In this document: positions 1 through 64,000 of the stretch, in pieces | How the letters are laid out: every line of letters starts with the position of its first letter | Numbering within the stretch: the first letter of the stretch is position 1 | From: Clostridiales bacterium | Lineage (GTDB): Bacteria; Bacillota; Clostridia; Lachnospirales; Lachnospiraceae | Length of the DNA stretch: 64,000 nt | Assembly (NCBI GenBank): GCA_021199255.1 | Contig: JAJQIK010000011.1 | Span: 19,096-83,095, forward strand | Direction: 5' to 3' | The notes under the pieces: generated by a model | Databases searched by the model: none | What the model was told of the DNA's origin: nothing | What the model saw: only the letters and a program-made list of their open reading frames with translations | Translations under genes and position numbers: made by a program

Positions 1-548
1 TTATTCCAGGAACCGAACGCCGCCCGGTCAATCAATCTGCTGACATGCTTTCCTCCAAAGCATATCTTCTGAACCGCCGCCAGCGCTGCTCCCGCCGTGA
101 GCGTCGCCTTGGACGGCATACCGGTGCCCATAATCACCGCGCCGTCGATGCCGCCGCCATAACGCAGCAGATAATTGCGGGTGATATAGGAGCCCATGCT
201 GTGTCCCAGGATAATATAAGGAACCTCCGGGTTCTGTTCCTGCATCATCTTCTTTAAACGATGCTCGTCGCGAACCAGAACGGTAGGCGCATCTTCCTTA
301 CAGAAATACCCATAAGGTTCGCCGGGATTGACTGATTTCCCATGTCCCAGATGATCGTCCCCCACTACCAGTATGCCTTTCTTCGCAAGATATAAGGCGA
401 ACTCGTCATAACGGTCAATATACTCCGCCATACCATGCACAATCTGCACGACACAAACCGGTTTCTCTCTGTCAGGAACCCATTTAACAGCATGAAGCTT
501 ATGCTCTCCGTCTCTGGAGTCAAAATAAAATTCTTCTTTCTGAATCAC
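1..548 (-). CDS. Alpha/beta hydrolase, lysophospholipase/monoglyceride-lipase-like (3' end outside window)
   Basis: The visible 182 codons show the N-terminal part of a serine hydrolase of the S33/'serine aminopeptidase' class. HGMAEY forms the oxyanion-side motif and GHSMGS is the nucleophile elbow. The frame is open at base 1, so the Asp and His of the triad lie outside the window. I chose a GTG start at 548 because GGGAGG sits 6 bases upstream and family members usually begin with a short strand like the one that follows. An in-frame ATG at 581 has no good ribosome site. It lies just downstream of metG on the same strand and may be cotranscribed. The substrate (a lipid or small ester) is not predictable from the sequence. 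Confidence 0.85.
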   Translation of the reverse strand, partial: MIQKEEFYFDSRDGEHKLHAVKWVPDREKPVCVVQIVHGMAEYIDRYDEFALYLAKKGILVVGDDHLGHGKSVNPGEPYGYFCKEDAPTVLVRDEHRLKKMMQEQNPEVPYIILGHSMGSYITRNYLLRYGGGIDGAVIMGTGMPSKATLTAGAALAAVQKICFGGKHVSRLIDRAAFGSWN

Positions 549-599
549 ACGGCCGTCCTCCCTGTGCTTATTTTCTACCATCAGTATGCCCGCTGTTTA

Positions 600-2621
600 T
601 CAGCAGATTTCAGCGCCCGCAGGCATCATTCGCTCCGGCGTCATAACCGCCAGATTTCCTTCTTCATCAGCAGCGCTTAAAATCATGCCCTCCGACATCA
701 TTCCCGCAATCTCTCTTGGCTGCAAATTTACCAGCACCATCACTCTCTTACCGACCATTTCCTCCGCCTTATAATAATGCTTAATACCGGACAGAATCTG
801 TCTCGTCTGAGAACCGATCTGGACTTTGAACTTTAGCAGCTTCTTGGATTTCGGTACTTCCTCGCACTCTAATACCAGGCCCACCTGAAACTGACATTTT
901 TCAAAATCGTCATACGTAATCATTTCCTTCGCTTCTAAATCTACGACCTTCTCGTCCATACCGTCTGTCTCCTCCTCCGCGATGCCTGCTGCCGCTCTGC
1001 GCTTTGCAAACAGCGCCTCCGCTTTCTCCATTACTTCCTTCAAATCCCGACGCGCAAAGAGAATTTCCGGCGTCTCCGTCACCTTACCGCCAGACGGATA
1101 TAACGCGGCGGCTTTGGCAATATCCTGCTTTGCGGCGCACTCCTCCAAAACAGCGAAATCTACTAAGGGGGCGTTAATCTGGTCGGCTATTTTCTGCGCT
1201 GTTTCCGGCATATAAGGCTCTAACAAAGAGGCGCCTGCCAGAATACCGTTTAACAGATTATAAAGCACCGTAGCCAGGCGGTCTTGCCTGGACTCGTCTT
1301 TCGCTAAAGCCCAGGGCATTGTTTCGTCAATATATTTATTGCAGCGCTTAAAGAGCACAAAAATTTCCGTAATCGCATCCGCCACTCGCAGCTCGTCCAT
1401 TTTTTGAGATACTCTGGTATAGGTATCTGTCAATATCTGAAACAAATCCGCATCCACATCTTCTGTCCCGGCGTCCACGCCTATTCTCTTATTCTCCACC
1501 ACGCCGTTGAAATACTTATTGCTCATGGAAATCGTTCTGTTGATCAGATTGCCCATGGTATTGGCAAGGTCGGAGTTCATACGCTCCACCATCAATTCCC
1601 ATGTAATCACGCCGTCATTCTCAAAAGGCATCTCATGAAGCACAAAATAACGCACCGCATCTACGCCGAAGAAATCGATCAGATCATCTGCGTAGATTAC
1701 ATTTCCTCTGGATTTGCTCATTTTGCCCTCACCCTGCAACAGCCACGGATGCCCAAATACCTGCTTCGGCAGCGGTTCACCCAGTGCCATCAGAAAGATA
1801 GGCCAGTAAATAGTATGGAACCGGATAATATCCTTTCCGATCAGATGCAGATCCGCCGGCCACAGCTTCCGATACTGCTCGCTGCTTGCTCCTTCCGCAT
1901 CATAACCGATGCCGGTAATATAGTTAGTCAGCGCGTCCAGCCATACATATACCACATGCTTATCGTCAAAGTCTACCGGAATCCCCCATTTAAATGAGGT
2001 TCTGGAAACGCACAGATCCTGCAGCCCCGGCAGCAGAAAATTGTTCATCATCTCATTCTTACGGGATACCGGCTGGATAAACTCAGGGTGGGCATTGATA
2101 TGCTTGATCAATTTATCGGCATATTTACTCATTTTAAAGAAATAAGCTTCTTCCTTGGCAGGCTTTACCTCCCTGCCGCAGTCCGGGCACTTGCCGTCCA
2201 CCAGCTGGGACTCTGTCCAGAAAGACTCGCAGGGCGTACAATACAATCCCTCATAGGCGCCCTTATAGATATCTCCCTGTTCATATAATTTCCTGAAAAT
2301 CTTCTGTACCTGTTTTTCATGATACTCATCTGTCGTTCGGATAAATTTATCATAAGAGGTATTGAGGGAATCGCAGATTCTTCTGATCTCTCCCGCCACA
2401 CCATCTACAAATTCCTTGGGCGTCACTCCCGCGTCCTGTGCCTTTAACTCTATTTTCTGGCCATGCTCATCTGTTCCCGTCTGGAAAAATACGTCATAGC
2501 CATCCTTTCTCTTAAATCTGGCTATGCTGTCCGCCAGCACAATCTCGTAGCTGTTTCCGATATGAGGCGTGCCGGAGGTATAAGCGATCGCCGTAGTAAT
2601 ATAATATTTCCCTTTGTTCAT
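600..2621 (-). CDS. metG: Methionyl-tRNA synthetase with C-terminal tRNA-binding domain
   Basis: Charges tRNA-Met in the cytoplasm. The 673-residue protein has the class I signature HIGN near residue 20 and KMSKS near residue 303. Between them is a zinc-type knuckle (CTPC...CPDC, about residues 128-148). The last 100 residues or so form an EMAP/Trbp111-like OB fold (QVGLVLECEEVP...), which in many bacteria is fused to MetG and dimerises. Length and domain order fit the Firmicute type. The 175-base leader contains no recognisable T-box or SAM riboswitch. Identity is secure from the motifs. Confidence 0.97.
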   Translation of the reverse strand: MNKGKYYITTAIAYTSGTPHIGNSYEIVLADSIARFKRKDGYDVFFQTGTDEHGQKIELKAQDAGVTPKEFVDGVAGEIRRICDSLNTSYDKFIRTTDEYHEKQVQKIFRKLYEQGDIYKGAYEGLYCTPCESFWTESQLVDGKCPDCGREVKPAKEEAYFFKMSKYADKLIKHINAHPEFIQPVSRKNEMMNNFLLPGLQDLCVSRTSFKWGIPVDFDDKHVVYVWLDALTNYITGIGYDAEGASSEQYRKLWPADLHLIGKDIIRFHTIYWPIFLMALGEPLPKQVFGHPWLLQGEGKMSKSRGNVIYADDLIDFFGVDAVRYFVLHEMPFENDGVITWELMVERMNSDLANTMGNLINRTISMSNKYFNGVVENKRIGVDAGTEDVDADLFQILTDTYTRVSQKMDELRVADAITEIFVLFKRCNKYIDETMPWALAKDESRQDRLATVLYNLLNGILAGASLLEPYMPETAQKIADQINAPLVDFAVLEECAAKQDIAKAAALYPSGGKVTETPEILFARRDLKEVMEKAEALFAKRRAAAGIAEEETDGMDEKVVDLEAKEMITYDDFEKCQFQVGLVLECEEVPKSKKLLKFKVQIGSQTRQILSGIKHYYKAEEMVGKRVMVLVNLQPREIAGMMSEGMILSAADEEGNLAVMTPERMMPAGAEIC

Positions 2622-2795
2622 GATAAGCTCCCTTCGCTTTCCTTTTACAACAGAATAGCCGCTGTCTTTCTATTCGTTGTACTGATATTGAAAATAATGA
2701 CAATTCTTCAAAGTCATTACGCTAATCCTATCATAAAGAAATAGGATTGTCCATTCCCGAAGCCGCAGTTTCCTCCCTTGGGCGGACTGTTCCTC

Positions 2796-4019
2796 CTATT
2801 TCGGCAATAGCAGTCCCGCAACCTCCACCTGCACCCCGGCAGAGCGTATATCGATATCCGTATTCGCCACATTAATACAACACTGATATCCCCCGGCTCC
2901 ATGAACCGTAAGCTCTGAGCCAATTCCCAGAAGCGTCCCCTCTTCATCCGTCCACAGCAGTCCCTCTCCCTCCTGCCAGGCGAACTGTTCATAGCCCTCT
3001 CCCGGCTCCAATTCCGCCTCCAACAGAAATTCCCTGTCATAATAATCGGCATCTGTTCCCCGGATACGAATGACTGCATAGACCACGTCCGTTAAGCCGC
3101 AGACAATATCGTGGTGCCACACGGTGGACGTTTCCGTCTTGGTCTTGGTACACGTTCCCGATGAATCGTAGGTCGCGTGGCATTGGGGGCACTGATAATT
3201 GCCGCCGTGCCAGAGCCCGTCACTATCCTGAGTAAGCGGACAGTATTCCAGGGTTCTTCCGCATTTCTTCGTTTCTGTTACGGTTGTGGAATAATTATAA
3301 TAGCAGCCGTTCGTCCCCTCCTTATTTTCCTGCTGCCCGATATGCACATGACGGACTTCCGCCGCTACCTCCTGCATGGTATAGAGGGGAAACAACTGAT
3401 CCGGCACCAAATCCTGTGCGCCGTCCTCCACTCCCTGTTCATACGCTTTCTCATTATCCGCTCCGTTTCCAAGCAGGAGTATCCCCTCCGCCCACGCCGC
3501 CTTTCCACAGGAAATATGATCAGCCGAGGCAGTCTCATAGCAGTCGGTTCGTTCCCCCACACCGTCTATGCCCAAAGCATAATCCGGATGCAATACGGGC
3601 AGTCCTATGGGCACGCACTGAGACTCCTCCACCGCCAGAAACAGCGTCTCCCAGTCAAGCTCCTCTCTGTCAACAGCCTCTGGGGAATGATCCGGGTCTC
3701 TGTCTATGATGATTTCTGCTCCCTGCTGCCGGAACTTCGTCCCCAACTGCAGCAAAGTGTCCACAACGGCGCTCCGCTTCTCCGTAATATATGCGCAGAT
3801 ATTTTCCAGGTCAGCCGCGTCCAGAATCACCTCTTTACAGGCTATCCTGCCTCTGCTGTGAAGCATATCCGTCCGGTTGTCCTTTTCCGCTGCCAAGACC
3901 GGGAACTTATTCTGGCAGCTTGTCAGAACACCAACTGCCAATAGTAACGCCGCCCCCGCCTTACGTTTCCTTCCCACGATACCCGATCCAGCCGCCCTCT
4001 TCGTCATACACCGATTCAT
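2796..4019 (-). CDS. Predicted exported lipoprotein of unknown function, paralogue of the preceding gene
   Basis: About 407 residues. A basic N-terminus is followed by a hydrophobic stretch ending LLAVGVLTSC, a likely lipobox. The middle repeats the plan of the neighbouring protein encoded at 3961-4557: a DAADLENI/DAEDLNIL segment, an 'LGTK' segment, then a conserved GKAAWAEGILLLGN block with an acidic tail. It also has a CPQC...C cysteine cluster (about residues 277-292), possibly metal binding, and a beta-rich C-terminus. The ATG at 4019 overlaps the upstream gene by 59 bases and has GAAGGGG about 10 bases upstream. A GTG at 3977 would also leave an intact signal peptide. No known family was recognised. 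Confidence 0.7.
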   Translation of the reverse strand: MNRCMTKRAAGSGIVGRKRKAGAALLLAVGVLTSCQNKFPVLAAEKDNRTDMLHSRGRIACKEVILDAADLENICAYITEKRSAVVDTLLQLGTKFRQQGAEIIIDRDPDHSPEAVDREELDWETLFLAVEESQCVPIGLPVLHPDYALGIDGVGERTDCYETASADHISCGKAAWAEGILLLGNGADNEKAYEQGVEDGAQDLVPDQLFPLYTMQEVAAEVRHVHIGQQENKEGTNGCYYNYSTTVTETKKCGRTLEYCPLTQDSDGLWHGGNYQCPQCHATYDSSGTCTKTKTETSTVWHHDIVCGLTDVVYAVIRIRGTDADYYDREFLLEAELEPGEGYEQFAWQEGEGLLWTDEEGTLLGIGSELTVHGAGGYQCCINVANTDIDIRSAGVQVEVAGLLLPK

Positions 4020-4557
4020 ATTCCTGATACCCCTTCCCTTCCATCCAGCCCCGTATATAGCTTTCCGCCAGATCATGATTGTTGCCCCGCAGCAGGCTGC
4101 CGTCCGCCCATGCCGCCCTGCCTAACGTCAAATTATCCGAGGAGGCCAGCACATAGCTTTCCGTATACTCTTCCGGCAGGGTCTGGGAATCCTCCAGCGC
4201 CTGCAGCAAAAAATCAAAATCCACTTCCTTCATCTGTTCTTCTGTTTCCACAAACTCCGTTTGCTCCGCTGTCTGCGGATTCCTGGTAACGCGCCACCCC
4301 GTTTCATCTGCTATCAGCTTGGTTCCCACGCCGCCAAGCGCCATGGACAGGCCTCTCTTGCCCTCAGCGGCATATTGAAAAAGTATGTTGAGATCCTCAG
4401 CGTCCCACAGAATTTCCTGCCCGCTTCCATCCTGGTAATAGATAGAGCCTTTGCTGCGGAAACGCCCCGATTCCTCAGCGGACGCCGTCGCCAGCCCTGC
4501 CGCGAATAACAAAAGCCCTATTGATAACGCAATCCATAATTTTCCCTTGTTCTTCAT
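3961..4557 (-). CDS. Predicted secreted protein of unknown function (short paralogue)
   Basis: 198 residues beginning with a clear signal peptide (KLWIALSIGLLLFAAGLATASA). The mature part contains the DAEDLNIL, VGTKL and LGRAAWADGSLLRGN blocks shared with the downstream protein, so the two arose by tandem duplication. It lacks the downstream protein's cysteine cluster and beta-rich tail. The start ATG overlaps the stop of the coiled-coil membrane gene (ATGA) and has AGGAGGAAGG just upstream, so the genes are translationally coupled. Function unknown. Probably an extracytoplasmic partner of its two neighbours. Confidence 0.75.
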   Translation of the reverse strand: MKNKGKLWIALSIGLLLFAAGLATASAEESGRFRSKGSIYYQDGSGQEILWDAEDLNILFQYAAEGKRGLSMALGGVGTKLIADETGWRVTRNPQTAEQTEFVETEEQMKEVDFDFLLQALEDSQTLPEEYTESYVLASSDNLTLGRAAWADGSLLRGNNHDLAESYIRGWMEGKGYQEYESVYDEEGGWIGYRGKET

Positions 4558-5378
4558 TCGCCTTCCTCCTCATATGGCATCAGATATAAAGTATTGCTTA
4601 CCGCGTCATAATGATACTGCAATGTGCGGGACGCCAACTGATATATCCTGTTCTCCGCCGTCTCCAACTGCGCAAGCAGCAGAGCCATCTGATTGTTTAC
4701 TTCCGTGATATTCTGATTCATAGCGGTCTCTAAGCTGCTTTCCAGTGCGTCGATTCCTGCCCATAGCTTCTCATCTTCCTCCTTTAACGCCGCAAGCTGA
4801 GTATAAATATCCACGATATCCGCATGCACCTTCCCCATATCCTGCTGAATCTCCAATATCTGCTGCTGAATCAGCGGCAGCTTCTCCTGATCCATTATCT
4901 GCACCACGTCTGTCAAATCATATAGCTTGACCTGCGTTTCCTTCAGATTCTCTACAATAATGCAGACCTCCTGATACAGGGCAGAAACCTGTTCCCGCAA
5001 AGCCGCGTCCTCCTCCTGAAGCTGTTCTAAGGTCTGTTCCAGATTCTCCTGAACCCGCGTCATGGTTTGCAGCAGCTCCTCCACCTTATCCCCCAAATAT
5101 TGAATACTGGTCAAATACTCCTGTATCAGCGCTTCCTGCCCGGCATCATCTGTCATGTATGTCCCTGAAGCCTCCTCATGAGATTCCGCCTCCTGATTCT
5201 GCGCCTCCCTTTTCTTCTGCTCCTGTACCGTATAACCCCACAGCAGCAAAATCAGCAGCACAATAATGACCGCCGCCACCGACCCAATAATGGCAATACT
5301 CAGCCTGCTTTCTCTCTTCTCCGGATTATTGCGCCATTCATCCAGATAATCTGACACTCTTGTCATAAATTCTCGCAT
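4554..5378 (-). CDS. Membrane-anchored coiled-coil protein of unknown function
   Basis: 274 residues. A short cytoplasmic N-terminus (MREFMTRVSDYLDEW) is followed by one transmembrane helix (about residues 29-48, IAIIGSVAAVIIVLLILLLW), then about 200 residues of Glu/Gln/Leu-rich heptads predicted to form a long coiled coil outside the membrane. The C-terminal segment (LQYHYDAVSNTLYLMPYEEEGE) is not coiled. The start at 5378 is supported by GGAGGT upstream. It is the first gene of a coupled trio with two exported paralogues, which suggests an envelope complex. The domain plan resembles spacer or tether proteins in general, but no family is recognised. Confidence 0.75.
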   Translation of the reverse strand: MREFMTRVSDYLDEWRNNPEKRESRLSIAIIGSVAAVIIVLLILLLWGYTVQEQKKREAQNQEAESHEEASGTYMTDDAGQEALIQEYLTSIQYLGDKVEELLQTMTRVQENLEQTLEQLQEEDAALREQVSALYQEVCIIVENLKETQVKLYDLTDVVQIMDQEKLPLIQQQILEIQQDMGKVHADIVDIYTQLAALKEEDEKLWAGIDALESSLETAMNQNITEVNNQMALLLAQLETAENRIYQLASRTLQYHYDAVSNTLYLMPYEEEGE

Positions 5379-5726
5379 GAAAAACGATACCTCCCTCTTC
5401 TCAATCTCTTCCTGATTATGGTTCAACATTTGGAAATCAGCGGCGATACGCCATAGATCCGCATCTGTCAGTGAAACAGTACGGAATAAAGTATACTTTA
5501 AAATGAATCCAAAGATTGTATTCATACAATATCAAAACTATTGGCAGATTACAATATCGGAAATTTGCACAATTTTTCCCGGAAAAATAAGCCAGAATAC
5601 GCCGACAACCTCGGTGTACTCTGACTTTAAAGCTTACAAACGGGATTCCGTATATATAATGTTTTTAAAAACCTGTCCGCAAACTGCTACAGGAAATATC
5701 CCGACCCGAAAAAAGGAAGCCGCTCT

Positions 5727-6596
5727 TTAATAGGTCAGAATTTCATAACCCTCTTCTGTCACGGCAAGGGTTACCTCCCACTGGGCGGAAGGTTTACCGT
5801 CATCTGTATAGACCGTCCAGCCATCGTTTTCATCAATATAAATATCCGCTTTTCCCATATTCACCATGGGCTCAATGGTAAATACCATGCCCGGCACCAT
5901 CAGCATCTCAGTGCCCTTACTGGTCACATAGCTGACAAAGGGCTCCTCATGAAACTCCAAGCCTACTCCATGTCCGCCGATCTCCCGCACCACGGAATAC
6001 CCGTTGGCTTTGGCGTGGTCATTGATTGCCTGCGCCATATCGCCGAGGAAGTTCCAGGGTTTTACCTGCGCTAAGCCCACGTCGATACATTCCTTCGCCA
6101 CCCGCACCAGCCTTTGTTTTTCCTCCGACACATTTCCCAGCATAAACATGCGGGAGGAATCAGAAAAATATCCCTGATAAATGGTCGATACGTCAACATT
6201 CACGATATCGCCGTCCTGCAGCAGCCTCTCTTCACAGGGAATCCCGTGGCATACCACCTCGTTAATGGACGTGCATACGCTCTTCGGAAACCCATCATAG
6301 TGAAGCGGCGCAGGAATACCGCCCATTTCCTTAGTCATATCGTAAACCAGCCTGTCAATCTCTTCCGTGCTCATTCCAATATGAATCTGCCTGGCGATTT
6401 CATCAAGTATCGCTATATTAAGCTTACTGCTCTCCCGAATACCTTCAATCTGCTCCGGCGTCTTAATGATATCGTGATCCGGCACGATGTGCCCTTGCAG
6501 GGCATAGCCTTCGATTTTTTCATCCATCGCCATATGGCATACCTTATATTTTCTGCCGCTGCCACACCAGCAATGATCATTTCTTCCCAGTTTCAT
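5727..6596 (-). CDS. map: Methionine aminopeptidase type I with N-terminal SEC-C zinc motif
   Basis: Removes the initiator methionine from nascent proteins. The 289-residue protein starts with a SEC-C motif (C9-W-C11...C20-H21), a small zinc module likely to aid ribosome or SecA contact. The catalytic pita-bread fold follows, with the metal ligands visible: two Asp in NVDVSTIYQGYFSDSS, His in GGHGVGLEFHEEPF, Glu in FTIEPMVN and Glu in AQWEVTLAV. SEC-C fused MetAPs are known in clostridia. The gene stands alone, flanked by the coiled-coil trio and a divergent regulator. Confidence 0.95.
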   Translation of the reverse strand: MKLGRNDHCWCGSGRKYKVCHMAMDEKIEGYALQGHIVPDHDIIKTPEQIEGIRESSKLNIAILDEIARQIHIGMSTEEIDRLVYDMTKEMGGIPAPLHYDGFPKSVCTSINEVVCHGIPCEERLLQDGDIVNVDVSTIYQGYFSDSSRMFMLGNVSEEKQRLVRVAKECIDVGLAQVKPWNFLGDMAQAINDHAKANGYSVVREIGGHGVGLEFHEEPFVSYVTSKGTEMLMVPGMVFTIEPMVNMGKADIYIDENDGWTVYTDDGKPSAQWEVTLAVTEEGYEILTY

Positions 6597-6889
6597 TTTC
6601 TCTCATTCCTTCTTGCTTTACCTGTCGACGCTATCCGTTTAACGGAAACGACGGCAGCCGGATAGCCGCTGCCGCCTTCTTATTGTACAGGATATTGAAG
6701 AGAAACACAAGCCGCAGTCAATGAACTCTTTACTGTCTGTTTATGATTCGCCGTTTTCTATTCGAATTATTTACTTTTCATTCTTCTATATATAGAAATA
6801 GTACAATATATAAGCTAATGACAACCTACGTTAGTATGATACACAAGATTACGATTTACAATACCTCCAGAGAAAGGCATATCGGTACT

Positions 6890-7249
6890 ATGGAATTTGG
6901 TGAATTTCTGGCCAAGCTGCGCAAAGAAAAGGGGCTTCTGCAAAGGGAAGTGGCTAATTATCTTCAAGTGACCGTGGCAACAATCTCCAACTATGAGAAG
7001 GGCGTACATTCACCCGACCTGAACACGCTGATTAAGTTAGCCGATTTCTTTGACGTATCCACGGATTATTTACTGCAAAGAACAGATTACAAAGCAAGCA
7101 TCAGTTCTCTCAATAAACCGCTTGCCGCTGACTGTAGTATCAGCGACCTGCTGAATATGACGCTGGAACTGGATCAGCGCAATATGGAAGCGTTACTGGA
7201 TTATTATGAGCTGCTGGCGCTGCGCAACTCCGTCGGCCGGGGTAAATAG
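6890..7249 (+). CDS. XRE-family helix-turn-helix transcriptional regulator
   Basis: 119 residues from the ATG at 6890. The N-terminal 65 residues form a Cro/CI-type HTH (EFGEFLAKLRKEKGLLQREVANYL...TVATISNYEKG...LIKLADFFDVSTDYLL), as in small SinR-like regulators. The short C-terminal helix-rich tail may dimerise. GAGAAAGG lies about 11 bases upstream of the chosen start. An in-frame upstream ATG would add residues outside the HTH fold and is less likely. It is one of few plus-strand genes here and diverges from map. No target can be named. Confidence 0.85.
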   Translation: MEFGEFLAKLRKEKGLLQREVANYLQVTVATISNYEKGVHSPDLNTLIKLADFFDVSTDYLLQRTDYKASISSLNKPLAADCSISDLLNMTLELDQRNMEALLDYYELLALRNSVGRGK

Positions 7250-7323
7250 AGCCCGCTATCAAGTCTTGCAAAGTTCCGACTTTATAATCCGCCAAGGTTA
7301 TACCCCTGAAGTCTGCTTCATTA

Positions 7324-8661
7324 CTACGGAGAATATATTACTTCCATAGTTGATACCGAGCCATCCGAGAATTGAGTGACTACAGTTATGATCCCACTAC
7401 CCTCTTGATTTATTTCAAAGGTATCATTCTCGGCAAAATCTTGTACCATATATTGCTCACCCTCATCAGGCGTGACGACAATTCTATATTGTAAGCCCTC
7501 TCGTGGTGTTGATGCTATATGATAGCGAAACACACCCGTATATGATTCCGTATAGATCCCCCATGTCTGTTCAGGCATATTGTCTACTTTTTCATCATAT
7601 GAACTGTAAAATAAATCATCGCCCTCATACTTCCCTTCATATACGAGTTCGCAAAGAAAATTTGTATACATTTCTACTCCTTTACAATTTAGATGCCCCG
7701 CATCACGAAAGAACTCTGTTTTTTCTATCGGCAAATATTCCTCTTTAATCAAATTAAAATCGTAAAAATTAATATCATATTCGTTTGCTATCTCCACGAT
7801 TTTTTCTCGATAATTATCATATGTATCTATAGAAAGCATCTGCAATTCATATATCGGAGAAACAATTAAGGTTATTTCAAGATTTTCCTTCTGGCAAAGC
7901 TCTACAATTTTTCTCAAATATTCCTCTGCGTCTTCTGTCAAAAATATTTCATCTGATCTTCTTTCAGCCCCATATACTAGATTCGTAATTTCCCTATCAG
8001 TATAATAATAACCCTTATCTTGAAAGATTACTACTCCCCCTTCATCATCTTCTTTGTAATTATATGTTAAAAAATCATTTGATTTCTTTTCATTATGCCG
8101 ACTGATCATATAACTATAATCAAATAAATATCTTCTATATCTGATAAAAGGAAGTACCGCATCAATTAAGTGCTCTTTTCCATTTTCATCCCAGATTGCC
8201 TGTATTTTATTCAGCGAAAGCTTCGCATAATCTGTAGTTCTCCACATATTTTTAATACTACCATCCAATGAATAATTGCCCAAAATACCTGTCGACGGCA
8301 CATAGTAAAGTTCTAAAAATACGCGTTTTAAATCATTCTCTTTCAAAGCTTCTCTCAATAAATAATATGACGATATAATTTGCTGCTTTGGTGTCGATAA
8401 ATTGAAGTTACTTTCACCCGTAAACTCATCCATTATATTAGGATTCACATCACAATATATATGAGAAGAACCCAGAAAAAGATTGTCGATATTTTCTGAT
8501 TTATAAAAATTATGCCATAAAATTCTGGACCATTGATCGTCTTGATAATAATTATACATAAATAGCTTATTTATGAGCGCTAACACCACTATCAGCAACA
8601 AAATAAAGGCTATTCCTCTTTTCACTTTAGAACTGGAAGTAAATAAATTCCGAAGCATCAT
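7324..8661 (-). CDS. SGNH-like O-acetylation partner protein of the MBOAT acyltransferase
   Basis: About 445 residues. One N-terminal membrane anchor (GIAFILLLIVVLALI) is followed by an extracytoplasmic SGNH-like fold: the block FLGSSHIYCDVNP carries the nucleophile Ser, and RDAGHLNCKG near residue 325 carries the Asp-x-x-His pair. This is the layout of AlgJ/AlgX/DltD-type partners that pass acyl groups from an MBOAT enzyme to a glycan. A small beta domain forms the C-terminus. GGAG lies 6 bases before the ATG at 8661, inside the 3' end of the MBOAT gene, so the two are coupled by overlap. Expression should follow the invertible promoter upstream of the MBOAT gene. Confidence 0.8.
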   Translation of the reverse strand: MMLRNLFTSSSKVKRGIAFILLLIVVLALINKLFMYNYYQDDQWSRILWHNFYKSENIDNLFLGSSHIYCDVNPNIMDEFTGESNFNLSTPKQQIISSYYLLREALKENDLKRVFLELYYVPSTGILGNYSLDGSIKNMWRTTDYAKLSLNKIQAIWDENGKEHLIDAVLPFIRYRRYLFDYSYMISRHNEKKSNDFLTYNYKEDDEGGVVIFQDKGYYYTDREITNLVYGAERRSDEIFLTEDAEEYLRKIVELCQKENLEITLIVSPIYELQMLSIDTYDNYREKIVEIANEYDINFYDFNLIKEEYLPIEKTEFFRDAGHLNCKGVEMYTNFLCELVYEGKYEGDDLFYSSYDEKVDNMPEQTWGIYTESYTGVFRYHIASTPREGLQYRIVVTPDEGEQYMVQDFAENDTFEINQEGSGIITVVTQFSDGSVSTMEVIYSP

Positions 8662-10135
8662 ACATTTCTCCATAACATCCAAACATGATTATTATTGCTA
8701 TCAGACAGCCAACTGCCACAGCCTGAATCACAATATTTTGGGAAAAGAATGATTCGATTATATTCTTTCCCTTATATTTGTAATAATCAATAATAAACAA
8801 TACAATAATTGCCGCCATCATTACTCTAAAATACTGGAGATCCACGCCAAGGCTAAAGATGGATTCGTCAAAGAAAATCCACCAATTTCGGCTCGACAAA
8901 ACGCTCTTTATCATGTGCAACGCCTCTCTTGCACCACTTGCTCTAAAGAACAGCCACGTTGAACATACCAGTGAAAATGTGATCAAACGGCTTAATATCC
9001 TATTAGTAATTGTATCCTTAGCCTTAAATTCTTTGATGCCAAGTCTTGTTATAATCAATTGGAGCAACGTATCTCTAACATCAGCTATTACTTGATATAA
9101 TCCATTTAGAAATCCCCATGTAACATAGCTTATTCCAGCTCCATGCCATAGCCCGCTTAGAAGAAAAGTTATAATAAGATTAAAATTTTTCCTGATATGT
9201 CCCTTACGATTTCCCCCTAACGGAATATATACATAATCCCGAAACCATCCAGACAATGAAATATGCCATCTTCTCCAAAATTCTTTCACACTTTTTGAAT
9301 AATACGGAGCATTGAAATTATCAACAAGCGTAATTCCCATTGTCAACGCTGCGCCGCGTGCTATTGTTGAATATCCGTAAAAGTCACAGTATATTTGAAT
9401 TGCAAAAAAAGCTGTCGCAATCACAATATAAAATCCAGGATATGTCTCCCAATCCCCATATACTGTGTTAACAATAATTGCAACCCTGTCCGCTATTACC
9501 ATTTTCAAAAACAGACCATATATTATGAGTACAAATCCACTGATAATATTTTCCAGCTTAAATTTTTGAAGAACATTTAGCTGTGCAAGCAAATTCTTTG
9601 AACGTTCTATTGGACCAGCAACCAATTGCGGAAAAAACGATACGAAAAGAGCATATCTAAGAAAATTTTTTTCTGCGTATATTTCTGCGCGATACACATC
9701 AATCGTATAACCTAATGCCTGAAAAATATAAAAAGATATACCAACTGGCAGCAATATATTTACCTCAGGCGTACTCACGCTTGCCCCGAATCTTCTGGCA
9801 ACAGCATAAATCACTCTGACAATAAGACCTGAATATTTAAAATATCCAAGAATTCCTAAGTTTATAATTAAGCTTACCGATAACCAAAATTTTTTATGGA
9901 CAATTCTTTTTCTTTCATCCCATTCCTTATTTTTGATAATCTCCAATATTCTTCCACATATATATGTAACCAATGTAGAGGCAAATAGCAGAACTGCGTA
10001 AGCAGGGTTCCAACCCATGTAAAAATAATATGAACAAGCTAATAGCCATATATATCGCACCCTTTTGGGTATAATGTAATATACAATTAGTGCGATTGGA
10101 AAAAACAATAAAAAATCAACCGAATTAAATAACAT
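8627..10135 (-). CDS. MBOAT-family membrane O-acyltransferase (AlgI/DltB-like)
   Basis: 502 residues with about ten transmembrane helices. It opens with the typical FFPIALIVYYIIPKRVRYIWLLACSYYFYMGW segment and contains the PQLVAGPIER, EFWRRWHISLSGWFRDYVYIPLGGNR and SGLWHGAG blocks of AlgI-type enzymes; the invariant catalytic His is near residue 331. Such proteins move acetyl (or other acyl) groups across the membrane to surface polysaccharide or teichoic acid. The ATG has GGAG about 10 bases upstream. Only 23 bases separate the start from the left inverted repeat of a putative invertible promoter. In the orientation sequenced, no good promoter points at this gene. The glycan acceptor is unknown. 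Confidence 0.93.
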   Translation of the reverse strand: MLFNSVDFLLFFPIALIVYYIIPKRVRYIWLLACSYYFYMGWNPAYAVLLFASTLVTYICGRILEIIKNKEWDERKRIVHKKFWLSVSLIINLGILGYFKYSGLIVRVIYAVARRFGASVSTPEVNILLPVGISFYIFQALGYTIDVYRAEIYAEKNFLRYALFVSFFPQLVAGPIERSKNLLAQLNVLQKFKLENIISGFVLIIYGLFLKMVIADRVAIIVNTVYGDWETYPGFYIVIATAFFAIQIYCDFYGYSTIARGAALTMGITLVDNFNAPYYSKSVKEFWRRWHISLSGWFRDYVYIPLGGNRKGHIRKNFNLIITFLLSGLWHGAGISYVTWGFLNGLYQVIADVRDTLLQLIITRLGIKEFKAKDTITNRILSRLITFSLVCSTWLFFRASGAREALHMIKSVLSSRNWWIFFDESIFSLGVDLQYFRVMMAAIIVLFIIDYYKYKGKNIIESFFSQNIVIQAVAVGCLIAIIIMFGCYGEMYDASEFIYFQF

Positions 10136-10158
10136 TGTATCATTTCTCCGATTATATT

Positions 10159-10173
10159 AAAGTATACATTTTC
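10159..10173 (+). repeat. Left inverted repeat (IR-L) of the putative invertible promoter
   Basis: AAAGTATACATTTTC, an exact reverse complement of 10283-10297. It contains the small palindrome GTATAC. It lies directly between the acyltransferase ribosome site and the promoter segment. Beyond it on the inner side, GAAAT is also found in the right arm after a 6-base offset. Confidence 0.85.
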
Positions 10174-10221
10174 GAAATGGCTTTTAAGCTTGCTGGGAAA
10201 TTGTTTGAAAATATAAAAATG

Positions 10222-10249
10222 TTGAAAAATCAAAGATTTTTGTTATAAT
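10222..10249 (+). promoter_or_regulatory. Strong sigma-70-type promoter inside the invertible segment, pointing away from the acyltransferase
   Basis: TTGAAA at 10222-10227, a 16-base spacer, then TATAAT at 10244-10249 preceded by TG one base upstream (extended -10, TGnTATAAT). The spacer holds a 7-bp inverted repeat (AAAAATC / GATTTTT with a 3-base loop, 10225-10241) that could be a regulator site. Transcription would start near 10256 and run through the right repeat into the antisense strand of the recombinase gene. No coding frame follows in that direction. Confidence 0.75.
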
Positions 10250-10282
10250 AGCTATCGTAGTTCTGTTCCATATTTCAAAATT

Positions 10283-10297
10283 GAAAATGTATACTTT
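10283..10297 (-). repeat. Right inverted repeat (IR-R) of the putative invertible promoter
   Basis: GAAAATGTATACTTT, the exact reverse complement of 10159-10173. It lies 23 bases beyond the stop codon end of the recombinase gene, so the recombinase borders its own candidate substrate. Confidence 0.85.
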
Positions 10298-10320
10298 TAC
10301 AAATTTTAGATATTCTCTAT

Positions 10321-10920
10321 TTAATCGGCTTTTTCAAATTTTCTCGCTTTTCCATAAAAAGTTTGCGGCAGCATATCACACTGCTTTGCCGCTTCTTCCA
10401 TACTTATTTTCCCACTTCTCCAATCCTTATGTGCCTTGTGGAAATTGTCAGGTATGGGCAGTGGCGGTCTGCCAAACTTCACGCCCTTTGCTTTTGCGGC
10501 AGCAATCCCTTCGGCTTGTCTTTGACGTATGTTAGCACGCTCATTCTCCGCCACGTAGCTCAGAAGTGCAAGCACAATATCGTCTATGAATGTCCCCAAC
10601 AGATTTTTTTCCCGCCTTGTGTCAAGTATCGGCATATCAATCACGACTATATCTGCGCCCTTTTCTTTCGTAATAATGCGCCATTGCTCGTTTAGGTCGG
10701 CATAGTTGCGCCCCAACCTGTCAATGGATTTGACAAAGAGAACCGTATCCCTGCCAAGCTGCTGCAGGAGCTTCTTGTACTGCGGTCGCTCAAAATCCTT
10801 ACCCGACTGTTTGTCCATGTAAATATTCTGTTCGGGCACTCCCATTTCAAGCAGCGCTATCCTCTGCCTGTCCTCATTCTGCTCCTTTGTCGATACTCTC
10901 ATGTATCCGTATACTTTCAT
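10321..10920 (-). CDS. Serine site-specific recombinase (resolvase/invertase family)
   Basis: 199 residues with the full small-serine-recombinase plan. The catalytic domain contains GYMRVSTKEQNEDRQ (Ser10 nucleophile region), a DKQSGKDFERP segment and KSIDRLGRNYADL with the active-site Arg pair. The long E helix (LLGTFIDDIVLALLSYVAENERANIRQRQAEG) follows, then a C-terminal HTH (ISMEEAAKQCDMLPQTFYGKARKF). Length matches Hin/Gin/Mpi-type invertases and Tn3 resolvases. AAAGGA lies 7 bases before the start. No transposase or inverted-terminal element accompanies it. The adjacent inverted repeat around a promoter suggests it is a dedicated DNA invertase. Confidence 0.92.
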   Translation of the reverse strand: MKVYGYMRVSTKEQNEDRQRIALLEMGVPEQNIYMDKQSGKDFERPQYKKLLQQLGRDTVLFVKSIDRLGRNYADLNEQWRIITKEKGADIVVIDMPILDTRREKNLLGTFIDDIVLALLSYVAENERANIRQRQAEGIAAAKAKGVKFGRPPLPIPDNFHKAHKDWRSGKISMEEAAKQCDMLPQTFYGKARKFEKAD

Positions 10921-10964
10921 AGATTATCCTTTCCGCCGCACCCTGCTATTCTCCGTCAAAGACA

Positions 10965-10995
10965 TAAAAATACCCACTGTTGATACAATGGGCAT
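10965..10995 (-). terminator. Rho-independent terminator upstream of the recombinase gene
   Basis: On the minus strand an 11-bp stem (10985-10995 with 10970-10980, two G-U pairs) and a 4-base loop are followed by a short T run. It would stop transcripts arriving from the M56/BlaI side before the recombinase, so the recombinase needs its own promoter within the 45 bases that follow. Confidence 0.6.
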
Positions 10996-11477
10996 AATCA
11001 ATACGACAAATCCTTTTTTCCGCTACTTATCTGCATTTTTTATTTTCTCAAACGTTTCCTGTTCTTCCGCCAGATTTTTTCAGCTTTCAATAACCAGCAC
11101 ATAATTTTGGCACAGAATAGTTTTAGACTATTAAAATTGATAATTGTTTCTATCTCATACCATGTAAATGGCGCCATATTCTCTCCTGAAATTTCTGATG
11201 CTCAACTAAAAGAAAGCGGTAAGTATCCTCTGTAAAGAAATACCTATCGCTCTCAGTTTATGTATTACATTATTGATAAGCAACTGACGTTCTTCTGCCA
11301 AATTGTGTATTACACAGTTATGCGCTCTACCCCTGCTTTCTTTCTCCTCGACCATTCCTGCCGTCCGCATTTTTCGTTCTGTAACCAATATCATTTCCCA
11401 TATGTTTTCAAACAGAACAATTGCTTTTCAGGTTTGCCTTTTGGCAGGCTGTTTTAGCTGCGTTCACTCCTCGCTCC
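10996..11477. other. Gene-poor stretch with a possible decayed coding remnant
   Basis: No convincing gene. On the minus strand 11206-11394 is an open frame of 62 residues rich in Glu, Arg and Ile near its end (LAEERQLLINNV...). It looks like the C-terminal tail of a longer protein but has no clean start or ribosome site, and codon use is not distinctive. I do not call it as a gene. Confidence 0.4.
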
Positions 11478-12866
11478 CTATTTTACCACAAAAGCCTCTA
11501 TATGCAGCTCCTCAGTCTCGCTCAGATTGGTGACGAAGAAATAATATCTGCCCTTAATCTCAATGGAAAAGGTATGAAAAATCACCCCTTCGCCCTCCAC
11601 ATAATGCATAATCTGATCCGGGTCCTTGAGACCGGTCTGGTAAGTCATATCGTCCGGATCGGCACTAACTGTAATGGAAACCTCATTCCCCACGCTCTCG
11701 GTGAAACCGGAGCTCATAATGGTTCTGTCTGCAGGCACATTCCAGTCCAGCGTAAAGGTAGAACTGCAAGTCTCGATACTGTCGTCTCCCATCATGATTA
11801 CCTTATTCGGATCCAGATCATAGGCTCTGCACAGCTCCTCCAGCGCCTGCTGATCCTCGCTCAGCGCCGCCGCTTCCGCTTCCTTTTCGTTTATATTCTC
11901 CACAGTTTCTATATAGGCGTCCGACAGTTCTTCGCCTGCGGCCAGCGCGGTCATGCTGCTTCCCAGCAGGAAACAGGACGCCAATGCCATGGCCATACCT
12001 TTCTTCATGCCGCCGCACTTACGATACTCACTCATATACCTTACTCTCCTCTCATAATTGGACGGGCTGTCCACTAACGCGAACAACTGATACCGCTCCC
12101 TTTTGCCTTCCGTTAACAGCAATTGAAAAATAACGCGGAAATATTCTCCCGTGCTAAAGGCTTCCGCCCCTTGCTCACACGCCCTCCTGTCACAGCACTC
12201 TTCGCAGATCAAATCCATCTGCTTTAACAGAATATGCGCCGCCGGATTAAACACATGAATCAGCACCACCGCAAAGCTCCAATACTTAAGGCGCAGATCG
12301 CCTTCCAGATAATGACATAATTCATGGTATAAAATCACATCGATTTCCTTCTCCGTATATCGGTCGAGGGGCAGAATCACCGCCGGGCCATGCCAGTAGG
12401 TAATGCAGGGAATATCCACCGAGTCATTGCGGTATAACGACACCTTGCCCGCAATGCCAAGCCTGGCACAGATTTCCCGGAAGCGATGCGCTATTCTCTC
12501 GTCCTCTTCGGGGATATTACCTCTGCATACCGCCATCCAGCGGCCACGTCTGTATAAATGGTATCCCAACAGGGCAAGGCACAGTATCAGCCAGAGCAGC
12601 CCCAATGCCGAAAACGCCCTGTTGGTAAAGGGCGTATTGTAAAACAGATTGACGTTACTCCCCACATCCAATGCGGCACCCATACAAAAAGCCATATAAA
12701 CAAAGGGTATCAGATAGGCGTACCATGTGGCGACCACCATGAACCTGAGGAAGCTCGTGTCATGTTTCATCCATTTTGTCCTGAACAACAAGCCGATCAG
12801 GAAAAACAGCGTTTCCGTAATATCTGTCAGCAATAACGCGATAAACAGGTTACTCATCCAATCCAT
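11478..12866 (-). CDS. BlaR1/MecR1-type M56 membrane metallopeptidase with a novel extracytoplasmic tail
   Basis: 462 residues. Several N-terminal helices are followed by the cytoplasmic zinc peptidase core HELCH (181-185) and a downstream DLICEECCDRRA segment supplying the third ligand. A further helix (about 285-305, AMALASCFLLGSSMTALAA) then leads outside. In classical BlaR1 the outer domain is a penicillin-binding fold. Here it is only about 155 residues, acidic and beta-rich, with no SxxK or KTG motif, so the signal is probably not a beta-lactam. It overlaps the blaI-like gene by 17 bases. Likely role: cleave or inactivate that repressor on a cell-surface signal. Confidence 0.88.
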   Translation of the reverse strand: MDWMSNLFIALLLTDITETLFFLIGLLFRTKWMKHDTSFLRFMVVATWYAYLIPFVYMAFCMGAALDVGSNVNLFYNTPFTNRAFSALGLLWLILCLALLGYHLYRRGRWMAVCRGNIPEEDERIAHRFREICARLGIAGKVSLYRNDSVDIPCITYWHGPAVILPLDRYTEKEIDVILYHELCHYLEGDLRLKYWSFAVVLIHVFNPAAHILLKQMDLICEECCDRRACEQGAEAFSTGEYFRVIFQLLLTEGKRERYQLFALVDSPSNYERRVRYMSEYRKCGGMKKGMAMALASCFLLGSSMTALAAGEELSDAYIETVENINEKEAEAAALSEDQQALEELCRAYDLDPNKVIMMGDDSIETCSSTFTLDWNVPADRTIMSSGFTESVGNEVSITVSADPDDMTYQTGLKDPDQIMHYVEGEGVIFHTFSIEIKGRYYFFVTNLSETEELHIEAFVVK

Positions 12867-13230
12867 TAATTAATTGGTTAATCCTTTCGATTTCATCTTT
12901 TCGTAAAGGTCTCTCGTTGGTTAACGCGCATAAAAACTCATCCGCGTTGTCATGATTCCAAAAGCTTACATAATCGTTCGTCAGTTGTCCCTTGTATTCC
13001 TCTAACGGAACCAGAATCTGATAGAAAAATACACGTCCCTGACGGTAATGTCTCAAATATTCCTTTCTTACAAGACGGGCCAGAAAGGTCGACACAGTCT
13101 GCGGCTTCCACTCTTTATGGTACTTATCGTTGACTCTTGCCATAATCTCCATCAGACTCAGCTCTTCCTCAGCGTCCCATACTACCTTCATAACTAACTG
13201 TTCGCAATCCGTTAATTTTTCATGCGTCAT
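12850..13230 (-). CDS. BlaI/MecI/CopY-family winged-helix repressor
   Basis: 126 residues with the family's winged helix (LTDCEQLVMKVVWDAEEELSLMEIMARVN...TVSTFLARLVRKEYLRHYRQGRVFFY) and a C-terminal dimerisation helix pair. It is the first gene of a two-gene unit with the M56 peptidase, the standard arrangement for an inducible repressor and its protease. GGGAGG precedes the ATG by 6 bases. A near-match to the BlaI box lies about 24 bases upstream (13254-13263), suggesting autoregulation. The regulated function is not obvious from neighbours. Confidence 0.92.
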   Translation of the reverse strand: MTHEKLTDCEQLVMKVVWDAEEELSLMEIMARVNDKYHKEWKPQTVSTFLARLVRKEYLRHYRQGRVFFYQILVPLEEYKGQLTNDYVSFWNHDNADEFLCALTNERPLRKDEIERINQLINGLDE

Positions 13231-13253
13231 AATAAACCTCCCTTAATCATTTC

Positions 13254-13263
13254 TACAATTGTT
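13254..13263. promoter_or_regulatory. Candidate BlaI-type operator
   Basis: TACAATTGTT differs by one base from the TACAnnTGTA core known for BlaI/MecI repressors and lies in the leader just before the repressor start. A single short match, so only suggestive. Confidence 0.4.
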
Positions 13264-13407
13264 CCTATTAAATAAGAATAACCAAAAGTTCCTTTCTTCA
13301 ATACTAGTTTATTATCCGTAGAATATCAAGCACAAATTATTCTTCAGGAAACCCGAAAATAAACTGATTGTGTAATTTGCTCCGCAAAATCCCGCAATTA
13401 CAACCGT

Positions 13408-14073
13408 TTAAAACTGTGCCATGATTGCTTTTACATTTTCAGTTATGCCGCCCTTGAAAACCGCAGAGCCCGCTACGATCACATTGGCGCCGGCATCTAA
13501 TACCACATGTACATTGTCCCTTGTGATACCGCCGTCTACCTGTATATCAAGATCTCTTCCCTGCTCAGCCGCCATCTGTCTGATTTTTCTGATGCGTTCC
13601 GTGGATTCCGGTATGTATTTCTGTCCGCCAAAGCCCGGTTCTACCGTCATCACCAGCAGCATATCCAGCTTGCCGATATATTTCCTGACAGCTTCCACCT
13701 CCGTCTTGGGCTTAATAGACATACCCGCCTTACAGCCCAGACTGTGTATCTGGTCGATGAGTTCGTCCGCGTCCTCTGTGGCTTCCAGATGAAACGTAAT
13801 GCTGTCCGCTCCGCAGGACGCAAATTCCTTTACATACCGCTCCGGCTCCACGATCATAAGGTGCACGTCAAATACCTTCTTTGTCACCTTTCGTATCGTC
13901 TCGATCACCGGCATTCCAAAGGAGATCGAGGGCACAAAGACGCCGTCCATCACATCGATATGGATATATTCTGCACCGGCCTCGTCCGCCTCTTTGATCT
14001 GCTCTCCTAATATGGCAAAATCCGCCGCCAGAATAGAGGGCGATAAAATTCTTTTTCTATCAGACATATCCAT
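13408..14073 (-). CDS. rpe: Ribulose-phosphate 3-epimerase
   Basis: Interconverts ribulose-5-phosphate and xylulose-5-phosphate in the cytoplasm. The 221-residue TIM barrel shows LSPSILAADF, HIDVMDG(V)FVP, DVHLMI, the MTVEPGFGGQK phosphate/metal loop and QVDGGI. Full length for the family. Start is ATG at 14073 or the in-frame ATG two codons on. It is the last gene of an arabinose-to-pentose-phosphate operon, after the split transketolase, with a 36-base gap. Confidence 0.95.
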   Translation of the reverse strand: MDMSDRKRILSPSILAADFAILGEQIKEADEAGAEYIHIDVMDGVFVPSISFGMPVIETIRKVTKKVFDVHLMIVEPERYVKEFASCGADSITFHLEATEDADELIDQIHSLGCKAGMSIKPKTEVEAVRKYIGKLDMLLVMTVEPGFGGQKYIPESTERIRKIRQMAAEQGRDLDIQVDGGITRDNVHVVLDAGANVIVAGSAVFKGGITENVKAIMAQF

Positions 14074-14109
14074 GCCTTTCTCTGCTCATATTATTGCAGC
14101 CTGTCTTAT

Positions 14110-15051
14110 CTATTGCACAAAGGCTTTCACTTTCTCGCAGATGCCTTTGCCGTCAAGGCCGTATTTCTCCACCAGCGCTGCAGCCGTTCCGGACTCTCCG
14201 AACCGATCCTGCATACCGATCTTCAGGACAGGGGTAGGCAGCTTTTCTGAAAGGCAGTCGCATACGGCGCTGCCAAGGCCGCCGATTACGGAGTGTTCCT
14301 CCGCCGTTACCACCTTGCCCGTCTTTTTGGCGGAGGCAAGCACCAGCTCCTCGTCCAGAGGCTTTATGGTGTGGATATTAATGACCTCGGCGCTGATACC
14401 GTCCGCTGCCAGCATCTGAGCCGCCTCCAATGCGGCGGATACGGTGATACCGCTTGCCACGATGGTAACGTCCGTACCTTCCTGCAGCAGAACGCCCTTG
14501 CCGATTTCAAACTTGTAATCCGGCGTATCGTTTATAACCGGAACTGCCGCACGTCCAAAGCGCAAATACACGGGGCCTTCCATCTCAATCGCCGCCCTGA
14601 CAGCCGCTTTCGCCTCTACGTCGTCGGAGGGAACGATTACTGTCATGCCGGGAATAGTTCTCATCAGCGCCACATCTTCGTTACACTGATGGGTAGCGCC
14701 GTCCTCCCCTACCGTGATACCCGCATGAGTCGCGCCGATTTTAACATTCAAGTGCGGATAACCAATGGAATTACGCACCTGCTCAAAGTTACGTCCTGCC
14801 GCGAACATGGCGAAGGAGCTGATAAAGGGTATCTTGCCGCAGGTGGCAAGACCCGCTGCAATACCTGTCATATTACATTCTGCAATACCGCAGTCAATAT
14901 GACGATCCGGGAACGCTTTCTTAAAAACGCCAGTCTTGGTAGCGCCTGCAAGATCCGCGTCAAGTACGATCAGATTGGGGAAATCTGCGCCGCACTCAGT
15001 AAGGGCATTACCATAGCTTTCTCTTGTTGCGATTTTCTTAACATCTGCCAT
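14110..15051 (-). CDS. Transketolase, C-terminal subunit
   Basis: 313 residues carrying the pyrimidine-binding and C-terminal domains of transketolase: the DADLAGATKT opening, ECNMTGIAAGLATCG, GITVGEDGATHQ and the late segment VVTAEEHSVIGGLG. Works with the upstream gene's product to transfer two-carbon units between sugar phosphates. Split transketolases are common in clostridia. Its ATG overlaps the upstream stop (TGATG), so the subunits are coupled. Being in the arabinose operon, it probably boosts pentose phosphate flux during growth on pentoses; a general transketolase may exist elsewhere. Confidence 0.94.
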   Translation of the reverse strand: MADVKKIATRESYGNALTECGADFPNLIVLDADLAGATKTGVFKKAFPDRHIDCGIAECNMTGIAAGLATCGKIPFISSFAMFAAGRNFEQVRNSIGYPHLNVKIGATHAGITVGEDGATHQCNEDVALMRTIPGMTVIVPSDDVEAKAAVRAAIEMEGPVYLRFGRAAVPVINDTPDYKFEIGKGVLLQEGTDVTIVASGITVSAALEAAQMLAADGISAEVINIHTIKPLDEELVLASAKKTGKVVTAEEHSVIGGLGSAVCDCLSEKLPTPVLKIGMQDRFGESGTAAALVEKYGLDGKGICEKVKAFVQ

Positions 15052-15890
15052 CAGTTCGCACCTCCTAATTCTGCGTCGATCTTCTCCAAATCCGCCATGG
15101 CCGTAGCGTACTCCTCATCGTTAGGCGCTTTGCCATGCCAGCCTGCGTTGTTCTCCATATAGGAAACGCCCTTGCCTTTAACGGTCTTGCAAATAATCGC
15201 CGTGGGCATTCCCTTAACCGTCTTAGCCTCTTTAAACGCAGCGTCGATCTGGTCAAAATCATTGCCGTCAATATTGATCACGTGGAAATTAAAAGCTTCA
15301 AACTTCTTATCAATGGGATAAGGAGAACATACGTCTTCAATCTTACCGTCGATCTGAAGCCCGTTGTTATCTACGATCACTACCAGATTATCCAGCTTGC
15401 GGTGTCCGGCAAACATAGCGGCCTCCCATACCTGGCCTTCCTCCAGCTCGCCGTCGCCTAACAGGGTATAGGTTCTGTAATCCTTATTGTCCAGTTTAGC
15501 TGCCAGAGCCATGCCTACCGCCGCGGAGATGCCCTGCCCAAGAGAACCGGAGGACATATCTACGCCCGGAGTTTCCTGCATACAGGGGTGTCCCTGTAAA
15601 TAAGAGCCTAAATGGCGCAGGGTCTTAAGATCCTCCACCGGGAAGTATCCTCTGTTAGCCAGCGTAGAATAAAGCCCCGGCGCCGTGTGCCCTTTAGACA
15701 GGACGAAACGGTCTCTATCCGCTTTTCTGGGCTCCTTCGGGTCGACATTCATCTCCTCGAAATAAAGATAGGTAAAAATATCTGCCGCGGATAACGATCC
15801 GCCCGGATGTCCCGCTTTGGCGCCATGCACCGCGGTTACGATACCTTTACGAACTTCATTAGCTGTTTTCTGTAACTCTAATTTGTTCAT
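15051..15890 (-). CDS. Transketolase, N-terminal (thiamine diphosphate-binding) subunit
   Basis: 279 residues containing the ThDP-binding half: AKAGHPGGSLSAADI, SKGHTAPGLYS, GSLGQGISAAVGMA and the GDGELEEGQVWEAAMFAGH...DNNGLQIDG metal-diphosphate motif. Forms a heteromeric transketolase with the following gene. It lies 76 bases after araD on the same strand. Stop and next start overlap. The end of the frame is complete, so this is a natural split rather than a frameshift. Confidence 0.95.
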   Translation of the reverse strand: MNKLELQKTANEVRKGIVTAVHGAKAGHPGGSLSAADIFTYLYFEEMNVDPKEPRKADRDRFVLSKGHTAPGLYSTLANRGYFPVEDLKTLRHLGSYLQGHPCMQETPGVDMSSGSLGQGISAAVGMALAAKLDNKDYRTYTLLGDGELEEGQVWEAAMFAGHRKLDNLVVIVDNNGLQIDGKIEDVCSPYPIDKKFEAFNFHVINIDGNDFDQIDAAFKEAKTVKGMPTAIICKTVKGKGVSYMENNAGWHGKAPNDEEYATAMADLEKIDAELGGAN

Positions 15891-15966
15891 CGCAAACCTC
15901 CATATATTTTATATTTTCTCACACTTCCTGACTTGCCGCAGGCATAAGGCTTTTGAAAAAGCTTTC

Positions 15967-16668
15967 TCACTCTTTCCCCTGCCCGTAATAAGCGTTCGCG
16001 CCATGCTTTCTATAGTAATGCTTATCCTGCAACTCCTGAGGCGCAGGCTGGATACGGGGATTAATTGTCTCCGCGCGGTAGGCCATCTTGGCTACTTCCT
16101 CCAAAACCACCGCGTTATGTACCGCATCATGGCCGTTTTTGCCCCATGCAAAGGGACCGTGGTTCTTGCAAAGCACCGCCGGAACCGCCATCACTTCTTT
16201 ATCCATCTTCTGAAATGCGTCTACAATCAGAAGCCCGGTGTTTTTCTCATAAGCGTCCGCAATCTCTTCCTCCGTCAGACATCTTAAGCAGGGCACCTCG
16301 CCGTAAATATAGTCCGCGTGGGTCGTGCCATAGCAGGGAATACTTCTGCCTGCCTGCGCCCAGCTTGTAGCATAAGAAGAATGGGTATGTACCACGCCGC
16401 CGATTTCAGGAAAAGCTTTGTATAATTCCAGATGCGTCGGCGTATCGGAAGAGGGATTATAACGTCCTTCCACCTTATTGCCATTCAAATCCATCAAGAC
16501 CATATCCTCCGGCGTCAGCTTCTCATAGTCCACGCCGCTTGGCTTAATGGCAAAGATTCCGCTCTCCCGGTCAATCTCGCTGACGTTCCCCCAAGTAAAG
16601 GTAACCAGCCCGTATGCGGGAAGAAGCATATTCGCCTCATAGACACGTTTTTTCAATTCTTCTAACAT
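15967..16668 (-). CDS. araD: L-ribulose-5-phosphate 4-epimerase
   Basis: Converts L-ribulose-5-phosphate to D-xylulose-5-phosphate. 233 residues, matching the family (about 231 in E. coli). Class II aldolase fold: GLVTFTWGNVSEID, KPSGVDYEKL, SSDTPTHLELYKAFPEIGGVVHTHSSYAT with the zinc His pair, GTTHADYIYGEVPC and CKNHGPFAWG. Start set at 16668 (AGGCAGGAAACG upstream) because homologues begin MLEELK; a longer frame runs back to the stop of the kinase gene. Third enzyme of the arabinose pathway, directly after the kinase. Confidence 0.96.
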   Translation of the reverse strand: MLEELKKRVYEANMLLPAYGLVTFTWGNVSEIDRESGIFAIKPSGVDYEKLTPEDMVLMDLNGNKVEGRYNPSSDTPTHLELYKAFPEIGGVVHTHSSYATSWAQAGRSIPCYGTTHADYIYGEVPCLRCLTEEEIADAYEKNTGLLIVDAFQKMDKEVMAVPAVLCKNHGPFAWGKNGHDAVHNAVVLEEVAKMAYRAETINPRIQPAPQELQDKHYYRKHGANAYYGQGKE

Positions 16669-16727
16669 CGTTTCCTGCCTCTCTTTTCTGCACGCGGCTT
16701 TCGTCTCCAAAAGCCGCGCGCCACTCA

Positions 16728-18317
16728 TTACTTCAAAGACTCTACCGCAGCTCTCTCAATCGCCAGGCCTGCGCTGTAACGCTTCATAAATTCATCAAAG
16801 CCCTTTACATCCTCGGCTTTAGGGGCAAGCTTCTCGCCCTTCTGTCCCGCAAATACCTTGCTCTCCAGAAATGCTGCCAGGCTTTCCTTCTCACCCTTAT
16901 GAATCATGTACGAAGCAAGCAGGGCAATTCCCCATGCGCCGCCTTCTCCCGCTGTCTCCATCACGCTTACCGGCGCGTCAATGGCCGCCGCCAGAATACT
17001 CTGGCCTACGCCTTTGGTTTTAAACAGGCCGCCGTGTCCGAAGATCTCATCTACTTCCACGCCCTCTTCCTTCAGGAGAATATCCAGACCGGTCTTGAGC
17101 GCTCCCAGGGCGGTAAAGAGATGTACCCTCATGAAATTAGCCAGATTAAATTTAGCGTCCGGTGTACGGACAAACAACGGCCGTCCTTCATTAAAGCCCG
17201 TTACATGCTCGCCGGAGAAATAATTGTACGCCAGCAGGCCGCCGCAGTCCTCGTCTCCTTCCAGCGCCTTGCGGTACAGATTACCATACAGCTCGTTCAT
17301 GTCAACTTTGAGCCCCATAACTTCGGAATATTCCTTAAACAGATTCACCCATGCGTTTAAGTCGGAGGTACAGTTATTGCAGTGCACCATCGCTACCAGA
17401 CTGCCGTCGGGCGTTGTTACCAAATCGATCTCGTCATGTACTCTGGATAATTCTTTCTCCATAACAATCATACCGAACACACTGGTTCCGGCAGATACAT
17501 TACCCGTTCTCTGCGCCACGCTGTTAGTAGCCGCCATACCCGTTCCGGCATCGCCTTCGGGGGGACAGAAGGGTACTCCTGCCTCTAAGGTTCCGGTGGG
17601 GTCTAATAATCGAGCGCCCTCCGCCGTCAATACGCCGGCCTGCTGCCCCGCAGTATAAACCGCCGGAAGGATTTCTTTCAGCTTCCAATCGTACTTGCCT
17701 GCTACCAGCTCGTCAAACTGCGCGAGCATCTTCTCGTGGAACTGTCCCGTGGCAATATCAATGGGGAACATTCCGGAGGCTTCGCCCACGCCCACGATCT
17801 TCTCTCCGGTCAGCTTCCAGTGGACATATCCCGCCAGCGTAATCACAAACTTCAGATCCGCCACATGCTCTTCACCGTTTAAAATAGCCTGATAAAGATG
17901 CGCAATCGTCCATCTCTGGGGAATATGATATTGGAACAGCTCTGTCAGCTTTACGGAAGCTTCCTCTGTAATGGTATTTCTCCATGTACGGAAAGGAACC
18001 ATTAACTCGTCCTTCTCATTAAACGCCATATAGCCGTGCATCATGGCGCTGAAACCGATCGCCCCGATTTTCGTCAGCTTTTCGCCATACTGAGCCTGCA
18101 CATCATCAGCCAGCTTCCGGTAGCAGTCCTGCAGCCCTGTCCAGATGTCGTCTAAGCTATAAGTCCAGATGCCGTTCTCCAGTCTGTTCTCCCAGTCATG
18201 CGCGCCGGACGCGACAGGCTGATTGTTCTCGTCTACCAGAACCGCTTTGATTCTGGTAGAGCCGAACTCAATGCCCAATACTGATTTACCATTTGCAATA
18301 CATTCTTTTGCTCCCAT
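16728..18317 (-). CDS. araB: FGGY-family kinase, probable L-ribulokinase
   Basis: 529 residues with the FGGY actin-like fold: [17 protein letters not shown] at the N-terminal phosphate loop, [22 protein letters not shown] and the C-terminal [29 protein letters not shown]-type segment. Sits between araA and araD, so ribulose is the expected substrate. The sequence belongs to the clostridial AraB group that annotators often call xylulokinase or simply FGGY kinase, so the name depends partly on context. Pathway position: second step, ATP-dependent phosphorylation of L-ribulose. Confidence 0.88.
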
Positions 18318-18384
18318 ACTTACCTCCGTTTTCCTCTATTTACAGCGCGCTCAACGCTGCCTGCGGGAATAACTGTTCTCCCTA

Positions 18385-19881
18385 TCAGCGATATGCCGCC
18401 TCGTTCCATCTCAATTCATTCTTGAAATCGCGGATTGTGGTATCCTTGTCGATTACAACGCTCTCAATACCCATAGCGGCCGCCCAGTCTACCATCTGAT
18501 CTACCGTCAAATCGTAGGAGAATGCCGTATGATGTGCGCCGCCCGCAAGAATCCATGCCGTAGCGCCAATTTCCATATTCGGCTGAGGCGTCCAGAACGC
18601 CGTACCAACAGGCAGCTTAGGCATAGGCTTTTCGACTTTCTTACAATCAACCGCGTTAACCAGCAGTCTGAATCTGGTGCCAAGATCAACCAAGGAGCAC
18701 GCTACCGCCGGGCCTGTCTTGGAGGTAAATACCAGACGGGCAGGATCTTCCCTGTTACCCATGGACAACGGGCAGACCTTAATGCCGATCTCGCCGTCCG
18801 CTACGGAAGGACATACCTCTAACATATGCGCCTGTAAAATACCTTCCTTGCCGGGTACTAAATTATAAGTATAATCCTCCATCATGGAAGTACCCTTCGC
18901 GTCCTTCATACCGGCTGTCATTAACTTCATGGTGCGAACCATGGCGGCTACCTTCCAGTCGCCCTCTGCGCCAAAGCCATAACCCTTCTCCATCAGTCTC
19001 TGGATAGCCAGACCCGGAAGCTGCTTTAATCCGCCCAGCATACCGAAATGCGTTACAACTGCATGATAATTATTGTCTACTAAGAATTTCTCGATACCGA
19101 TTTCCTGCTGCGCCTGTACGGCCACATGTCTTCTAAATTCGTCTAAATCTCTGCCTTCATCGATAATCTTATATTTGCTGTAATATTCTTCCACCAACGC
19201 GTCTACGTCGCCCTGTGCAACCGCGTCGACATATTCTACAAGGTCGTTCACACAATAATGGTCGATCTCCCAGCCAAACTTGATCTGCGCCTCTACCTTA
19301 TCTCCTTCCGTTACCGCTACGTTGTTCATGTTGTCGCCGAAACGGCATACCCGGATATGGGAGGATTCGATCACGCCGATGGCGGTTCTCATCCAGCTTC
19401 CAAGCTGCTTCTGAACGCTGTCATTCGCCCAGTGTCCTACGATAATCTTTCTCTCAATTCCCATACGGCTTACGATATGGCCATACTCTCTGTCGCCGTG
19501 GGCGGACTGGTTCTCATTCATAAAATCCATATCGATAGTGTCATAAGGAAGTTCTTCGTTAAACTGTGTATGCAGATGGCACAGAGGTTTCTTGTACTCC
19601 TTTAAGCCCAAAATCCACATCTTAGCAGGTGAAAAGGTATGCATCCAGGTAATAACGCCCGCACAGTCGGGGTCATTGTTGGCATCGTTAAAGGTCTGGC
19701 GGATAGAAGCCTGGCTGATAAGCGTAGGCTTTAAGACCACCTCAAAAGGAAGATTCCCGGAAGCGTTTAAGCCCTCTACGATCTTAGCGGAATGTTCCGC
19801 CACTTTTCTCAGGCACTCGTCACCGTACAGATCCTGTGAACCGGTACAAAACCAAAATTTGTAATTCTTTACTGCGTTCAT
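18385..19881 (-). CDS. araA: L-arabinose isomerase
   Basis: Isomerises L-arabinose to L-ribulose. 498 residues, the normal length. Visible landmarks are FWFCTGSQDLYG at the N-terminus, the CAGVITWMHTFSPAKMWI block, HLHTQFNEELPYDTIDMDFMN, GFGAEGDWKVAA and the late GGAHHTAFS. First gene of the operon araA-araB-araD-tkt-tkt-rpe on the minus strand. Its promoter carries an AraR-type operator between -35 and -10 (20002-20016), so it is probably derepressed by arabinose. Confidence 0.97.
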   Translation of the reverse strand: MNAVKNYKFWFCTGSQDLYGDECLRKVAEHSAKIVEGLNASGNLPFEVVLKPTLISQASIRQTFNDANNDPDCAGVITWMHTFSPAKMWILGLKEYKKPLCHLHTQFNEELPYDTIDMDFMNENQSAHGDREYGHIVSRMGIERKIIVGHWANDSVQKQLGSWMRTAIGVIESSHIRVCRFGDNMNNVAVTEGDKVEAQIKFGWEIDHYCVNDLVEYVDAVAQGDVDALVEEYYSKYKIIDEGRDLDEFRRHVAVQAQQEIGIEKFLVDNNYHAVVTHFGMLGGLKQLPGLAIQRLMEKGYGFGAEGDWKVAAMVRTMKLMTAGMKDAKGTSMMEDYTYNLVPGKEGILQAHMLEVCPSVADGEIGIKVCPLSMGNREDPARLVFTSKTGPAVACSLVDLGTRFRLLVNAVDCKKVEKPMPKLPVGTAFWTPQPNMEIGATAWILAGGAHHTAFSYDLTVDQMVDWAAAMGIESVVIDKDTTIRDFKNELRWNEAAYR

Positions 19882-19993
19882 TCTTTTCCCTCCGTTTTAT
19901 ATAGTTTTGATTAGGGCAACTTGTACTCTATACAACTTTTCCTCAAAAAACGCCATATTTTCGCACAAATCACCTTAGTTCCTCTTATAAAAA

Positions 19994-20023
19994 ATAATAG
20001 CACTTGTACGTACAATTTTGCAA
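19994..20023 (-). promoter_or_regulatory. araA promoter
   Basis: On the minus strand TTGCAA (20018-20023) and TATTAT (19994-19999) are 18 bases apart, about 115 bases upstream of araA. The AraR palindrome fills the spacer, the classical place for a repressor to block RNA polymerase. Confidence 0.65.
20002..20016. promoter_or_regulatory. AraR operator
   Basis: ACTTGTACGTACAAT contains the 12-base palindrome TTGTACGTACAA, the core of the B. subtilis AraR operator (ATTTGTACGTACAAAT). A related half-site (GTTGTACAT, 20024-20032) lies beside it. A looser pair of half-sites TTGTA...TACAA with 5-base spacing lies at 19921-19935 in the leader. The araR gene is immediately upstream, so the assignment is well supported. 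Confidence 0.85.
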
Positions 20024-20045
20024 GTTGTACATATTGATTTTCTTC

Positions 20046-21137
20046 CTACACTTTTCTGACGGAATCCCTCTGCACAATATCCACGTCAAATTCATAATTA
20101 GCGTCAAAAAAAGGATCCTTAATCAGATGCAGCAGATTCTCCGCCGCTTTCTTCCCCAGTTCTTCCATGGGGTGAGGCGCCGATGTAATTGCCACTTCGC
20201 CCAGCACTGCCAGCTCGGAATCGTCAACGCCTGCTATGGACAGATCCTGTGGGACTCTGACCCCGGCTTTTCTCAGGATATCAATCAGGCCAAAGGCCAC
20301 CTCGTCGTTATAACAAAACACTCCGGTACATCCCTCAAAGCGATCCAGTATTTTCTCCGTCAGCTTATCTAAATGCTTCACATCTTCCGTATCTACCCAG
20401 AAGATTCTCGAATCGACCACCTCCAGTCCGGCGTCCAGCATTGCGTCCATATATCCTGAATACCGCAGCCGTCCCTGTCCGTCGTCCAGTTTAAAGATAC
20501 CGCCGATTTCCCGATGTCCCATGGCTATCAAATGCTTCGTCATTTTCCAGCCCGCCATATGGTCGTTAATCGATACATGGGGAATCTTAAGCTGCGGATA
20601 ATAGCTGTTGATAAAAATAACCGGTATCCGACGCTTCCGAATCTCCTGATAAAGATGAAGATTAGGGTTGGGAATCCCGCTCTTCGTAGTTTCTACGATA
20701 ATGCCCGCCACTTCGTCTCTGCTGATAATATCCTCCAGAATCGTCCTCTCTCTTCCGTTCTGGTTATTCGTAAATGCAATCTGCACGGAATATCCGGCTT
20801 CCAGCAATACGTTTTCAATTCCCTGAATGGTTCTGGGAAAAATATAGCCGTCCACATAGGTCGTCACCACGGAAACTCTCATCCGTTTCGCCAGATTCAC
20901 CAGACGGTTATCATTGATATAGGTTCCGCTGCCCTGTACCCTGCGGATCATTCCGTCCTGTTCCAGCACGCTGATTGCATGTCTGACCGTCTGGCGGCTC
21001 ACTCCGAACATTTCCTTCAGTTGATTCTCGGAATACATCTTCTGTCCCGCTACCAGCTTTTTCTCTTGAATCTGTCCATTAATCCACTTCACCAGCTCTA
21101 AATATTTGGGTGTTGCCTTATCCATTGTTTCCTCCAT
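20046..21137 (-). CDS. araR: AraR-type arabinose repressor (GntR HTH plus LacI-like sensor)
   Basis: 363 residues. The N-terminal 75 residues are a GntR winged helix (YSENQLKEMFGVSRQTVRHAISVLEQDGMIRRVQGSGTYI). The rest is a periplasmic-binding-protein-like effector domain of the LacI/GalR type (VSVVTTYVDGYIFPRTIQGIEN..., GVFCYNDEVAFGLIDIL..., SIAGVDDSELA). This mix is diagnostic of AraR. It lies directly upstream of the arabinose operon on the same strand, with an AraR box between. Start is the ATG at 21137 or the in-frame ATG four codons later. A paralogue is encoded at 28936-30069. Confidence 0.93.
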   Translation of the reverse strand: MEETMDKATPKYLELVKWINGQIQEKKLVAGQKMYSENQLKEMFGVSRQTVRHAISVLEQDGMIRRVQGSGTYINDNRLVNLAKRMRVSVVTTYVDGYIFPRTIQGIENVLLEAGYSVQIAFTNNQNGRERTILEDIISRDEVAGIIVETTKSGIPNPNLHLYQEIRKRRIPVIFINSYYPQLKIPHVSINDHMAGWKMTKHLIAMGHREIGGIFKLDDGQGRLRYSGYMDAMLDAGLEVVDSRIFWVDTEDVKHLDKLTEKILDRFEGCTGVFCYNDEVAFGLIDILRKAGVRVPQDLSIAGVDDSELAVLGEVAITSAPHPMEELGKKAAENLLHLIKDPFFDANYEFDVDIVQRDSVRKV

Positions 21138-21228
21138 GTCAGAGCAGCCGCCTACAATGGCCTGTATGATGCTAAGGTATAAGCTGCCCGCACTTCCCCC
21201 AGACGAAAATCCTGTATGCTTCTATTTT

Positions 21229-21264
21229 AAATCACAAAGGGCCGCCCCGCAATAAGGCAGCCCT
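21229..21264 (-). terminator. Terminator after the chemotaxis receptor gene
   Basis: A 9-bp stem (AGGGC.GCC at 21256-21264 on the minus strand with 21238-21246, one G-U pair) and a 9-base loop, followed on the minus strand by TTGTGATTTAAAA. A T run also follows on the plus side, so it may work both ways. It separates the receptor from araR. Confidence 0.55.
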
Positions 21265-21320
21265 GTTTTTCTACTTCTGAATTGCAAATATCCTCGTCTC
21301 TTCCGGGCAAAGCCTCTCCA

Positions 21321-23039
21321 TTATACCTTAAAGCACGCGGTCTGCCGGGATAAATGGCCAATCACTCCGGACACCTGCTCCAGCGCGCCGATAATATCCT
21401 GCATACTGTCCGCGAGCGCCGTGGTATTGGCAACCACTCCCGTTACGCTCTGGGCGCTTTCCTGTACATTGTTCGCAATATCATCGTTGGACTGCGCCAC
21501 CGACTGCATGATACCGCCGACTTTTTCCATGGAGTCTCTGATCTCCGTCATCATCTGCGCTACCGTAATAGAATCGTTAAGATACTGTTCGCCGGTATTT
21601 TCCAGAATCTCATAATCAGGAAGGATTCTCTCATTGATGAAATCTACCAGGCTTCGGGCATTGTCCGCCAAAGTGGTAACCGCGGCGACAACTTCGCCGG
21701 AAATCTGCTGAATATTATTCGCCGTCTCCTTAGAATTGTCCGCCAGCACGCGAATCTCGTCTGCGACTACCGCGAAACCCCGTCCCGCTTCGCCTGCTCT
21801 GGCCGCTTCAATGGACGCGTTTAATGCCAGCAGGTTCGTTTTAGCGGCAATGCTTAAAATATCACCCGTCAGGCTGTCGATATTTTCAATCTTACGGCTA
21901 TCCCCAATGGACGCCTGCAAGGTTACGTCAAACTCTTTGATCATACTGCCTGCGGATTGTTTGCTGTCCTGAGCCAGCTTCTGCAGTTCCTGCGCGCGGG
22001 TTCTGATTTCATCTGCGAATTTGGTGCCGTGAACCGCCCGTTCAACCATTTGCTGTACAGACTCCTCCGCCTGCTTGGTACTTTCATTCACACAAGCCGC
22101 CGTAGCGGATACCTCTTCCATGCTCGCCGCCAGCCCTTCCATCGTATCAGAAGTCTCTTCCGCATTTCTGTTGGTCTGCTCCACCACCACGTTTACATTC
22201 TGCTGCTGCCTGTCTATCTCCTGTCCGCAGGAAATAACGCCCCCTATCATTTCCTGTAAAATATCCAGAAACTGATTTACGCCTCTGGCGAGCGTAGCAA
22301 TCTCGTCCTTCGTGGTCACCGGCACTCTGCCCGTCAGATCTCCCTGACCGTTATGAATATCTTCAATCATGCCGTTAATCACTCTCGCGATCCTGCGGAT
22401 CGGCACCACGATCAGGCGAATCGCAATGGCAGTCACCAGACCGGCCGCCGCCACCAGAAGAATCACCACCATCATAGTCACTCTGTTCGTCTGATCCGCC
22501 GTCTGCTGCAGCTCCGTCTTGCCTGTCTCCAGTTCTTCCGCAGAGTAAGCCAGCAGCTTCTGCATATTATTCTGAATCGTATCGTTTAACATACTAAGAT
22601 TATTGGTGATCAGGAGCGTAGCGTTCTCCTTATCATTCTTCCTGCTTGCCTCCAGCACGCTGTCCACGCACGTATCAAAGCTGATCAGCCTGCTCTCCAC
22701 CGTATCATAGGTGGCCTGCACTTCCTCGGAGGTGATTTCCGCCTGATAAGCCTCCATCTTCTCCCACATATCTTCTCTCGCCGCGTAAATTTCTTCCGCG
22801 CGCTTATCCATAATGCTGGACAGCTTCGTATTGACATGGGCGTAAAGACTCACATACATTTCCAGATAATCATCATAGATGCTATATATCATATTGGTCT
22901 TCTCAACCTGATTATTCATAAGCTCCTGGCTGCTTGTTGTAATAACGGTCAGATTATTCGCCAAAATTCCCAATGCCACAATGGCGATTAAGGTGAGCGC
23001 CATGATAGACGCCGCAAATTTGTATCCGATCTTTTTCAT
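21321..23039 (-). CDS. Methyl-accepting chemotaxis protein
   Basis: 572 residues. TM1 at about 8-28, a 160-residue helical sensor domain outside (4-helix-bundle type), TM2 at about 188-210, a HAMP segment ([42 protein letters not shown]), then the long cytoplasmic signalling bundle with the conserved tip ([32 protein letters not shown]). Senses a small molecule or repellent and controls CheA. No CheB/CheR docking pentapeptide is seen at the C-terminus (ends RQTACFKV). Monocistronic, with a terminator downstream. Being next to the arabinose locus does not prove a sugar ligand. Confidence 0.94.
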
Positions 23040-23166
23040 CCCCAGACCCTCCTTTTCCCTTCTCGTCAGCCGCCCATTCCGGCTTCTTCCATTCAGTATA
23101 ATGTTTCACACTAATCCCCATTTCTGAGCTAAAAGCGTCGGTACGACGCTTGTGCGAAGCGGCGGC

Positions 23167-23191
23167 GAGAAATCCGTGAAGACGGTTTCTC
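23167..23191. repeat. Short hairpin in the 23-kb gene-free stretch
   Basis: GAGAAA-CCGT pairs with ACGG-TTTCTC around a GAAG loop, a 10-bp stem with a one-base bulge. Confidence 0.55.
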
Positions 23192-23203
23192 GTCTGCCAT
23201 CAG

Positions 23204-23235
23204 GGCTATTTGCTTTCGCCCAGAAACAAATAGCC
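23204..23235. repeat. Short hairpin in the 23-kb gene-free stretch
   Basis: GGCTATTTG (23204-23212) pairs perfectly with CAAATAGCC (23227-23235) around a 14-base loop. No T run follows, so it is not an obvious terminator. Confidence 0.6.
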
Positions 23236-23297
23236 AAATCCACTTCCAGAGGATTGTGAAAAATCAGCACATCAGTGTGATTTTCATACTATTCTTA

Positions 23298-23515
23298 TTG
23301 CAGACAGGTAATTACGAAGCTTATTCATAGCGCCATATTAATTATGCGAATTGTATCAACATAAGCAGCCCCTTTGGAAACGTCGGTACTTGGCGAGGTG
23401 TTTTCGAGCCTAGTACCGCTACGTCGGAAACGGAGCGAAAGCGCGTCTGCGTTGTTGATACAATTTGCACAATTCACAGCCAGAAACAAGTTTCGCAATT
23501 ACCTGTCTTCTGCAA
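23298..23515. repeat. Long imperfect inverted repeat (foldback) in a gene-free stretch
   Basis: The 64-base left arm (23298-23361) and 63-base right arm (23453-23515) are imperfect reverse complements. The best inner part, 23345-23361 against 23453-23469, matches at 16 of 17 bases, and the outer ACAGGTAATT block is shared exactly. The 91-base middle has its own stem (GGTACTTGGC / GCCTAGTACC). It lies in the 621-base gap between the chemotaxis receptor and the ABC permease; no gene is seen in that gap on either strand. It could be a structured RNA or a small repeat element. Confidence 0.6.
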
Positions 23516-23660
23516 AATGAAAGAAGCAAAAGAAGCTGAGTTCATCATAACATATTTTCAAACCCAAGCCCAGCCCTTTTATCATTTTCAACACGTTTAC
23601 TTAAAAACTTAACAAAGGCGCACATATCCATGCGCGCCTCTGCAAAATTCCGATAGTGCA

Positions 23661-24686
23661 TTATGCTTTTTTACGTTCTTTAATATTGGCAAGGATCGCC
23701 TGCAAGACAATAAAGAAGCACAGCAGAATCGCCGTCACAATATTAGCCCAGGAGCTGACCAGCTTACCATTAGACTTAACTAAAGTAGAAATCGTACCGT
23801 TGATCATTACGCCGAACAGAGTACCGATTACATTACCCACACCGCCTGTCAGCAGCGTACCGCCGATAACGGCGGAAGAGATTGCGTCCATCTCAAAGCC
23901 GGTGGCCTGAGAAGTGGTGCCGCTCATGGTATTCAGGCAGTAGCAGATTCCGCCGATAGAAGCTAAGAAGCTCGCCAGCACATAGGTTTTCATCTTCGTC
24001 TTGCGCACATCCAGGCCCATCAGCGTTGCAGACTGGCTGTTGCCGCCCACCGCATAGATGCTTCTGCCGAATTTCGTATACTTCAGCATTAAGTAAATCA
24101 GCACCACGATCACCAGCGCTATGATTACGCTGATTCGCACATAGGGAACCTGAAGAATACCCTTTTTGTTTGTATAGGCTCCTATCCCAAAGGGAATATT
24201 CAGCTTCATATTAGACAGCTTCACAAACAATTCATCACTTACAATACTGACCTGATTGGTAGAAATAACCGCCGTCATACCTCGGGCAAAGAACAGACCC
24301 GCCATGGTAACGATAAAGGGCTGGATATCCAGATAAGCGATACAGAAGCCCTGTACGGCGCCGAATACAACGCCGATCAGTAATACCAGAATCATCAGCA
24401 CCGGACTTTTCAGTCCCCATTCTTCCATTCCTACGGCAAGGAACATACAGTCCATAGCCACTAAGGAGCCCACCGAGATATCAATACCACCCGTCAACAT
24501 TACGCAGGTGGTTCCGCATGCCACGCAGAGCAGACCCGCATTATTAATCAGCACATTCAGGAATGTCTGTAAATGTGTAAATCCTTTATCCGCGTATACA
24601 ATACAGCCCGCGCCGTACATCACTACAAATAGGACAATCGTAATAATCAATAAGATACTGTTGCTATTGATTTTCAATTTCTTCAT
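23661..24686 (-). CDS. yjfF: Sugar ABC transporter permease, YjfF-like
   Basis: 341 residues with about nine or ten membrane helices and the RbsC-type signature (CVMLTGGIDISVGSLVAMDC; GGTLLTGGVGNVIGTLFGVMINGTI). Last gene of a binding protein-ATPase-permease-permease unit matching E. coli ytfQRT-yjfF, where the transported sugar is galactofuranose. Four bases separate it from the preceding permease. Substrate here is inferred only at the level of a monosaccharide, likely a furanose form. Confidence 0.92.
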   Translation of the reverse strand: MKKLKINSNSILLIITIVLFVVMYGAGCIVYADKGFTHLQTFLNVLINNAGLLCVACGTTCVMLTGGIDISVGSLVAMDCMFLAVGMEEWGLKSPVLMILVLLIGVVFGAVQGFCIAYLDIQPFIVTMAGLFFARGMTAVISTNQVSIVSDELFVKLSNMKLNIPFGIGAYTNKKGILQVPYVRISVIIALVIVVLIYLMLKYTKFGRSIYAVGGNSQSATLMGLDVRKTKMKTYVLASFLASIGGICYCLNTMSGTTSQATGFEMDAISSAVIGGTLLTGGVGNVIGTLFGVMINGTISTLVKSNGKLVSSWANIVTAILLCFFIVLQAILANIKERKKA

Positions 24687-24690
24687 TCTC

Positions 24691-25764
24691 TTACGCCTCC
24701 TTTGCAGCCGCTCTCTTGGCAGACAGCTTCTTGAAATACTCTTTGACAGGACCTGACTGAATGACTACGATCAGGATAACGACAATAGCCTTAAATACAG
24801 GCGCCTGTGCGGAAGATACGCCAAGCGCATACAAAGTAGTCGTAATGGCCTGGATAGTGTAAGCGCCGATAATGGAACCGGCTAAGTTGAACTTACCGCC
24901 GCCAAGGCTGTTCCCGCCAAGGGCAACCGCAAGAATCGCATCCATTTCCATATTCAGGCCAATATTATTGGTATCCGCGGAATAGATACGGGAGGTGGCC
25001 GTAATACCGGCAATACCCGCGCACAGGCCGCAGATTGCATAACACATTAAAATAATTTTAGCGGAGTTAAAGCCTGAGATTCTTGCCGCCTTTTTATTAA
25101 TACCTACGCTCTGTACAAAGGTACCCAGCGCCGTAAATTTCAGAATCAACGCCATAACAAGCACACAGATGGCCGCAATCAGAATCGGTGTGGGCAGCGG
25201 TCCTATATAAGAGCCGAAGAACTGGAAGGAAGGCACCCGCACATACACGATAGCGCTGTTACACAGCAAAAGGCCGATAGCGCGCCCCGCCGACCAGAGA
25301 ATCAGGGTCGCAACCATGGGCTGAATATTCAGATACGCCACCAGAAATCCGTTAAACAGGCCGCAGACAACCGCTACCAGAATACCGGCGCCAATGCCCA
25401 TCCAAAGGGGATGCGCGTACTCAGATACATTGGTCACGCCATAGCCTGCAAGCAGCATACAGCACATACCGCCGGTCAGACTCATGACAGATCCCACGGA
25501 AATATCTGTTCCCGCCGAAGCGGATACTACCAGCGTCATACCGATCGCCAGAATAGCGACCTCGCTGCCACGATTTAAAATATCGATCAAACGCCCGTAT
25601 AATACAGTGTTGCCCGAAGAGGTAACCTGCGTGCTGATTGAAAAAAATGTAAAGGGCGCATTTCCGCTGGCAATATCATAGACCACATTGACCAGCATAA
25701 CCAGAATCATACTGAAGATCGGCAGGAATAACTGCATCTTCGTTATTTTTTTAAGATTACTCAT
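24691..25764 (-). CDS. ytfT: Sugar ABC transporter permease, YtfT-like
   Basis: About 357 residues with multiple membrane helices and the RbsC-family blocks (TLVVSASAGTDISVGSVMSLTGGM; ALGGNSLGGGKFNLAGSIIGAYTI). Probably pairs with the YjfF-like permease as a heterodimeric channel. The ATG at 25764 has GGAGG 8 bases upstream and overlaps the end of the ATPase gene (ATGAGTAA), so translation is coupled. An in-frame GTG at 25773 is too close to the ribosome site. Confidence 0.92.
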   Translation of the reverse strand: MSNLKKITKMQLFLPIFSMILVMLVNVVYDIASGNAPFTFFSISTQVTSSGNTVLYGRLIDILNRGSEVAILAIGMTLVVSASAGTDISVGSVMSLTGGMCCMLLAGYGVTNVSEYAHPLWMGIGAGILVAVVCGLFNGFLVAYLNIQPMVATLILWSAGRAIGLLLCNSAIVYVRVPSFQFFGSYIGPLPTPILIAAICVLVMALILKFTALGTFVQSVGINKKAARISGFNSAKIILMCYAICGLCAGIAGITATSRIYSADTNNIGLNMEMDAILAVALGGNSLGGGKFNLAGSIIGAYTIQAITTTLYALGVSSAQAPVFKAIVVILIVVIQSGPVKEYFKKLSAKRAAAKEA

Positions 25765-27283
25765 GTGACGCACCTCCTCCTGCGATAGCGTGCATTACGC
25801 CTTCCTGTGTCATTTCCTCGCCGCTGATCTCGCCAACCTTGGCGCCGTCCCTTAAGACCGCCATACGGTTACAGGTACGAAGCATCTCTTCAATCTCAGA
25901 GGAGATAAAGATCAGGCTCTTCCCTTCCTGCGCCAGCTTAATCACCAGCTTCTGGATCTCTGTCTTAGTACCAATGTCGATTCCCCGCGTAGGCTCATCC
26001 AGAATCAGGAAATCCGGATTCGTCGCAAGCCATCTGGCCAGAATAACCTTCTGCTGATTACCGCCGGAAAGTCTCTTGATCAGCGTCTCACGGCTTGCCG
26101 TCTTAATCTGCAGCATTTCTATGTATTGATCCGCAATCTCAATCTGCTTGGACATGGGAATCTTCTTAAACATACCAAGCTTAGCCTGCATGGCAAGAAT
26201 AATATTTTCACGTACGGACAGATCGCCGATAATACCTTCCGCTTTTCTGTCGTCGGGCAGAAGTCCCATACCAAGGTTCATGGCGTCAATCGGGTTCTTG
26301 ATCTTAACCTCCTCGCCATTCACCTTAAGGGTTCCGGTCTGCGCCCTGTCTGCGCCGTAAATCGAACGCGCCAGCTCGCTCCGTCCGCTGCCCAGCAGTC
26401 CTGTCAGACCCACAACCTCTCCCTTATGAATATCTAGGTCAAAGGGCTTAATGGTTCCCGCATGGCTCAGGCCTCTGGCCTCAATCTCAAGAGGCGCATT
26501 GGAGAAATCCATGGTTTCCTCCGGTTTGATAGAAGCAAGGTCGTCAAAATCCTTACCCATCATAGCCGCTACCAGCTTCACTCTAGGCAGTTCTTCCACC
26601 GTGTACTCGCCTACCAGAGTACCGTTACGCAATACTGTAATGCCGTCGCATACGGCATATACCTGCTCTAAGAAATGGGTTACAAAGACAATGCCGACGC
26701 CCTGGTCTCTCAGCCTCCGCATCATACCAAAGAGCTTCTCTACCTCATTGTCATCCAGCGAGGACGTAGGCTCGTCAAGGATCAGCACCTTACTTTTCAT
26801 ATCTACAGCACGGGCAATAGCAATCATCTGCTGCAATGCCAGTGAATATTCTTCCAGATTCTTAGTTACCTCAATGTCTAAATCCAAATCCTTCATTAGC
26901 TGCGCCGCCATCTGGTTCATCTTCCGGCGGTTTACTGTTCCAAGCTTAGTCAGCGGCTCACGGCCGATAAAAAGGTTCTCCGCAACCGAAAGGTTGGGGC
27001 AGAGGTTTACCTCCTGATAAACGGTCGAGATTCCCTTTTTCTGGGCGTCCATTGTGTCCTTGTTGACTATGGCGCCCTCAATGCCGTCTACATGAATCTC
27101 ACCGGCTTCAAATTTGTTGACACCCGTCAAGCATTTGATCAAGGTAGATTTTCCCGCGCCGTTCTCGCCCATCAGCGCCCGAATCTCACCCTTTTTCAAG
27201 GTGAAGTCTACGTTGTCAAGTGCCTTGACACCCGGGAATGTCATACAGATACCGCGCATTGTTAAAGCAATATTGCTATCCAT
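25757..27283 (-). CDS. ytfR: Sugar ABC transporter ATP-binding protein, YtfR/RbsA-like
   Basis: About 508 residues with two tandem ABC domains. The first has Walker A GENGAGKST and Walker B VLILDEPTSSLD. The second has a degenerate Walker A region (GLLGSGRSELARSIYG), the signature LSGGNQQKVILARWL and FLILDEPTRGID, as in RbsA/MglA/XylG proteins. The start at 27283 follows AGGAGG by 7 bases; the upstream part of the frame has no homology. Drives uptake of the sugar delivered by the binding protein encoded just upstream. Confidence 0.95.
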   Translation of the reverse strand: MDSNIALTMRGICMTFPGVKALDNVDFTLKKGEIRALMGENGAGKSTLIKCLTGVNKFEAGEIHVDGIEGAIVNKDTMDAQKKGISTVYQEVNLCPNLSVAENLFIGREPLTKLGTVNRRKMNQMAAQLMKDLDLDIEVTKNLEEYSLALQQMIAIARAVDMKSKVLILDEPTSSLDDNEVEKLFGMMRRLRDQGVGIVFVTHFLEQVYAVCDGITVLRNGTLVGEYTVEELPRVKLVAAMMGKDFDDLASIKPEETMDFSNAPLEIEARGLSHAGTIKPFDLDIHKGEVVGLTGLLGSGRSELARSIYGADRAQTGTLKVNGEEVKIKNPIDAMNLGMGLLPDDRKAEGIIGDLSVRENIILAMQAKLGMFKKIPMSKQIEIADQYIEMLQIKTASRETLIKRLSGGNQQKVILARWLATNPDFLILDEPTRGIDIGTKTEIQKLVIKLAQEGKSLIFISSEIEEMLRTCNRMAVLRDGAKVGEISGEEMTQEGVMHAIAGGGASHE

Positions 27284-27380
27284 ACTAATACCTCCTGCTG
27301 TTACTGTCATACACTCCAATACATTTCCGTGAATTTTGAGACAATAATCTCAATACTTCTTTATTATACATCAAATTCAG

Positions 27381-27414
27381 AGAAAGAAAAAGGAGGGAAA
27401 TAACATTTCCCTCC
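27381..27414 (-). terminator. Terminator/attenuator between the binding-protein gene and the ATPase gene
   Basis: On the minus strand a perfect 10-bp stem (27405-27414 with 27392-27401) with a 3-base loop is followed by TTTTTCTTTCT. It would end most transcripts after the binding protein, giving more binding protein than transporter, a common pattern in ABC operons. Confidence 0.85.
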
Positions 27415-27453
27415 CTATTCTATTCCTATTTACAATCATTCAGTTTCTGTATC

Positions 27454-28542
27454 TTAGTATGCACGTGCGTCTAATACTTCCTGAGTCATGGTTGTTGCAT
27501 ACTGAGATGTGATACCAGGCGCTACGAAAGCTTCATCTGTAACAAGTGTGAACTTGTCAACTTCTTCGCCTGCTTCCAGCTGCTTAAGAACATCTTCTGC
27601 GAAAGTAGCCTGAAGAGGATTACACTCTACGTTACAGTTGATCTTGCCATCTAAGGTATACTGTAAACCATCATGTGTAGCATCGAAGGAAATGATGATA
27701 ACATCGCCGTCAACACCGTATGTGATACCTGCTGCATCCATTGCGTCCATTGCGCCGTATGCTTCGTTATCGTTCTGGCATACTACTACGTTGAAGTCGC
27801 TGTAAGACTTAATGAAGGACTCCATAACCTCCTGGCCGCCTGCCTGTGTGAAATCACCGTCCTGGGAATCAAGAATCGTCCACTCGCTGTGCTCTGCCGC
27901 TACGTTGTTAAAGCCTTCTGTACGTCCCAGAGTTGCAGATGCACCAACAGTACCCTCGATAACAAGGATGTTAGCTGCTTCGCCGTTTAAGTACTCAGCC
28001 AGCCAGTTACCTGCCGTCTCACCTTCCAGAACCATATCTGTACCAACTGCCGTTGTGTAAAGGGACTCGTCAGCGTCCACAGAACGGTCAACGATGATAA
28101 CCGGGATTCCTGCGTCCTGTGCCTCCTGAAGAACGGTATCCCATCCTGCTGTCTCGATAGGATCAAGGAAGATGTAATCAACTTCCTGCTGAATGAATCC
28201 ACGAACTGCCTCGATCTGAGCTGCATTGTCGTTATCAGAATCAACGAATGCCAGGTCATAACCATTCGCCTCGCTGAATACGTCCTGGAAGTTCTGTGTG
28301 TTAGCTGCACGCCAGTCAGACTCATGGCCAACCTGTGCATGGCCAACTTTGATCAGATCGCCGGAGGCTGCCGTATCGTCCGCTGCTTCCTCTGTCGTCT
28401 CTTCTGCGGTCTCTTCCACTGTTTCTGCAGCCTCTTCTGTAGAAGCTGCGGTTTCTGTAGTAGCTGTATCAGAGCTGCCGCATCCTACGAGACTTGCCAT
28501 TACCATAGTACCAGCTAATAAAACTGCTAATTTTCTCTTCAT
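27454..28542 (-). CDS. ytfQ: Sugar-binding lipoprotein of the ABC transporter, YtfQ-like
   Basis: 362 residues. A lipoprotein signal ends LVGCGSS, then a Thr/Ala/Glu-rich linker, then a type I periplasmic-binding fold (VGHAQVGHESDWRAANTQ..., DYIFLDPIETAGWDTVL, VIIVDRSVD, FNVVVCQNDNEAYGAMDAM, IIISFDATHDGLQYT). Strongly resembles YtfQ-type binders. Anchored outside the membrane, it delivers sugar to the downstream permeases. A terminator follows it. The protein encoded at 31729-32769 is a paralogue of nearly the same plan and probably binds the same ligand. Confidence 0.94.
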   Translation of the reverse strand: MKRKLAVLLAGTMVMASLVGCGSSDTATTETAASTEEAAETVEETAEETTEEAADDTAASGDLIKVGHAQVGHESDWRAANTQNFQDVFSEANGYDLAFVDSDNDNAAQIEAVRGFIQQEVDYIFLDPIETAGWDTVLQEAQDAGIPVIIVDRSVDADESLYTTAVGTDMVLEGETAGNWLAEYLNGEAANILVIEGTVGASATLGRTEGFNNVAAEHSEWTILDSQDGDFTQAGGQEVMESFIKSYSDFNVVVCQNDNEAYGAMDAMDAAGITYGVDGDVIIISFDATHDGLQYTLDGKINCNVECNPLQATFAEDVLKQLEAGEEVDKFTLVTDEAFVAPGITSQYATTMTQEVLDARAY

Positions 28543-28935
28543 CTCTTAGTTTCCTCCCTTTTATGATGAAATTAAAATTGTTTCGGGAACCAGGCCGTCG
28601 CCTTGTTCCTGCAACCACTTTATCAAATTCCAATCCCCTGTTCAATGTAAAAATCTTCAATTTTTGCGATTTAGGGGAGTTAAACAATACAAATTTTGTG
28701 ATATAATACTTTTGTTCCATACAAATTTTCTATTTTGGTTAAATATTTCATGATTTTTGGTGTTTTTTTATGATTTTGAACCAATTGAGAATATTTTTTA
28801 ACTTAAAATTATAGTGATTGTTACTACAAAGATTTTCGAAAATTGAATTTTTTACCCGGGAAGTTTGTATTTTTATGAATAAATATTATACAAATTATGA
28901 ACAAACTGTGAACATGGATAGGATTTTCTAATATT
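28543..28935. other. Divergent intergenic region between the ABC operon and the second AraR-like gene
   Basis: 393 bases, AT-rich, no gene. It holds two direct copies of AAAATTTGTAT on the minus strand (28687-28697 and 28719-28729, 32 bases apart), a leader hairpin (GGAACcAGGC / GCCTtGTTCC, 28586-28609), and a looser ATACAAATT near 28887-28895. GGGAGG precedes the binding-protein gene. Promoters for both flanking genes should lie here, but I could not fix either with confidence. Confidence 0.55.
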
Positions 28936-30069
28936 ATGGGAACCATAGAGGAAAAAGGTACCAATCAGGGAAAGGCTGGATTATCAATGAGTAAATATGA
29001 AGAGGTGGCGGCTAAGCTCGCCGAAATCATTGCCCGGAATCTGGAAAAGGGCGTTTATAAGCTTCCCACGGAGGCGGAATTGAGCAGGCAGTACAAGGTC
29101 AGCAGGCAGACCATCCGCTCCGCCCTGGCGCTTCTCCACGCCAAAGGCATAATCGTCAGCAGGCAGGGCAGCGGCTCCTATGCCACGGGACTGTCCGAGG
29201 ACAATGCCCGCAATACGATTCCGATTCTGGTCGCCAATCATCAGGAATACATCTATCCCCATCTGTTGACGGATATCCGAAGCAGTCTATCAGAACAGGG
29301 CTACCAGCTACAGGTCCATGATACCTTCAACGATACGACACGGGAAAGGGCGCTGCTTCTAAGCCTGCTGTCCTCTCCTCCCAGGGGAATCATCGTGGAG
29401 GGCTGCAAAAGCGCCCTGCCTAATCCCAATCTGGATCTTTATGCGCGGTTACGCGAGGCCGGATGCTTTCTGCTTTTTCTTCATAATTATTATGCCGCCC
29501 TGCCCAATACCGTCTGCATCAAAGACGATAACTACTATGGCGGCTGCCTTCTGGCGGAGCATCTGGTTTCACTGGGGCATACCCGGATTGCCGCTCTTTT
29601 TAAGATGGACGATCTACAGGGGCCGGAACGTTATTTCGGCGCGGCCTCCTGCCTGAGAGATCTGGGAATCCTCTTAGAAGACTCCCATGTAGGCTGGTTT
29701 ACTTCGCGTCATGTTGACGCCCTGGAAACCAGACAGGACACCCGTTTCCTCACAAACTTTATTCAGGAGCAGCTACAGGACTGCACCGCCGTCATATGCT
29801 ACAACGATGAAATTGCCTATTGGCTGATGAAGGAATTGGCCTATGCCGGCAGGCAGGTTCCCCAGGAAATCTCCGTGGTATGCTTTGACAACAGCTACCT
29901 CAGCGATTTAAGCAGAGTCCGTATCACCGCGCTGACTCACAAGCCCCACGAAATGGGAAACTGCGCGGCGGAATGTATGATTCACAAATTAAAAGGGATT
30001 CCTGTCGCTTCTCAGGAAATCCCGTGGCAGCTTATCCGCAAAGAGAGCGACGCGCCCTGTCAGACTTGA
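28936..30069 (+). CDS. Second AraR-like regulator (GntR HTH plus LacI-like sensor)
   Basis: 377 residues from the ATG at 28936, or 360 from the ATG at 28987, where homology begins. GntR winged helix (YKLPTEAELSRQYKVSRQTIRSALALLHAKGIIVSRQGSGSYA), then a LacI-type effector domain (IPILVANHQEYIYPHLLTDIRSSL..., AVICYNDEIAYWLMKELA, SVVCFDNSYLSDLS). Paralogue of the AraR at 20046-21137. Divergent from the YtfQRT/YjfF transporter, so it likely controls that operon and perhaps itself. Its 3' end overlaps the convergent response regulator by 10 bases. Confidence 0.9.
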   Translation: MGTIEEKGTNQGKAGLSMSKYEEVAAKLAEIIARNLEKGVYKLPTEAELSRQYKVSRQTIRSALALLHAKGIIVSRQGSGSYATGLSEDNARNTIPILVANHQEYIYPHLLTDIRSSLSEQGYQLQVHDTFNDTTRERALLLSLLSSPPRGIIVEGCKSALPNPNLDLYARLREAGCFLLFLHNYYAALPNTVCIKDDNYYGGCLLAEHLVSLGHTRIAALFKMDDLQGPERYFGAASCLRDLGILLEDSHVGWFTSRHVDALETRQDTRFLTNFIQEQLQDCTAVICYNDEIAYWLMKELAYAGRQVPQEISVVCFDNSYLSDLSRVRITALTHKPHEMGNCAAECMIHKLKGIPVASQEIPWQLIRKESDAPCQT

Positions 30070-31688
30070 GCCCTGGCACCGGAGCGGTACTCTCTGGGCG
30101 TACAGCCCTGCGTCTTTTTGAAAACAAAGCTGAAATAATGGGGATCCTTATAGCCAACCTCCAGCGCGATATCGCCGGAGTGCTTCTCCGTCTGGCGCAG
30201 CAGCTTTTTCGCCTTTTCCATACGCTTCTGGGTCACATATTCGATGAAGGTCACCTGCATCGCCTGACTGAAAATCGCGCTGAAATAATTGGCGCTGACA
30301 TTTACCGCGCCGGCGACTGAGTTTAAGGACAGCGTCTCCTGCGCATAGTTTTCTTCTATATAATCCAGCGCCTTTTTCAGCACCTTTTTACTCTGATTGT
30401 CCGACACCCGATCCCGAAGCTCCATGGCTTTTTCCAGAATATTCTGAATATAAAGGGACAATTCTTCTATGCTGCGATGAACCTCCTGAATCTGTTCTTC
30501 CCCCAGAAGCTCCAGCAATTCCTTCCTGTCATATCCGATGGCTTCCACATAGGCCATCGCCACAAAATGGATATGGAACACCAGATAATTCTGGAATAAT
30601 CTGGATTTGAGGGCTTCCTGAATACTCATAAGATAGCTGTCTACAAATTCCGCGATTTCATCATGGCTTCCCTTTACCAGAAAATCTTTCATTAATTCCT
30701 GATCTACCTTAGCGAAATCAATATCGCCGATTTTGCCTCCCTCCTGACGGGGCATATAATTGTCGGCGATTTCTTTTGTGATAATATGCCTGTCCGGCAC
30801 CAGAAAACGGTAGGCCAAAAGATGGTTGACCTTACCGTAGCACTCCGACAGCAGGCTTAATCTCTCCACCGGTTCTCCCACCGCCGCGTACCAGTCAAAG
30901 ATATCCTGGGCGGACTGGCAGATTCTCTCTACATTGTCCAGGCTTCTGGCCGTCAGCTCCTTCATCTGTTCCTCGCTGCTCTGCAAAAGCACCCCGTAGG
31001 TATTGATATTCCAGCGGAAAACCAGATATTCCGGGTAGCGCATGAAATAGTGCAGCAGCTCCTCTCTTTTTCTGGCAAAATCCTCCGACTCATAACCGCC
31101 GTCCGCCCCTTCGCGCTTGTTTTGCAGGCTGAACATTAACAGGTTATAGCAGGGCGCGTTAAGCTTCAAGGACAGCTTCGCCGCCTCTTCATAGATATCC
31201 TGCACCGGCATCCGCCCCTCGAATATTTTTACAAAAAAATTCGTTCGCGAAAACTGTTCGTATTCCTTGGCTTCCTCCTGAAATTTCTCCTGATACCCCT
31301 TCTGCTCCTGCTCGCTCTCAATCTTAGCCTTAAGCTCCGCCAATACCTTCTGTAAGCTGGTTCTGGTAACCGGCTTCACCAGGTACTGCTCCACTCCTAT
31401 GGCGATCGCCTGTCTCGCATACTCGAAATCATCATACCCGCTGATGATAATAATCTTCATCTCCGGAAATTCCTGATGCACGATACGGCTTAAGGATAAC
31501 CCGTCCATGAAAGGCATCTTAATATCCGTCAGCAGCACGTCCGGTTTGGTCTTCTGGATCAACGGCAGCGCCATCTCCCCATCGCTGGCTTCTCCCACAA
31601 ATTTATAACCATACTGCTGCCATGGAATATTATCCCGCAGACCCTCCCTGACAATACTTTCATCCTCTACCAGAAATACTTTCAACAT
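30060..31688 (-). CDS. YesN-type response regulator with AraC DNA-binding domain
   Basis: About 542 residues. N-terminal receiver domain (LKVFLVEDESIVREGL..., phosphoacceptor Asp in DVLLTDIKMPFMDG, Lys in YLVKPVTRTSL), a central 280-residue helical region, and a C-terminal AraC double HTH (SLNSVAGAVNVSANYFSAIFSQAMQ...; SGDIALEVGYKDPHYFSFVFKKTQGCTPREY). Start taken at MLKVFL (31688). Third gene of a kinase-binding protein-regulator unit. Expected to activate sugar uptake genes, most likely the adjacent ABC operon. Confidence 0.93.
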   Translation of the reverse strand: MLKVFLVEDESIVREGLRDNIPWQQYGYKFVGEASDGEMALPLIQKTKPDVLLTDIKMPFMDGLSLSRIVHQEFPEMKIIIISGYDDFEYARQAIAIGVEQYLVKPVTRTSLQKVLAELKAKIESEQEQKGYQEKFQEEAKEYEQFSRTNFFVKIFEGRMPVQDIYEEAAKLSLKLNAPCYNLLMFSLQNKREGADGGYESEDFARKREELLHYFMRYPEYLVFRWNINTYGVLLQSSEEQMKELTARSLDNVERICQSAQDIFDWYAAVGEPVERLSLLSECYGKVNHLLAYRFLVPDRHIITKEIADNYMPRQEGGKIGDIDFAKVDQELMKDFLVKGSHDEIAEFVDSYLMSIQEALKSRLFQNYLVFHIHFVAMAYVEAIGYDRKELLELLGEEQIQEVHRSIEELSLYIQNILEKAMELRDRVSDNQSKKVLKKALDYIEENYAQETLSLNSVAGAVNVSANYFSAIFSQAMQVTFIEYVTQKRMEKAKKLLRQTEKHSGDIALEVGYKDPHYFSFVFKKTQGCTPREYRSGARAQV

Positions 31689-31728
31689 TCTGACAACCAC
31701 GCCTTTCCTTTTCCCTGTAAATTGCTTC

Positions 31729-32769
31729 TCAGTACGTCCTTTGGCTTAATAATTCCTCCGTCACATTGTCTATCGTATAGACGTCCTCTTCCACATAATA
31801 TCGTTTCTCCGGTTCTTCCCCGCTTTCCAGCATCTGAATCGCCTCATAAATATATTCCCCCTGATTGGGATTACATTCAATATCCACATTAATCGTACCC
31901 TCCGCGACCATTTGCAGAGCCTCCTGTACGGCGTCAAAGGAGATAATCGTAATATCGCCGTCAATCCCCACGGTTCTTCCCGACTCTCTGATCGCTTCCA
32001 GCGCACCGAAGGTCATATCGTCATTCTGGGAAACCACCACGTCAATATCCGGATACTTTTGCAGAAAGCTTTCCATCACTTCCTTCCCCTTGGCGGAAGT
32101 AAAATCCCCGTACTCCTGATCCAGAATATTCCAGTTAGAATGAGTTCCCGCGATGGTAGAGAAACCGATACTTCTCCCGGTCTGCGCCGAAGCCCCCTGA
32201 TTTCCCTTCAGGATAACAATATTAATCTCGTCGTCCGCCGTTCCTCTTTCCTCCAGGTCAGCCTCCAGCCAGCGTCCCGCCTTTTCTCCTTCCTCTACAA
32301 AGTCGCTGCCGATGCAGGTGATATAGAGACTCTTGTCCGCCACGTTGACGCCCCTGTCCATCAGGATAACCGGAATCCCCGCTTCTTTGGCCTCGATAAG
32401 CACCGTCTCCCAGCCGCTCTCCACCACCGGCGCAAAGACGATATAATCCACCCGCTGGGAAATAAAGCTTCGGATCGCCTTGATCTGATTCTCCTGCTTC
32501 TGTCTGGCATTATTAAAAATCAGGAAGAAACCATTCTGCTTCGTAAACACGCTCTGCACGGATTCCGTATTGGCCGTCCTCCAGCCCGATTCGCTGCCTA
32601 ACTGGGACACGCCCACCACGGTCAGATTCTCATTCTCACTGATGTAAGCCTCGTCATCATAACCCGCAAACAGGCTGCACCCTCCCAGAATCATCAAAAG
32701 GAGGATGAGCAGCAGCAGCCCAATCGCTATTTTCCCTGTGGAAATATGATACCTTTTAACAGCTTTCAT
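31729..32769 (-). CDS. Sensor-type sugar-binding lipoprotein, paralogue of the YtfQ-like binder
   Basis: 346 residues. Hydrophobic N-terminus ending ILGGCSLF (lipobox), then a type I binding fold. Block for block it mirrors the transporter's binder: VGVSQLGSESGWRTANTES, DYIVFAPVVESGWETVLIEAKEAGIPVILMDRGVN, IDVVVSQNDDMTFGALEAI, IISFDAVQEALQM. It lies between the histidine kinase and response regulator genes, so it probably presents ligand to the kinase rather than to a permease, like XylFII-type sensor binders of clostridia. That role is inferred from context. Confidence 0.88.
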   Translation of the reverse strand: MKAVKRYHISTGKIAIGLLLLILLLMILGGCSLFAGYDDEAYISENENLTVVGVSQLGSESGWRTANTESVQSVFTKQNGFFLIFNNARQKQENQIKAIRSFISQRVDYIVFAPVVESGWETVLIEAKEAGIPVILMDRGVNVADKSLYITCIGSDFVEEGEKAGRWLEADLEERGTADDEINIVILKGNQGASAQTGRSIGFSTIAGTHSNWNILDQEYGDFTSAKGKEVMESFLQKYPDIDVVVSQNDDMTFGALEAIRESGRTVGIDGDITIISFDAVQEALQMVAEGTINVDIECNPNQGEYIYEAIQMLESGEEPEKRYYVEEDVYTIDNVTEELLSQRTY

Positions 32770-32800
32770 TTCTATTCTCCCATGCTTTAAGAGGGACTCC

Positions 32801-34261
32801 TTATACCACCGCCGGTATGACGATCTCTACGCAGGTGCCTTCTCCCACCGCCGAATCAATATACATTCCGTATTCGGCGCCAAAGTTCATGCGTATGCGC
32901 TCGTTTACATTGGCCAGCCCGAAGCCCTTCTCCGTATCCTTGCAGGGCTTGACAATCTCGCCGCGAAGCTTCTCAAGCTCTTCCGGCTCCATACCGACGC
33001 CGTTGTCCTGCACCTTGAAATGCACCTTGCCGTCTATCAGTTCCCCCGACACGCGAATGGTTCCCTTCGCGCGTTTATATTTGATTCCATGATAAAGGGA
33101 ATTTTCTACCAGCGGCTGCAGGGTCAGCTTTAAAATTTTGTATTGATACAGCTCCGGCGCAATCTGAATCTCATATTCCAGAATATCCTGATAGCGAACC
33201 TGCTGGATTTCCAGATAGCTCTTAATATGCATTTCCTCTTCCTGTATCGTGATATATTCCCTGCCCTTACTGAGCGCCAGCCTGAAAAATTTCGACAGGG
33301 ACATTACCATATTCACCGCCTTGTCCGAATCATGCCCCTCTATCAGCCAGACGATAGTATCCAGCGTATTATACAGGAAATGAGGATTAATCTGCTCCTG
33401 TAAAAGCCTGAGGTCGGCTCTGCGCATCTTACGCTCATCTTCCTTGATCTTCTGCACCAGCTCCTCAATGCTTTCCGTCATACTGTTGACACTGTTGGCC
33501 AGTACCCCCACCTCGTCGTCGGAATCCACCTGCGCCCGCGCGGAAAAATCTCCCTGGGAAACCTGCCTGGTAACCCGTGACAGCTCCTGTATGGGGCGGA
33601 TAATTCCTGTGACGATAGTAACGGTCATAACGACGGCTAACAGCATCAGCAGCGCCAGTATAACGACGCAGAATAAGGCAAAGGTATCCACTCTGGTATT
33701 CAGCTGATCTGTCAGGTGTTCCATGCTCTGGGTCTGATAATAAATATAATACTGGATATCGTCCTGCACCAGCTCTGTCATAATATAAATATTATTGTCC
33801 AGCATTTCTATATTCAGGTCATAACTGTTCTCTGTTTCCAGATTGTCCCTGATATCGTCTACCCTGTCCTCCAGCGTATCAATATCCCGCATCAGAATCT
33901 GCAGCCAGGCGCGGCTTTCGCCATCTGTAGTGATACTCATCAGGTTGCGGAACTCGCTGCGGAGCTCCGCAATCAACTGATAAGGGTCCTGAAGACTGTT
34001 ATCCTCTCCAATCGTCTCGAAGGTCACCGATCCGACTACCAGCTTATACAGGCTCTCGTCCATTTCTTCCTTGAAATTCAGGTTATAGCTGTTGGCAACC
34101 GTCATGTTGCTCACAATCCTGTCATATGCGCTGCTGTAATTGTGAAGCGCATAGATCAGATAGACGATCATGACCGTAAAGGGAACCGCCACCACCATCA
34201 TCAGCATGATTAATTTGTTTTTAATAGAAAATCCGGCTCTTTGTGTGTGTTTTCTCAGCAT
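32801..34261 (-). CDS. YesM-type sensor histidine kinase
   Basis: 486 residues. TM1 at about 15-36, a 160-residue outer helical sensor region, TM2 at about 195-218, HAMP (IIRPIQELSRVTRQVSQGDFSARAQV), then the His_kinase domain LQEQINPHFLYNTLDTIVWLIEG with the phosphorylated His in NPHFLYN, and an HATPase (LQPLVENSLYHGIKY; VQDNGVGM; GFGLANVNERI). Partner of the YesN-type regulator two genes on. First gene of the unit. The binding lipoprotein between them is the probable ligand-sensing subunit. Confidence 0.94.
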   Translation of the reverse strand: MLRKHTQRAGFSIKNKLIMLMMVVAVPFTVMIVYLIYALHNYSSAYDRIVSNMTVANSYNLNFKEEMDESLYKLVVGSVTFETIGEDNSLQDPYQLIAELRSEFRNLMSITTDGESRAWLQILMRDIDTLEDRVDDIRDNLETENSYDLNIEMLDNNIYIMTELVQDDIQYYIYYQTQSMEHLTDQLNTRVDTFALFCVVILALLMLLAVVMTVTIVTGIIRPIQELSRVTRQVSQGDFSARAQVDSDDEVGVLANSVNSMTESIEELVQKIKEDERKMRRADLRLLQEQINPHFLYNTLDTIVWLIEGHDSDKAVNMVMSLSKFFRLALSKGREYITIQEEEMHIKSYLEIQQVRYQDILEYEIQIAPELYQYKILKLTLQPLVENSLYHGIKYKRAKGTIRVSGELIDGKVHFKVQDNGVGMEPEELEKLRGEIVKPCKDTEKGFGLANVNERIRMNFGAEYGMYIDSAVGEGTCVEIVIPAVV

Positions 34262-34362
34262 TTTGATCTTTCCTTTAAGACCATTTTACCAATTTATATC
34301 CAAAATGCAAATTTTTCAATCTATCTTTTCGGCAGCGCTTCAGCAAATTTACAAAATCCGCA

Positions 34363-34391
34363 TTGTTTTAATTGCACAAAATTTGTATATA
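34363..34391 (+). promoter_or_regulatory. Promoter for the diguanylate cyclase gene
   Basis: TTGTTT (34363-34368), 17 bases, TATATA (34386-34391), about 30 bases before the ATG. A copy of AAAATTTGTAT (34378-34388) overlaps the spacer and -10. Confidence 0.5.
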
Positions 34392-34422
34392 GTGTAGAAT
34401 TTCGTATGTAAGGTATTTTGTT

Positions 34423-35586
34423 ATGATATCGTTCCGCCGCCGTTTCCACAGCACCGCTTTGGCGGAAACGGGACTGTACGCCGACTGGGGGACTGGTGTG
34501 AAAATTAAATCATATTTATCTAATATCTACCGGGAAGTCTGCAAGGATACCGGCGGAAAAAATGAATCGTCCAAGCTGATTGTAGTGGTAAGGCTCTTAA
34601 CGCTTGTGATGCTGGTTTACACTCTGGCTACCTGTATTCTGAGTTTGCTGTCCGGCCATCGTGGCGGCGTCGCTTTTTATCTGGTGTCTTTGGTTTTCTT
34701 CATAGTCATCTTTATTATGTCCTATAAATATAGTACGTTTGTTTCCTATTGTATACTAAACGTTTATATTTTGGCATGGGTCTTTGCCAATATTATCTGC
34801 TTTGGCTGGAATATCGGCGTGCAGCTCTTTTTGATTACCCTGCTGCTGTTCTGTTATTTTTCCAGATACCGGCATGAGCCTGCCAAGGTCTGTTATTCCA
34901 TACTGTTAATCTGGCTTCGTATCTTTCTATATTATTACTGCCAGAACCATAGTCCGATAATTACCTTAAGCCCGATTATCAACGACGCTTTTCAGATCGT
35001 CAATACGCTGGCGGTTTTCGGTTCCATTTCCATAATTGCCTATATTTTCAGCACGGATACACAAACGCTGGAGGGAAAGCTGATCGAGTATAACGAAAAA
35101 CTACAACAACAGGCTCACACCGATACGCTGACCGGCCTGTATAACCGCCGCAGAACCATGGAATATCTGGATGGGCTTTTCCATTCCGCCACATCTCAGA
35201 TCAGTATCTGCCTTTGCGATATTGATTTCTTTAAAAAGGTAAACGATACCTACGGGCATGACGTGGGAGACGTGGTCTTACAGACGCTGTCCCAGACCTT
35301 CCGGCAGGAGCTGCCCAAGGACTGTTTCATTTCCCGTTGGGGCGGGGAAGAGTTTTTGCTGATTTTCCCTCAGTTAAACGGCGACGAAGCCGTCTCCGCG
35401 CTGGAAACCCTCCGCCAGAAGATTAAGTCCATCGTCTTCGACGGAGGCACGGAAACCTTCTCCGTATCGATGACTTTCGGCCTGGTGGAATATGATTACC
35501 GCAGCGACCTGAACTCCCTGTTAAAACAGGCAGATGAAAAATTATATATCGGCAAGGAAAGCGGGCGTGACCGGATCGTGTTCTGA
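34423..35586 (+). CDS. Membrane-bound GGDEF diguanylate cyclase
   Basis: 387 residues. Five or six membrane helices (about residues 52-210), a short coiled linker (LEGKLIEYNEKLQQQA), then a GGDEF domain: DTLTGLYNRR, CDIDFFKKVNDTYGHDVGD, and active site GGEEF at 307-311, which is catalytically competent. Makes cyclic di-GMP. No RxxD product-inhibition site stands out just before GGEEF. A GTG at 34498 with GGGGG upstream is a good alternative start and would remove 25 non-conserved residues. Monocistronic, with a terminator overlapping its stop codon. Confidence 0.92.
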   Translation: MISFRRRFHSTALAETGLYADWGTGVKIKSYLSNIYREVCKDTGGKNESSKLIVVVRLLTLVMLVYTLATCILSLLSGHRGGVAFYLVSLVFFIVIFIMSYKYSTFVSYCILNVYILAWVFANIICFGWNIGVQLFLITLLLFCYFSRYRHEPAKVCYSILLIWLRIFLYYYCQNHSPIITLSPIINDAFQIVNTLAVFGSISIIAYIFSTDTQTLEGKLIEYNEKLQQQAHTDTLTGLYNRRRTMEYLDGLFHSATSQISICLCDIDFFKKVNDTYGHDVGDVVLQTLSQTFRQELPKDCFISRWGGEEFLLIFPQLNGDEAVSALETLRQKIKSIVFDGGTETFSVSMTFGLVEYDYRSDLNSLLKQADEKLYIGKESGRDRIVF

Positions 35587-35597
35587 TCCGGTCTTTT
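35569..35597 (+). terminator. Terminator overlapping the diguanylate cyclase stop codon
   Basis: GACCGGATC (35569-35577) pairs perfectly with GATCCGGTC (35585-35593) around a 7-base loop, followed by TTTT. The stem includes the last codons of the gene. Confidence 0.8.
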
Positions 35598-35721
35598 GAT
35601 ACCGTCCCTTTGGCCGCGCCCCTCTTAACCGTCTGCAGACCGTCCGCCCTATGCCGAATGTCCGCATGATTCTCTGTCATCTCTCATATAATTAGTAAAA
35701 ATCATTCTTGAAGGTATTCCC

Positions 35722-37569
35722 TTGAAACGTACCCTGACCTTAAAACAGTGGATCGCCGCTCTGGTTCTTCTGCTCGGCTTCTCCGCCGCCACCCTGTTCT
35801 GTTATGTACAGAACCATGGGGACTCCCGGTTCGAAGCCTTTGCCGAAGAATTTTTGCTCAATGAATTACAGTCGAATCCTATTTATTTTCATTATTCCAT
35901 ACAAAACCCGGATCCCTATGGAATCGATGAAGCCACGCTTGCCCTTCCTGTTTATCAGGCGGGAGAGGCAGCCAGTACCGTGTACAAACTATCCCAGGTA
36001 ACCGCCGGGCTCCGCGCAATAGACAGCGGGACGTTAACAGAATCCAATCAATATCTGTACCAGCTTCTGGATTCCTATCTGACCGCCACAGCGCAGGCCG
36101 CTTCTTACCTCTATTTCTCAGAACCGCTGTCCCCCTCCTCTGGAACGGCCTCAGAGCTGCCCGTGCTTCTGGCGGAATACCGCCTCGACACCGTCGCAGA
36201 CATCAAGCTCTACCTCTCGGTTCTGTCTCAGATTCCTGCTTACTTTGAGGGTCTGATTCTTTATGAACAGGAAAAGGCTTCCGCCGGACTGTTCATGTCG
36301 GACGAAAGCGCCGATAAGGTCATCGAACAGTGCATGAAGCTGATGGATGCCGAAGCGCTGCAGGAGGGCACGCATTTTCTGCAAATTACATTTACGCAGC
36401 GCTTACAGGCTCTGGTGGAACAGGGTATGCTGAGCGAGGACGACGCTCTGGCTTATCAGTGGGAAAACGACCGGCTCTTAACCACAGTCGTGGCTCCCGC
36501 CTACGATAATCTCGCAGATGAAATGACGCTGTTGAAGGGAAGCGGCAAAGCCATCGGCGGGCTGGCGCAATACGAGGGCGGTAAGGACTACTATCAGGCT
36601 CTTGTCCGACTGCAGACGGGTTCCGGACGGGATATAGGCGAAATCAAGCAACTACTTTATCAGGATTTACAGTTTCACTATGAATCTCTGGTTCAACTGC
36701 TGCGAGACGACCCATCCTTACAGGAACTGCTGACCCAGACGCCTGCTTTCCTGCCTGAATGGACGCCGGAGGAAATTCTCTCCTGTCTGCAGACCCGTAT
36801 GCTGCAAGATTACCCTGCTCTGCCCACAGCCGACGGCGCAGACCGGATTGCCTGTCTTATCAAATATGTAGACTCCTCTCTGGAGCCCTACAGCGCCCCG
36901 GCGTTTTATATGACGCCGCCTGTGGATAATGTCTATGAAAATACGATTTATATCAATGCCATGGATCTTTCCGATGACCTGTCGCTTTTTACCACACTGG
37001 CGCACGAAGGGTATCCCGGCCATCTCTATCAGACGGTATACAGTCAGTTATATTGGGAACAGACAGGCGTCACTCCACTCCGCAGCGTCTTATATTATGG
37101 GGGATTTACAGAGGGCTGGGCGATGTATGTGGAGCTTGCCTCTTATGATTATGCCATCGAGCTTGTCTCCGACAGGCATCCGGAGGCCGCTTCCTATTAT
37201 CAGGTATGCAGGCTGGACCGCCAGATTCAGCTCTGCCTTTATTCGCTGCTGGATATCGCCATTCATTATGACGGCGCTTCGCTGGAGGATGTGCAGAAAA
37301 TTTTCGCTTCCTTAGGCTCTCTGGACGACGACAGTATCCGCGCTATCTATAAATATATCGCCGAGGAACCCGTTAACTACCTGAAATATTATCTGGGATA
37401 TTTAGAGATTATGGAACTAAAAAAACAGGCGGCCAACGTCTGGTATGAATCTGACCAAACGGCTTCCGCCTGCAATGATTCTGAATTTGTTTATCGCTTC
37501 CACCGCTTCCTGCTGGAGAACGGTCCCGCAGATTATGAAAGTCTCGCTTTACGGCTTACCTGCGACTGA
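35722..37569 (+). CDS. DUF885-family protein, putative metallohydrolase
   Basis: 615 residues, full length for DUF885. The N-terminus is a signal peptide or anchor (WIAALVLLLGFSAATLFCYV), so the protein acts outside the cell. The family hallmark HEGYPGH lies at 428-434, an HExxxxH-like zinc site; RSVLYYGGFTEGWAMYVE follows. Family members are peptidase- or esterase-like, but the substrate is usually unknown. The start is TTG at 35722 with GAAGG 7 bases upstream; no in-frame ATG gives the signal peptide. Converges on and overlaps the fabT-like gene by 14 bases. Confidence 0.88.
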   Translation: MKRTLTLKQWIAALVLLLGFSAATLFCYVQNHGDSRFEAFAEEFLLNELQSNPIYFHYSIQNPDPYGIDEATLALPVYQAGEAASTVYKLSQVTAGLRAIDSGTLTESNQYLYQLLDSYLTATAQAASYLYFSEPLSPSSGTASELPVLLAEYRLDTVADIKLYLSVLSQIPAYFEGLILYEQEKASAGLFMSDESADKVIEQCMKLMDAEALQEGTHFLQITFTQRLQALVEQGMLSEDDALAYQWENDRLLTTVVAPAYDNLADEMTLLKGSGKAIGGLAQYEGGKDYYQALVRLQTGSGRDIGEIKQLLYQDLQFHYESLVQLLRDDPSLQELLTQTPAFLPEWTPEEILSCLQTRMLQDYPALPTADGADRIACLIKYVDSSLEPYSAPAFYMTPPVDNVYENTIYINAMDLSDDLSLFTTLAHEGYPGHLYQTVYSQLYWEQTGVTPLRSVLYYGGFTEGWAMYVELASYDYAIELVSDRHPEAASYYQVCRLDRQIQLCLYSLLDIAIHYDGASLEDVQKIFASLGSLDDDSIRAIYKYIAEEPVNYLKYYLGYLEIMELKKQAANVWYESDQTASACNDSEFVYRFHRFLLENGPADYESLALRLTCD

Positions 37570-38011
37570 CCGTTTCATAATTCTCCCGGAAAAAAGCGTG
37601 CAGCTTAATCAGGGCTTTCTCCAGAATCCGCTGTTCCTCCTCTGTCAGCTCGCCTACAACGGCCTCAATCATATCCTCATGGAACTTCTGGTGACGGAGA
37701 AAAGCCCTTTGGCCTTTCTCGGAAAGAGAAACCAGCACAACCCGCCTGTCCTCTTCGCTGCGGACTCTGTCTACATATCCCTTTTTTACCAAACTATTTA
37801 CTGCAATGGTGAGCGTTCCCGTGGTAACCTCCAGTGCTTTGGCAACACTGGTCATATTTCTGGCCGTATCCAGACCGATGGCTTCTATGACATGCATATC
37901 GTTAGTCGTCAAATCCTGATATTCTTCGGTACGAATCGCCTTTTCTTCTATGGTATTCACATTACGGAACAGCTTCACCAGCACTTCATTCAACGTACTA
38001 CTAATATCCAT
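37556..38011 (-). CDS. fabT: FabT-like MarR-family regulator of fatty acid synthesis
   Basis: 151 residues. The whole length resembles streptococcal FabT: an opening NEVLVKLFRNVNTIEE, NDMHVIEAIG, the winged helix MTSVAKALEVTTGTLTIAVNSLVKKGYVDRVRSEEDRRVVLVSLSEKG, and RHQKFHEDMIEAVVGELTEEE. FabT represses fab genes with long-chain acyl-ACP as corepressor. The palindrome TTTGAnnnTCAAA occurs in its own promoter and twice in the fab cluster 16 kb away. GGAG lies 7 bases before the start. In many Firmicutes fabT leads the fab operon; here it is detached. Confidence 0.85.
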   Translation of the reverse strand: MDISSTLNEVLVKLFRNVNTIEEKAIRTEEYQDLTTNDMHVIEAIGLDTARNMTSVAKALEVTTGTLTIAVNSLVKKGYVDRVRSEEDRRVVLVSLSEKGQRAFLRHQKFHEDMIEAVVGELTEEEQRILEKALIKLHAFFRENYETVSRR

Positions 38012-38044
38012 ATCTGTTCTCCGGCCAATGCACTGTTTGAACTT

Positions 38045-38074
38045 ATTCTATCAAAAAATAGTTTGAACGTCAAA
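38045..38074 (-). promoter_or_regulatory. fabT promoter with overlapping FabT-type operator
   Basis: On the minus strand TTGACG (38068-38073), 17 bases, TAGAAT (38045-38050). The palindrome TTTGACGTTCAAA (38062-38074) covers the -35, consistent with autorepression. A further half-site TTCAAATTG lies just upstream. Confidence 0.75.
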
Positions 38075-38088
38075 CAATTTGAACGCAT

Positions 38089-38538
38089 TTATCTGTATTC
38101 TTCCAGCATACTGTCCAGATATCCCCTGTCCCATAGAAGAATCCGCAGTTTCTTAGCCGCTTCTACCGCCGGAGCCGTAAAATATTGATTTGTCATGACT
38201 GCGCCCACCATACAGTCGTAATAATCTCTGCCGCCATAAGTGCGCAAGACCGTCTCTACGCCCACCGGGTCATGATATCGTTTACACTGGACAGCATAAC
38301 TCACGCCGTCTTTTTCCGCCAGAATATCAATGCCGAAGTCGCCGCTGCCGCGGGTCACCTCTACCTCCACAAAGCCCTGCCTCTCCAGCAGATCGGCACA
38401 AAACCGCTCGAAGTCATGTCCTTCCATCCCATCCATCAGGCTGGTTCTGCGGGAATGGACGCGGCGGTACAGAATCACTGTAACCGCCGCAAGCAATATA
38501 ATCGTCAATGAAATAAGCAGTATTATCATGTCTGTCAC
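38089..38538 (-). CDS. Membrane-anchored Mrr-like restriction endonuclease-fold protein
   Basis: 149 residues. One N-terminal helix (MIILLISLTIILLAAVTVIL), then a PD-(D/E)XK-like nuclease fold of the Mrr type: HDFERFCADLLERQGF, GSGDFGIDILAEKDG and YAVQCKRYHDPVG, giving the D...QxK active-site variant. Single membrane-tethered Mrr_cat proteins of this size are widespread in Firmicutes and of unknown role. Its ATG overlaps the stop of the alpha-galactosidase gene (ATGA). No methylase is near, so a classical restriction role is doubtful. Confidence 0.85.
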   Translation of the reverse strand: MTDMIILLISLTIILLAAVTVILYRRVHSRRTSLMDGMEGHDFERFCADLLERQGFVEVEVTRGSGDFGIDILAEKDGVSYAVQCKRYHDPVGVETVLRTYGGRDYYDCMVGAVMTNQYFTAPAVEAAKKLRILLWDRGYLDSMLEEYR

Positions 38539-39857
38539 TCTCCAGGAAACGTTACATGGTATGCCGCAACGCCATGGGCGGGAACCGCAGCCTGAATCTG
38601 CCCGTCGACAGTCTCCGTCCTTGTCTGATTCCAGATATCAGACAAGACAACGCGGGCTCCCGCTTTTTCAGGGTCAAGCTCCGCAAGGGACAAGGAAAGC
38701 TCTCTCGTCTCATCGCTCAGGTTAAACAGGGCAACCGCGGTTTCCCCTGTTTTGCTGTCGGTATTTTTCCATACCGCGCAGGAGGCATCGCGCACAAGCT
38801 GCACGCCCCTGCGGTTCTCTCCCAGCAAGGAAAGCAATTCTCTATTGGTCAGCAGTCCCAGAGTCCAGTCGTCCAGCTTTGTCAGCTCCGCCCCGGCCAT
38901 CAACGGAGAACGGAACATACACCAGAGGGTCATCATCGTCTTCTGTTCCTCTTTGGTCAGCCGACTGTCCCGCTCCTGCCCGAAGCCCTTGCCTATTTTT
39001 CCTATGGGCAGCATATCGCAGTCCGGGAAGCAGCCCTCCCTGACATGATCCTGCCAGAGCTCGCAACGCCCGAACATCTCCTTAATCAGTTCCCAGCTAT
39101 CCCAGAAATCATCTGTAATACGCCACATATTCGCATACCTGCAATACTCCCATGCCCGGTCGATATGGGCAGGCCCCGGCGATAAGCTCAGGACAATCTC
39201 TCTGCCGGTTTTCTCCACGGCACGGTGCAGCATCCGGATTTCCTCCCAGCCGGAAAAGGGCATCTGTGAAATCCCTCTGTAAAGCCAACTGTCGCAGATA
39301 TCGTCACACTTGATAAAATCAACGCCCCAGTCCGCATAGAGGGAAAGAATCGAATCATAATAGGCCTGTCCCTCCCGCGTATGCCGAACCCCGTACATAT
39401 CGGGATTCCAGCCGCAGATAGAAGAGGGATCGGCTATCCTGTCCGCCGTCACCTCCGCACCCGCCACCTTACAGTGGTTATGCGCCGCCTGCCGGGGAAT
39501 ACCGCGCATCATATGAATCCCGAACTTCAGACCCAGACTGTGAATATAATCCGCCAACGGCTTGAAGCCCCGCCCGCCGACAGAGGACGGGAAACGCCTG
39601 GGGGATGGCTGGAACCTGCCGTATTCGTCCATTTCATTATCCCCAAAGGGAATATACTGATACTCTCCCCGTCTTGTTCCCGCATCATTGGAATACCATT
39701 CAATATCCACCACAATATATTCCCAGCCATATTCCTTCAGGTACTTTGCCATATAATCCGCATTGGCTCTGACCTGCTCTTCCGTAACGGCAGTATCATA
39801 ATAATCATAGCTGTTCCAACCCATGGGCGGCGTGACCGCGAATGTATTCTTATCCAT
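38535..39857 (-). CDS. GH27 alpha-galactosidase
   Basis: 440 residues, cytoplasmic (no signal peptide). GH27/clan D landmarks: TPPMGWNSYDYYDTAV at the N-terminus, YIVVDIEWY, DFIKCDD with the nucleophile Asp near residue 184, and a TDDFWDSWE acid/base region near residue 248, then a beta-sandwich C-terminus. Releases terminal alpha-galactose from oligosaccharides taken up by the cell (alpha-L-arabinopyranosidase activity also occurs in the family). Preceded by its own promoter. First gene before the Mrr-like gene. Confidence 0.92.
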   Translation of the reverse strand: MDKNTFAVTPPMGWNSYDYYDTAVTEEQVRANADYMAKYLKEYGWEYIVVDIEWYSNDAGTRRGEYQYIPFGDNEMDEYGRFQPSPRRFPSSVGGRGFKPLADYIHSLGLKFGIHMMRGIPRQAAHNHCKVAGAEVTADRIADPSSICGWNPDMYGVRHTREGQAYYDSILSLYADWGVDFIKCDDICDSWLYRGISQMPFSGWEEIRMLHRAVEKTGREIVLSLSPGPAHIDRAWEYCRYANMWRITDDFWDSWELIKEMFGRCELWQDHVREGCFPDCDMLPIGKIGKGFGQERDSRLTKEEQKTMMTLWCMFRSPLMAGAELTKLDDWTLGLLTNRELLSLLGENRRGVQLVRDASCAVWKNTDSKTGETAVALFNLSDETRELSLSLAELDPEKAGARVVLSDIWNQTRTETVDGQIQAAVPAHGVAAYHVTFPGE

Positions 39858-39971
39858 TTCGTCTCCTTCTGCCCGGCTTCTCCCAATCGGGCGCCCTGCT
39901 CATGCCGCCGCATATCCGCCCACGCGGGAGGGATTCCTGCACATATTTGGCATGGCTAACGTGTTGCTTTC

Positions 39972-40000
39972 ATTATACTGATAACTGCTGACAATGGCAA
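39972..40000 (-). promoter_or_regulatory. Promoter for the alpha-galactosidase gene
   Basis: On the minus strand TTGCCA (39995-40000), 17 bases, TATAAT (39972-39977), about 115 bases upstream of the ATG. No regulator site recognised. Confidence 0.65.
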
Positions 40001-40321
40001 GAACACTTTGCGGCCTGCGCCCGCCGCCTCTACCCTGCGCAAGGTGTTTCCTTCTTCTCTTTTCTGTCCCCGCCTCCGGGCGATGCGCTTCGCCAACTCC
40101 AATCTGCGTCCGCTATTTGACAAAACCAAGTATATCGGAACAGATGTAAAGTAACTACCAGCGCTATGTAAAATCTCCGTATAATTTGTCTCTTCCGTTT
40201 TTTAAATTTTTTTTATATTTTCTTTCTTTTTTCTTTCGAGTTTTGACACATCTCATTCACATTTCCCCTTTATAGTAATAACTGTATTAAGGAAGTACCC
40301 CTCAACGAACTTAATTACATA
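40001..40321. other. Gene-free stretch
   Basis: No gene or clear element on either strand. It includes a T-rich run (40199-40240). A plus-strand TTGACA (40245-40250) is followed by TATAGT only after 22 bases, too far for a good promoter. Confidence 0.5.
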
Positions 40322-40423
40322 TTAAAAGAAGTCGCCGGTGCTGATTCGGCGCCGACCGGCTTCGGCTAACCATAACAGCTCCGTCCAAAGCGGATGTTCT
40401 GTTGACATATATTGAGTAAACAT
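40322..40423 (-). CDS. Possible small protein (33 residues)
   Basis: A short frame starts at an ATG with GAAGGA about 6 bases upstream and ends in TAA. The peptide is Trp- and Leu-rich in its middle (HPLWTELLWLAEAGRRR). It lies downstream of a hairpin (40446-40474) and of spmB on the same strand. The good ribosome site is the only real support; no homology can be claimed. Chance is a serious alternative for so short a frame. Confidence 0.35.
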   Translation of the reverse strand: MFTQYMSTEHPLWTELLWLAEAGRRRISTGDFF

Positions 40424-40445
40424 TTCTATCCTTCTCACACACAGG

Positions 40446-40474
40446 AAATGGCGCCCCCAAAAGGAGCGCCATTT
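40446..40474. terminator. Hairpin between spmB and the small frame, possible terminator
   Basis: AAATGGCGC (40446-40454) pairs perfectly with GCGCCATTT (40466-40474) around 11 bases. Only a weak T run follows on either strand, so termination strength is uncertain. Confidence 0.5.
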
Positions 40475-40558
40475 TCCTTTGCAGCGATATTTTTCTGTCC
40501 TGTCGTCACCGGCCATGCGGCGCAAAGCCTCTCCATGCGGTACCTTTCCCGCCGATGT

Positions 40559-41092
40559 TCAGGCGGCCATCAGCCCTGCCAGCAGAATACTGGCCGCAAT
40601 GCCCGCAAGCGTAGAAAGCAGCGCCCCTTTCAGCGTATATCTCGTCCTCGTCACCTTAGCCGCCAAAAAATAAACAGACATGGTATAAAAGATTGTTTCG
40701 GTGCAACTCATCATAATAGAAGTGGTCAATCCGATCAGGGAATCCGGCCCGTGATTCTTAAAAATATCAAGCACCAGCCCTGTGGCGGCGGAAGAGGAAA
40801 ACATTTTAATCAGGATTAACGGCACCAGCTCCGAAGAAAACCCAAGCCGCTGCGTAACGCCGCTAAACAGCCCGCCCACAAAATCCAAAAAGCCAGAGGC
40901 TCTCAAAACCCCTACTGCCACCATCAGGCCGATTAAAGTAGGCATAATCTGAATAACCGTATGGAAACCGTCCTTCGCGCCCTTAATAAAGTCCTCATAG
41001 ACATTGCAGCGATTGGCAATTCCATATGCCACGATATAAAATATAATTACGGGAATAACAATGTTGGAAATATTTGATAATACAGAAACCAT
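40559..41092 (-). CDS. spmB: Spore maturation protein B
   Basis: About 177 residues, the normal SpmB length. Membrane protein with the nucleoside-recognition (Gate) domain: NIVIPVIIFYIVAYGI, FIKGAKDGFHTVIQIMPTLIGLMVAVGVLRASG, SSAATGLVLDIF and SCTETIFYTMSVYF. SpmB with SpmA is needed for dehydration of the spore core. The start at 41092 follows AGAGGG. In most spore formers spmA and spmB are adjacent; here spmA ends at 47026, with four unrelated genes between. Confidence 0.93.
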   Translation of the reverse strand: MVSVLSNISNIVIPVIIFYIVAYGIANRCNVYEDFIKGAKDGFHTVIQIMPTLIGLMVAVGVLRASGFLDFVGGLFSGVTQRLGFSSELVPLILIKMFSSSAATGLVLDIFKNHGPDSLIGLTTSIMMSCTETIFYTMSVYFLAAKVTRTRYTLKGALLSTLAGIAASILLAGLMAA

Positions 41093-41177
41093 ACCCGACA
41101 GCCCTCTTGAGGCGGCGCGCAGATACGCCGCCTGCACAAGCTTCTTTATAAAAGGTATGCGGGAATGGGGGAAAATA

Positions 41178-42446
41178 TTATTTTCTGCTATTGATTACGC
41201 CTGCTGCAGTTACGCCAAATACTGTAATCGCCAGTTCTCTCCAGGTGAAGTAGGAATGATTACTAGAATGTTCCATGGTGACATAATACCACAGATACGG
41301 GTAAGCAGATACAAGCAGAATCATCCAAGTACCCCCCCCCCCTAAAAGAAATTCCTTATTTTTTTTTCTTATATTTTTCATGATGCCATATAAGAAATAC
41401 GCAGCCAAACAAATCAACACAAGCCACAGAACCTCTTTATTGCAGACATCCCAATTGTATCTTATCGTTTCAAGCAAACTCTGTTTTCCGCTAAAATGTC
41501 CACTTCGGAATTTTAATTGATCTACGGCTTGCGCAATCACATTTTCTTCCGTAAACACCGAAGCAATCACCCACTTGGACGCCCACATTCCCACATAACC
41601 AACGCCCCATGAAACTGTGTAGAAGCATACGTCCTTGAACCCCTTCTTAACAGAGCTAAGACATTCCCGGCTGGAAGCCAAGTATCCAATCAAGGGAACC
41701 GCCAGCGTAATAAAAGGATAGGTCAAAAAATCAAAGTAAGCGGTGAGAATACCTGTCAGCAAGAAAATATAATTGCGCTTCCTATCCCCTATTCTTTTCC
41801 CTGCAGTAAATATCGCAATCAACGCAAACATAGTCATATAAAAGCAAGGCGAATATTGCAAAGACGTGAATAGGGTCACCGGCGACAGAAAAATATACAT
41901 CGCCCAAAACGGAATCAACAGTCTCTTATCCTCAGATTTTGCCAGGATATAAATAAAAACAAATACCAGCGCGAGCTGAAAAATCATATTAATCTGCCGG
42001 ATATCCCCATAATCAAACAAGCAGAGCAGGGGTCTTAGAATAATCTGATAACCATGCCAGTACCTTCCATAACTCGTTATCTGATAATTATTATTGGCCA
42101 TGGCAATCACCTCATAAAGCGATTCCATTGGGTTGATATCATGACCATCCCGCAACACCTCTGTCTTCGTCGCCAACAGGATATCCCGAAGCCCATCGTC
42201 TGTCGTCGTATATGTGACATTCAGCATCAGACCGTCCGTGTAATTATCCAACATTGTCTCTGATATGGACTCCCACACATGCCTGCCCAATCCCTCGTTA
42301 TGCAGAATAATGGAAGATTCCCAGACATTTTCGCGTATCCATCTATCAGGTATCAGATAGGTAACTGCCAACGCCGCCACACCCAAGAATGCGCACAGTC
42401 CTACTATAATCAATTCATAAAACAACAATTTTGCAATCTTTTTCAA
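41178..42446 (-). CDS. Multi-pass membrane protein of unknown function with an in-frame poly-G tract
   Basis: 422 residues with about nine or ten membrane helices and a 100-residue outer loop after the first helix, a layout like GT-C glycosyltransferases or polysaccharide-associated membrane proteins; no catalytic motif is recognised. A run of 11 G (41332-41342) encodes Gly-Gly-Gly-Gly just before the last helices. Loss of one G gives a stop within about three codons after the tract; gain of one gives a stop about 23 codons on. Either removes the final 45-50 residues. The current reading is full length. Divergent from the SGNH esterase gene. Confidence 0.8.
   Translation of the reverse strand: MKKIAKLLFYELIIVGLCAFLGVAALAVTYLIPDRWIRENVWESSIILHNEGLGRHVWESISETMLDNYTDGLMLNVTYTTTDDGLRDILLATKTEVLRDGHDINPMESLYEVIAMANNNYQITSYGRYWHGYQIILRPLLCLFDYGDIRQINMIFQLALVFVFIYILAKSEDKRLLIPFWAMYIFLSPVTLFTSLQYSPCFYMTMFALIAIFTAGKRIGDRKRNYIFLLTGILTAYFDFLTYPFITLAVPLIGYLASSRECLSSVKKGFKDVCFYTVSWGVGYVGMWASKWVIASVFTEENVIAQAVDQLKFRSGHFSGKQSLLETIRYNWDVCNKEVLWLVLICLAAYFLYGIMKNIRKKNKEFLLGGGGTWMILLVSAYPYLWYYVTMEHSSNHSYFTWRELAITVFGVTAAGVINSRK
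41332..41342 (-). repeat. Homopolymer tract (11 G on the coding strand)
   Basis: C11 on the plus strand. By far the longest G/C homopolymer in the window, and inside a coding frame. Such tracts are classic slipped-strand mispairing sites; they are also prone to sequencing error. Confidence 0.9.
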
Positions 42447-42698
42447 CTTATCCGTCCAATTCTGACACTTTTATTTTTAAACCAAAAACTAAGCTTTTAT
42501 GGTGCTAAGTCAGTCAGAATTTATCCTTCCTTATTTCAATATAAAAGTCCTGTTTTGAACCTCAACAAGTATAGCACGGGAAACCCGCCGCCGCAAGTAT
42601 AAACGCCCTCAGCCTTGCACGCTCCGCCCTAAAGTAGTACAATAAATTATCGCAATCGCCGTATGGCAGCCCGGCAACACAAGTAAATGGAGATTAGT

Positions 42699-43844
42699 AT
42701 GAAAAATCAAAATCTGATAACCTACCCTATACATGAAATCCCACACTGTAAAGTACACGGCAGAACTGTTCCCGGCTCTTCGCCGCTTCCTCTCTTCTTT
42801 AATGGAAGCGCTGTGGAAGTAAATGTGTCCGGCACAGAATTGTGGGTTAACCTTACAGTGGACTACACCATTCACGAACCCTGGATTACTTGTGAGATAA
42901 ACAAAGAATTGATGAGCCGGCAGATGCTGATGCCCGGAACCTACGACCTCTGCCTGTTCCGCGGCATGAATCCCGCTACGGTTAAAAATGTCAGGGTAAC
43001 CCGCGAGCTACAGGCAATGTCCGAGGATCCTTCCTGCTGTATTCTGATAAACGCCATTAAGACAGACGGCGCTTTCTCTCCTGTTGCGCCCAGGAAATAC
43101 GTGCTGGAATTTGTGGGCGACAGCATCACCTCCGGAGAAGGCACTTACGGAGCCAAAGAAGATGTGGACTGGATTCCCATGTACATGAGTTACAGCCGCA
43201 ATTATGCCAAAATGACATCTGAAGCTCTGGACGCGGAAGCCTACCTGATCTCCCAGGGAGGCTGGGGCGTTCTGTGCGGCTGGGATAACAACCCGCACTC
43301 CAACATTCCCTCCCGCTATGAAAAGCTCTGCGGCCTTTGCCAGGGGGACATCAACGGGCAGATGGGCGCCTTCAAGCCTTATGATTTTACATCCAGACAG
43401 CCCGACGCGGTGATTGTGAATCTGGGCACCAACGACGCTTCCGCGTTTGACCAGCCCGCCTGGCATGATCCCATTACAGGAGAAATCTTTCAACAACGCC
43501 GGAATGAAGACGGCACCTATGACGAAGCCTGCCTGCGGCGCTTTCAGAACGCCGTCATTGCTTTCCTGCAAATGCTGAGAAAGAACAATCCCCAGGCGCA
43601 CATTGTATGGTGCTACGGTATGCTAGGCTGCCCTCTGTCTCCGGCAATCACCGACGCCATCTGTCAATACACCGCGCGGACAGGAGACGGCAACGTCAAA
43701 TTTCTTCCGCTGCCGGACACCACAGACGAGACTGTCGGCAGCCATGCCCATCCCGGCCCCCGCTCCCATGCCAAAGCCGCTCAGGTGCTGACTGCATACC
43801 TGCGGGAATATCTGGGCTATCCAATCAAAACCGTTTTACCCTGA
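42699..43844 (+). CDS. SGNH/GDSL esterase, CE2-like
   Basis: About 381 residues. An N-terminal beta-sandwich (about 1-135) precedes an SGNH hydrolase with FVGDSITSGEGTYG (Ser nucleophile), a Gly in the QGGWGVLCG region, NLGTNDAS (Asn oxyanion) and HPGPRSHAKAA (His). The two-domain plan matches CE2 acetyl esterases that deacetylate plant xylan or similar glycans. No signal peptide, so it acts in the cytoplasm. The start at 42699 follows GGAG by 6 bases. The 3' end overlaps the convergent ATPase gene by 28 bases. Confidence 0.87.
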   Translation: MKNQNLITYPIHEIPHCKVHGRTVPGSSPLPLFFNGSAVEVNVSGTELWVNLTVDYTIHEPWITCEINKELMSRQMLMPGTYDLCLFRGMNPATVKNVRVTRELQAMSEDPSCCILINAIKTDGAFSPVAPRKYVLEFVGDSITSGEGTYGAKEDVDWIPMYMSYSRNYAKMTSEALDAEAYLISQGGWGVLCGWDNNPHSNIPSRYEKLCGLCQGDINGQMGAFKPYDFTSRQPDAVIVNLGTNDASAFDQPAWHDPITGEIFQQRRNEDGTYDEACLRRFQNAVIAFLQMLRKNNPQAHIVWCYGMLGCPLSPAITDAICQYTARTGDGNVKFLPLPDTTDETVGSHAHPGPRSHAKAAQVLTAYLREYLGYPIKTVLP

Positions 43845-45511
43845 AAGGCAAATCCGTATTTACGAATGTGTTCCGCTGAAATTCCCTTTTCCAGCAAATA
43901 CGCATCATATTTTTTGTCTTCAATTTGCTCTAACGCCGCCCGTACCGTATCCCGCAAAGTTCCGCCATCGTCCGGGTCATACACTTTAAATTCCAGAATT
44001 ATGGCGTCGTCCGTTTTCTTTAAAGGCTCTAATATCACATCATATCGCCCAAAGCCGCTTTCCCGGTTGGACTGCACCACATATTGCTCGGATAAATCTA
44101 CCAGCAGCCCCAACACAAAACCATGATAGAACCGCTCCGGCTCCACATAATCCGAGGCTCTTTTCCCCGTATCAAAATAGCTGAACGTAGCAAGCGCCAC
44201 GCGATTCATATAAATATTCATGGCTTTTTTATCATCCAGCAGCAAAGCCTTCACAAAATCATTGTAATCATTCTCCGCAGGTAAAAACCAACCGCGCACC
44301 ATACTGTCAAACATACGTTCCACTTCATAATTGGTCAGGGCAAGCTCATAGAGCGGTTCCCGTCTACTGGCAATCTTTCCCATATCCTCATAATTAATTA
44401 CCTTTAAATATCCGCTCGCCAGTAGCAGGCTCCAAATAGCCGCTTCGCTGTTATCCAACTGGTCATATACGATCTGCTCGTCAATAGAACATCTAAGATG
44501 TTCTCCCTTCAAAAGTCCCTCAAAAGATATCTTAATCCGCCTGCTTCCCTCCCGTATCAACTTTCCTGCTAAACTATTGGAGCTGGTATTAGCCCAATAA
44601 GTACTGAACTTATTTTTATCTATAAAGTTCAAAATGGACCATGGATTATAAATATCCTGATGCTCTCCAAAAATAAACCCATCATACCATCGTTTTACTT
44701 CATCTCTTTCACTGCTGAGCCCGCACTCGTCAAGCGCTGCAAACACCTCCTCCTCCGTAAAACCGAAAGCAGTTGCGTACTTATCGGAGGTAGTGGTTAC
44801 CACCTCTAAATTATTCAAGTCCGAAAAAATTGACTCTTTACTGACTCTGGTGATCCCCGTCATAATTCCGCGTTCCAGCCATAGATTTGTTTTAAATGTG
44901 GAATTAAACATATTTCTGGTGAATGACACCAGCTCCTCCCAATATCCCTCCACATAGGCTTCCTGCATCGGCGTATCATACTCATCTAAAAGGATAATTA
45001 CCTTTTTGCCATAATAGCGATACAGAAAGCCAGAAAGCTTGTGCAATGCTATAGTAGCCACCACCTCCGGCATATCTGCCCTTACTGAGACAAAAAATTG
45101 TTTTTCCTGCTCCGCCAGCAAATCCCCTTCCAGCAAAAAATTATTTTGCACATACAATTCCGCAATAATCTGACAGATTCTCTCTTTCGCGGAAATATAA
45201 TTTGTTTCCTTCACAGATGCAAACGACAGACTGATGACCGGATAAGTCCCCTGTATCTCCCGATATTTCTCATACTGCCAAATTGACAATCCTTCAAACA
45301 AGTCTCCCCTGCCCGCGTACTTTACAGAAAAAAACTGCTCCACCATACTCATGTTCAAAGTCTTGCCAAAACGACGGGGGCGGGCAATCAGGGTCACGCT
45401 GTCCTGATTCTCCCACCACTCCCGGATAAATTCTGTCTTATCTACATAAAAGCACTGATTCTCTATCACTGTTTGAAAATTCTGTATCCCGATTCCTACC
45501 GTTCTCGCCAT
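43817..45511 (-). CDS. AAA-ATPase-like protein with C-terminal PD-(D/E)XK domain
   Basis: About 564 residues. AAA_ATPase-like N-terminus (GIQNFQTVIENQCFYVDKTEFI; P-loop RPRRFGKT; Walker B IILLDEYDTPM) and a C-terminal DUF1703-type nuclease fold (SGFGRYDVILEP...AIILEFKVY). These proteins are multi-copy in gut Firmicutes and Bacteroidetes and behave as accessory genes; their function is not established. The start at 45511 follows GGAGGG. Part of the block separating spmA from spmB. Confidence 0.88.
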   Translation of the reverse strand: MARTVGIGIQNFQTVIENQCFYVDKTEFIREWWENQDSVTLIARPRRFGKTLNMSMVEQFFSVKYAGRGDLFEGLSIWQYEKYREIQGTYPVISLSFASVKETNYISAKERICQIIAELYVQNNFLLEGDLLAEQEKQFFVSVRADMPEVVATIALHKLSGFLYRYYGKKVIILLDEYDTPMQEAYVEGYWEELVSFTRNMFNSTFKTNLWLERGIMTGITRVSKESIFSDLNNLEVVTTTSDKYATAFGFTEEEVFAALDECGLSSERDEVKRWYDGFIFGEHQDIYNPWSILNFIDKNKFSTYWANTSSNSLAGKLIREGSRRIKISFEGLLKGEHLRCSIDEQIVYDQLDNSEAAIWSLLLASGYLKVINYEDMGKIASRREPLYELALTNYEVERMFDSMVRGWFLPAENDYNDFVKALLLDDKKAMNIYMNRVALATFSYFDTGKRASDYVEPERFYHGFVLGLLVDLSEQYVVQSNRESGFGRYDVILEPLKKTDDAIILEFKVYDPDDGGTLRDTVRAALEQIEDKKYDAYLLEKGISAEHIRKYGFAFQGKTVLIG

Positions 45512-45602
45512 AATACCCTCCAAGTAAAAATCTGCTCTGCTTCCTATCCTGCTTTTAGTATAACGAACCTCTCTTAAAATTACAACAGCAGGAGATAACC
45601 CG

Positions 45603-46973
45603 TTATCCCCTGCTGCAAATGTCCCTTGCCACATATACGCCGCTGGCCGACGCATGAGACAGAGAATGAGTCACGCCGCTGCCGTCGCCGATAATATAAA
45701 GACCCTTGTATTTGGTCTCAAGATGCTCGTCGATCTCCACTTCCATATTATAGAATTTCACTTCTACGCCATAAAGCAGCGTATCGTCGTTTGCCGTGCC
45801 CGGCGCTATTTGATCCAGCGCATATATCATCTCTATAATGCCGTCCATAATGCGCTTCGGAAGCACCAGGCTCAGGTCGCCAGGCGTAGCGGAAAGCGTA
45901 GGCTCCACCAGTCCCTCTTCAATACGCTTCGCGTTGCTTCTTCTCCCCCTTACCAAATCTCCGAACCTCTGTACAATAACGCCGCCGCCCAGCATATTGG
46001 AAAGGCGTGCAATACTTTCCCCATATCCGTTGCTGTCCTTAAAAGGCTCGGAAAAATGTTTGGCCACCAGAAGCGCAAAATTCGTATTATTGGTCTGCTT
46101 ATCCGCGCCCTCATAGCTATGTCCGTTTACGGTCACGATGCCGTTGGTATTTTCATTAACTACAATGCCGTGAGGATTCATACAGAAGGTTCTTACATTA
46201 TCCTCAAATTTCTCTGTGCGGTAAACAATCTTGCTTTCATACAGTTCATCTGTCAGATGGGAAAAAATAACCGCCGGGAGCTCCACACGCACGCCGATAT
46301 CCACCCGATTGGATTTGGTCTTGATATCCAGTTCCTTACAGACACGCTCCATCCATTTGCTTCCGCTTCGTCCTACAGATATGACACACTTGTCACAATC
46401 GTAGGACTCCTTCTCACAAATCACGCGGTAACCCTTCTCCAGCCGTTCCACCGCCTGAACAGGGGTATCGAAATAAAATGTCGCCTTATCTTTCAACACC
46501 GCATACAGATTCTCCAGCACAACGTAATTAATATCCGTTCCCAGATGTCTTACAGATGCGTCCAGCAGATTCAGCTTGTGCTGCAGGCACAGCTTCTTAA
46601 AATTGCTTCCCGCCGTGGAATACAGCTTCGTCCCCGCGCCGCCATACTTCATATTGATATCGTCCACGTACTTCATCAGCTCTATCGCCCGCTTCTTGCC
46701 CACGTGCTCATACAGCGTACCGCCAAAATCGTTGGTGATATTATATTTTCCATCGGAAAAGGCTCCCGCGCCGCCAAAGCCGCTCATAATGGAACAGCTC
46801 CTGCAATTAACGCAGCTTTTGACCTTATCCCCGTCAATAGGACAGTGGCGCTTCTCCAGAGAATGTCCGGCTTCCATAACCGCGATTTTTAAATCCTTAT
46901 TCTGCTGCGCCAGTTCATAGGCCGAAAAAATACCGCCCGGACCCGCGCCGATAATAATTACGTCATATTTCAT
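45603..46973 (-). CDS. FAD-dependent oxidoreductase (NAD(P)/FAD-binding, HI0933/YbfF-like)
   Basis: 456 residues. Rossmann FAD site YDVIIIGAGPGGIFSAYELA at the N-terminus, then a cysteine-rich segment (CPIDGDKVKSCVNCRSCS) and GFGGAGAFSDGKYN. A C-terminal IIGDGSGVTHSLSHASASGVYVARDI closes the FAD fold. The CxxCxxC stretch hints at a bound metal or redox cysteines. Found in many anaerobes as a 'FAD-dependent dehydrogenase' of unknown substrate. Start at 46973 (GAGG upstream). 52 bases downstream of spmA on the same strand. Confidence 0.87.
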   Translation of the reverse strand: MKYDVIIIGAGPGGIFSAYELAQQNKDLKIAVMEAGHSLEKRHCPIDGDKVKSCVNCRSCSIMSGFGGAGAFSDGKYNITNDFGGTLYEHVGKKRAIELMKYVDDINMKYGGAGTKLYSTAGSNFKKLCLQHKLNLLDASVRHLGTDINYVVLENLYAVLKDKATFYFDTPVQAVERLEKGYRVICEKESYDCDKCVISVGRSGSKWMERVCKELDIKTKSNRVDIGVRVELPAVIFSHLTDELYESKIVYRTEKFEDNVRTFCMNPHGIVVNENTNGIVTVNGHSYEGADKQTNNTNFALLVAKHFSEPFKDSNGYGESIARLSNMLGGGVIVQRFGDLVRGRRSNAKRIEEGLVEPTLSATPGDLSLVLPKRIMDGIIEMIYALDQIAPGTANDDTLLYGVEVKFYNMEVEIDEHLETKYKGLYIIGDGSGVTHSLSHASASGVYVARDICSRG

Positions 46974-47025
46974 ACTTACCCTCATCTCTGCGCTGTTTTT
47001 CACTCTTCTCTCCCTTTTACCCCGC

Positions 47026-47652
47026 TTAACTCTTGGACGTAACCTCTTTGAACTTACAATAGAGAATCGCCGTAAGCGTACTGATAAAGGTCGCCACAAT
47101 CGCCGGCGCAATAATACCCGCCGGATTCACGCTGCCGTACTGGCTGCGATAAGCTATCATATTAACGGGAATTAATTGCAGCGAAGAAATATTAAGAATC
47201 AGGAACGTACACATTTCTCTGCTGGCGGAACAGCTCCTTCCCGCCGTGCCGTCGCCGATGCCATATTCCGGATTGCCTCTCTCCCGCTCTAGCTGCGCCA
47301 GAGCCTCCATTGCCTTTAATCCCGCCGGCGTACAGGCCCAGCCAAGTCCCAGCACATTGGCTATCAGATTGGTCGCAATGTACTCCCGTGACGGGTGATC
47401 CTTGGGAATCCTGGGAAACAGGAAGCTGATAAAAGGCTGTATTCCTCTCGTCATTTTTGCGATCAGGCCGGACTTCTGCGCAATCTCCATCAGGCCGACC
47501 CACAACGCCATAATACCGATCATGGTAATACACAAGGACACCGCGTCGCCTGCGGAATCAAGAGCCGCGTTAGTTACGTCCGCCATTCTGCCGGTAAAAG
47601 CGCCATACACAACCCCGATCAAAATCATAAATGCCCAGATATAGTTCAGCAT
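47026..47652 (-). CDS. spmA: Spore maturation protein A
   Basis: About 208 residues, all membrane. Nucleoside-recognition domain (LNYIWAFMILIGVVYGAFTG; CITMIGIMALWVGLMEIAQKSGL; SREYIATNLIANVLGLGWACTPAGLKAMEAL; SREMCTFLILNISSLQLIPVNMIAYR). Works with SpmB in spore core dehydration. The start at 47652 follows GGGGA; the longer frame lacks homology. Lies 81 bases downstream of fabH and is not next to spmB, which is about 6 kb away on the same strand. Confidence 0.93.
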   Translation of the reverse strand: MLNYIWAFMILIGVVYGAFTGRMADVTNAALDSAGDAVSLCITMIGIMALWVGLMEIAQKSGLIAKMTRGIQPFISFLFPRIPKDHPSREYIATNLIANVLGLGWACTPAGLKAMEALAQLERERGNPEYGIGDGTAGRSCSASREMCTFLILNISSLQLIPVNMIAYRSQYGSVNPAGIIAPAIVATFISTLTAILYCKFKEVTSKS

Positions 47653-47733
47653 AAAAATCCCCACAGGTCTCTTTCTGTCAATATATGTTTCTTCTGGTGA
47701 TTCCAGAACCGCCCGCAGCAAAATCGCCCGCTT

Positions 47734-48699
47734 TTACCACTCCAGCACAGCGGAAGCCCAAGTCAGCCCGCCCCCGAATCCGGACAGGGCAATCTTCATT
47801 CCCGGTTTTAATAATCCCCTCTGGTTCATCTCATCTAACAGAATCGGCACGCTTGCCGCAGAAATATTTCCGCAATGATCCAGACTGATGGGAAATTTAT
47901 CCTCAGCTACCTTCAGACGCTTTGCCACCGACTGAATAATGCGGATATTGGCCTGATGCAGCGCAAAATAATCGATATCCTCCACTCCAAGCCCTGCCTC
48001 CTCGATCACTTTGTGCAGGGAAGCCGGAACCATGGTCACCGCAAACTTATAGACCTCCTGACCGTCCATATGTATATACTGAAGTTCCTTCGGCGTCTGT
48101 ATCAAAGGATTGTTATTAGTACGGTTTACGCCTGACAAAACCCTTCCCTTTACGCCGTCGGAGCCCAAATCGAACGCCAAAAAGCCCGCCTTTTCATCAG
48201 CGCGCACCACCGCCGCTCCCGCGCCGTCTCCAAAGAGGACGCAAGTGCTTCTGTCACTCCAGTCCATAATCTTGGACAGGGTCTCCGCGCCTATAATCAG
48301 CGCTGTTTGATAAGTACCGCACTGCAAATATGCATTGGCAATATGCAGCGCAAACATAAAACCGGAGCATGCGGCATTGATATCGAACGCCACCGCCCGT
48401 TCCGCACCGATGGCCGCCTGCACTTCACAGGAGCAGGCAGGCGTTATATAATCTGCGGATACCGTTCCCACAATAATCAGATCAATCTCCTCTGCGGTCA
48501 CGCCCGCATTCTCCATAGCGCGTCTTGCCGCTTCGATAGACATGCTTGCTGTTGTCTCATCTTTAGCCAAATGACGCTTGCGGATACCGGTTCTGGAGCT
48601 GATCCATTCGTCAGAGGTATCCATAATTTGGGACAGATCGTCATTTGTCACAACATTTGCCGGAAGACAGCTTCCGGTTCCTATGATTCTTGTTTTCAT
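47734..48699 (-). CDS. fabH: 3-oxoacyl-ACP synthase III (KAS III)
   Basis: Starts fatty acid synthesis by condensing acyl-CoA with malonyl-ACP. 321 residues. Catalytic triad visible: Cys in DINAACSGFMFAL (about residue 112), His in ALHQANIRII and Asn in DHCGNISAAS. GTGSCLPANVVTNDDL marks the N-terminus. Last fab gene of the cluster in the direction of transcription, whereas in many clostridia fabH comes first. Confidence 0.96.
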   Translation of the reverse strand: MKTRIIGTGSCLPANVVTNDDLSQIMDTSDEWISSRTGIRKRHLAKDETTASMSIEAARRAMENAGVTAEEIDLIIVGTVSADYITPACSCEVQAAIGAERAVAFDINAACSGFMFALHIANAYLQCGTYQTALIIGAETLSKIMDWSDRSTCVLFGDGAGAAVVRADEKAGFLAFDLGSDGVKGRVLSGVNRTNNNPLIQTPKELQYIHMDGQEVYKFAVTMVPASLHKVIEEAGLGVEDIDYFALHQANIRIIQSVAKRLKVAEDKFPISLDHCGNISAASVPILLDEMNQRGLLKPGMKIALSGFGGGLTWASAVLEW

Positions 48700-48725
48700 A
48701 TATTTATAACCTTTCTTTTCACCGA

Positions 48726-49793
48726 TCAGCTTGCACTCGGCCGAAATTCATCTATAATATCTTTCACATGCTCTAACTTGGTAGCGCGGTAAGCATTGGC
48801 CCCACAGAAAAGAAGAGCGTTGTCCACGTTGCCGGTCACCGCGTTAACCAAAGCGTCCGTAATGCAGTAGGGAGTCTCCGCCTGCTTGCAGGTACTGATG
48901 CAAAGATGGCACTTCCCATGGGGAATCCGCCCTTCCTTCGCCCTCTTCATAAAAGGGTTCAAAATGGCGCGCCCCGGCATACCGACCGGGCTGTTGACAA
49001 TCACAATATCCTCTTTTCTGGCGTCGATATAGGTCTGTTTGTAGGCGTCCGACGCGTCACATTCATAGGTCGTCACGAAGCGGGTTGCCATCTGCACACC
49101 GCTGGCGCCCATCTCAAAGCAGTGCTCCATATCCTCTCTGGTATAGACTCCGCCTGCCACGATTACAGGAATCTCCGTATCATGCTCCGCCGCCGTGGTA
49201 TTGACATGCTCAATAATCGCTTTGATTTCATCATCATAATGCAGGGCTTCAATATCGTCCAACTGTTCCCGGTGAAATCCCAGATGTCCGCCCGCAAGGG
49301 GGCCTTCAATAACGACCGCGTCCGGCAGCCTGCTATACTTTTTCCACCAGTAACGCATAATCACCTGGGCAGATTTCACGCTGGATACAATAGGCGCCAG
49401 CTTTGTCCTGGCGGCGCCCGCCAATTTAGGCAGATCCATAGGAAGTCCCGCGCCGGATATAATCAAATCGATGCCGGCCGCTACCGCCGCTTTCACATAC
49501 TCCTCATATTTTCTGGTAGCCACCATAATATTGACTCCCAGAATACCGCCCTTCGCATATTCGCGCGCTTTGCAGATTTCTGACTGAATGGCTCTTAAAT
49601 TAGCGCCAATGGGATCGGTATCAAAATCCGGTTCCCTGTATCCGATCTGCGCCGTGGAAATCACGCCGATTCCTCCCTCCGCCGCTACCGCTCCGGCTAA
49701 AGAGGAAAGACTCACGCCGACTCCCATGCCGCCCTGTATAACGGGTACCTTTGCTACCAGCTCCCCTATTTTTAACGGCTTTATCGTAACCAT
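48726..49793 (-). CDS. Nitronate monooxygenase-family flavoprotein in the fab cluster
   Basis: 355 residues. FMN TIM barrel related to FabK and nitronate monooxygenases: VPVIQGGMGVGVSLSSLAGAVAAEGGIGVIS, GGILGVNIMVATRKYEEY, EGPLAGGHLGFH and PVIVAGGVYTRED. Unlike the FabK-type gene at 53493-54422 it has a C-terminal cysteine group (HGKCHLCISTC...TPYC), which could hold an iron-sulfur cluster or zinc. Conserved in clostridial fab operons under the nitronate monooxygenase name. Its location suggests a lipid-linked role, perhaps a second enoyl reductase or a detoxifying enzyme, but this is inference. Confidence 0.85.
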   Translation of the reverse strand: MVTIKPLKIGELVAKVPVIQGGMGVGVSLSSLAGAVAAEGGIGVISTAQIGYREPDFDTDPIGANLRAIQSEICKAREYAKGGILGVNIMVATRKYEEYVKAAVAAGIDLIISGAGLPMDLPKLAGAARTKLAPIVSSVKSAQVIMRYWWKKYSRLPDAVVIEGPLAGGHLGFHREQLDDIEALHYDDEIKAIIEHVNTTAAEHDTEIPVIVAGGVYTREDMEHCFEMGASGVQMATRFVTTYECDASDAYKQTYIDARKEDIVIVNSPVGMPGRAILNPFMKRAKEGRIPHGKCHLCISTCKQAETPYCITDALVNAVTGNVDNALLFCGANAYRATKLEHVKDIIDEFRPSAS

Positions 49794-49847
49794 ACGCTTA
49801 TGCCTTTTACCCTTTCTGCATATTTTCCTTATAAACCGGCCATAGAT

Positions 49848-50282
49848 TTATGCCTGCCCAATAGCAAAGGTAAGCTCCGCCTGTGTCACCAGCTTGCCGT
49901 CCACATAGGCTTTTCCTGCTCCCATGCCGATAGGCCCTTTTATTTTAATAATCTCTGTTTCCAGAGTCAGTACATCGCCCGGCACCACCTTTCCCTTAAA
50001 CTTCACATTGTTCAGCGCCGCAAAATAAGCCGTTTTGCCTTTAAATTCCGGCTGGCTTAAAATCGCAACCGCGCCCGCCTGCGCCAGCGCCTCCACAATC
50101 AGTACGCCCGGCATAACCGGTTCATTGGGAAAATGTCCCGCAAAAAACGGCTCGTTATAGGAAACGCACTTTTTAGCGACTATCCGTTTCCCCTCTTCTA
50201 ACTCCTCAACGGTATCGATCAGCATAAAGGGCTGTCTGTGAGGAATGATTTCCATAATTTCCTTTGCTGTCATAAGCGACAT
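49848..50282 (-). CDS. fabZ: 3-hydroxyacyl-ACP dehydratase
   Basis: About 144 residues, the usual FabZ size. Hot-dog fold with the catalytic His in [23 protein letters not shown] and the Glu in the same block; [14 protein letters not shown] marks the N-terminus. Dehydrates 3-hydroxyacyl-ACP. I chose the ATG at 50282 (AGAGGATATAGAT upstream). An in-frame ATG at 50381 would add 33 polar, non-conserved residues; that extra DNA occupies the place where accB sits in related operons. Confidence 0.94.
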
Positions 50283-50387
50283 ATCTATATCCTCTCTTTC
50301 CGGCTTCTGCACTCTTTCGTCATCTACTTCTCTGCGCACAGCCTTACCGCAGGCCGCGCCTGCTTGCGATTTTCCTGACATCTTATG

Positions 50388-51623
50388 TTATGCTGTGTAT
50401 TTCTTAACCAAAAGGCTGGCGTTGTGTCCGCCGAAGCCCAGAGAGTTGGACAAGGCATACTCAAATTCTTCCGTATAAGGCTCCTTACAGTAATTCAAAT
50501 CGCACTCTTCATCCGGTATCTGATACCCTACCGTCTGGTGGATATAACCCTCCTGTAACTCCTTCACACAGGTGACGAACTCAATCGCGCCTGCGGCGCC
50601 CAGCAAATGGCCTATCATAGACTTCGTAGAATTAATCTTAATATCTTTCGCATGCTCGCCAAAGGTTAATTTGATCGCCCTGGTCTCGAAAAGATCATTG
50701 TGGTGTGTGCTTGTACCGTGGGCGTTAATATAGGTAATATCGTCTGTAGAAATACCGGCGTCCTTCACCGCATACTCCATAGCCTTGGCAGCGCCCGCGC
50801 CATCTTCGGCGGGAGATGTAATATGGAATGCGTCGGAGGTACAGCCGTAACCTACCACCTCCGCATAAATTCTCGCGCCTCGCGCTTTCGCGTGCTCCAG
50901 CTCTTCCAGCACCACAATAGCGGAGCCCTCGCCCATAACGAAACCGCTTCTCTCCTTATCAAAAGGAATGGAACATCTCTTAGGGTCTTCCGAGGTCGTC
51001 AGCGCTGTCAGCGCGGAAAAACCGCCGATTCCTATCGGACATACGCTTCCCTCCGTACCGCCCGCAACCATCACCTCGGCGTCGCCATACTGAATGGTCC
51101 GGAAGGCTTCGCCGATGGAGTTCGTACCGGTGGCGCATGCCGTCACCACGTTGATGCTCTTGCCTTTTAATCCAAACTGGATAGATACGTTGCCCGCTGC
51201 CATATTCGAAATCGTCAACGGTACAAACAAAGGCTCGATTCTGCCCGGCCCCTTTTCCAGCAATCTACTGTGGGAACGCTCCATGGCCTGTAAGGATCCT
51301 GTGCCGGAGCCTACTGCCACGCCCACACGGTAAGGATCTTCCTTCTCCATATCAAGTCCTGCATCCGCTATAGCTTCCTTTGTCGCCGCTACCGCATACT
51401 GGGAGAATAACTCCATTCTCTTAGCAGCCTTAAAATCCATGAAGCTTTTGGGGTCAAATCCCTTAACCTCAGCGGCCAGCTTGCACTTAAAATCTGTCGT
51501 GTCAAATCTGGTGATCGGCGCAAAGCCTGTCCTGCCTTCTTTGACGCCCGCCCAAAATTCATCTACGCTTAAACCGATAGGGGTAATCGCTCCCATACCC
51601 GTTACTACTACTCGTCTGCTCAT
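50388..51623 (-). CDS. fabF: 3-oxoacyl-ACP synthase II (KAS II)
   Basis: 411 residues, full length. Elongating condensing enzyme of type II fatty acid synthesis. Cys nucleophile in NVVTACATGTNSIG, His in INAHGTSTHHNDLFE and His in NSTKSMIGHLLGAAG. N-terminal RRVVVTGMGAITPIG is typical. Follows fabG by 23 bases and precedes fabZ. Confidence 0.97.
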   Translation of the reverse strand: MSRRVVVTGMGAITPIGLSVDEFWAGVKEGRTGFAPITRFDTTDFKCKLAAEVKGFDPKSFMDFKAAKRMELFSQYAVAATKEAIADAGLDMEKEDPYRVGVAVGSGTGSLQAMERSHSRLLEKGPGRIEPLFVPLTISNMAAGNVSIQFGLKGKSINVVTACATGTNSIGEAFRTIQYGDAEVMVAGGTEGSVCPIGIGGFSALTALTTSEDPKRCSIPFDKERSGFVMGEGSAIVVLEELEHAKARGARIYAEVVGYGCTSDAFHITSPAEDGAGAAKAMEYAVKDAGISTDDITYINAHGTSTHHNDLFETRAIKLTFGEHAKDIKINSTKSMIGHLLGAAGAIEFVTCVKELQEGYIHQTVGYQIPDEECDLNYCKEPYTEEFEYALSNSLGFGGHNASLLVKKYTA

Positions 51624-51646
51624 TGTATCTCCTCCATAATTTTATA

Positions 51647-52387
51647 TTAAATTGCCATTCCGCCGTCTACGGAAATTACCTGCCCTGTAATGTAAGAGGC
51701 TTTGTCGCTTGCAAGGAATGCCACTGTCTCCGCGATATCCTTCGGCGTCCCCACCCGTTTCAGCGGTATCTGCCCCAGAGTTGCCTCTTTGGCTGCCTCC
51801 GTCATCGCCTGCGTCATATCGGTATCAATAAAGCCCGGAGCCACGGCATTGACTGTAATGCTTCTGCCTGCCAGCTCTCTTGCCATGGACTTGGTCAGTC
51901 CGATTACTCCGGCCTTAGAAGCGGAATAATTGGCCTGTCCTGCGTTGCCCAGTACCCCGGATACGGAGGATAGATTGATGATTCTGCCGGCTCTCTGCTT
52001 TAAGAACGGACGGTACATATGCTTAATGGTATTAAAAGCGCCCTTCAGATTCGTATCGATCACCGCGTCGAAATCCTCTTCCGTCATCTTAATGACCAGA
52101 TTATCTCTCGTAATTCCCGCATTATTCACTAAAATATCAATATGGCCAAAAGCGGCAAGCATCTCTGTAATCATTTTTCCACATGCCTCATAATCCGCTA
52201 CGCTGCACTGTACCGCCACAGCCCTTCGACCCATCGCCTCTATCTGGGCGGCTACCTCTTCCGCTTTTTCCTTAGAGCCGTTATAATTCACAATCACATC
52301 TGCGCCATACTCTGCAAGCGTCAACGCAATCTGGCGGCCGATACCTCTGCCCGCGCCCGTTACCAATGCTACTTTCCCTGTTAACAT
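51647..52387 (-). CDS. fabG: 3-oxoacyl-ACP reductase
   Basis: 246 residues, short-chain dehydrogenase. NADPH site [21 protein letters not shown], catalytic Ser in INLSSVSG, and YSASK with Tyr and Lys; [11 protein letters not shown] follows. Reduces 3-oxoacyl-ACP. The start at 52387 follows GGAGG by 5 bases; a longer in-frame start lacks a ribosome site. Located between fabD and fabF as in most Firmicute fab operons. Confidence 0.97.
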
Positions 52388-52415
52388 CTTTGCCTCCATT
52401 CTTCCTGTTCTCTTA

Positions 52416-53342
52416 TCAATTCTTCCCCATCAGCTCCGAAAGCTTCTCTAAATCCTCTATTTTCTCTATATTAGCGACCTTCATGTCCCTGTTAATCTTA
52501 CGCATAAATCCGGATAAGGTTTTACCCGGCCCAATCTCTACAAAAGTGTCTGTCCCATCGGCAATCATACGTTCTATAGTCTGCTGCCATTTCACGGAAG
52601 AAGAAACCTGCTGTATCAGCAGCGGCTTCACCTCCGCCTTGTCCTTCACATAATCTGCGGTCACGTTAGCGATATAGGGAATCTGAATATCATGAATCTC
52701 TACCTTCTCCAACTCTGCGGCCAGCTTCTCTCCGGCTCCCACTAACAACGGAGAATGAAAAGGACCGCTGACCTTCAAGGACACACATCTCTTAGCGCCT
52801 GCTGCCGTCAGCTTCTCCACTGCCGCCTGTGCCGCCCCTTCTTCACCGGTAATAACGATCTGTCCCGGACAGTTATAATTAGCGATCGTGACCATTCCCG
52901 GCGTCTCCTCGCAAATCTGCTCGATTACCGCCGTATCCAGTCCAAGCACCGCTACCATTGCGCCGCCCTGGGGTACCGCCTCCTGCATATAGATACCGCG
53001 CTTGCGGACTACTTGAAACACATCTTCAGGACTCATCACGCCGCTGGCCACCAGCGCGCCATATTCTCCCAGGCTTAAGCCCCCTGTCACATCCGGCTTA
53101 AAGCCCCTTTCCTCTATTGCCTTTAACATTGCTACTTCTGTTGCCAGCATAGCGATCTGTGTATACTCTGTAATATTAATCTGTTCATTCTCTTCAAAGC
53201 AAAGCGCCGCTACGTCTAATCCGCTTGCTTTGCCAGCCAGCTCAAACATCTCTCTGCAGACCGGAATCTGCTCATAAAAATCCTTCCCCATACCTACATA
53301 TTGTGCTCCCTGACCAGGAAACATAAATGCTGTTTTACCCAT
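52416..53342 (-). CDS. fabD: Malonyl-CoA:ACP transacylase
   Basis: 308 residues from the ATG at 53342 (TGGAGG upstream; homologues start [14 protein letters not shown]). Catalytic Ser in [14 protein letters not shown] (near residue 89), His in GPFHSPLL and the late [11 protein letters not shown] segment. Loads malonyl groups on ACP. A FabT-type palindrome lies about 40 bases before the start (53381-53393), suggesting an internal regulated promoter. Confidence 0.96.
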
Positions 53343-53380
53343 AATTTTCCTCCATTTCGAAGCGTTTGCCCCTTTAATAG

Positions 53381-53393
53381 TTTGATATTCAAA
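53381..53393. promoter_or_regulatory. FabT-type operator before fabD
   Basis: TTTGATATTCAAA, a perfect TTTGAnnnTCAAA palindrome preceded by AG as at the two other copies. A minus-strand TATAAT lies just upstream (53401-53406) but no good -35 was found. Confidence 0.7.
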
Positions 53394-53492
53394 GTATTTA
53401 ATTATAAAGAACGCGCCCTGACGTATTCTCACGCCGAGCGCGGTCGTTTACGACATACTTTCCCGTCGCACGAATACGCATAAGCTTTCACC

Positions 53493-54422
53493 TTATGGAG
53501 AGGTCTTCAAAAGCTTCTCTGCTTCCTGCATGATCTCCTCGATCATCTCCTGACAGGTCTGTTCCTTACTGACCATACCGGCAATCTGACCGGCCATAAG
53601 CGTACCGGATACCACATCACCTTCCACAACCGCTTTGCGCAGAGAACCGAGCGTAAGCTTCTCCATCTCTTCCAGAGACGCTCCCTCTTTCTCCATCTGT
53701 AAATATTCTCTCGTCAGTTTATTGCGAATCTGGCGAATCGGATGGCCGTTGCTCATTCCGGTAACCGCGGAATCAATATCCTTCGCGGCAATAACTTTCT
53801 GCTTGTAATTATTATGTACCGTACATTCCTTCGCTACCAGGAAACGGGTTCCCATCTGTACGGCGTCAGCGCCCAACATCATGGCTGCGGCAAATCCCCT
53901 GCCATCTGCGATACCGCCGGCGGCGATAACCGGAATCGTAACGGCGTCCACTACCTGCGGTACTAAGGTCATGGTCGTGGCGGAACCGATATGCCCGCCG
54001 GACTCCGTTCCTTCTGCAACGACGGCGTCAGCGCCGGCACGCTCCATCATCCTGGCAAGTCCCACGCTGGCCACGACAGGAATCACCTTAACCCCCGCTT
54101 CCTTCCACATAGCCATGTATTTAGCCGGATTGCCTGCTCCTGTTGTGACTACCTGAACGCCCTGCTCCACGATCACCCTGGCAATTTCATCCGCTTCCGG
54201 GTTCATAAGCATTACATTCACACCAAAAGGCTTCTCTGTCAACTCCTGCGCTTTCTGAATCTGCTCTCTGACAAAGGACGCCGGTGCTCCGCCTGCTCCG
54301 ATAATTCCCAAACCGCCGGCTTCAGACACTGCCGCCGCCAAATGGTATTCAGCCACCCATGCCATACCGCCCTGAATCACCGGATACTTGATACCCAGAA
54401 GTTCTGTTATTTTTGTCTTCAT
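53493..54422 (-). CDS. fabK: Enoyl-ACP reductase, FabK type (FMN-dependent)
   Basis: 309 residues. FMN TIM barrel with LLGIKYPVIQGGMAWVAEYHLAAAVSEAGGLGIIGAG, PFGVNVMLMNPEADEIA, VVAEGTESGGHIGS and IPVIAAGGIADGRGFAAAMMLGADAVQMGTRF. Last reduction of each elongation cycle, using flavin and NAD(P)H; FabK enzymes resist triclosan. The position between acpP and fabD is the standard one in clostridia and streptococci, which supports FabK rather than nitronate monooxygenase. Confidence 0.95.
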   Translation of the reverse strand: MKTKITELLGIKYPVIQGGMAWVAEYHLAAAVSEAGGLGIIGAGGAPASFVREQIQKAQELTEKPFGVNVMLMNPEADEIARVIVEQGVQVVTTGAGNPAKYMAMWKEAGVKVIPVVASVGLARMMERAGADAVVAEGTESGGHIGSATTMTLVPQVVDAVTIPVIAAGGIADGRGFAAAMMLGADAVQMGTRFLVAKECTVHNNYKQKVIAAKDIDSAVTGMSNGHPIRQIRNKLTREYLQMEKEGASLEEMEKLTLGSLRKAVVEGDVVSGTLMAGQIAGMVSKEQTCQEMIEEIMQEAEKLLKTSP

Positions 54423-54455
54423 ATTGATAACCTTGCTTCCTTCAAACGTTTCCCT

Positions 54456-54689
54456 TTATGCTTCTACGCCTTTGTTCTTCATATACTCAATAACCGCGCC
54501 GACCGTTGTGATCTGCTCTAAGTCTTCAGAAGGGATCTCTACGCCGTATTCTTCCTCGAAAGCCATTACCAGCTCGAATAAGTCTAAGGAGTCTGCGCCT
54601 AAATCGTCCTTGAAAGAAGATTCCTCTGTGATCTCTACTCCATCTAAGTTTAACTGTTCCTGAATAATTTCGATAACTCTCTCTAACAT
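54456..54689 (-). CDS. acpP: Acyl carrier protein
   Basis: 77 residues, acidic, four-helix ACP with the phosphopantetheine Ser in [19 protein letters not shown]. Carries growing acyl chains. First gene of the fab operon, with a strong promoter and FabT-type operator just upstream. ACP is also the usual corepressor carrier for FabT, so the placement fits feedback control by acyl-ACP. Confidence 0.97.
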
Positions 54690-54721
54690 TTTCTTATCTC
54701 CTTTTCGCCATTAAAAAATAG

Positions 54722-54734
54722 TTTGACATTCAAA
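54722..54734. promoter_or_regulatory. FabT-type operator at the acpP promoter
   Basis: TTTGACATTCAAA, a perfect TTTGAnnnTCAAA palindrome that overlaps the end of the -10 and the start-site region. The sequence AAAAAATAG before it also precedes the site in the fabT promoter at 38053-38061. Confidence 0.8.
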
Positions 54735-54762
54735 GTATATTCTCTGACCCTCTATTTGTCAA
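54734..54762 (-). promoter_or_regulatory. acpP (fab operon) promoter
   Basis: On the minus strand TTGACA (54757-54762), 17 bases, TATACT (54734-54739). Consensus -35, near-consensus -10, about 45 bases before acpP. Confidence 0.85.
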
Positions 54763-54795
54763 TCTTAATTTTACGGATTCTTACGTTTTTGTCAA

Positions 54796-55638
54796 TCAGT
54801 TTGACAATAAATATTGATAAATATCTCTTTTGGATACCCCCCGATCCTTCGCGACCTGCTTCATGGCGCTCTTTTCATCCATTCCCTCCTTTTCGTAATA
54901 CGCCATATGCTGCTCGATGCTCATATTCCGCCACGCGTTCTTTTCCTCTTCCATTTTCTGTTGTATACTTTTCCCCTCAATGACCAGTACATATTCCCCG
55001 CGGGGTTCTTCTCTTTCATACATGCGCAAAGCCTCTTCGATGGTGGTGGGCAGTACCGTTTCGAATTTCTTAGTCAGCTCCCGGCATAGTGTCAGCCGTC
55101 TGTTTCCCAGCGCGTCGTTCAGTTCCCCAAGGGTTTTTACCAGATGATGCGGCGCTTCATAAAGAATCATCGTTCTGGATTCCTGTTTCAGTTCTTCCAG
55201 TATCCGCCCCCTCTCCTTCCTGTCCGCCGGCAGAAATGCCTCAAAGCAGAATCGACGGGTACTGAGCCCGGACAGGGTCAGCGCCGTAATGCACGCGGCT
55301 GCGCCCGGCAAAGAGGTGACCCTGATCCCCGCCTCATGACATTTGGCCACAAGCACCTCCCCCGGATCGGAAACAGCCGGAGTCCCGGCGTCCGTAATCA
55401 GCGCCACATCTTTGCCCTGCTGCATCTGCGCTACCAGGTAGTCCGCTTTTTCTACTTTATTATATTCATGATAGCTGGTCATAGAAGTCTTTATTTCAAA
55501 ATGATTCAGCAGCCTGATACTGTTGCGCGTATCTTCCGCCGCGATCAAATCCACGCCGCGCAGCGTTTCCACTACACGGGGCGTCATATCGCCCAGATTG
55601 CCGATAGGCGTTGCGCATATATATAACATTCCCGACAT
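54796..55638 (-). CDS. rsmI: 16S rRNA (cytidine-1402-2'-O)-methyltransferase
   Basis: 280 residues. Tetrapyrrole-methylase fold typical of RsmI: LYICATPIGNLGDMTPR, VDLIAAEDTRNSIRLLNHF, ALITDAGTPAVSDPG, SLPGAAACITALTLSGL and a C-terminal KSAMKQVAKDRGVSKRDIYQYLL helix pair. Methylates C1402 in the ribosomal P site with S-adenosylmethionine. Last gene of the housekeeping run; its stop is 34 bases from the fab promoter. Confidence 0.96.
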   Translation of the reverse strand: MSGMLYICATPIGNLGDMTPRVVETLRGVDLIAAEDTRNSIRLLNHFEIKTSMTSYHEYNKVEKADYLVAQMQQGKDVALITDAGTPAVSDPGEVLVAKCHEAGIRVTSLPGAAACITALTLSGLSTRRFCFEAFLPADRKERGRILEELKQESRTMILYEAPHHLVKTLGELNDALGNRRLTLCRELTKKFETVLPTTIEEALRMYEREEPRGEYVLVIEGKSIQQKMEEEKNAWRNMSIEQHMAYYEKEGMDEKSAMKQVAKDRGVSKRDIYQYLLSN

Positions 55639-55693
55639 TTTCCGCTCCTTTTATCGCCCGCATCCTGTCCTATGCAGGAATTCGCCTCCGGCG

Positions 55694-56443
55694 TTAATAG
55701 CCATATATCTCATAAATTTCCGGCATATACACACCCGGTTCCCGATAGACAATCAGCGGTTTTTCCACCCTCATTCTGGGTTTCCCGCCCCGGTTCGCCT
55801 CAATCAGCACCATATTAGGTTCCTTGTCCACAAAGGGATATACTAACTGCATCCGTTTCGGTTCCAGCTTATATGCCTGTAAAACCGTCATAATTTCAGC
55901 CAGCCGAAAGGGTCTGTGTACCAGGAAGAAATTTCCGCCCGGCTTCAGCAGCTTCGCCGTCTGCGATACCACATCCTCCAACGTACAGAGGATTTCATGT
56001 CTCGCAATCGCTTTCGCGTCTCCTTCGTTGGGAATCCCATGCCGTCCGATCATATAAGGCGGATTGCAGGTAATAACGTCAAAAGAAGCAGCGTCAAACA
56101 GACTCCCTGCCTCTTTAATATCCCCTGTCACAATATCAATTTTATGGCTAAGCCCATTCATAAGAACGCTGCGCCTCGCCATATCCGCGCTGTCTTCCTG
56201 AATCTCTAACCCGGTCAAATGCTCCGCCTGCGTCTTAGCCTCCAGCAGAATCGGAATAATACCGGTTCCGGTTCCCAGATCCAGCACGCGCGCTCCCTCT
56301 TTGACCCGCGCGAACCCGGACAGGAGCACCGCGTCCATTCCAAAACAAAACCGTCCGGTATCCTGAATAATATGATATCCGTTGCGCTCTAAATCGTCAA
56401 TTCTTTCATTCTCTTTCAGCACGACCTTGTTTTCTGATATCAT
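55694..56443 (-). CDS. tRNA1(Val) adenine-N6 methyltransferase-like protein (TrmN6/YfiC type)
   Basis: 249 residues. Rossmann methyltransferase with the SAM loop VLDLGTGTGIIPILLEAK and the N6-adenine motif NPPYM, plus EILCTLEDVVSQTAKLLKPGGNFFLVHRPFRLAEI. Expected to methylate A37 of tRNA-Val in the cytoplasm. Lies between rsmI and ricT on one strand, an order common in clostridia. Confidence 0.9.
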   Translation of the reverse strand: MISENKVVLKENERIDDLERNGYHIIQDTGRFCFGMDAVLLSGFARVKEGARVLDLGTGTGIIPILLEAKTQAEHLTGLEIQEDSADMARRSVLMNGLSHKIDIVTGDIKEAGSLFDAASFDVITCNPPYMIGRHGIPNEGDAKAIARHEILCTLEDVVSQTAKLLKPGGNFFLVHRPFRLAEIMTVLQAYKLEPKRMQLVYPFVDKEPNMVLIEANRGGKPRMRVEKPLIVYREPGVYMPEIYEIYGY

Positions 56444-56502
56444 ATCCTGTCCTTCATCTTTACAGTTTTATACAGTTTATTCCGCGATTTGCTTCTAGTC
56501 TT

Positions 56503-57417
56503 TTAATTATCATCCAGCTTGGATTTACTGGAATCCTGTTTTTCCAGCTTTTCTAATTCCTTTAATTCCATATCGCTGACGTCCACCTTATGATTCTTAT
56601 TATGTTTTCTCTTAAAGCGAAGCTGCTCCGCCTTATATTCCTGAATTTCCTTCTCGTCATTTACATTTACAATAACCTTTACCATCTGGCGCAGCACATT
56701 GACGCTCTGCACCTCTCCCTTCAGGCCGTCTTCCGTAGTGACGAAATCTCCCACATTAGGAAGCCTTCTGTTTAATTCCTCATAGGTTTCCTCCTCGTTC
56801 TTCAGACAGCACATCAGCCTTCCGCAGACGCCGGATATTTTGGTCGGGTTAAGGGACAGGTTCTGTTCCTTTGCCATCTTAATCGATACCGGCGCGAACT
56901 CGGATAAATGGGTATGGCAGCATAAAGGCCTTCCGCAGATACCAATACCGCCCACAATTTTTGTTTCGTCCCTTACCCCGATCTGACGAAGTTCAATTCT
57001 GGTCTTAAAGACAGACGCCAAATCCTTTACAAGCTCCCTGAAATCGATTCGGCCGTCCGCCGTAAAATAAAATAATACCTTATTATTGTCAAACGTATAT
57101 TCCGCATCGATCAGCTTCATCTGCAAACCGTGTTTTTGAATTTTCTCCAAACAGATTTTATAAGCGTCCTTCTCTTTCTGTTTATTAGCGGCTTCCTGCT
57201 CGTCGTCCTTCTGCGTTGCCACACGCAGAACCGCTTTAAGAGGCTGAATGACCTTATTATCTTCTACCTCCTTCGGATCGCATACCACAGTGCCGTACTC
57301 AATGCCCCTGGCAGTCTCCACAATCACATGATCGTTTCTCTTAATCGCTAATTTCCCCGGAGCGAAATAATATATCTTCCCGGCGGTACGAAACCGCACG
57401 CCTATCACCTTTGTCAT
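56503..57417 (-). CDS. ricT: PSP1-domain protein, RicT/YaaT
   Basis: 304 residues. PSP1 domain with conserved cysteines in GGIGICGRPLCCHTHL and SGVCGRLMCCLKNEEETYEEL, the residues that in B. subtilis RicT take part in iron-sulfur binding. In B. subtilis it forms the RicAFT complex acting on RNase Y specificity and sporulation onset. Late residues are Lys-rich. Directly downstream of holB, as in most Firmicutes. Confidence 0.93.
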   Translation of the reverse strand: MTKVIGVRFRTAGKIYYFAPGKLAIKRNDHVIVETARGIEYGTVVCDPKEVEDNKVIQPLKAVLRVATQKDDEQEAANKQKEKDAYKICLEKIQKHGLQMKLIDAEYTFDNNKVLFYFTADGRIDFRELVKDLASVFKTRIELRQIGVRDETKIVGGIGICGRPLCCHTHLSEFAPVSIKMAKEQNLSLNPTKISGVCGRLMCCLKNEEETYEELNRRLPNVGDFVTTEDGLKGEVQSVNVLRQMVKVIVNVNDEKEIQEYKAEQLRFKRKHNKNHKVDVSDMELKELEKLEKQDSSKSKLDDN

Positions 57418-57469
57418 AATCTATCAACCTCCATTTGTTAATCCCCGAACTTAAAGTCCGGCCTTTGTC

Positions 57470-58459
57470 TCAATTCTCCTTAATGGTCAGAAGCAGCAGC
57501 TCCATCGTGAGATCAAAATTAACGTTTGCCTCCAGCCTTCTCTTGGCCTGCTGCAGCGCGTTCACAATGATTTCGATTCCTTCATAGGTGCTTCTGTCCG
57601 CCACTTTCCTGATCTGCTGCAGTTCATCCTTGAAAATAAGGCTGTTGACGTCCTTGGTCGCTTTATACAGCAGTACGTCCCGATACCACACGGACAGAAT
57701 ATCCAGATAATCGTTTACGTCAAACTTGTACTCGTTAATCTTCTTAATCGCCTTGACGATTTCGTTGATTTCCATATCGTTAATGTATTTTACTAACGTA
57801 ATGACTTCATCTTTAACCTTCTCAAATTCCTCGCTGCTGGCAAGCAGCTTCGCCTTTCCGATATTGCCTCTGGCAAAAGCCACGCATATATTTGCCTTGT
57901 AATCCGGCACGCCCAACTCTTCCATCAGATATTTTTTCACAAGAGCGTCCGGCACCGGCTTCATGTGAAGCACTACGCATCTGCTCAAAATCGTAGGAAG
58001 AAGCGCCTCCACATGAGTGGTAAGAATCAAAATCACCGCATATTCCGGCGGCTCCTCCAGCGTCTTAAGCAGCGCGTTCTGCGCCTGCACCGTCATCTTC
58101 TCCCCTTCGTTCATAATATAAATCTTGCGCGGGCTGTTGTAAGGCTTGATACCGATATCGCTGTTAATCTGGTTCCGGATATCCTCTACGCCTATGGTAT
58201 TGGGCTTCTCATGGCTGATATAGATCACATCCGGCTGATTATCGCTCAGCGCCTGCTTACAGGAATGACATTCCCCGCAGGGCTCTATACCGCCTTTTTC
58301 ACATTGCAGCGCCATCGCGAAGATACGCGCTATAAACTCTTTGCCGGAGCTTCGCTCGCCGTTAATAATATAGGCATGCGAAACCTTATTCATGGAAATC
58401 GCGTTCTGTAAATGCTCCTTTAATTGTTCCTGTCCGATAATATCCGAAAATTTAGCCAT
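57470..58459 (-). CDS. holB: DNA polymerase III subunit delta'
   Basis: 329 residues. Clamp-loader AAA+ fold: IIGQEQLKEHLQNAI, modified P-loop GERSSGKE (no Ser/Thr after Lys, so probably no ATP hydrolysis, as expected for delta'), zinc cysteines CGECHSC, MNEGEKMTVQAQNALLKTLEEPP and the SRC motif. Part of the replisome clamp loader. Coupled by position with ricT and the YaaR gene. Confidence 0.94.
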   Translation of the reverse strand: MAKFSDIIGQEQLKEHLQNAISMNKVSHAYIINGERSSGKEFIARIFAMALQCEKGGIEPCGECHSCKQALSDNQPDVIYISHEKPNTIGVEDIRNQINSDIGIKPYNSPRKIYIMNEGEKMTVQAQNALLKTLEEPPEYAVILILTTHVEALLPTILSRCVVLHMKPVPDALVKKYLMEELGVPDYKANICVAFARGNIGKAKLLASSEEFEKVKDEVITLVKYINDMEINEIVKAIKKINEYKFDVNDYLDILSVWYRDVLLYKATKDVNSLIFKDELQQIRKVADRSTYEGIEIIVNALQQAKRRLEANVNFDLTMELLLLTIKEN

Positions 58460-58506
58460 TTCGTCTCCATTCCGAAGCGATTTTGCCCCTAACCTGTCAA
58501 TATCGG

Positions 58507-58956
58507 TTAAGTAAAGATATCCAGAAGCAGCCCCCGGATTTCTCCGATCTTATTCAAAATCGCAATATTGTCCTGTTCCTCTTTTACCAGCTCCTGCGCC
58601 AGCTCGTCCAGATTCTGATCCACCAGGCGAATAATTCCATAGACCCTGTGCCGTCCCTTTCTGTCCAGAAAATTCTCTCTGGAAAAGGCATGGGAGCGAT
58701 TAACGATTTCATTCATAAAATCCTTAATCAACGCCCGGTAACGCTTCATGTCCTTAATATCACGATGCTTTGCCAGCTTATCGCCCTGTCTGGTAATCTC
58801 CTCCAGCATACCGGTTAACGCGTTTTGCAAATCCTGTTCCGCAATTCTGCTGACAAGCGTAAATTTAAAATTACTGTCCGTCTCCTGCGGTGTCTGGGTC
58901 TGTTCCACCTGCATTGTCTGCTGCGTCTGGTTTACTTTGATGTCCACTCCTGCCAC
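58507..58956 (-). CDS. yaaR: YaaR-family (DUF327) protein
   Basis: 149 residues, mainly helical: [30 protein letters not shown], then [53 protein letters not shown]. Matches DUF327/YaaR by order and by the [15 protein letters not shown] block. Function unknown. Neighbour of holB in many Firmicutes. The N-terminus is Gln/Thr-rich and probably disordered. Confidence 0.88.
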
Positions 58957-59003
58957 CTCTCTCCCTGAGCCTACACTTCAGGCCACAGGATAATCTGAAC
59001 AGA

Positions 59004-59600
59004 TTACTGTAGCTGTTCCTGTAGATAGCTCACAATTTCCCTCAGGCAACTGTCCAGCTCATCATTATAAAAGCTCCTCCGGATTCCCGCCAGCTCCATC
59101 TTTTCTTCCGCAAAATCCTTGGCATCTGCCAGAAAACGCCTGCACATTTCCTCATACCCCGGGTGATCCTGCGCCTTCTCCCGGTCAAACGCCCTCTGGA
59201 GACGCACGCCGTCGTCCAGATCAATCATAACCGGCACTACCTTATCCGCACCGTAGAACTTCTGTATCTGGGAATAAGCTTCCAGCGTCCCGATCAGAAT
59301 ATAAGAATTTTCCTCCAATGCAACCGCTTCGTCTGCCACTGTAAAATACCGCCAGATACCCAAACAGGTATGGTAGGCTCTATCTTCTATGATCTTCCCC
59401 TGGCTAAAAAGCTTCTGATATCCTTCCTCGTCCGTAAAATGGTACTCAACGCCCTCTGTCTCTCCGACCCGGATAGGTCTGGTGGTATAGGGCACAATAG
59501 CCTTTAATGGTATCTGCTTTTGTTCCAGCAATTTTTTATAGATTGTATCTTTTCCCGATGAGCTTTTTCCCATCAGGCACACGATCTTACCCATAGACAA
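59004..59600 (-). CDS. Guanylate kinase-like protein
   Basis: 198 residues. P-loop GKSSSGKDT (in place of the common GPSGAGKST), the guanine-binding region YTTRPIRVGETEGVEYHF, and a TLEAYSQIQKFYG segment. Shorter and more diverged than the usual Gmk, so a second guanylate kinase probably exists and this may act on another nucleotide or as a regulator. The pairing with an Orn/Lys/Arg decarboxylase-type gene and yaaR-holB is typical of Lachnospiraceae. Confidence 0.82.
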   Translation of the reverse strand: MSMGKIVCLMGKSSSGKDTIYKKLLEQKQIPLKAIVPYTTRPIRVGETEGVEYHFTDEEGYQKLFSQGKIIEDRAYHTCLGIWRYFTVADEAVALEENSYILIGTLEAYSQIQKFYGADKVVPVMIDLDDGVRLQRAFDREKAQDHPGYEEMCRRFLADAKDFAEEKMELAGIRRSFYNDELDSCLREIVSYLQEQLQ

Positions 59601-59690
59601 TCCTTCTTCCCGCCGCCTTTCTCTTCCAAATAAGGCTCCGTCTCCTACATTCCGCAGAAAAAGGGCGGGAACGAATTTATATTCTATTTA

Positions 59691-59719
59691 ATAATGCCAT
59701 ATTTTAACAGGAATTTCAA
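59691..59719 (-). promoter_or_regulatory. Possible promoter for the gmk-like/yaaR/holB run
   Basis: On the minus strand TTGAAA (59714-59719), 17 bases, CATTAT (59691-59696), about 90 bases before the kinase start. Upstream gene ends at 59742, so this may be an internal promoter. Confidence 0.45.
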
Positions 59720-59741
59720 ATTTTTCTGTACAGGCCTGCCG

Positions 59742-61226
59742 TCAATCTGATAACGGCTTCTCCACGGTCACGGGAATACTGCCCGTCTCCCTAATCCCAT
59801 ACACCTGTAAACCCGCTTCAATGCTGCCTTGTATCTCCTTTAACAAATCTTCGCTTATTACTTCTCCGGGCGCCAACAACGGTATCCCCGGAGGATACGG
59901 GACAATAAAATCCGCCGCCGTACGTCCCGCCGATTCCATGAAGGGCAGCTCCTCCTGCGGACTATGGAAAGCCTGTGCGGGCGTCATGCGCTTCTCCGGC
60001 GCTGTATTTTTCCAATCCGTTTTCCCAGACCCGGTTCGATTTCGCCGCGCCTCGCGTCCCGCCTTTCCCTTCTCTTTTATCCTAGCATCTATCCGCAGAA
60101 TTGCGTCAGCCAATCTCTTCCAGCCTTCCTCTGTGTCCATAATTGTCATCATGGCGAGCACATAGCTGTTCGCCGCCATTTCCATCTGCAAATGATATTC
60201 GTCCCGCAGAATATCATATAATTGGCGGCCGCTCATAGACGTTCCCTTAACGGAAATTACCAGCTTGCCGATATCCCATCCCGCAAAAGCATACCCGCCG
60301 CCTGAAATGTTCTCCGCTTTTCCCACGCGGATATGGTTACAGGCGCTCACCCGCCGGATAAAAATATCATATTGTCTCTGATAAAAAGCGAACCGTTCTT
60401 CCCCCTGTTCCTCCAGATAACGAATACAGGAATCCATACTCGCCATCAGGACATAGGACGGACTGCTTGTTTGCAGCATTGCCAGATAACGCCGCAGTCT
60501 CCCGCGGTCAACACGCTTTCCATTGACATGCAGCAAAGCCGTCTGCGTCATTGCCGGAAGGGTTTTATGAAGACTATGGATCACCAAATCCGCGCCCGCC
60601 GCAACAGCGGCGTTTTTCAAATGCGCGCCATGAGCCTCGTCTACAATCAGGATTTTATTCCTCTCATGTACCGCCTGCGCGATTTCCTCCACATCCGACA
60701 GGATTCCCTCATACGTCGGCGATGTAATGACTACCGCCCTGCTGTTGGGATACCGATCCAGGAATCGCTTTATCTCCTCAGCATCTGCTCCGTCATAGAT
60801 ATCATATTCCTCTATCACCTTCGGATAATAATAGTGCAAAGCCAGTCCCTGCATAATCGCCGCGTGGTACACCGATTTGTGGCAGTTCCTGGAAATCAGA
60901 ATTTCGTCTCCCTGCCCGGTAACCGCCATAATGGACGCCAGTATCCCGCAGGTACTGCCGTTTACCAGATAATAGGTTTCCTCCGCGCCATACAGCCGCC
61001 CGGCTCTTTCCTGCGCCTCTTTAATCAGCCCCTCCGCATGATGCAGATTGTCGAAGCCGTCAATCTCGGTGATATCAAGCCCATAGTATTCCGCCATTTC
61101 ACCCGCCTGGGGATTGCGCTTATGCCCCGGCATATGATAAGGATAAAAATCCGTATCCCCATACGCCTTCAATGCCTGATACAAGCTCCTGTCCGCCGTC
61201 CGCCCCTGTTCCATGCTCAAGTTCAT
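59742..61226 (-). CDS. Orn/Lys/Arg decarboxylase-family PLP enzyme
   Basis: 494 residues. Fold-type I PLP enzyme: PYHMPGHKRN, DITEIDGFDNLHHAEGLIKEAQ, VNGSTCGILASIMAV, and the PLP Lys in VIHSLHKTLPAMTQTALLH. C-terminal segment with IVPYPPGIPLLAPGE is typical. Family members in Firmicutes (SpeA/YaaO type) make agmatine, cadaverine or related amines; the exact substrate cannot be read from sequence. It carries a Lys/Arg-rich, low-homology insert near residues 390-430. ATG choice is uncertain by a few codons. Confidence 0.9.
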   Translation of the reverse strand: MNLSMEQGRTADRSLYQALKAYGDTDFYPYHMPGHKRNPQAGEMAEYYGLDITEIDGFDNLHHAEGLIKEAQERAGRLYGAEETYYLVNGSTCGILASIMAVTGQGDEILISRNCHKSVYHAAIMQGLALHYYYPKVIEEYDIYDGADAEEIKRFLDRYPNSRAVVITSPTYEGILSDVEEIAQAVHERNKILIVDEAHGAHLKNAAVAAGADLVIHSLHKTLPAMTQTALLHVNGKRVDRGRLRRYLAMLQTSSPSYVLMASMDSCIRYLEEQGEERFAFYQRQYDIFIRRVSACNHIRVGKAENISGGGYAFAGWDIGKLVISVKGTSMSGRQLYDILRDEYHLQMEMAANSYVLAMMTIMDTEEGWKRLADAILRIDARIKEKGKAGREARRNRTGSGKTDWKNTAPEKRMTPAQAFHSPQEELPFMESAGRTAADFIVPYPPGIPLLAPGEVISEDLLKEIQGSIEAGLQVYGIRETGSIPVTVEKPLSD

Positions 61227-61232
61227 CCCTCA

Positions 61233-62411
61233 TTATTGTTCAATCAAATCATGCAGTACCTTAGCCCGATGCGCCCACGTATGCGCTCCTTTCGCCATGC
61301 TATATCCCTGGTCGGCGATTTCCTGCATTTGCGCCGGATTCTCCAGAAGCCCCGCTGCAATCTCCGGCAGCTTATCCATCTGCGATAAAGAATAAACGCT
61401 GCTGTCCACACCGTCATGCAGAATGTCGTCCAGATATACGCTGCTGTCTGTCAGGCACACAGCCCCGTTGAGCATCGTATTAAAGATTCTGTCATGGGCG
61501 CCGTCCTTAAACCAGGGCATTACATTTAGGGAAAGCTTGGTCTGACACAGCTTTTTAAGGCAGCCTGCGGAATCCAGATTATTCATCAAAATCAAATTCT
61601 GCTTCTTCTTACAGGGTAGCAAATCCCAGCCGTCGCCAAATACATGCACCGGAATATCCGCCTCCACTAATTCCTGCACCGCCCTGCCCCTGATCGTATA
61701 GCGGACATACAGATCGATAAAGGTAAGCGCCGCCATGGTTTTTTTCAGTTCTTCCTCCGGCACCTCTCCCAATTCATCGATAAGATGCGCCTCCGCCACT
61801 TCCTCCACGGTTTTCCATGGATTAGCCAGCAGATCGTCGATCATGCCATAATAAAACGCCGTATACTCATCATCGATTCTTGTGATATACTTTTCAAAGG
61901 TCTTGGGAACACAATAATTCCCCACCATGGTCACATCATACTTGCGGCACTCAACAGGCACTCTGGACTTATTCGGATACAATTCCGTGCCGGCCAGCGG
62001 CAGAAACAGGCCGCTCTCTATCTCAGGAAAAAATCTGCGCATATATTTGACATGATTTCTGTCAATGCTTATATGATGGTATCCTTCAGGTACTTTTTCC
62101 AAAAAATGGTGATAATACATGGGGTGATCTACTACAATATTATAACTGGGAATGTTCAGCGCGTCCCACATTGATCTGCCATTCTCGTCTAAGAAATACT
62201 CCTCTCCGCTCATCCCATGAAAATTAAAATTAATCAGCACCGTATTCCCTTTTTCGAAGAAGTGATGAAAAAACTTCTCGGTGCTGCTCCAGGGCTTACT
62301 TAAATTATACACAAATACTTCATGCCCCATCTCCTTCATCGCCTCGGAGATCTGTATGGAAAAATATCCCTGCGTCTCTATATCGCCCTCAAAAAACATG
62401 ATTCTTTTCAT
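61233..62411 (-). CDS. CgeB-like glycosyltransferase (DUF3880 plus C-terminal transferase domain)
   Basis: 392 residues. N-terminal half (MFFEGDIETQGYFSIQISEAMKEMGHEVFVYNL...DHPMYYHHFLEKVPEGYHHISIDRNHVKY) resembles DUF3880; the C-terminal half has a GT-B-like block (VHVFGDGWDLLPC..., LNVMPWFKDGAHDRIFNTMLNGAVCLTDSS) as in CgeB-type spore or surface glycosyltransferases. No membrane helix. Sugar donor and acceptor unknown. Ends 6 bases before the decarboxylase-type gene's start, so the two may be cotranscribed. Confidence 0.87.
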   Translation of the reverse strand: MKRIMFFEGDIETQGYFSIQISEAMKEMGHEVFVYNLSKPWSSTEKFFHHFFEKGNTVLINFNFHGMSGEEYFLDENGRSMWDALNIPSYNIVVDHPMYYHHFLEKVPEGYHHISIDRNHVKYMRRFFPEIESGLFLPLAGTELYPNKSRVPVECRKYDVTMVGNYCVPKTFEKYITRIDDEYTAFYYGMIDDLLANPWKTVEEVAEAHLIDELGEVPEEELKKTMAALTFIDLYVRYTIRGRAVQELVEADIPVHVFGDGWDLLPCKKKQNLILMNNLDSAGCLKKLCQTKLSLNVMPWFKDGAHDRIFNTMLNGAVCLTDSSVYLDDILHDGVDSSVYSLSQMDKLPEIAAGLLENPAQMQEIADQGYSMAKGAHTWAHRAKVLHDLIEQ

Positions 62412-62445
62412 ATGTGCGCCTTGTGCCTTTCTCAGCCTTTATATT

Positions 62446-63546
62446 CTAATGCGAGACTGCCGTTTTTTCCTCTCTATCCCGATATAAAACCGCGGTAATA
62501 ATAAAGCTTGCCGCAAAGGCTACGATACCCACTATAATAGCCTTAATCAGATTATACGGCTCTTCTGCACTGTAAAACATCAAAATGGAAGGAATACTTG
62601 GAAAAGTATAAATATAACAATGTACCGCAATAATCCCCTGCACGATACCCCCGATCATACAGCCCAGTATATTACCAATCGCAGGCGTTTTTTCCTTATA
62701 ACAAATGCCAAAGATGGACGGCTCGGCAATCCCCGGAATCAACGCCGTGACCATCGCGCTGAATGACATGGATTTCAGTTCCGGCTTGCTGGTTTTTACA
62801 AATACCCCCAAATCACAGCCCGCAAGGGAAATATTCGAAATAAACAGGGCTACCATAATACCGTAATCTACGCCTGTCAAACCAATCTGCGTAATGGCTA
62901 ACGTCATAAAAATCCAATGCATTCCTGTGGATACCAGCACCAGCGTCAAAGCCCCAAACAACCCCCAGGCCAAAATCGGCGCTTCTGTCTGCATACTATT
63001 CAATCCGTTCGCCAAAGCGTTGCTGATCAAGCTTACCACCGGCTCAATGACCACAATGCCCAACAGGGAGGTAACCAAAATTACGCATACCGCCAAAAAG
63101 TATGGCTGCAAACTTTCTTTTATTATTTTTTTGAAAAAGCGCATAATCCGCGACATACAGTAAATTAACAAAATAATGGGAATCACGTTGTACGCGTAAG
63201 TCGCGGACACCACCGGAATCCCAATAAAGGTAACCCTTTCACCGCTCTCCATCAGCGTCGCAAAGTCCGGAAGCAGCATCACGCACACGCTGATAATCGC
63301 AGCCAGCGGATCTGTTTCAAAATGCTTTGCCGAGGAATAGGCTACCATAACCGGCAAAAAATAGAACGGCGCGGTAGCAATGGCTGACATAATCGTCTCC
63401 GTTGTCCCCGTTAGAAGATGTATCGTAGTCAGAAGCAATACCATCATTTTCAAAATCCCGCCCGCTAAAAGAATGGGGATCACAGGCGCCATACATTCGC
63501 TGATATGGTCAAACACCGCCGACAGAGATGTCTTAATCGTTTTCAT
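62446..63546 (-). CDS. PTS EIIC permease, stand-alone (glucose/beta-glucoside superfamily)
   Basis: About 366 residues with ten or so helices. FDHISECMAPVIPILLAGGILKMM is the classic EIIC opening; PEPSIFGICYKEKTP-like (EPSIFGICYKEKTP) is the sugar-site loop. No EIIA or EIIB domain is fused and none is adjacent, so it must borrow EIIB/EIIA from elsewhere. Start 63546 (homology begins MKTIKTSLS) or 63558. Next to a glycosyltransferase rather than a sugar enzyme, so the substrate is open. Confidence 0.88.
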   Translation of the reverse strand: MKTIKTSLSAVFDHISECMAPVIPILLAGGILKMMVLLLTTIHLLTGTTETIMSAIATAPFYFLPVMVAYSSAKHFETDPLAAIISVCVMLLPDFATLMESGERVTFIGIPVVSATYAYNVIPIILLIYCMSRIMRFFKKIIKESLQPYFLAVCVILVTSLLGIVVIEPVVSLISNALANGLNSMQTEAPILAWGLFGALTLVLVSTGMHWIFMTLAITQIGLTGVDYGIMVALFISNISLAGCDLGVFVKTSKPELKSMSFSAMVTALIPGIAEPSIFGICYKEKTPAIGNILGCMIGGIVQGIIAVHCYIYTFPSIPSILMFYSAEEPYNLIKAIIVGIVAFAASFIITAVLYRDREEKTAVSH

Positions 63547-63558
63547 ATTTATAACCAT

Positions 63559-63883
63559 GCCTTTCCACAGCCTGCAAGCTTTACTGCATGAGGTGTATAC
63601 ATCGTAAAACGCAAATTGCTGCGTAACGCGAATCCAATTCGTGTCAAAGCTCCTCTGAAACTGCTATCTCTTATATCGGCAGAATCTTCCGTTTATTAAT
63701 CAACATTCTCACGCCTATTTATCATAGCATATTTTAGTCCTAATGGATACGCTTATCTGCAATCCCTTCGCAAAGGAATCTTTACGAAGGTCAGTATCCG
63801 GCCATTCTGTAACAGCGCTCCTTCAGGCCTTTGCAGCAAATAAAATAAGAAGCGTCGATAAAATCAACACTTCCTCTCTCTTT
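63559..63883. other. Gene-free stretch before the tRNA region
   Basis: No gene seen. Contains a 10-bp hairpin (63765-63774 with 63781-63790, one G-U pair) without a T run. A minus-strand TTGACA (63642-63647 region) has no matching -10 at the usual distance. Confidence 0.5.
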
Positions 63884-63945
63884 AATAAAGCACGGGATAT
63901 CAACAGGGGTTCAAATCCCCCATTTACGTTCCCTCATTATTTCAA
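63884..63945. repeat. Degenerate copy of the tRNA-Lys 3' end
   Basis: 63884-63896 matches the acceptor end of the neighbouring tRNA-Lys (63944-63956) at 12 of 13 bases in the same orientation. A T-arm-like block, GGGGTTCAAATCCCC (63906-63920), follows on the plus strand. Too short and broken to be a working tRNA. Could be a tRNA remnant or an attachment-site duplication. Confidence 0.5.
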
Positions 63946-64000
63946 TGAAGCACGGGGGATTCGAACCCCCGACAACCTGATTAAAAGTCAGGTGCTCTAC
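63946..64000 (-). tRNA. tRNA-Lys(UUU), 5' part outside window
   Basis: On the minus strand the visible 55 bases comprise the end of the D arm, an anticodon arm CCTGA-CTTTTAA-TCAGG with anticodon TTT, a short variable loop, a T arm GGGGG-TTCGAAT-CCCCC, and the 3' acceptor strand GTGCTTC plus discriminator A. The 3' CCA is not encoded. Identity is secure from the anticodon; the 5' acceptor and most of the D arm lie past base 64000. Confidence 0.93.

Follow-up and report, generated by a model that had tools for sequence, protein, structure and literature searches.

Organisation of the locus

The window, by which we mean the whole 64-kb stretch of DNA analysed, carries a short segment bounded by inverted repeats that lies between a recombinase gene and a pair of genes for putative acylation enzymes. 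Read from right to left on the minus strand, the order is recombinase, 139-bp segment, MBOAT and partner, and the features are as follows:

7324..8682, minus strand: SGNH/DltD-like partner, 452 aa, overlapping the end of the MBOAT gene (Pfam DltD, PF04914, at 19 bits, short of the cut-off of 22.7)
8627..10135, minus strand: MBOAT O-acyltransferase, 502 aa, first gene of the putatively controlled operon (Pfam PF03062, 6.8e-30)
10146..10149, minus strand: GGAG motif resembling a ribosome site, ahead of the MBOAT ATG (by eye)
10159..10297, no strand: very probable invertible segment, 139 bp including its arms (repeat, chance test and layout common to relatives)
10159..10173, plus strand: left arm, AAAGTATACATTTTC, putative recombination site beside the acyltransferase operon (perfect repeat; core GT[AG]TAC in 40 of 46 relatives' repeats)
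10222..10249, plus strand: promoter TTGAAA-16-TATAAT with an extended -10 (TG at 10241-10242), aimed at the recombinase gene, that is, OFF (promoter scoring; chance test)
10283..10297, minus strand: right arm, reverse complement of the left arm, putative recombination site beside the recombinase (perfect repeat)
10321..10920, minus strand: small serine recombinase, 199 aa, likely the invertase (Pfam Resolvase, 4.3e-30)

The first gene of the operon belongs to the MBOAT family, its Pfam score being 104.9 bits against a cut-off of 27, and it is distant from DltB, for which the curated model gave 144.7 bits against a cut-off of 375. In the partner protein residues G71, S73, D327 and H330 are invariant in all nine aligned rows and make up a GxS block and a DxxH dyad, which we take to be an SGNH/DltD-like motif. 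A profile search of solved structures for the fold of the partner returned one match, at chance level, and a single-sequence structure model had a mean pLDDT of 42 and was unusable. Homologues of the partner (E up to 1e-3) were found in 29 of the 31 MBOAT loci searched, the misses being L163 and L050. The family of the window's partner, with a member at every one of the genus's 29 other MBOAT loci, is better established than the partners of L163 and L050. At two loci (L144 and L145) the stretch matching the partner gene by tblastn holds a stop codon, and these may be broken copies or matches that run past the end of the gene.

The recombinase has a Resolvase N-terminal domain and Ser10, the catalytic residue of small serine recombinases, and is therefore assigned to that class; its best relative of solved structure is Sin (4.5e-23), with Ser10 aligned. 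The preliminary description had placed a serine recombinase gene to the right of the segment, and it is indeed found there; to this we add that the gene lies on the minus strand and hence reads towards the segment, its end being 23 bp from the right arm. Just upstream of the recombinase (11478-13230) lies a pair of genes for a BlaR1-type M56 peptidase and a BlaI/CopY-type repressor, neither of which reaches a curated resistance model. Two paralogues of the recombinase occur in the same genome (L006 on contig C85 and L007 on contig C54, with 64 and 63% identity), and no inverted repeat with a score of at least 12 was found within 1.5 kb on either side of them; it is possible that they are lost switches or enzymes that use another site.

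The segment and its promoter

The two 15-bp arms are perfect reverse complements of each other and are 109 bp apart. No other 15-bp pair in the 64-kb window has a spacer between 60 and 250, and none arose in 40 dinucleotide shuffles of the window. Within the 3.08-Mb genome the exact 15-mer occurs at these two places only, with one further place that differs by one mismatch. Of the 25 promoter-like sites between 7000 and 13500, none scored higher than the promoter inside the segment (11 out of 12). When the segment was shuffled 1000 times this score was never reached, and among 912 tiles taken from the window two reached it. A chance origin of the repeat and the promoter is thereby excluded. 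The segment thus has the make-up of an inverton, with inverted repeats around a promoter that in one orientation is aimed at the neighbouring gene.

In the orientation seen here, the -10 ends 48 nt short of the segment end, within the range of 42-55 nt found in relatives (see below). Computed for the flipped segment, the -10 would occupy 10207-10212 of the minus strand, with 71 nt from its end to the MBOAT ATG. Between the left arm and this ATG (10135) there are 23 bases, which include the GGAG motif, and because only this much remains, an ordinary fixed promoter hardly fits ahead of MBOAT. The analysis bears out the preliminary description, in which the repeat was given correctly to the base, the enclosed right-pointing promoter with extended -10 and the left-reading acyltransferase operon 23 bases to the left were both recognised, and the position of the flipped -10 was calculated correctly. 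No relative's segment could be aligned with that of the window over at least 45 bp, and the OFF call for the window's segment is therefore based on the promoter.

The layout is conserved among relatives of the recombinase

We collected the best 80 of 334 recombinase relatives from one scan of genome contigs, together with the window's copy and the two paralogues (83 loci in all), and tested the 77 that remained once six with less than 150 bp behind the recombinase had been dropped. An inverted repeat with a score of at least 13 was present just behind the recombinase in 46 of these 77 loci, compared with none of 218 control stretches (0 of 73 upstream, two of which reach a score of 12, 0 of 68 far and 0 of 77 shuffled). 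The first arm starts 10-50 bp behind the recombinase match in 42 of the 46 repeat loci, the core GT[AG]TAC is found in 40 of them, and the median segment is 144 bp long. One locus with this layout, L036, is from a cultured commensal, Extibacter muris DSM 28560. Both paralogues are among the 31 of 77 loci that have no repeat of this score, some of which retain a recognisable, diverged core.

Within the genus, 66 of 77 genomes contain a match to the recombinase, many of them distant, and a repeat with a score of at least 13 was found in 22 of the 29 recombinase loci of the genus examined, some of which are records already in the 77-locus set. Among the 29 other MBOAT loci of the genus (one of which, L145, has little upstream sequence), the only upstream repeat of this score is at L142, where it is T-rich and has no core, and it follows that the repeat goes with the recombinase and not with MBOAT genes at large. 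Close relatives of the recombinase also occur in records titled Bacteroidales (L027), Phascolarctobacterium (L043) and Akkermansia (L071), which are likely to be mis-binned contigs or the result of recent transfer. A phage origin was considered and rejected: eight relatives occur in viral_contigs, one of which (L170) has a repeat with a score of at least 13, with the core absent there; at another viral-contig locus (L167) there is almost no sequence behind the gene.

In a tree of 41 recombinases, which left out L064 and rows with a repeated protein, the window's copy falls in a starred set of ten that contains no other MBOAT-linked row and whose other members with an identified downstream gene have different cargo. 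A single origin for each of the MBOAT-linked (three rows) and the Acyltransferase_3-linked (three rows) recombinases is possible.

Inversion and promoter orientation in relatives

Inversion is seen directly when relatives' loci are compared. Between L035 on the one hand and L037, L039 and L040 on the other, the flanks are identical on both the recombinase side (623/623) and the cargo side (600/600), and the inner bases are identical (94/94) only after one of the two segments is flipped. The flipped segment of L037, L039 and L040 is also present, with a shorter flank, in L038, and the five loci come from five different records. Assembly k-mers are usually longer than 16 bp, and since the arms of this group, at 16 bp, are shorter than that, mis-assembly is an unlikely source of the inversion. 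More diverged flipped pairs are L032/L046, L080/L097, L082/L084 and L025/L027; the Acyltransferase_3 gene carried by L032 has a homologue in L046. These are products of inversion, and we infer that the adjacent recombinase is the enzyme that made them.

After removal of four duplicates from the 46 segments, promoters were called in 42 distinct segments, 15 of which gave no clear call. Twenty-one of the 27 clear calls point away from the cargo (OFF) and six towards it (ON), an excess with a two-sided binomial p of 0.006 under an assumption of row independence that does not hold. In 25 of the 27 (all 21 OFF calls and four of the six ON calls) the distance from the end of the -10 to that of the segment is 42-55 nt; the depth is odd in the other two ON calls, L027 and L047, which may be wrong.

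Cargo behind the probable switch

The genes downstream of the segment were surveyed with 36 proteins, one per kind as judged by eye, taken from 51 loci with a repeat score of at least 11. For ten of the 36, no Pfam family matched at E up to 0.001. Pfam families assigned to the remaining cargo include flagellin (L031, L052, L078), Acyltransferase_3 (L032, L075), MBOAT (L050), glycosyltransferase 2 (L055), BspA-type repeats (L024, L051), S-layer homology (L079), VWA/Big_2 (L053), methyltransferases of the EcoRI (L025), Eco57I (L092) and MmeI (L081) types, a sigma factor (L064), a chemotaxis receptor (L102), an AMP-binding enzyme (L060), SPFH (L093) and radical SAM (L103). Cargo of this variety is typical of phase variation.

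Two loci share the order of the window, with a recombinase, a segment between arms, an MBOAT gene and a further gene: L163, from the same genus, with 18-bp arms and a 176-bp segment, and L050, from a record titled uncultured Clostridia, with 16-bp arms. The promoters of both call OFF (scores of 11 versus 6.3 in L050 and 12 versus 10 in L163). Their partner genes look SGNH-like from motifs seen by eye, and the proteins had no homology to the window's partner at E up to 1e-3 and matched no Pfam family above its cut-off.

Flagellin genes were found behind the same kind of repeat at L031, L052 and L078, as above, and, by eye, at L106, L107 and L110. None of these six segments contains a clear sigma-70 promoter. 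Sigma-28 promoters were tried in their place and rejected, as the best scores in the six loci (7.5-9) were no better than those in other segments. DNA methyltransferase genes lie behind the switch not only in the three loci identified by Pfam (L025, L081, L092) but also, from similarity judged by eye, in L026, L027, L105 and L097, and their methylation could possibly be turned on and off. Eight genomes of the genus carry genes that by eye resemble glycosyltransferase 2 as the cargo of the switch (L117, L118, L121, L123-L125, L127 and L128).

A probable phase-variable promoter and the alternatives to it

The repeat, the promoter, the gene order, the conservation of the layout and, in relatives, both orientations and clean inversion are observations. 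The conserved layout, the clean inversion in relatives and the same gene order in L163 and L050 make a working phase-variable promoter with its own invertase the most likely explanation of the locus. The reading given in the preliminary description, an invertible promoter with its own invertase caught in the OFF orientation, gains support from this layout and from the two orientations and clean inversion among relatives, and we are highly confident that the 139-bp segment is such a promoter for the MBOAT/SGNH-like pair and is flipped by the adjacent serine recombinase. The recombinase would act on the two GTATAC-centred sites and rejoin the segment flipped. In the present orientation the promoter would fire rightwards, antisense to the recombinase gene, leaving the MBOAT/SGNH-like pair OFF, and after inversion transcription would run leftwards and reach the MBOAT ATG after a leader of some 65 nt (ON). 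For the window's own copy we infer that it inverts, that its recombinase does this and that the flip sets expression. The population would then be mixed for acylation of an extracytoplasmic polymer, the target being judged by family and presumably a surface glycan. Several observations count against this explanation: the single orientation seen at this locus, the 31 of 77 relatives that have no repeat of score 13 or more (both paralogues included), the two ON calls with an odd -10 depth, the promoter-like sites inside the MBOAT gene described below and a minus-strand TATAAT, noticed by eye at 10151-10156 just beyond the left arm, which has no proper -35.

The segment might flip while additional transcripts of the pair arise, either as read-through from the recombinase promoter or from sites inside the MBOAT gene, so that the flip only tunes the level of expression. 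From the start of the recombinase gene to that of MBOAT the minus strand has no terminator-like site, and such sites are few at the recombinase end of relatives' loci (3 of 42, against a shuffle mean of 0.45). Moreover, a promoter-like site inside the MBOAT gene (9346-9317, minus strand) also scores 11/12, and this site and another at 8784-8757 may give the partner gene promoters of its own. Both read-through and such sites might soften the OFF state, above all for the second gene. The invertible promoter is nonetheless the strongest nearby with an extended -10, which the site at 9346-9317 does not have, only 23 bp are left for a fixed promoter, and read-through RNA could fold with its arms paired and the ribosome site partly covered (z -2.66). 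On these grounds we regard such additional transcription as unlikely. No comparable pairing in read-through RNA is apparent by eye for the flanks of L035.

It is quite improbable that the segment is a relic, in the sense of a former inverton now locked OFF in the species with its recombinase inactive or acting elsewhere. The locus is seen in one orientation only, in a single genome, and the two paralogues of the recombinase have no repeat; decay would, however, be expected to break at least one component, whereas both arms match perfectly, the promoter departs little from the consensus and the recombinase gene has a full-length frame with Ser10 in place. Least credible is that the repeat serves only as a protein-binding site or an RNA hairpin and that no flipping takes place. 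Its arms can pair in RNA and GTATAC is itself palindromic, yet this would not account for the clean inversion between identical flanks of L035 and of L037, L039 and L040, nor for the tie of the repeat to the recombinase, the single repeat at the 29 other MBOAT loci of the genus being the one at L142 that has no core.

Possible antisense transcription into the invertase gene

A phase-variable promoter that converges, when OFF, on the gene of its own invertase could repress that gene. We tentatively suggest, as a possibility that we hold with considerable doubt, that the layout is a portable Clostridia cassette in which the OFF promoter represses its own invertase by antisense transcription and the ON orientation frees it, giving unequal flip rates, and which has been recruited repeatedly to acylation, flagellin and DNA-methyltransferase genes. 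The excess of OFF orientations (21 of 27 clear calls) fits such a self-holding OFF state, and on the plus strand of the window, from the segment promoter to 11431, no terminator-like site turned up. For relatives, the number of loci out of 42 with a terminator-like site was compared with the mean of 20 mononucleotide shuffles, and in the antisense direction into the recombinase it was 13, against a shuffle mean of 7.8. This speaks mildly against full-length antisense RNA in some relatives, and since terminator-like sites are somewhat frequent in this direction, the self-holding OFF state is put forward as a hypothesis. Terminators were also considered as the switching device and rejected, with sites in 2 of 42 loci from the segment towards the cargo (shuffle mean 0.85), in 4 of 42 from the segment towards the recombinase (1.45) and, at the recombinase end, in the three noted above.

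Comparison with known systems

A promoter flipped by a neighbouring invertase is of a well-known kind. In Bacteroides fragilis the serine recombinase Mpi inverts the promoters of genes for surface polysaccharides. It serves many scattered sites, whereas in the window's system each recombinase adjoins one segment, and the window's recombinase falls far short of the curated Mpi model (NF009949; 49.4 bits against a cut-off of 272). Hin and Gin invert DNA, and they and Sin resemble the window's recombinase in having, in solved structures, a catalytic domain with Ser10. Gut invertons were reportedly described by Jiang et al. in 2019, in tables that may list related ones.

Unlike the window's recombinase gene, which lies outside the segment, the gene for Hin is described in PMC5903667 as lying within its own invertible segment; Hin also uses a Fis enhancer, according to PMC3798978. 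PMC5903667 also covers RecV of C. difficile (cwpV, flagellar switch), which carries out site-specific inversion ahead of surface genes; RecV is a tyrosine recombinase encoded elsewhere in the genome, in contrast to the adjacent serine recombinase of the window. The gut invertons treated in PMC11892184 are like the window's in that a promoter lies between short inverted repeats near surface and invertase genes, Clostridia included, but within Clostridia they are linked most strongly (group 139) to tyrosine recombinases; the word "serine" is absent from the main text, and MBOAT, GTATAC and GTGTAC are absent from the text. In Akkermansia an inverton is located at the capsule locus cps1, which contains an acyltransferase gene; it differs from the window's in switching the whole capsule locus, and "recombinase" does not appear in the main text of that article (PMC13343947). 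In PMC12324116, O-acetylation influences hsdS inversions, which is the reverse of the relation proposed for the window.

A search of openly licensed papers found nothing on a Clostridia recombinase-repeat cassette or on promoter inversion ahead of an MBOAT pair, in agreement with the earlier remark that no inverton driving such a pair with its own neighbouring invertase was known in this group. Within these papers, the Clostridia-wide layout and the MBOAT cargo appear to be undescribed.

Acylation of wall or surface polymers changes sensitivity to lysozyme, antimicrobial peptides, phages and immune recognition in other systems, and with a dedicated switch a gut commensal would be mixed for acylation. 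The layout pairs each invertase with its own site, and the constancy of recombinase and promoter in front of changing cargo would allow phase-variable genes to be predicted from sequence in little-studied Lachnospiraceae and Oscillospiraceae.

Elsewhere in the window, positions 23295-23515 contain a palindromic element, about 200 bp in length, whose ends are formed by long and imperfect inverted repeats. It recurs at four further places in the genome at E <1e-41 (79-87% identity), with shorter pieces elsewhere, and by its sequence looks like a miniature transposable element.
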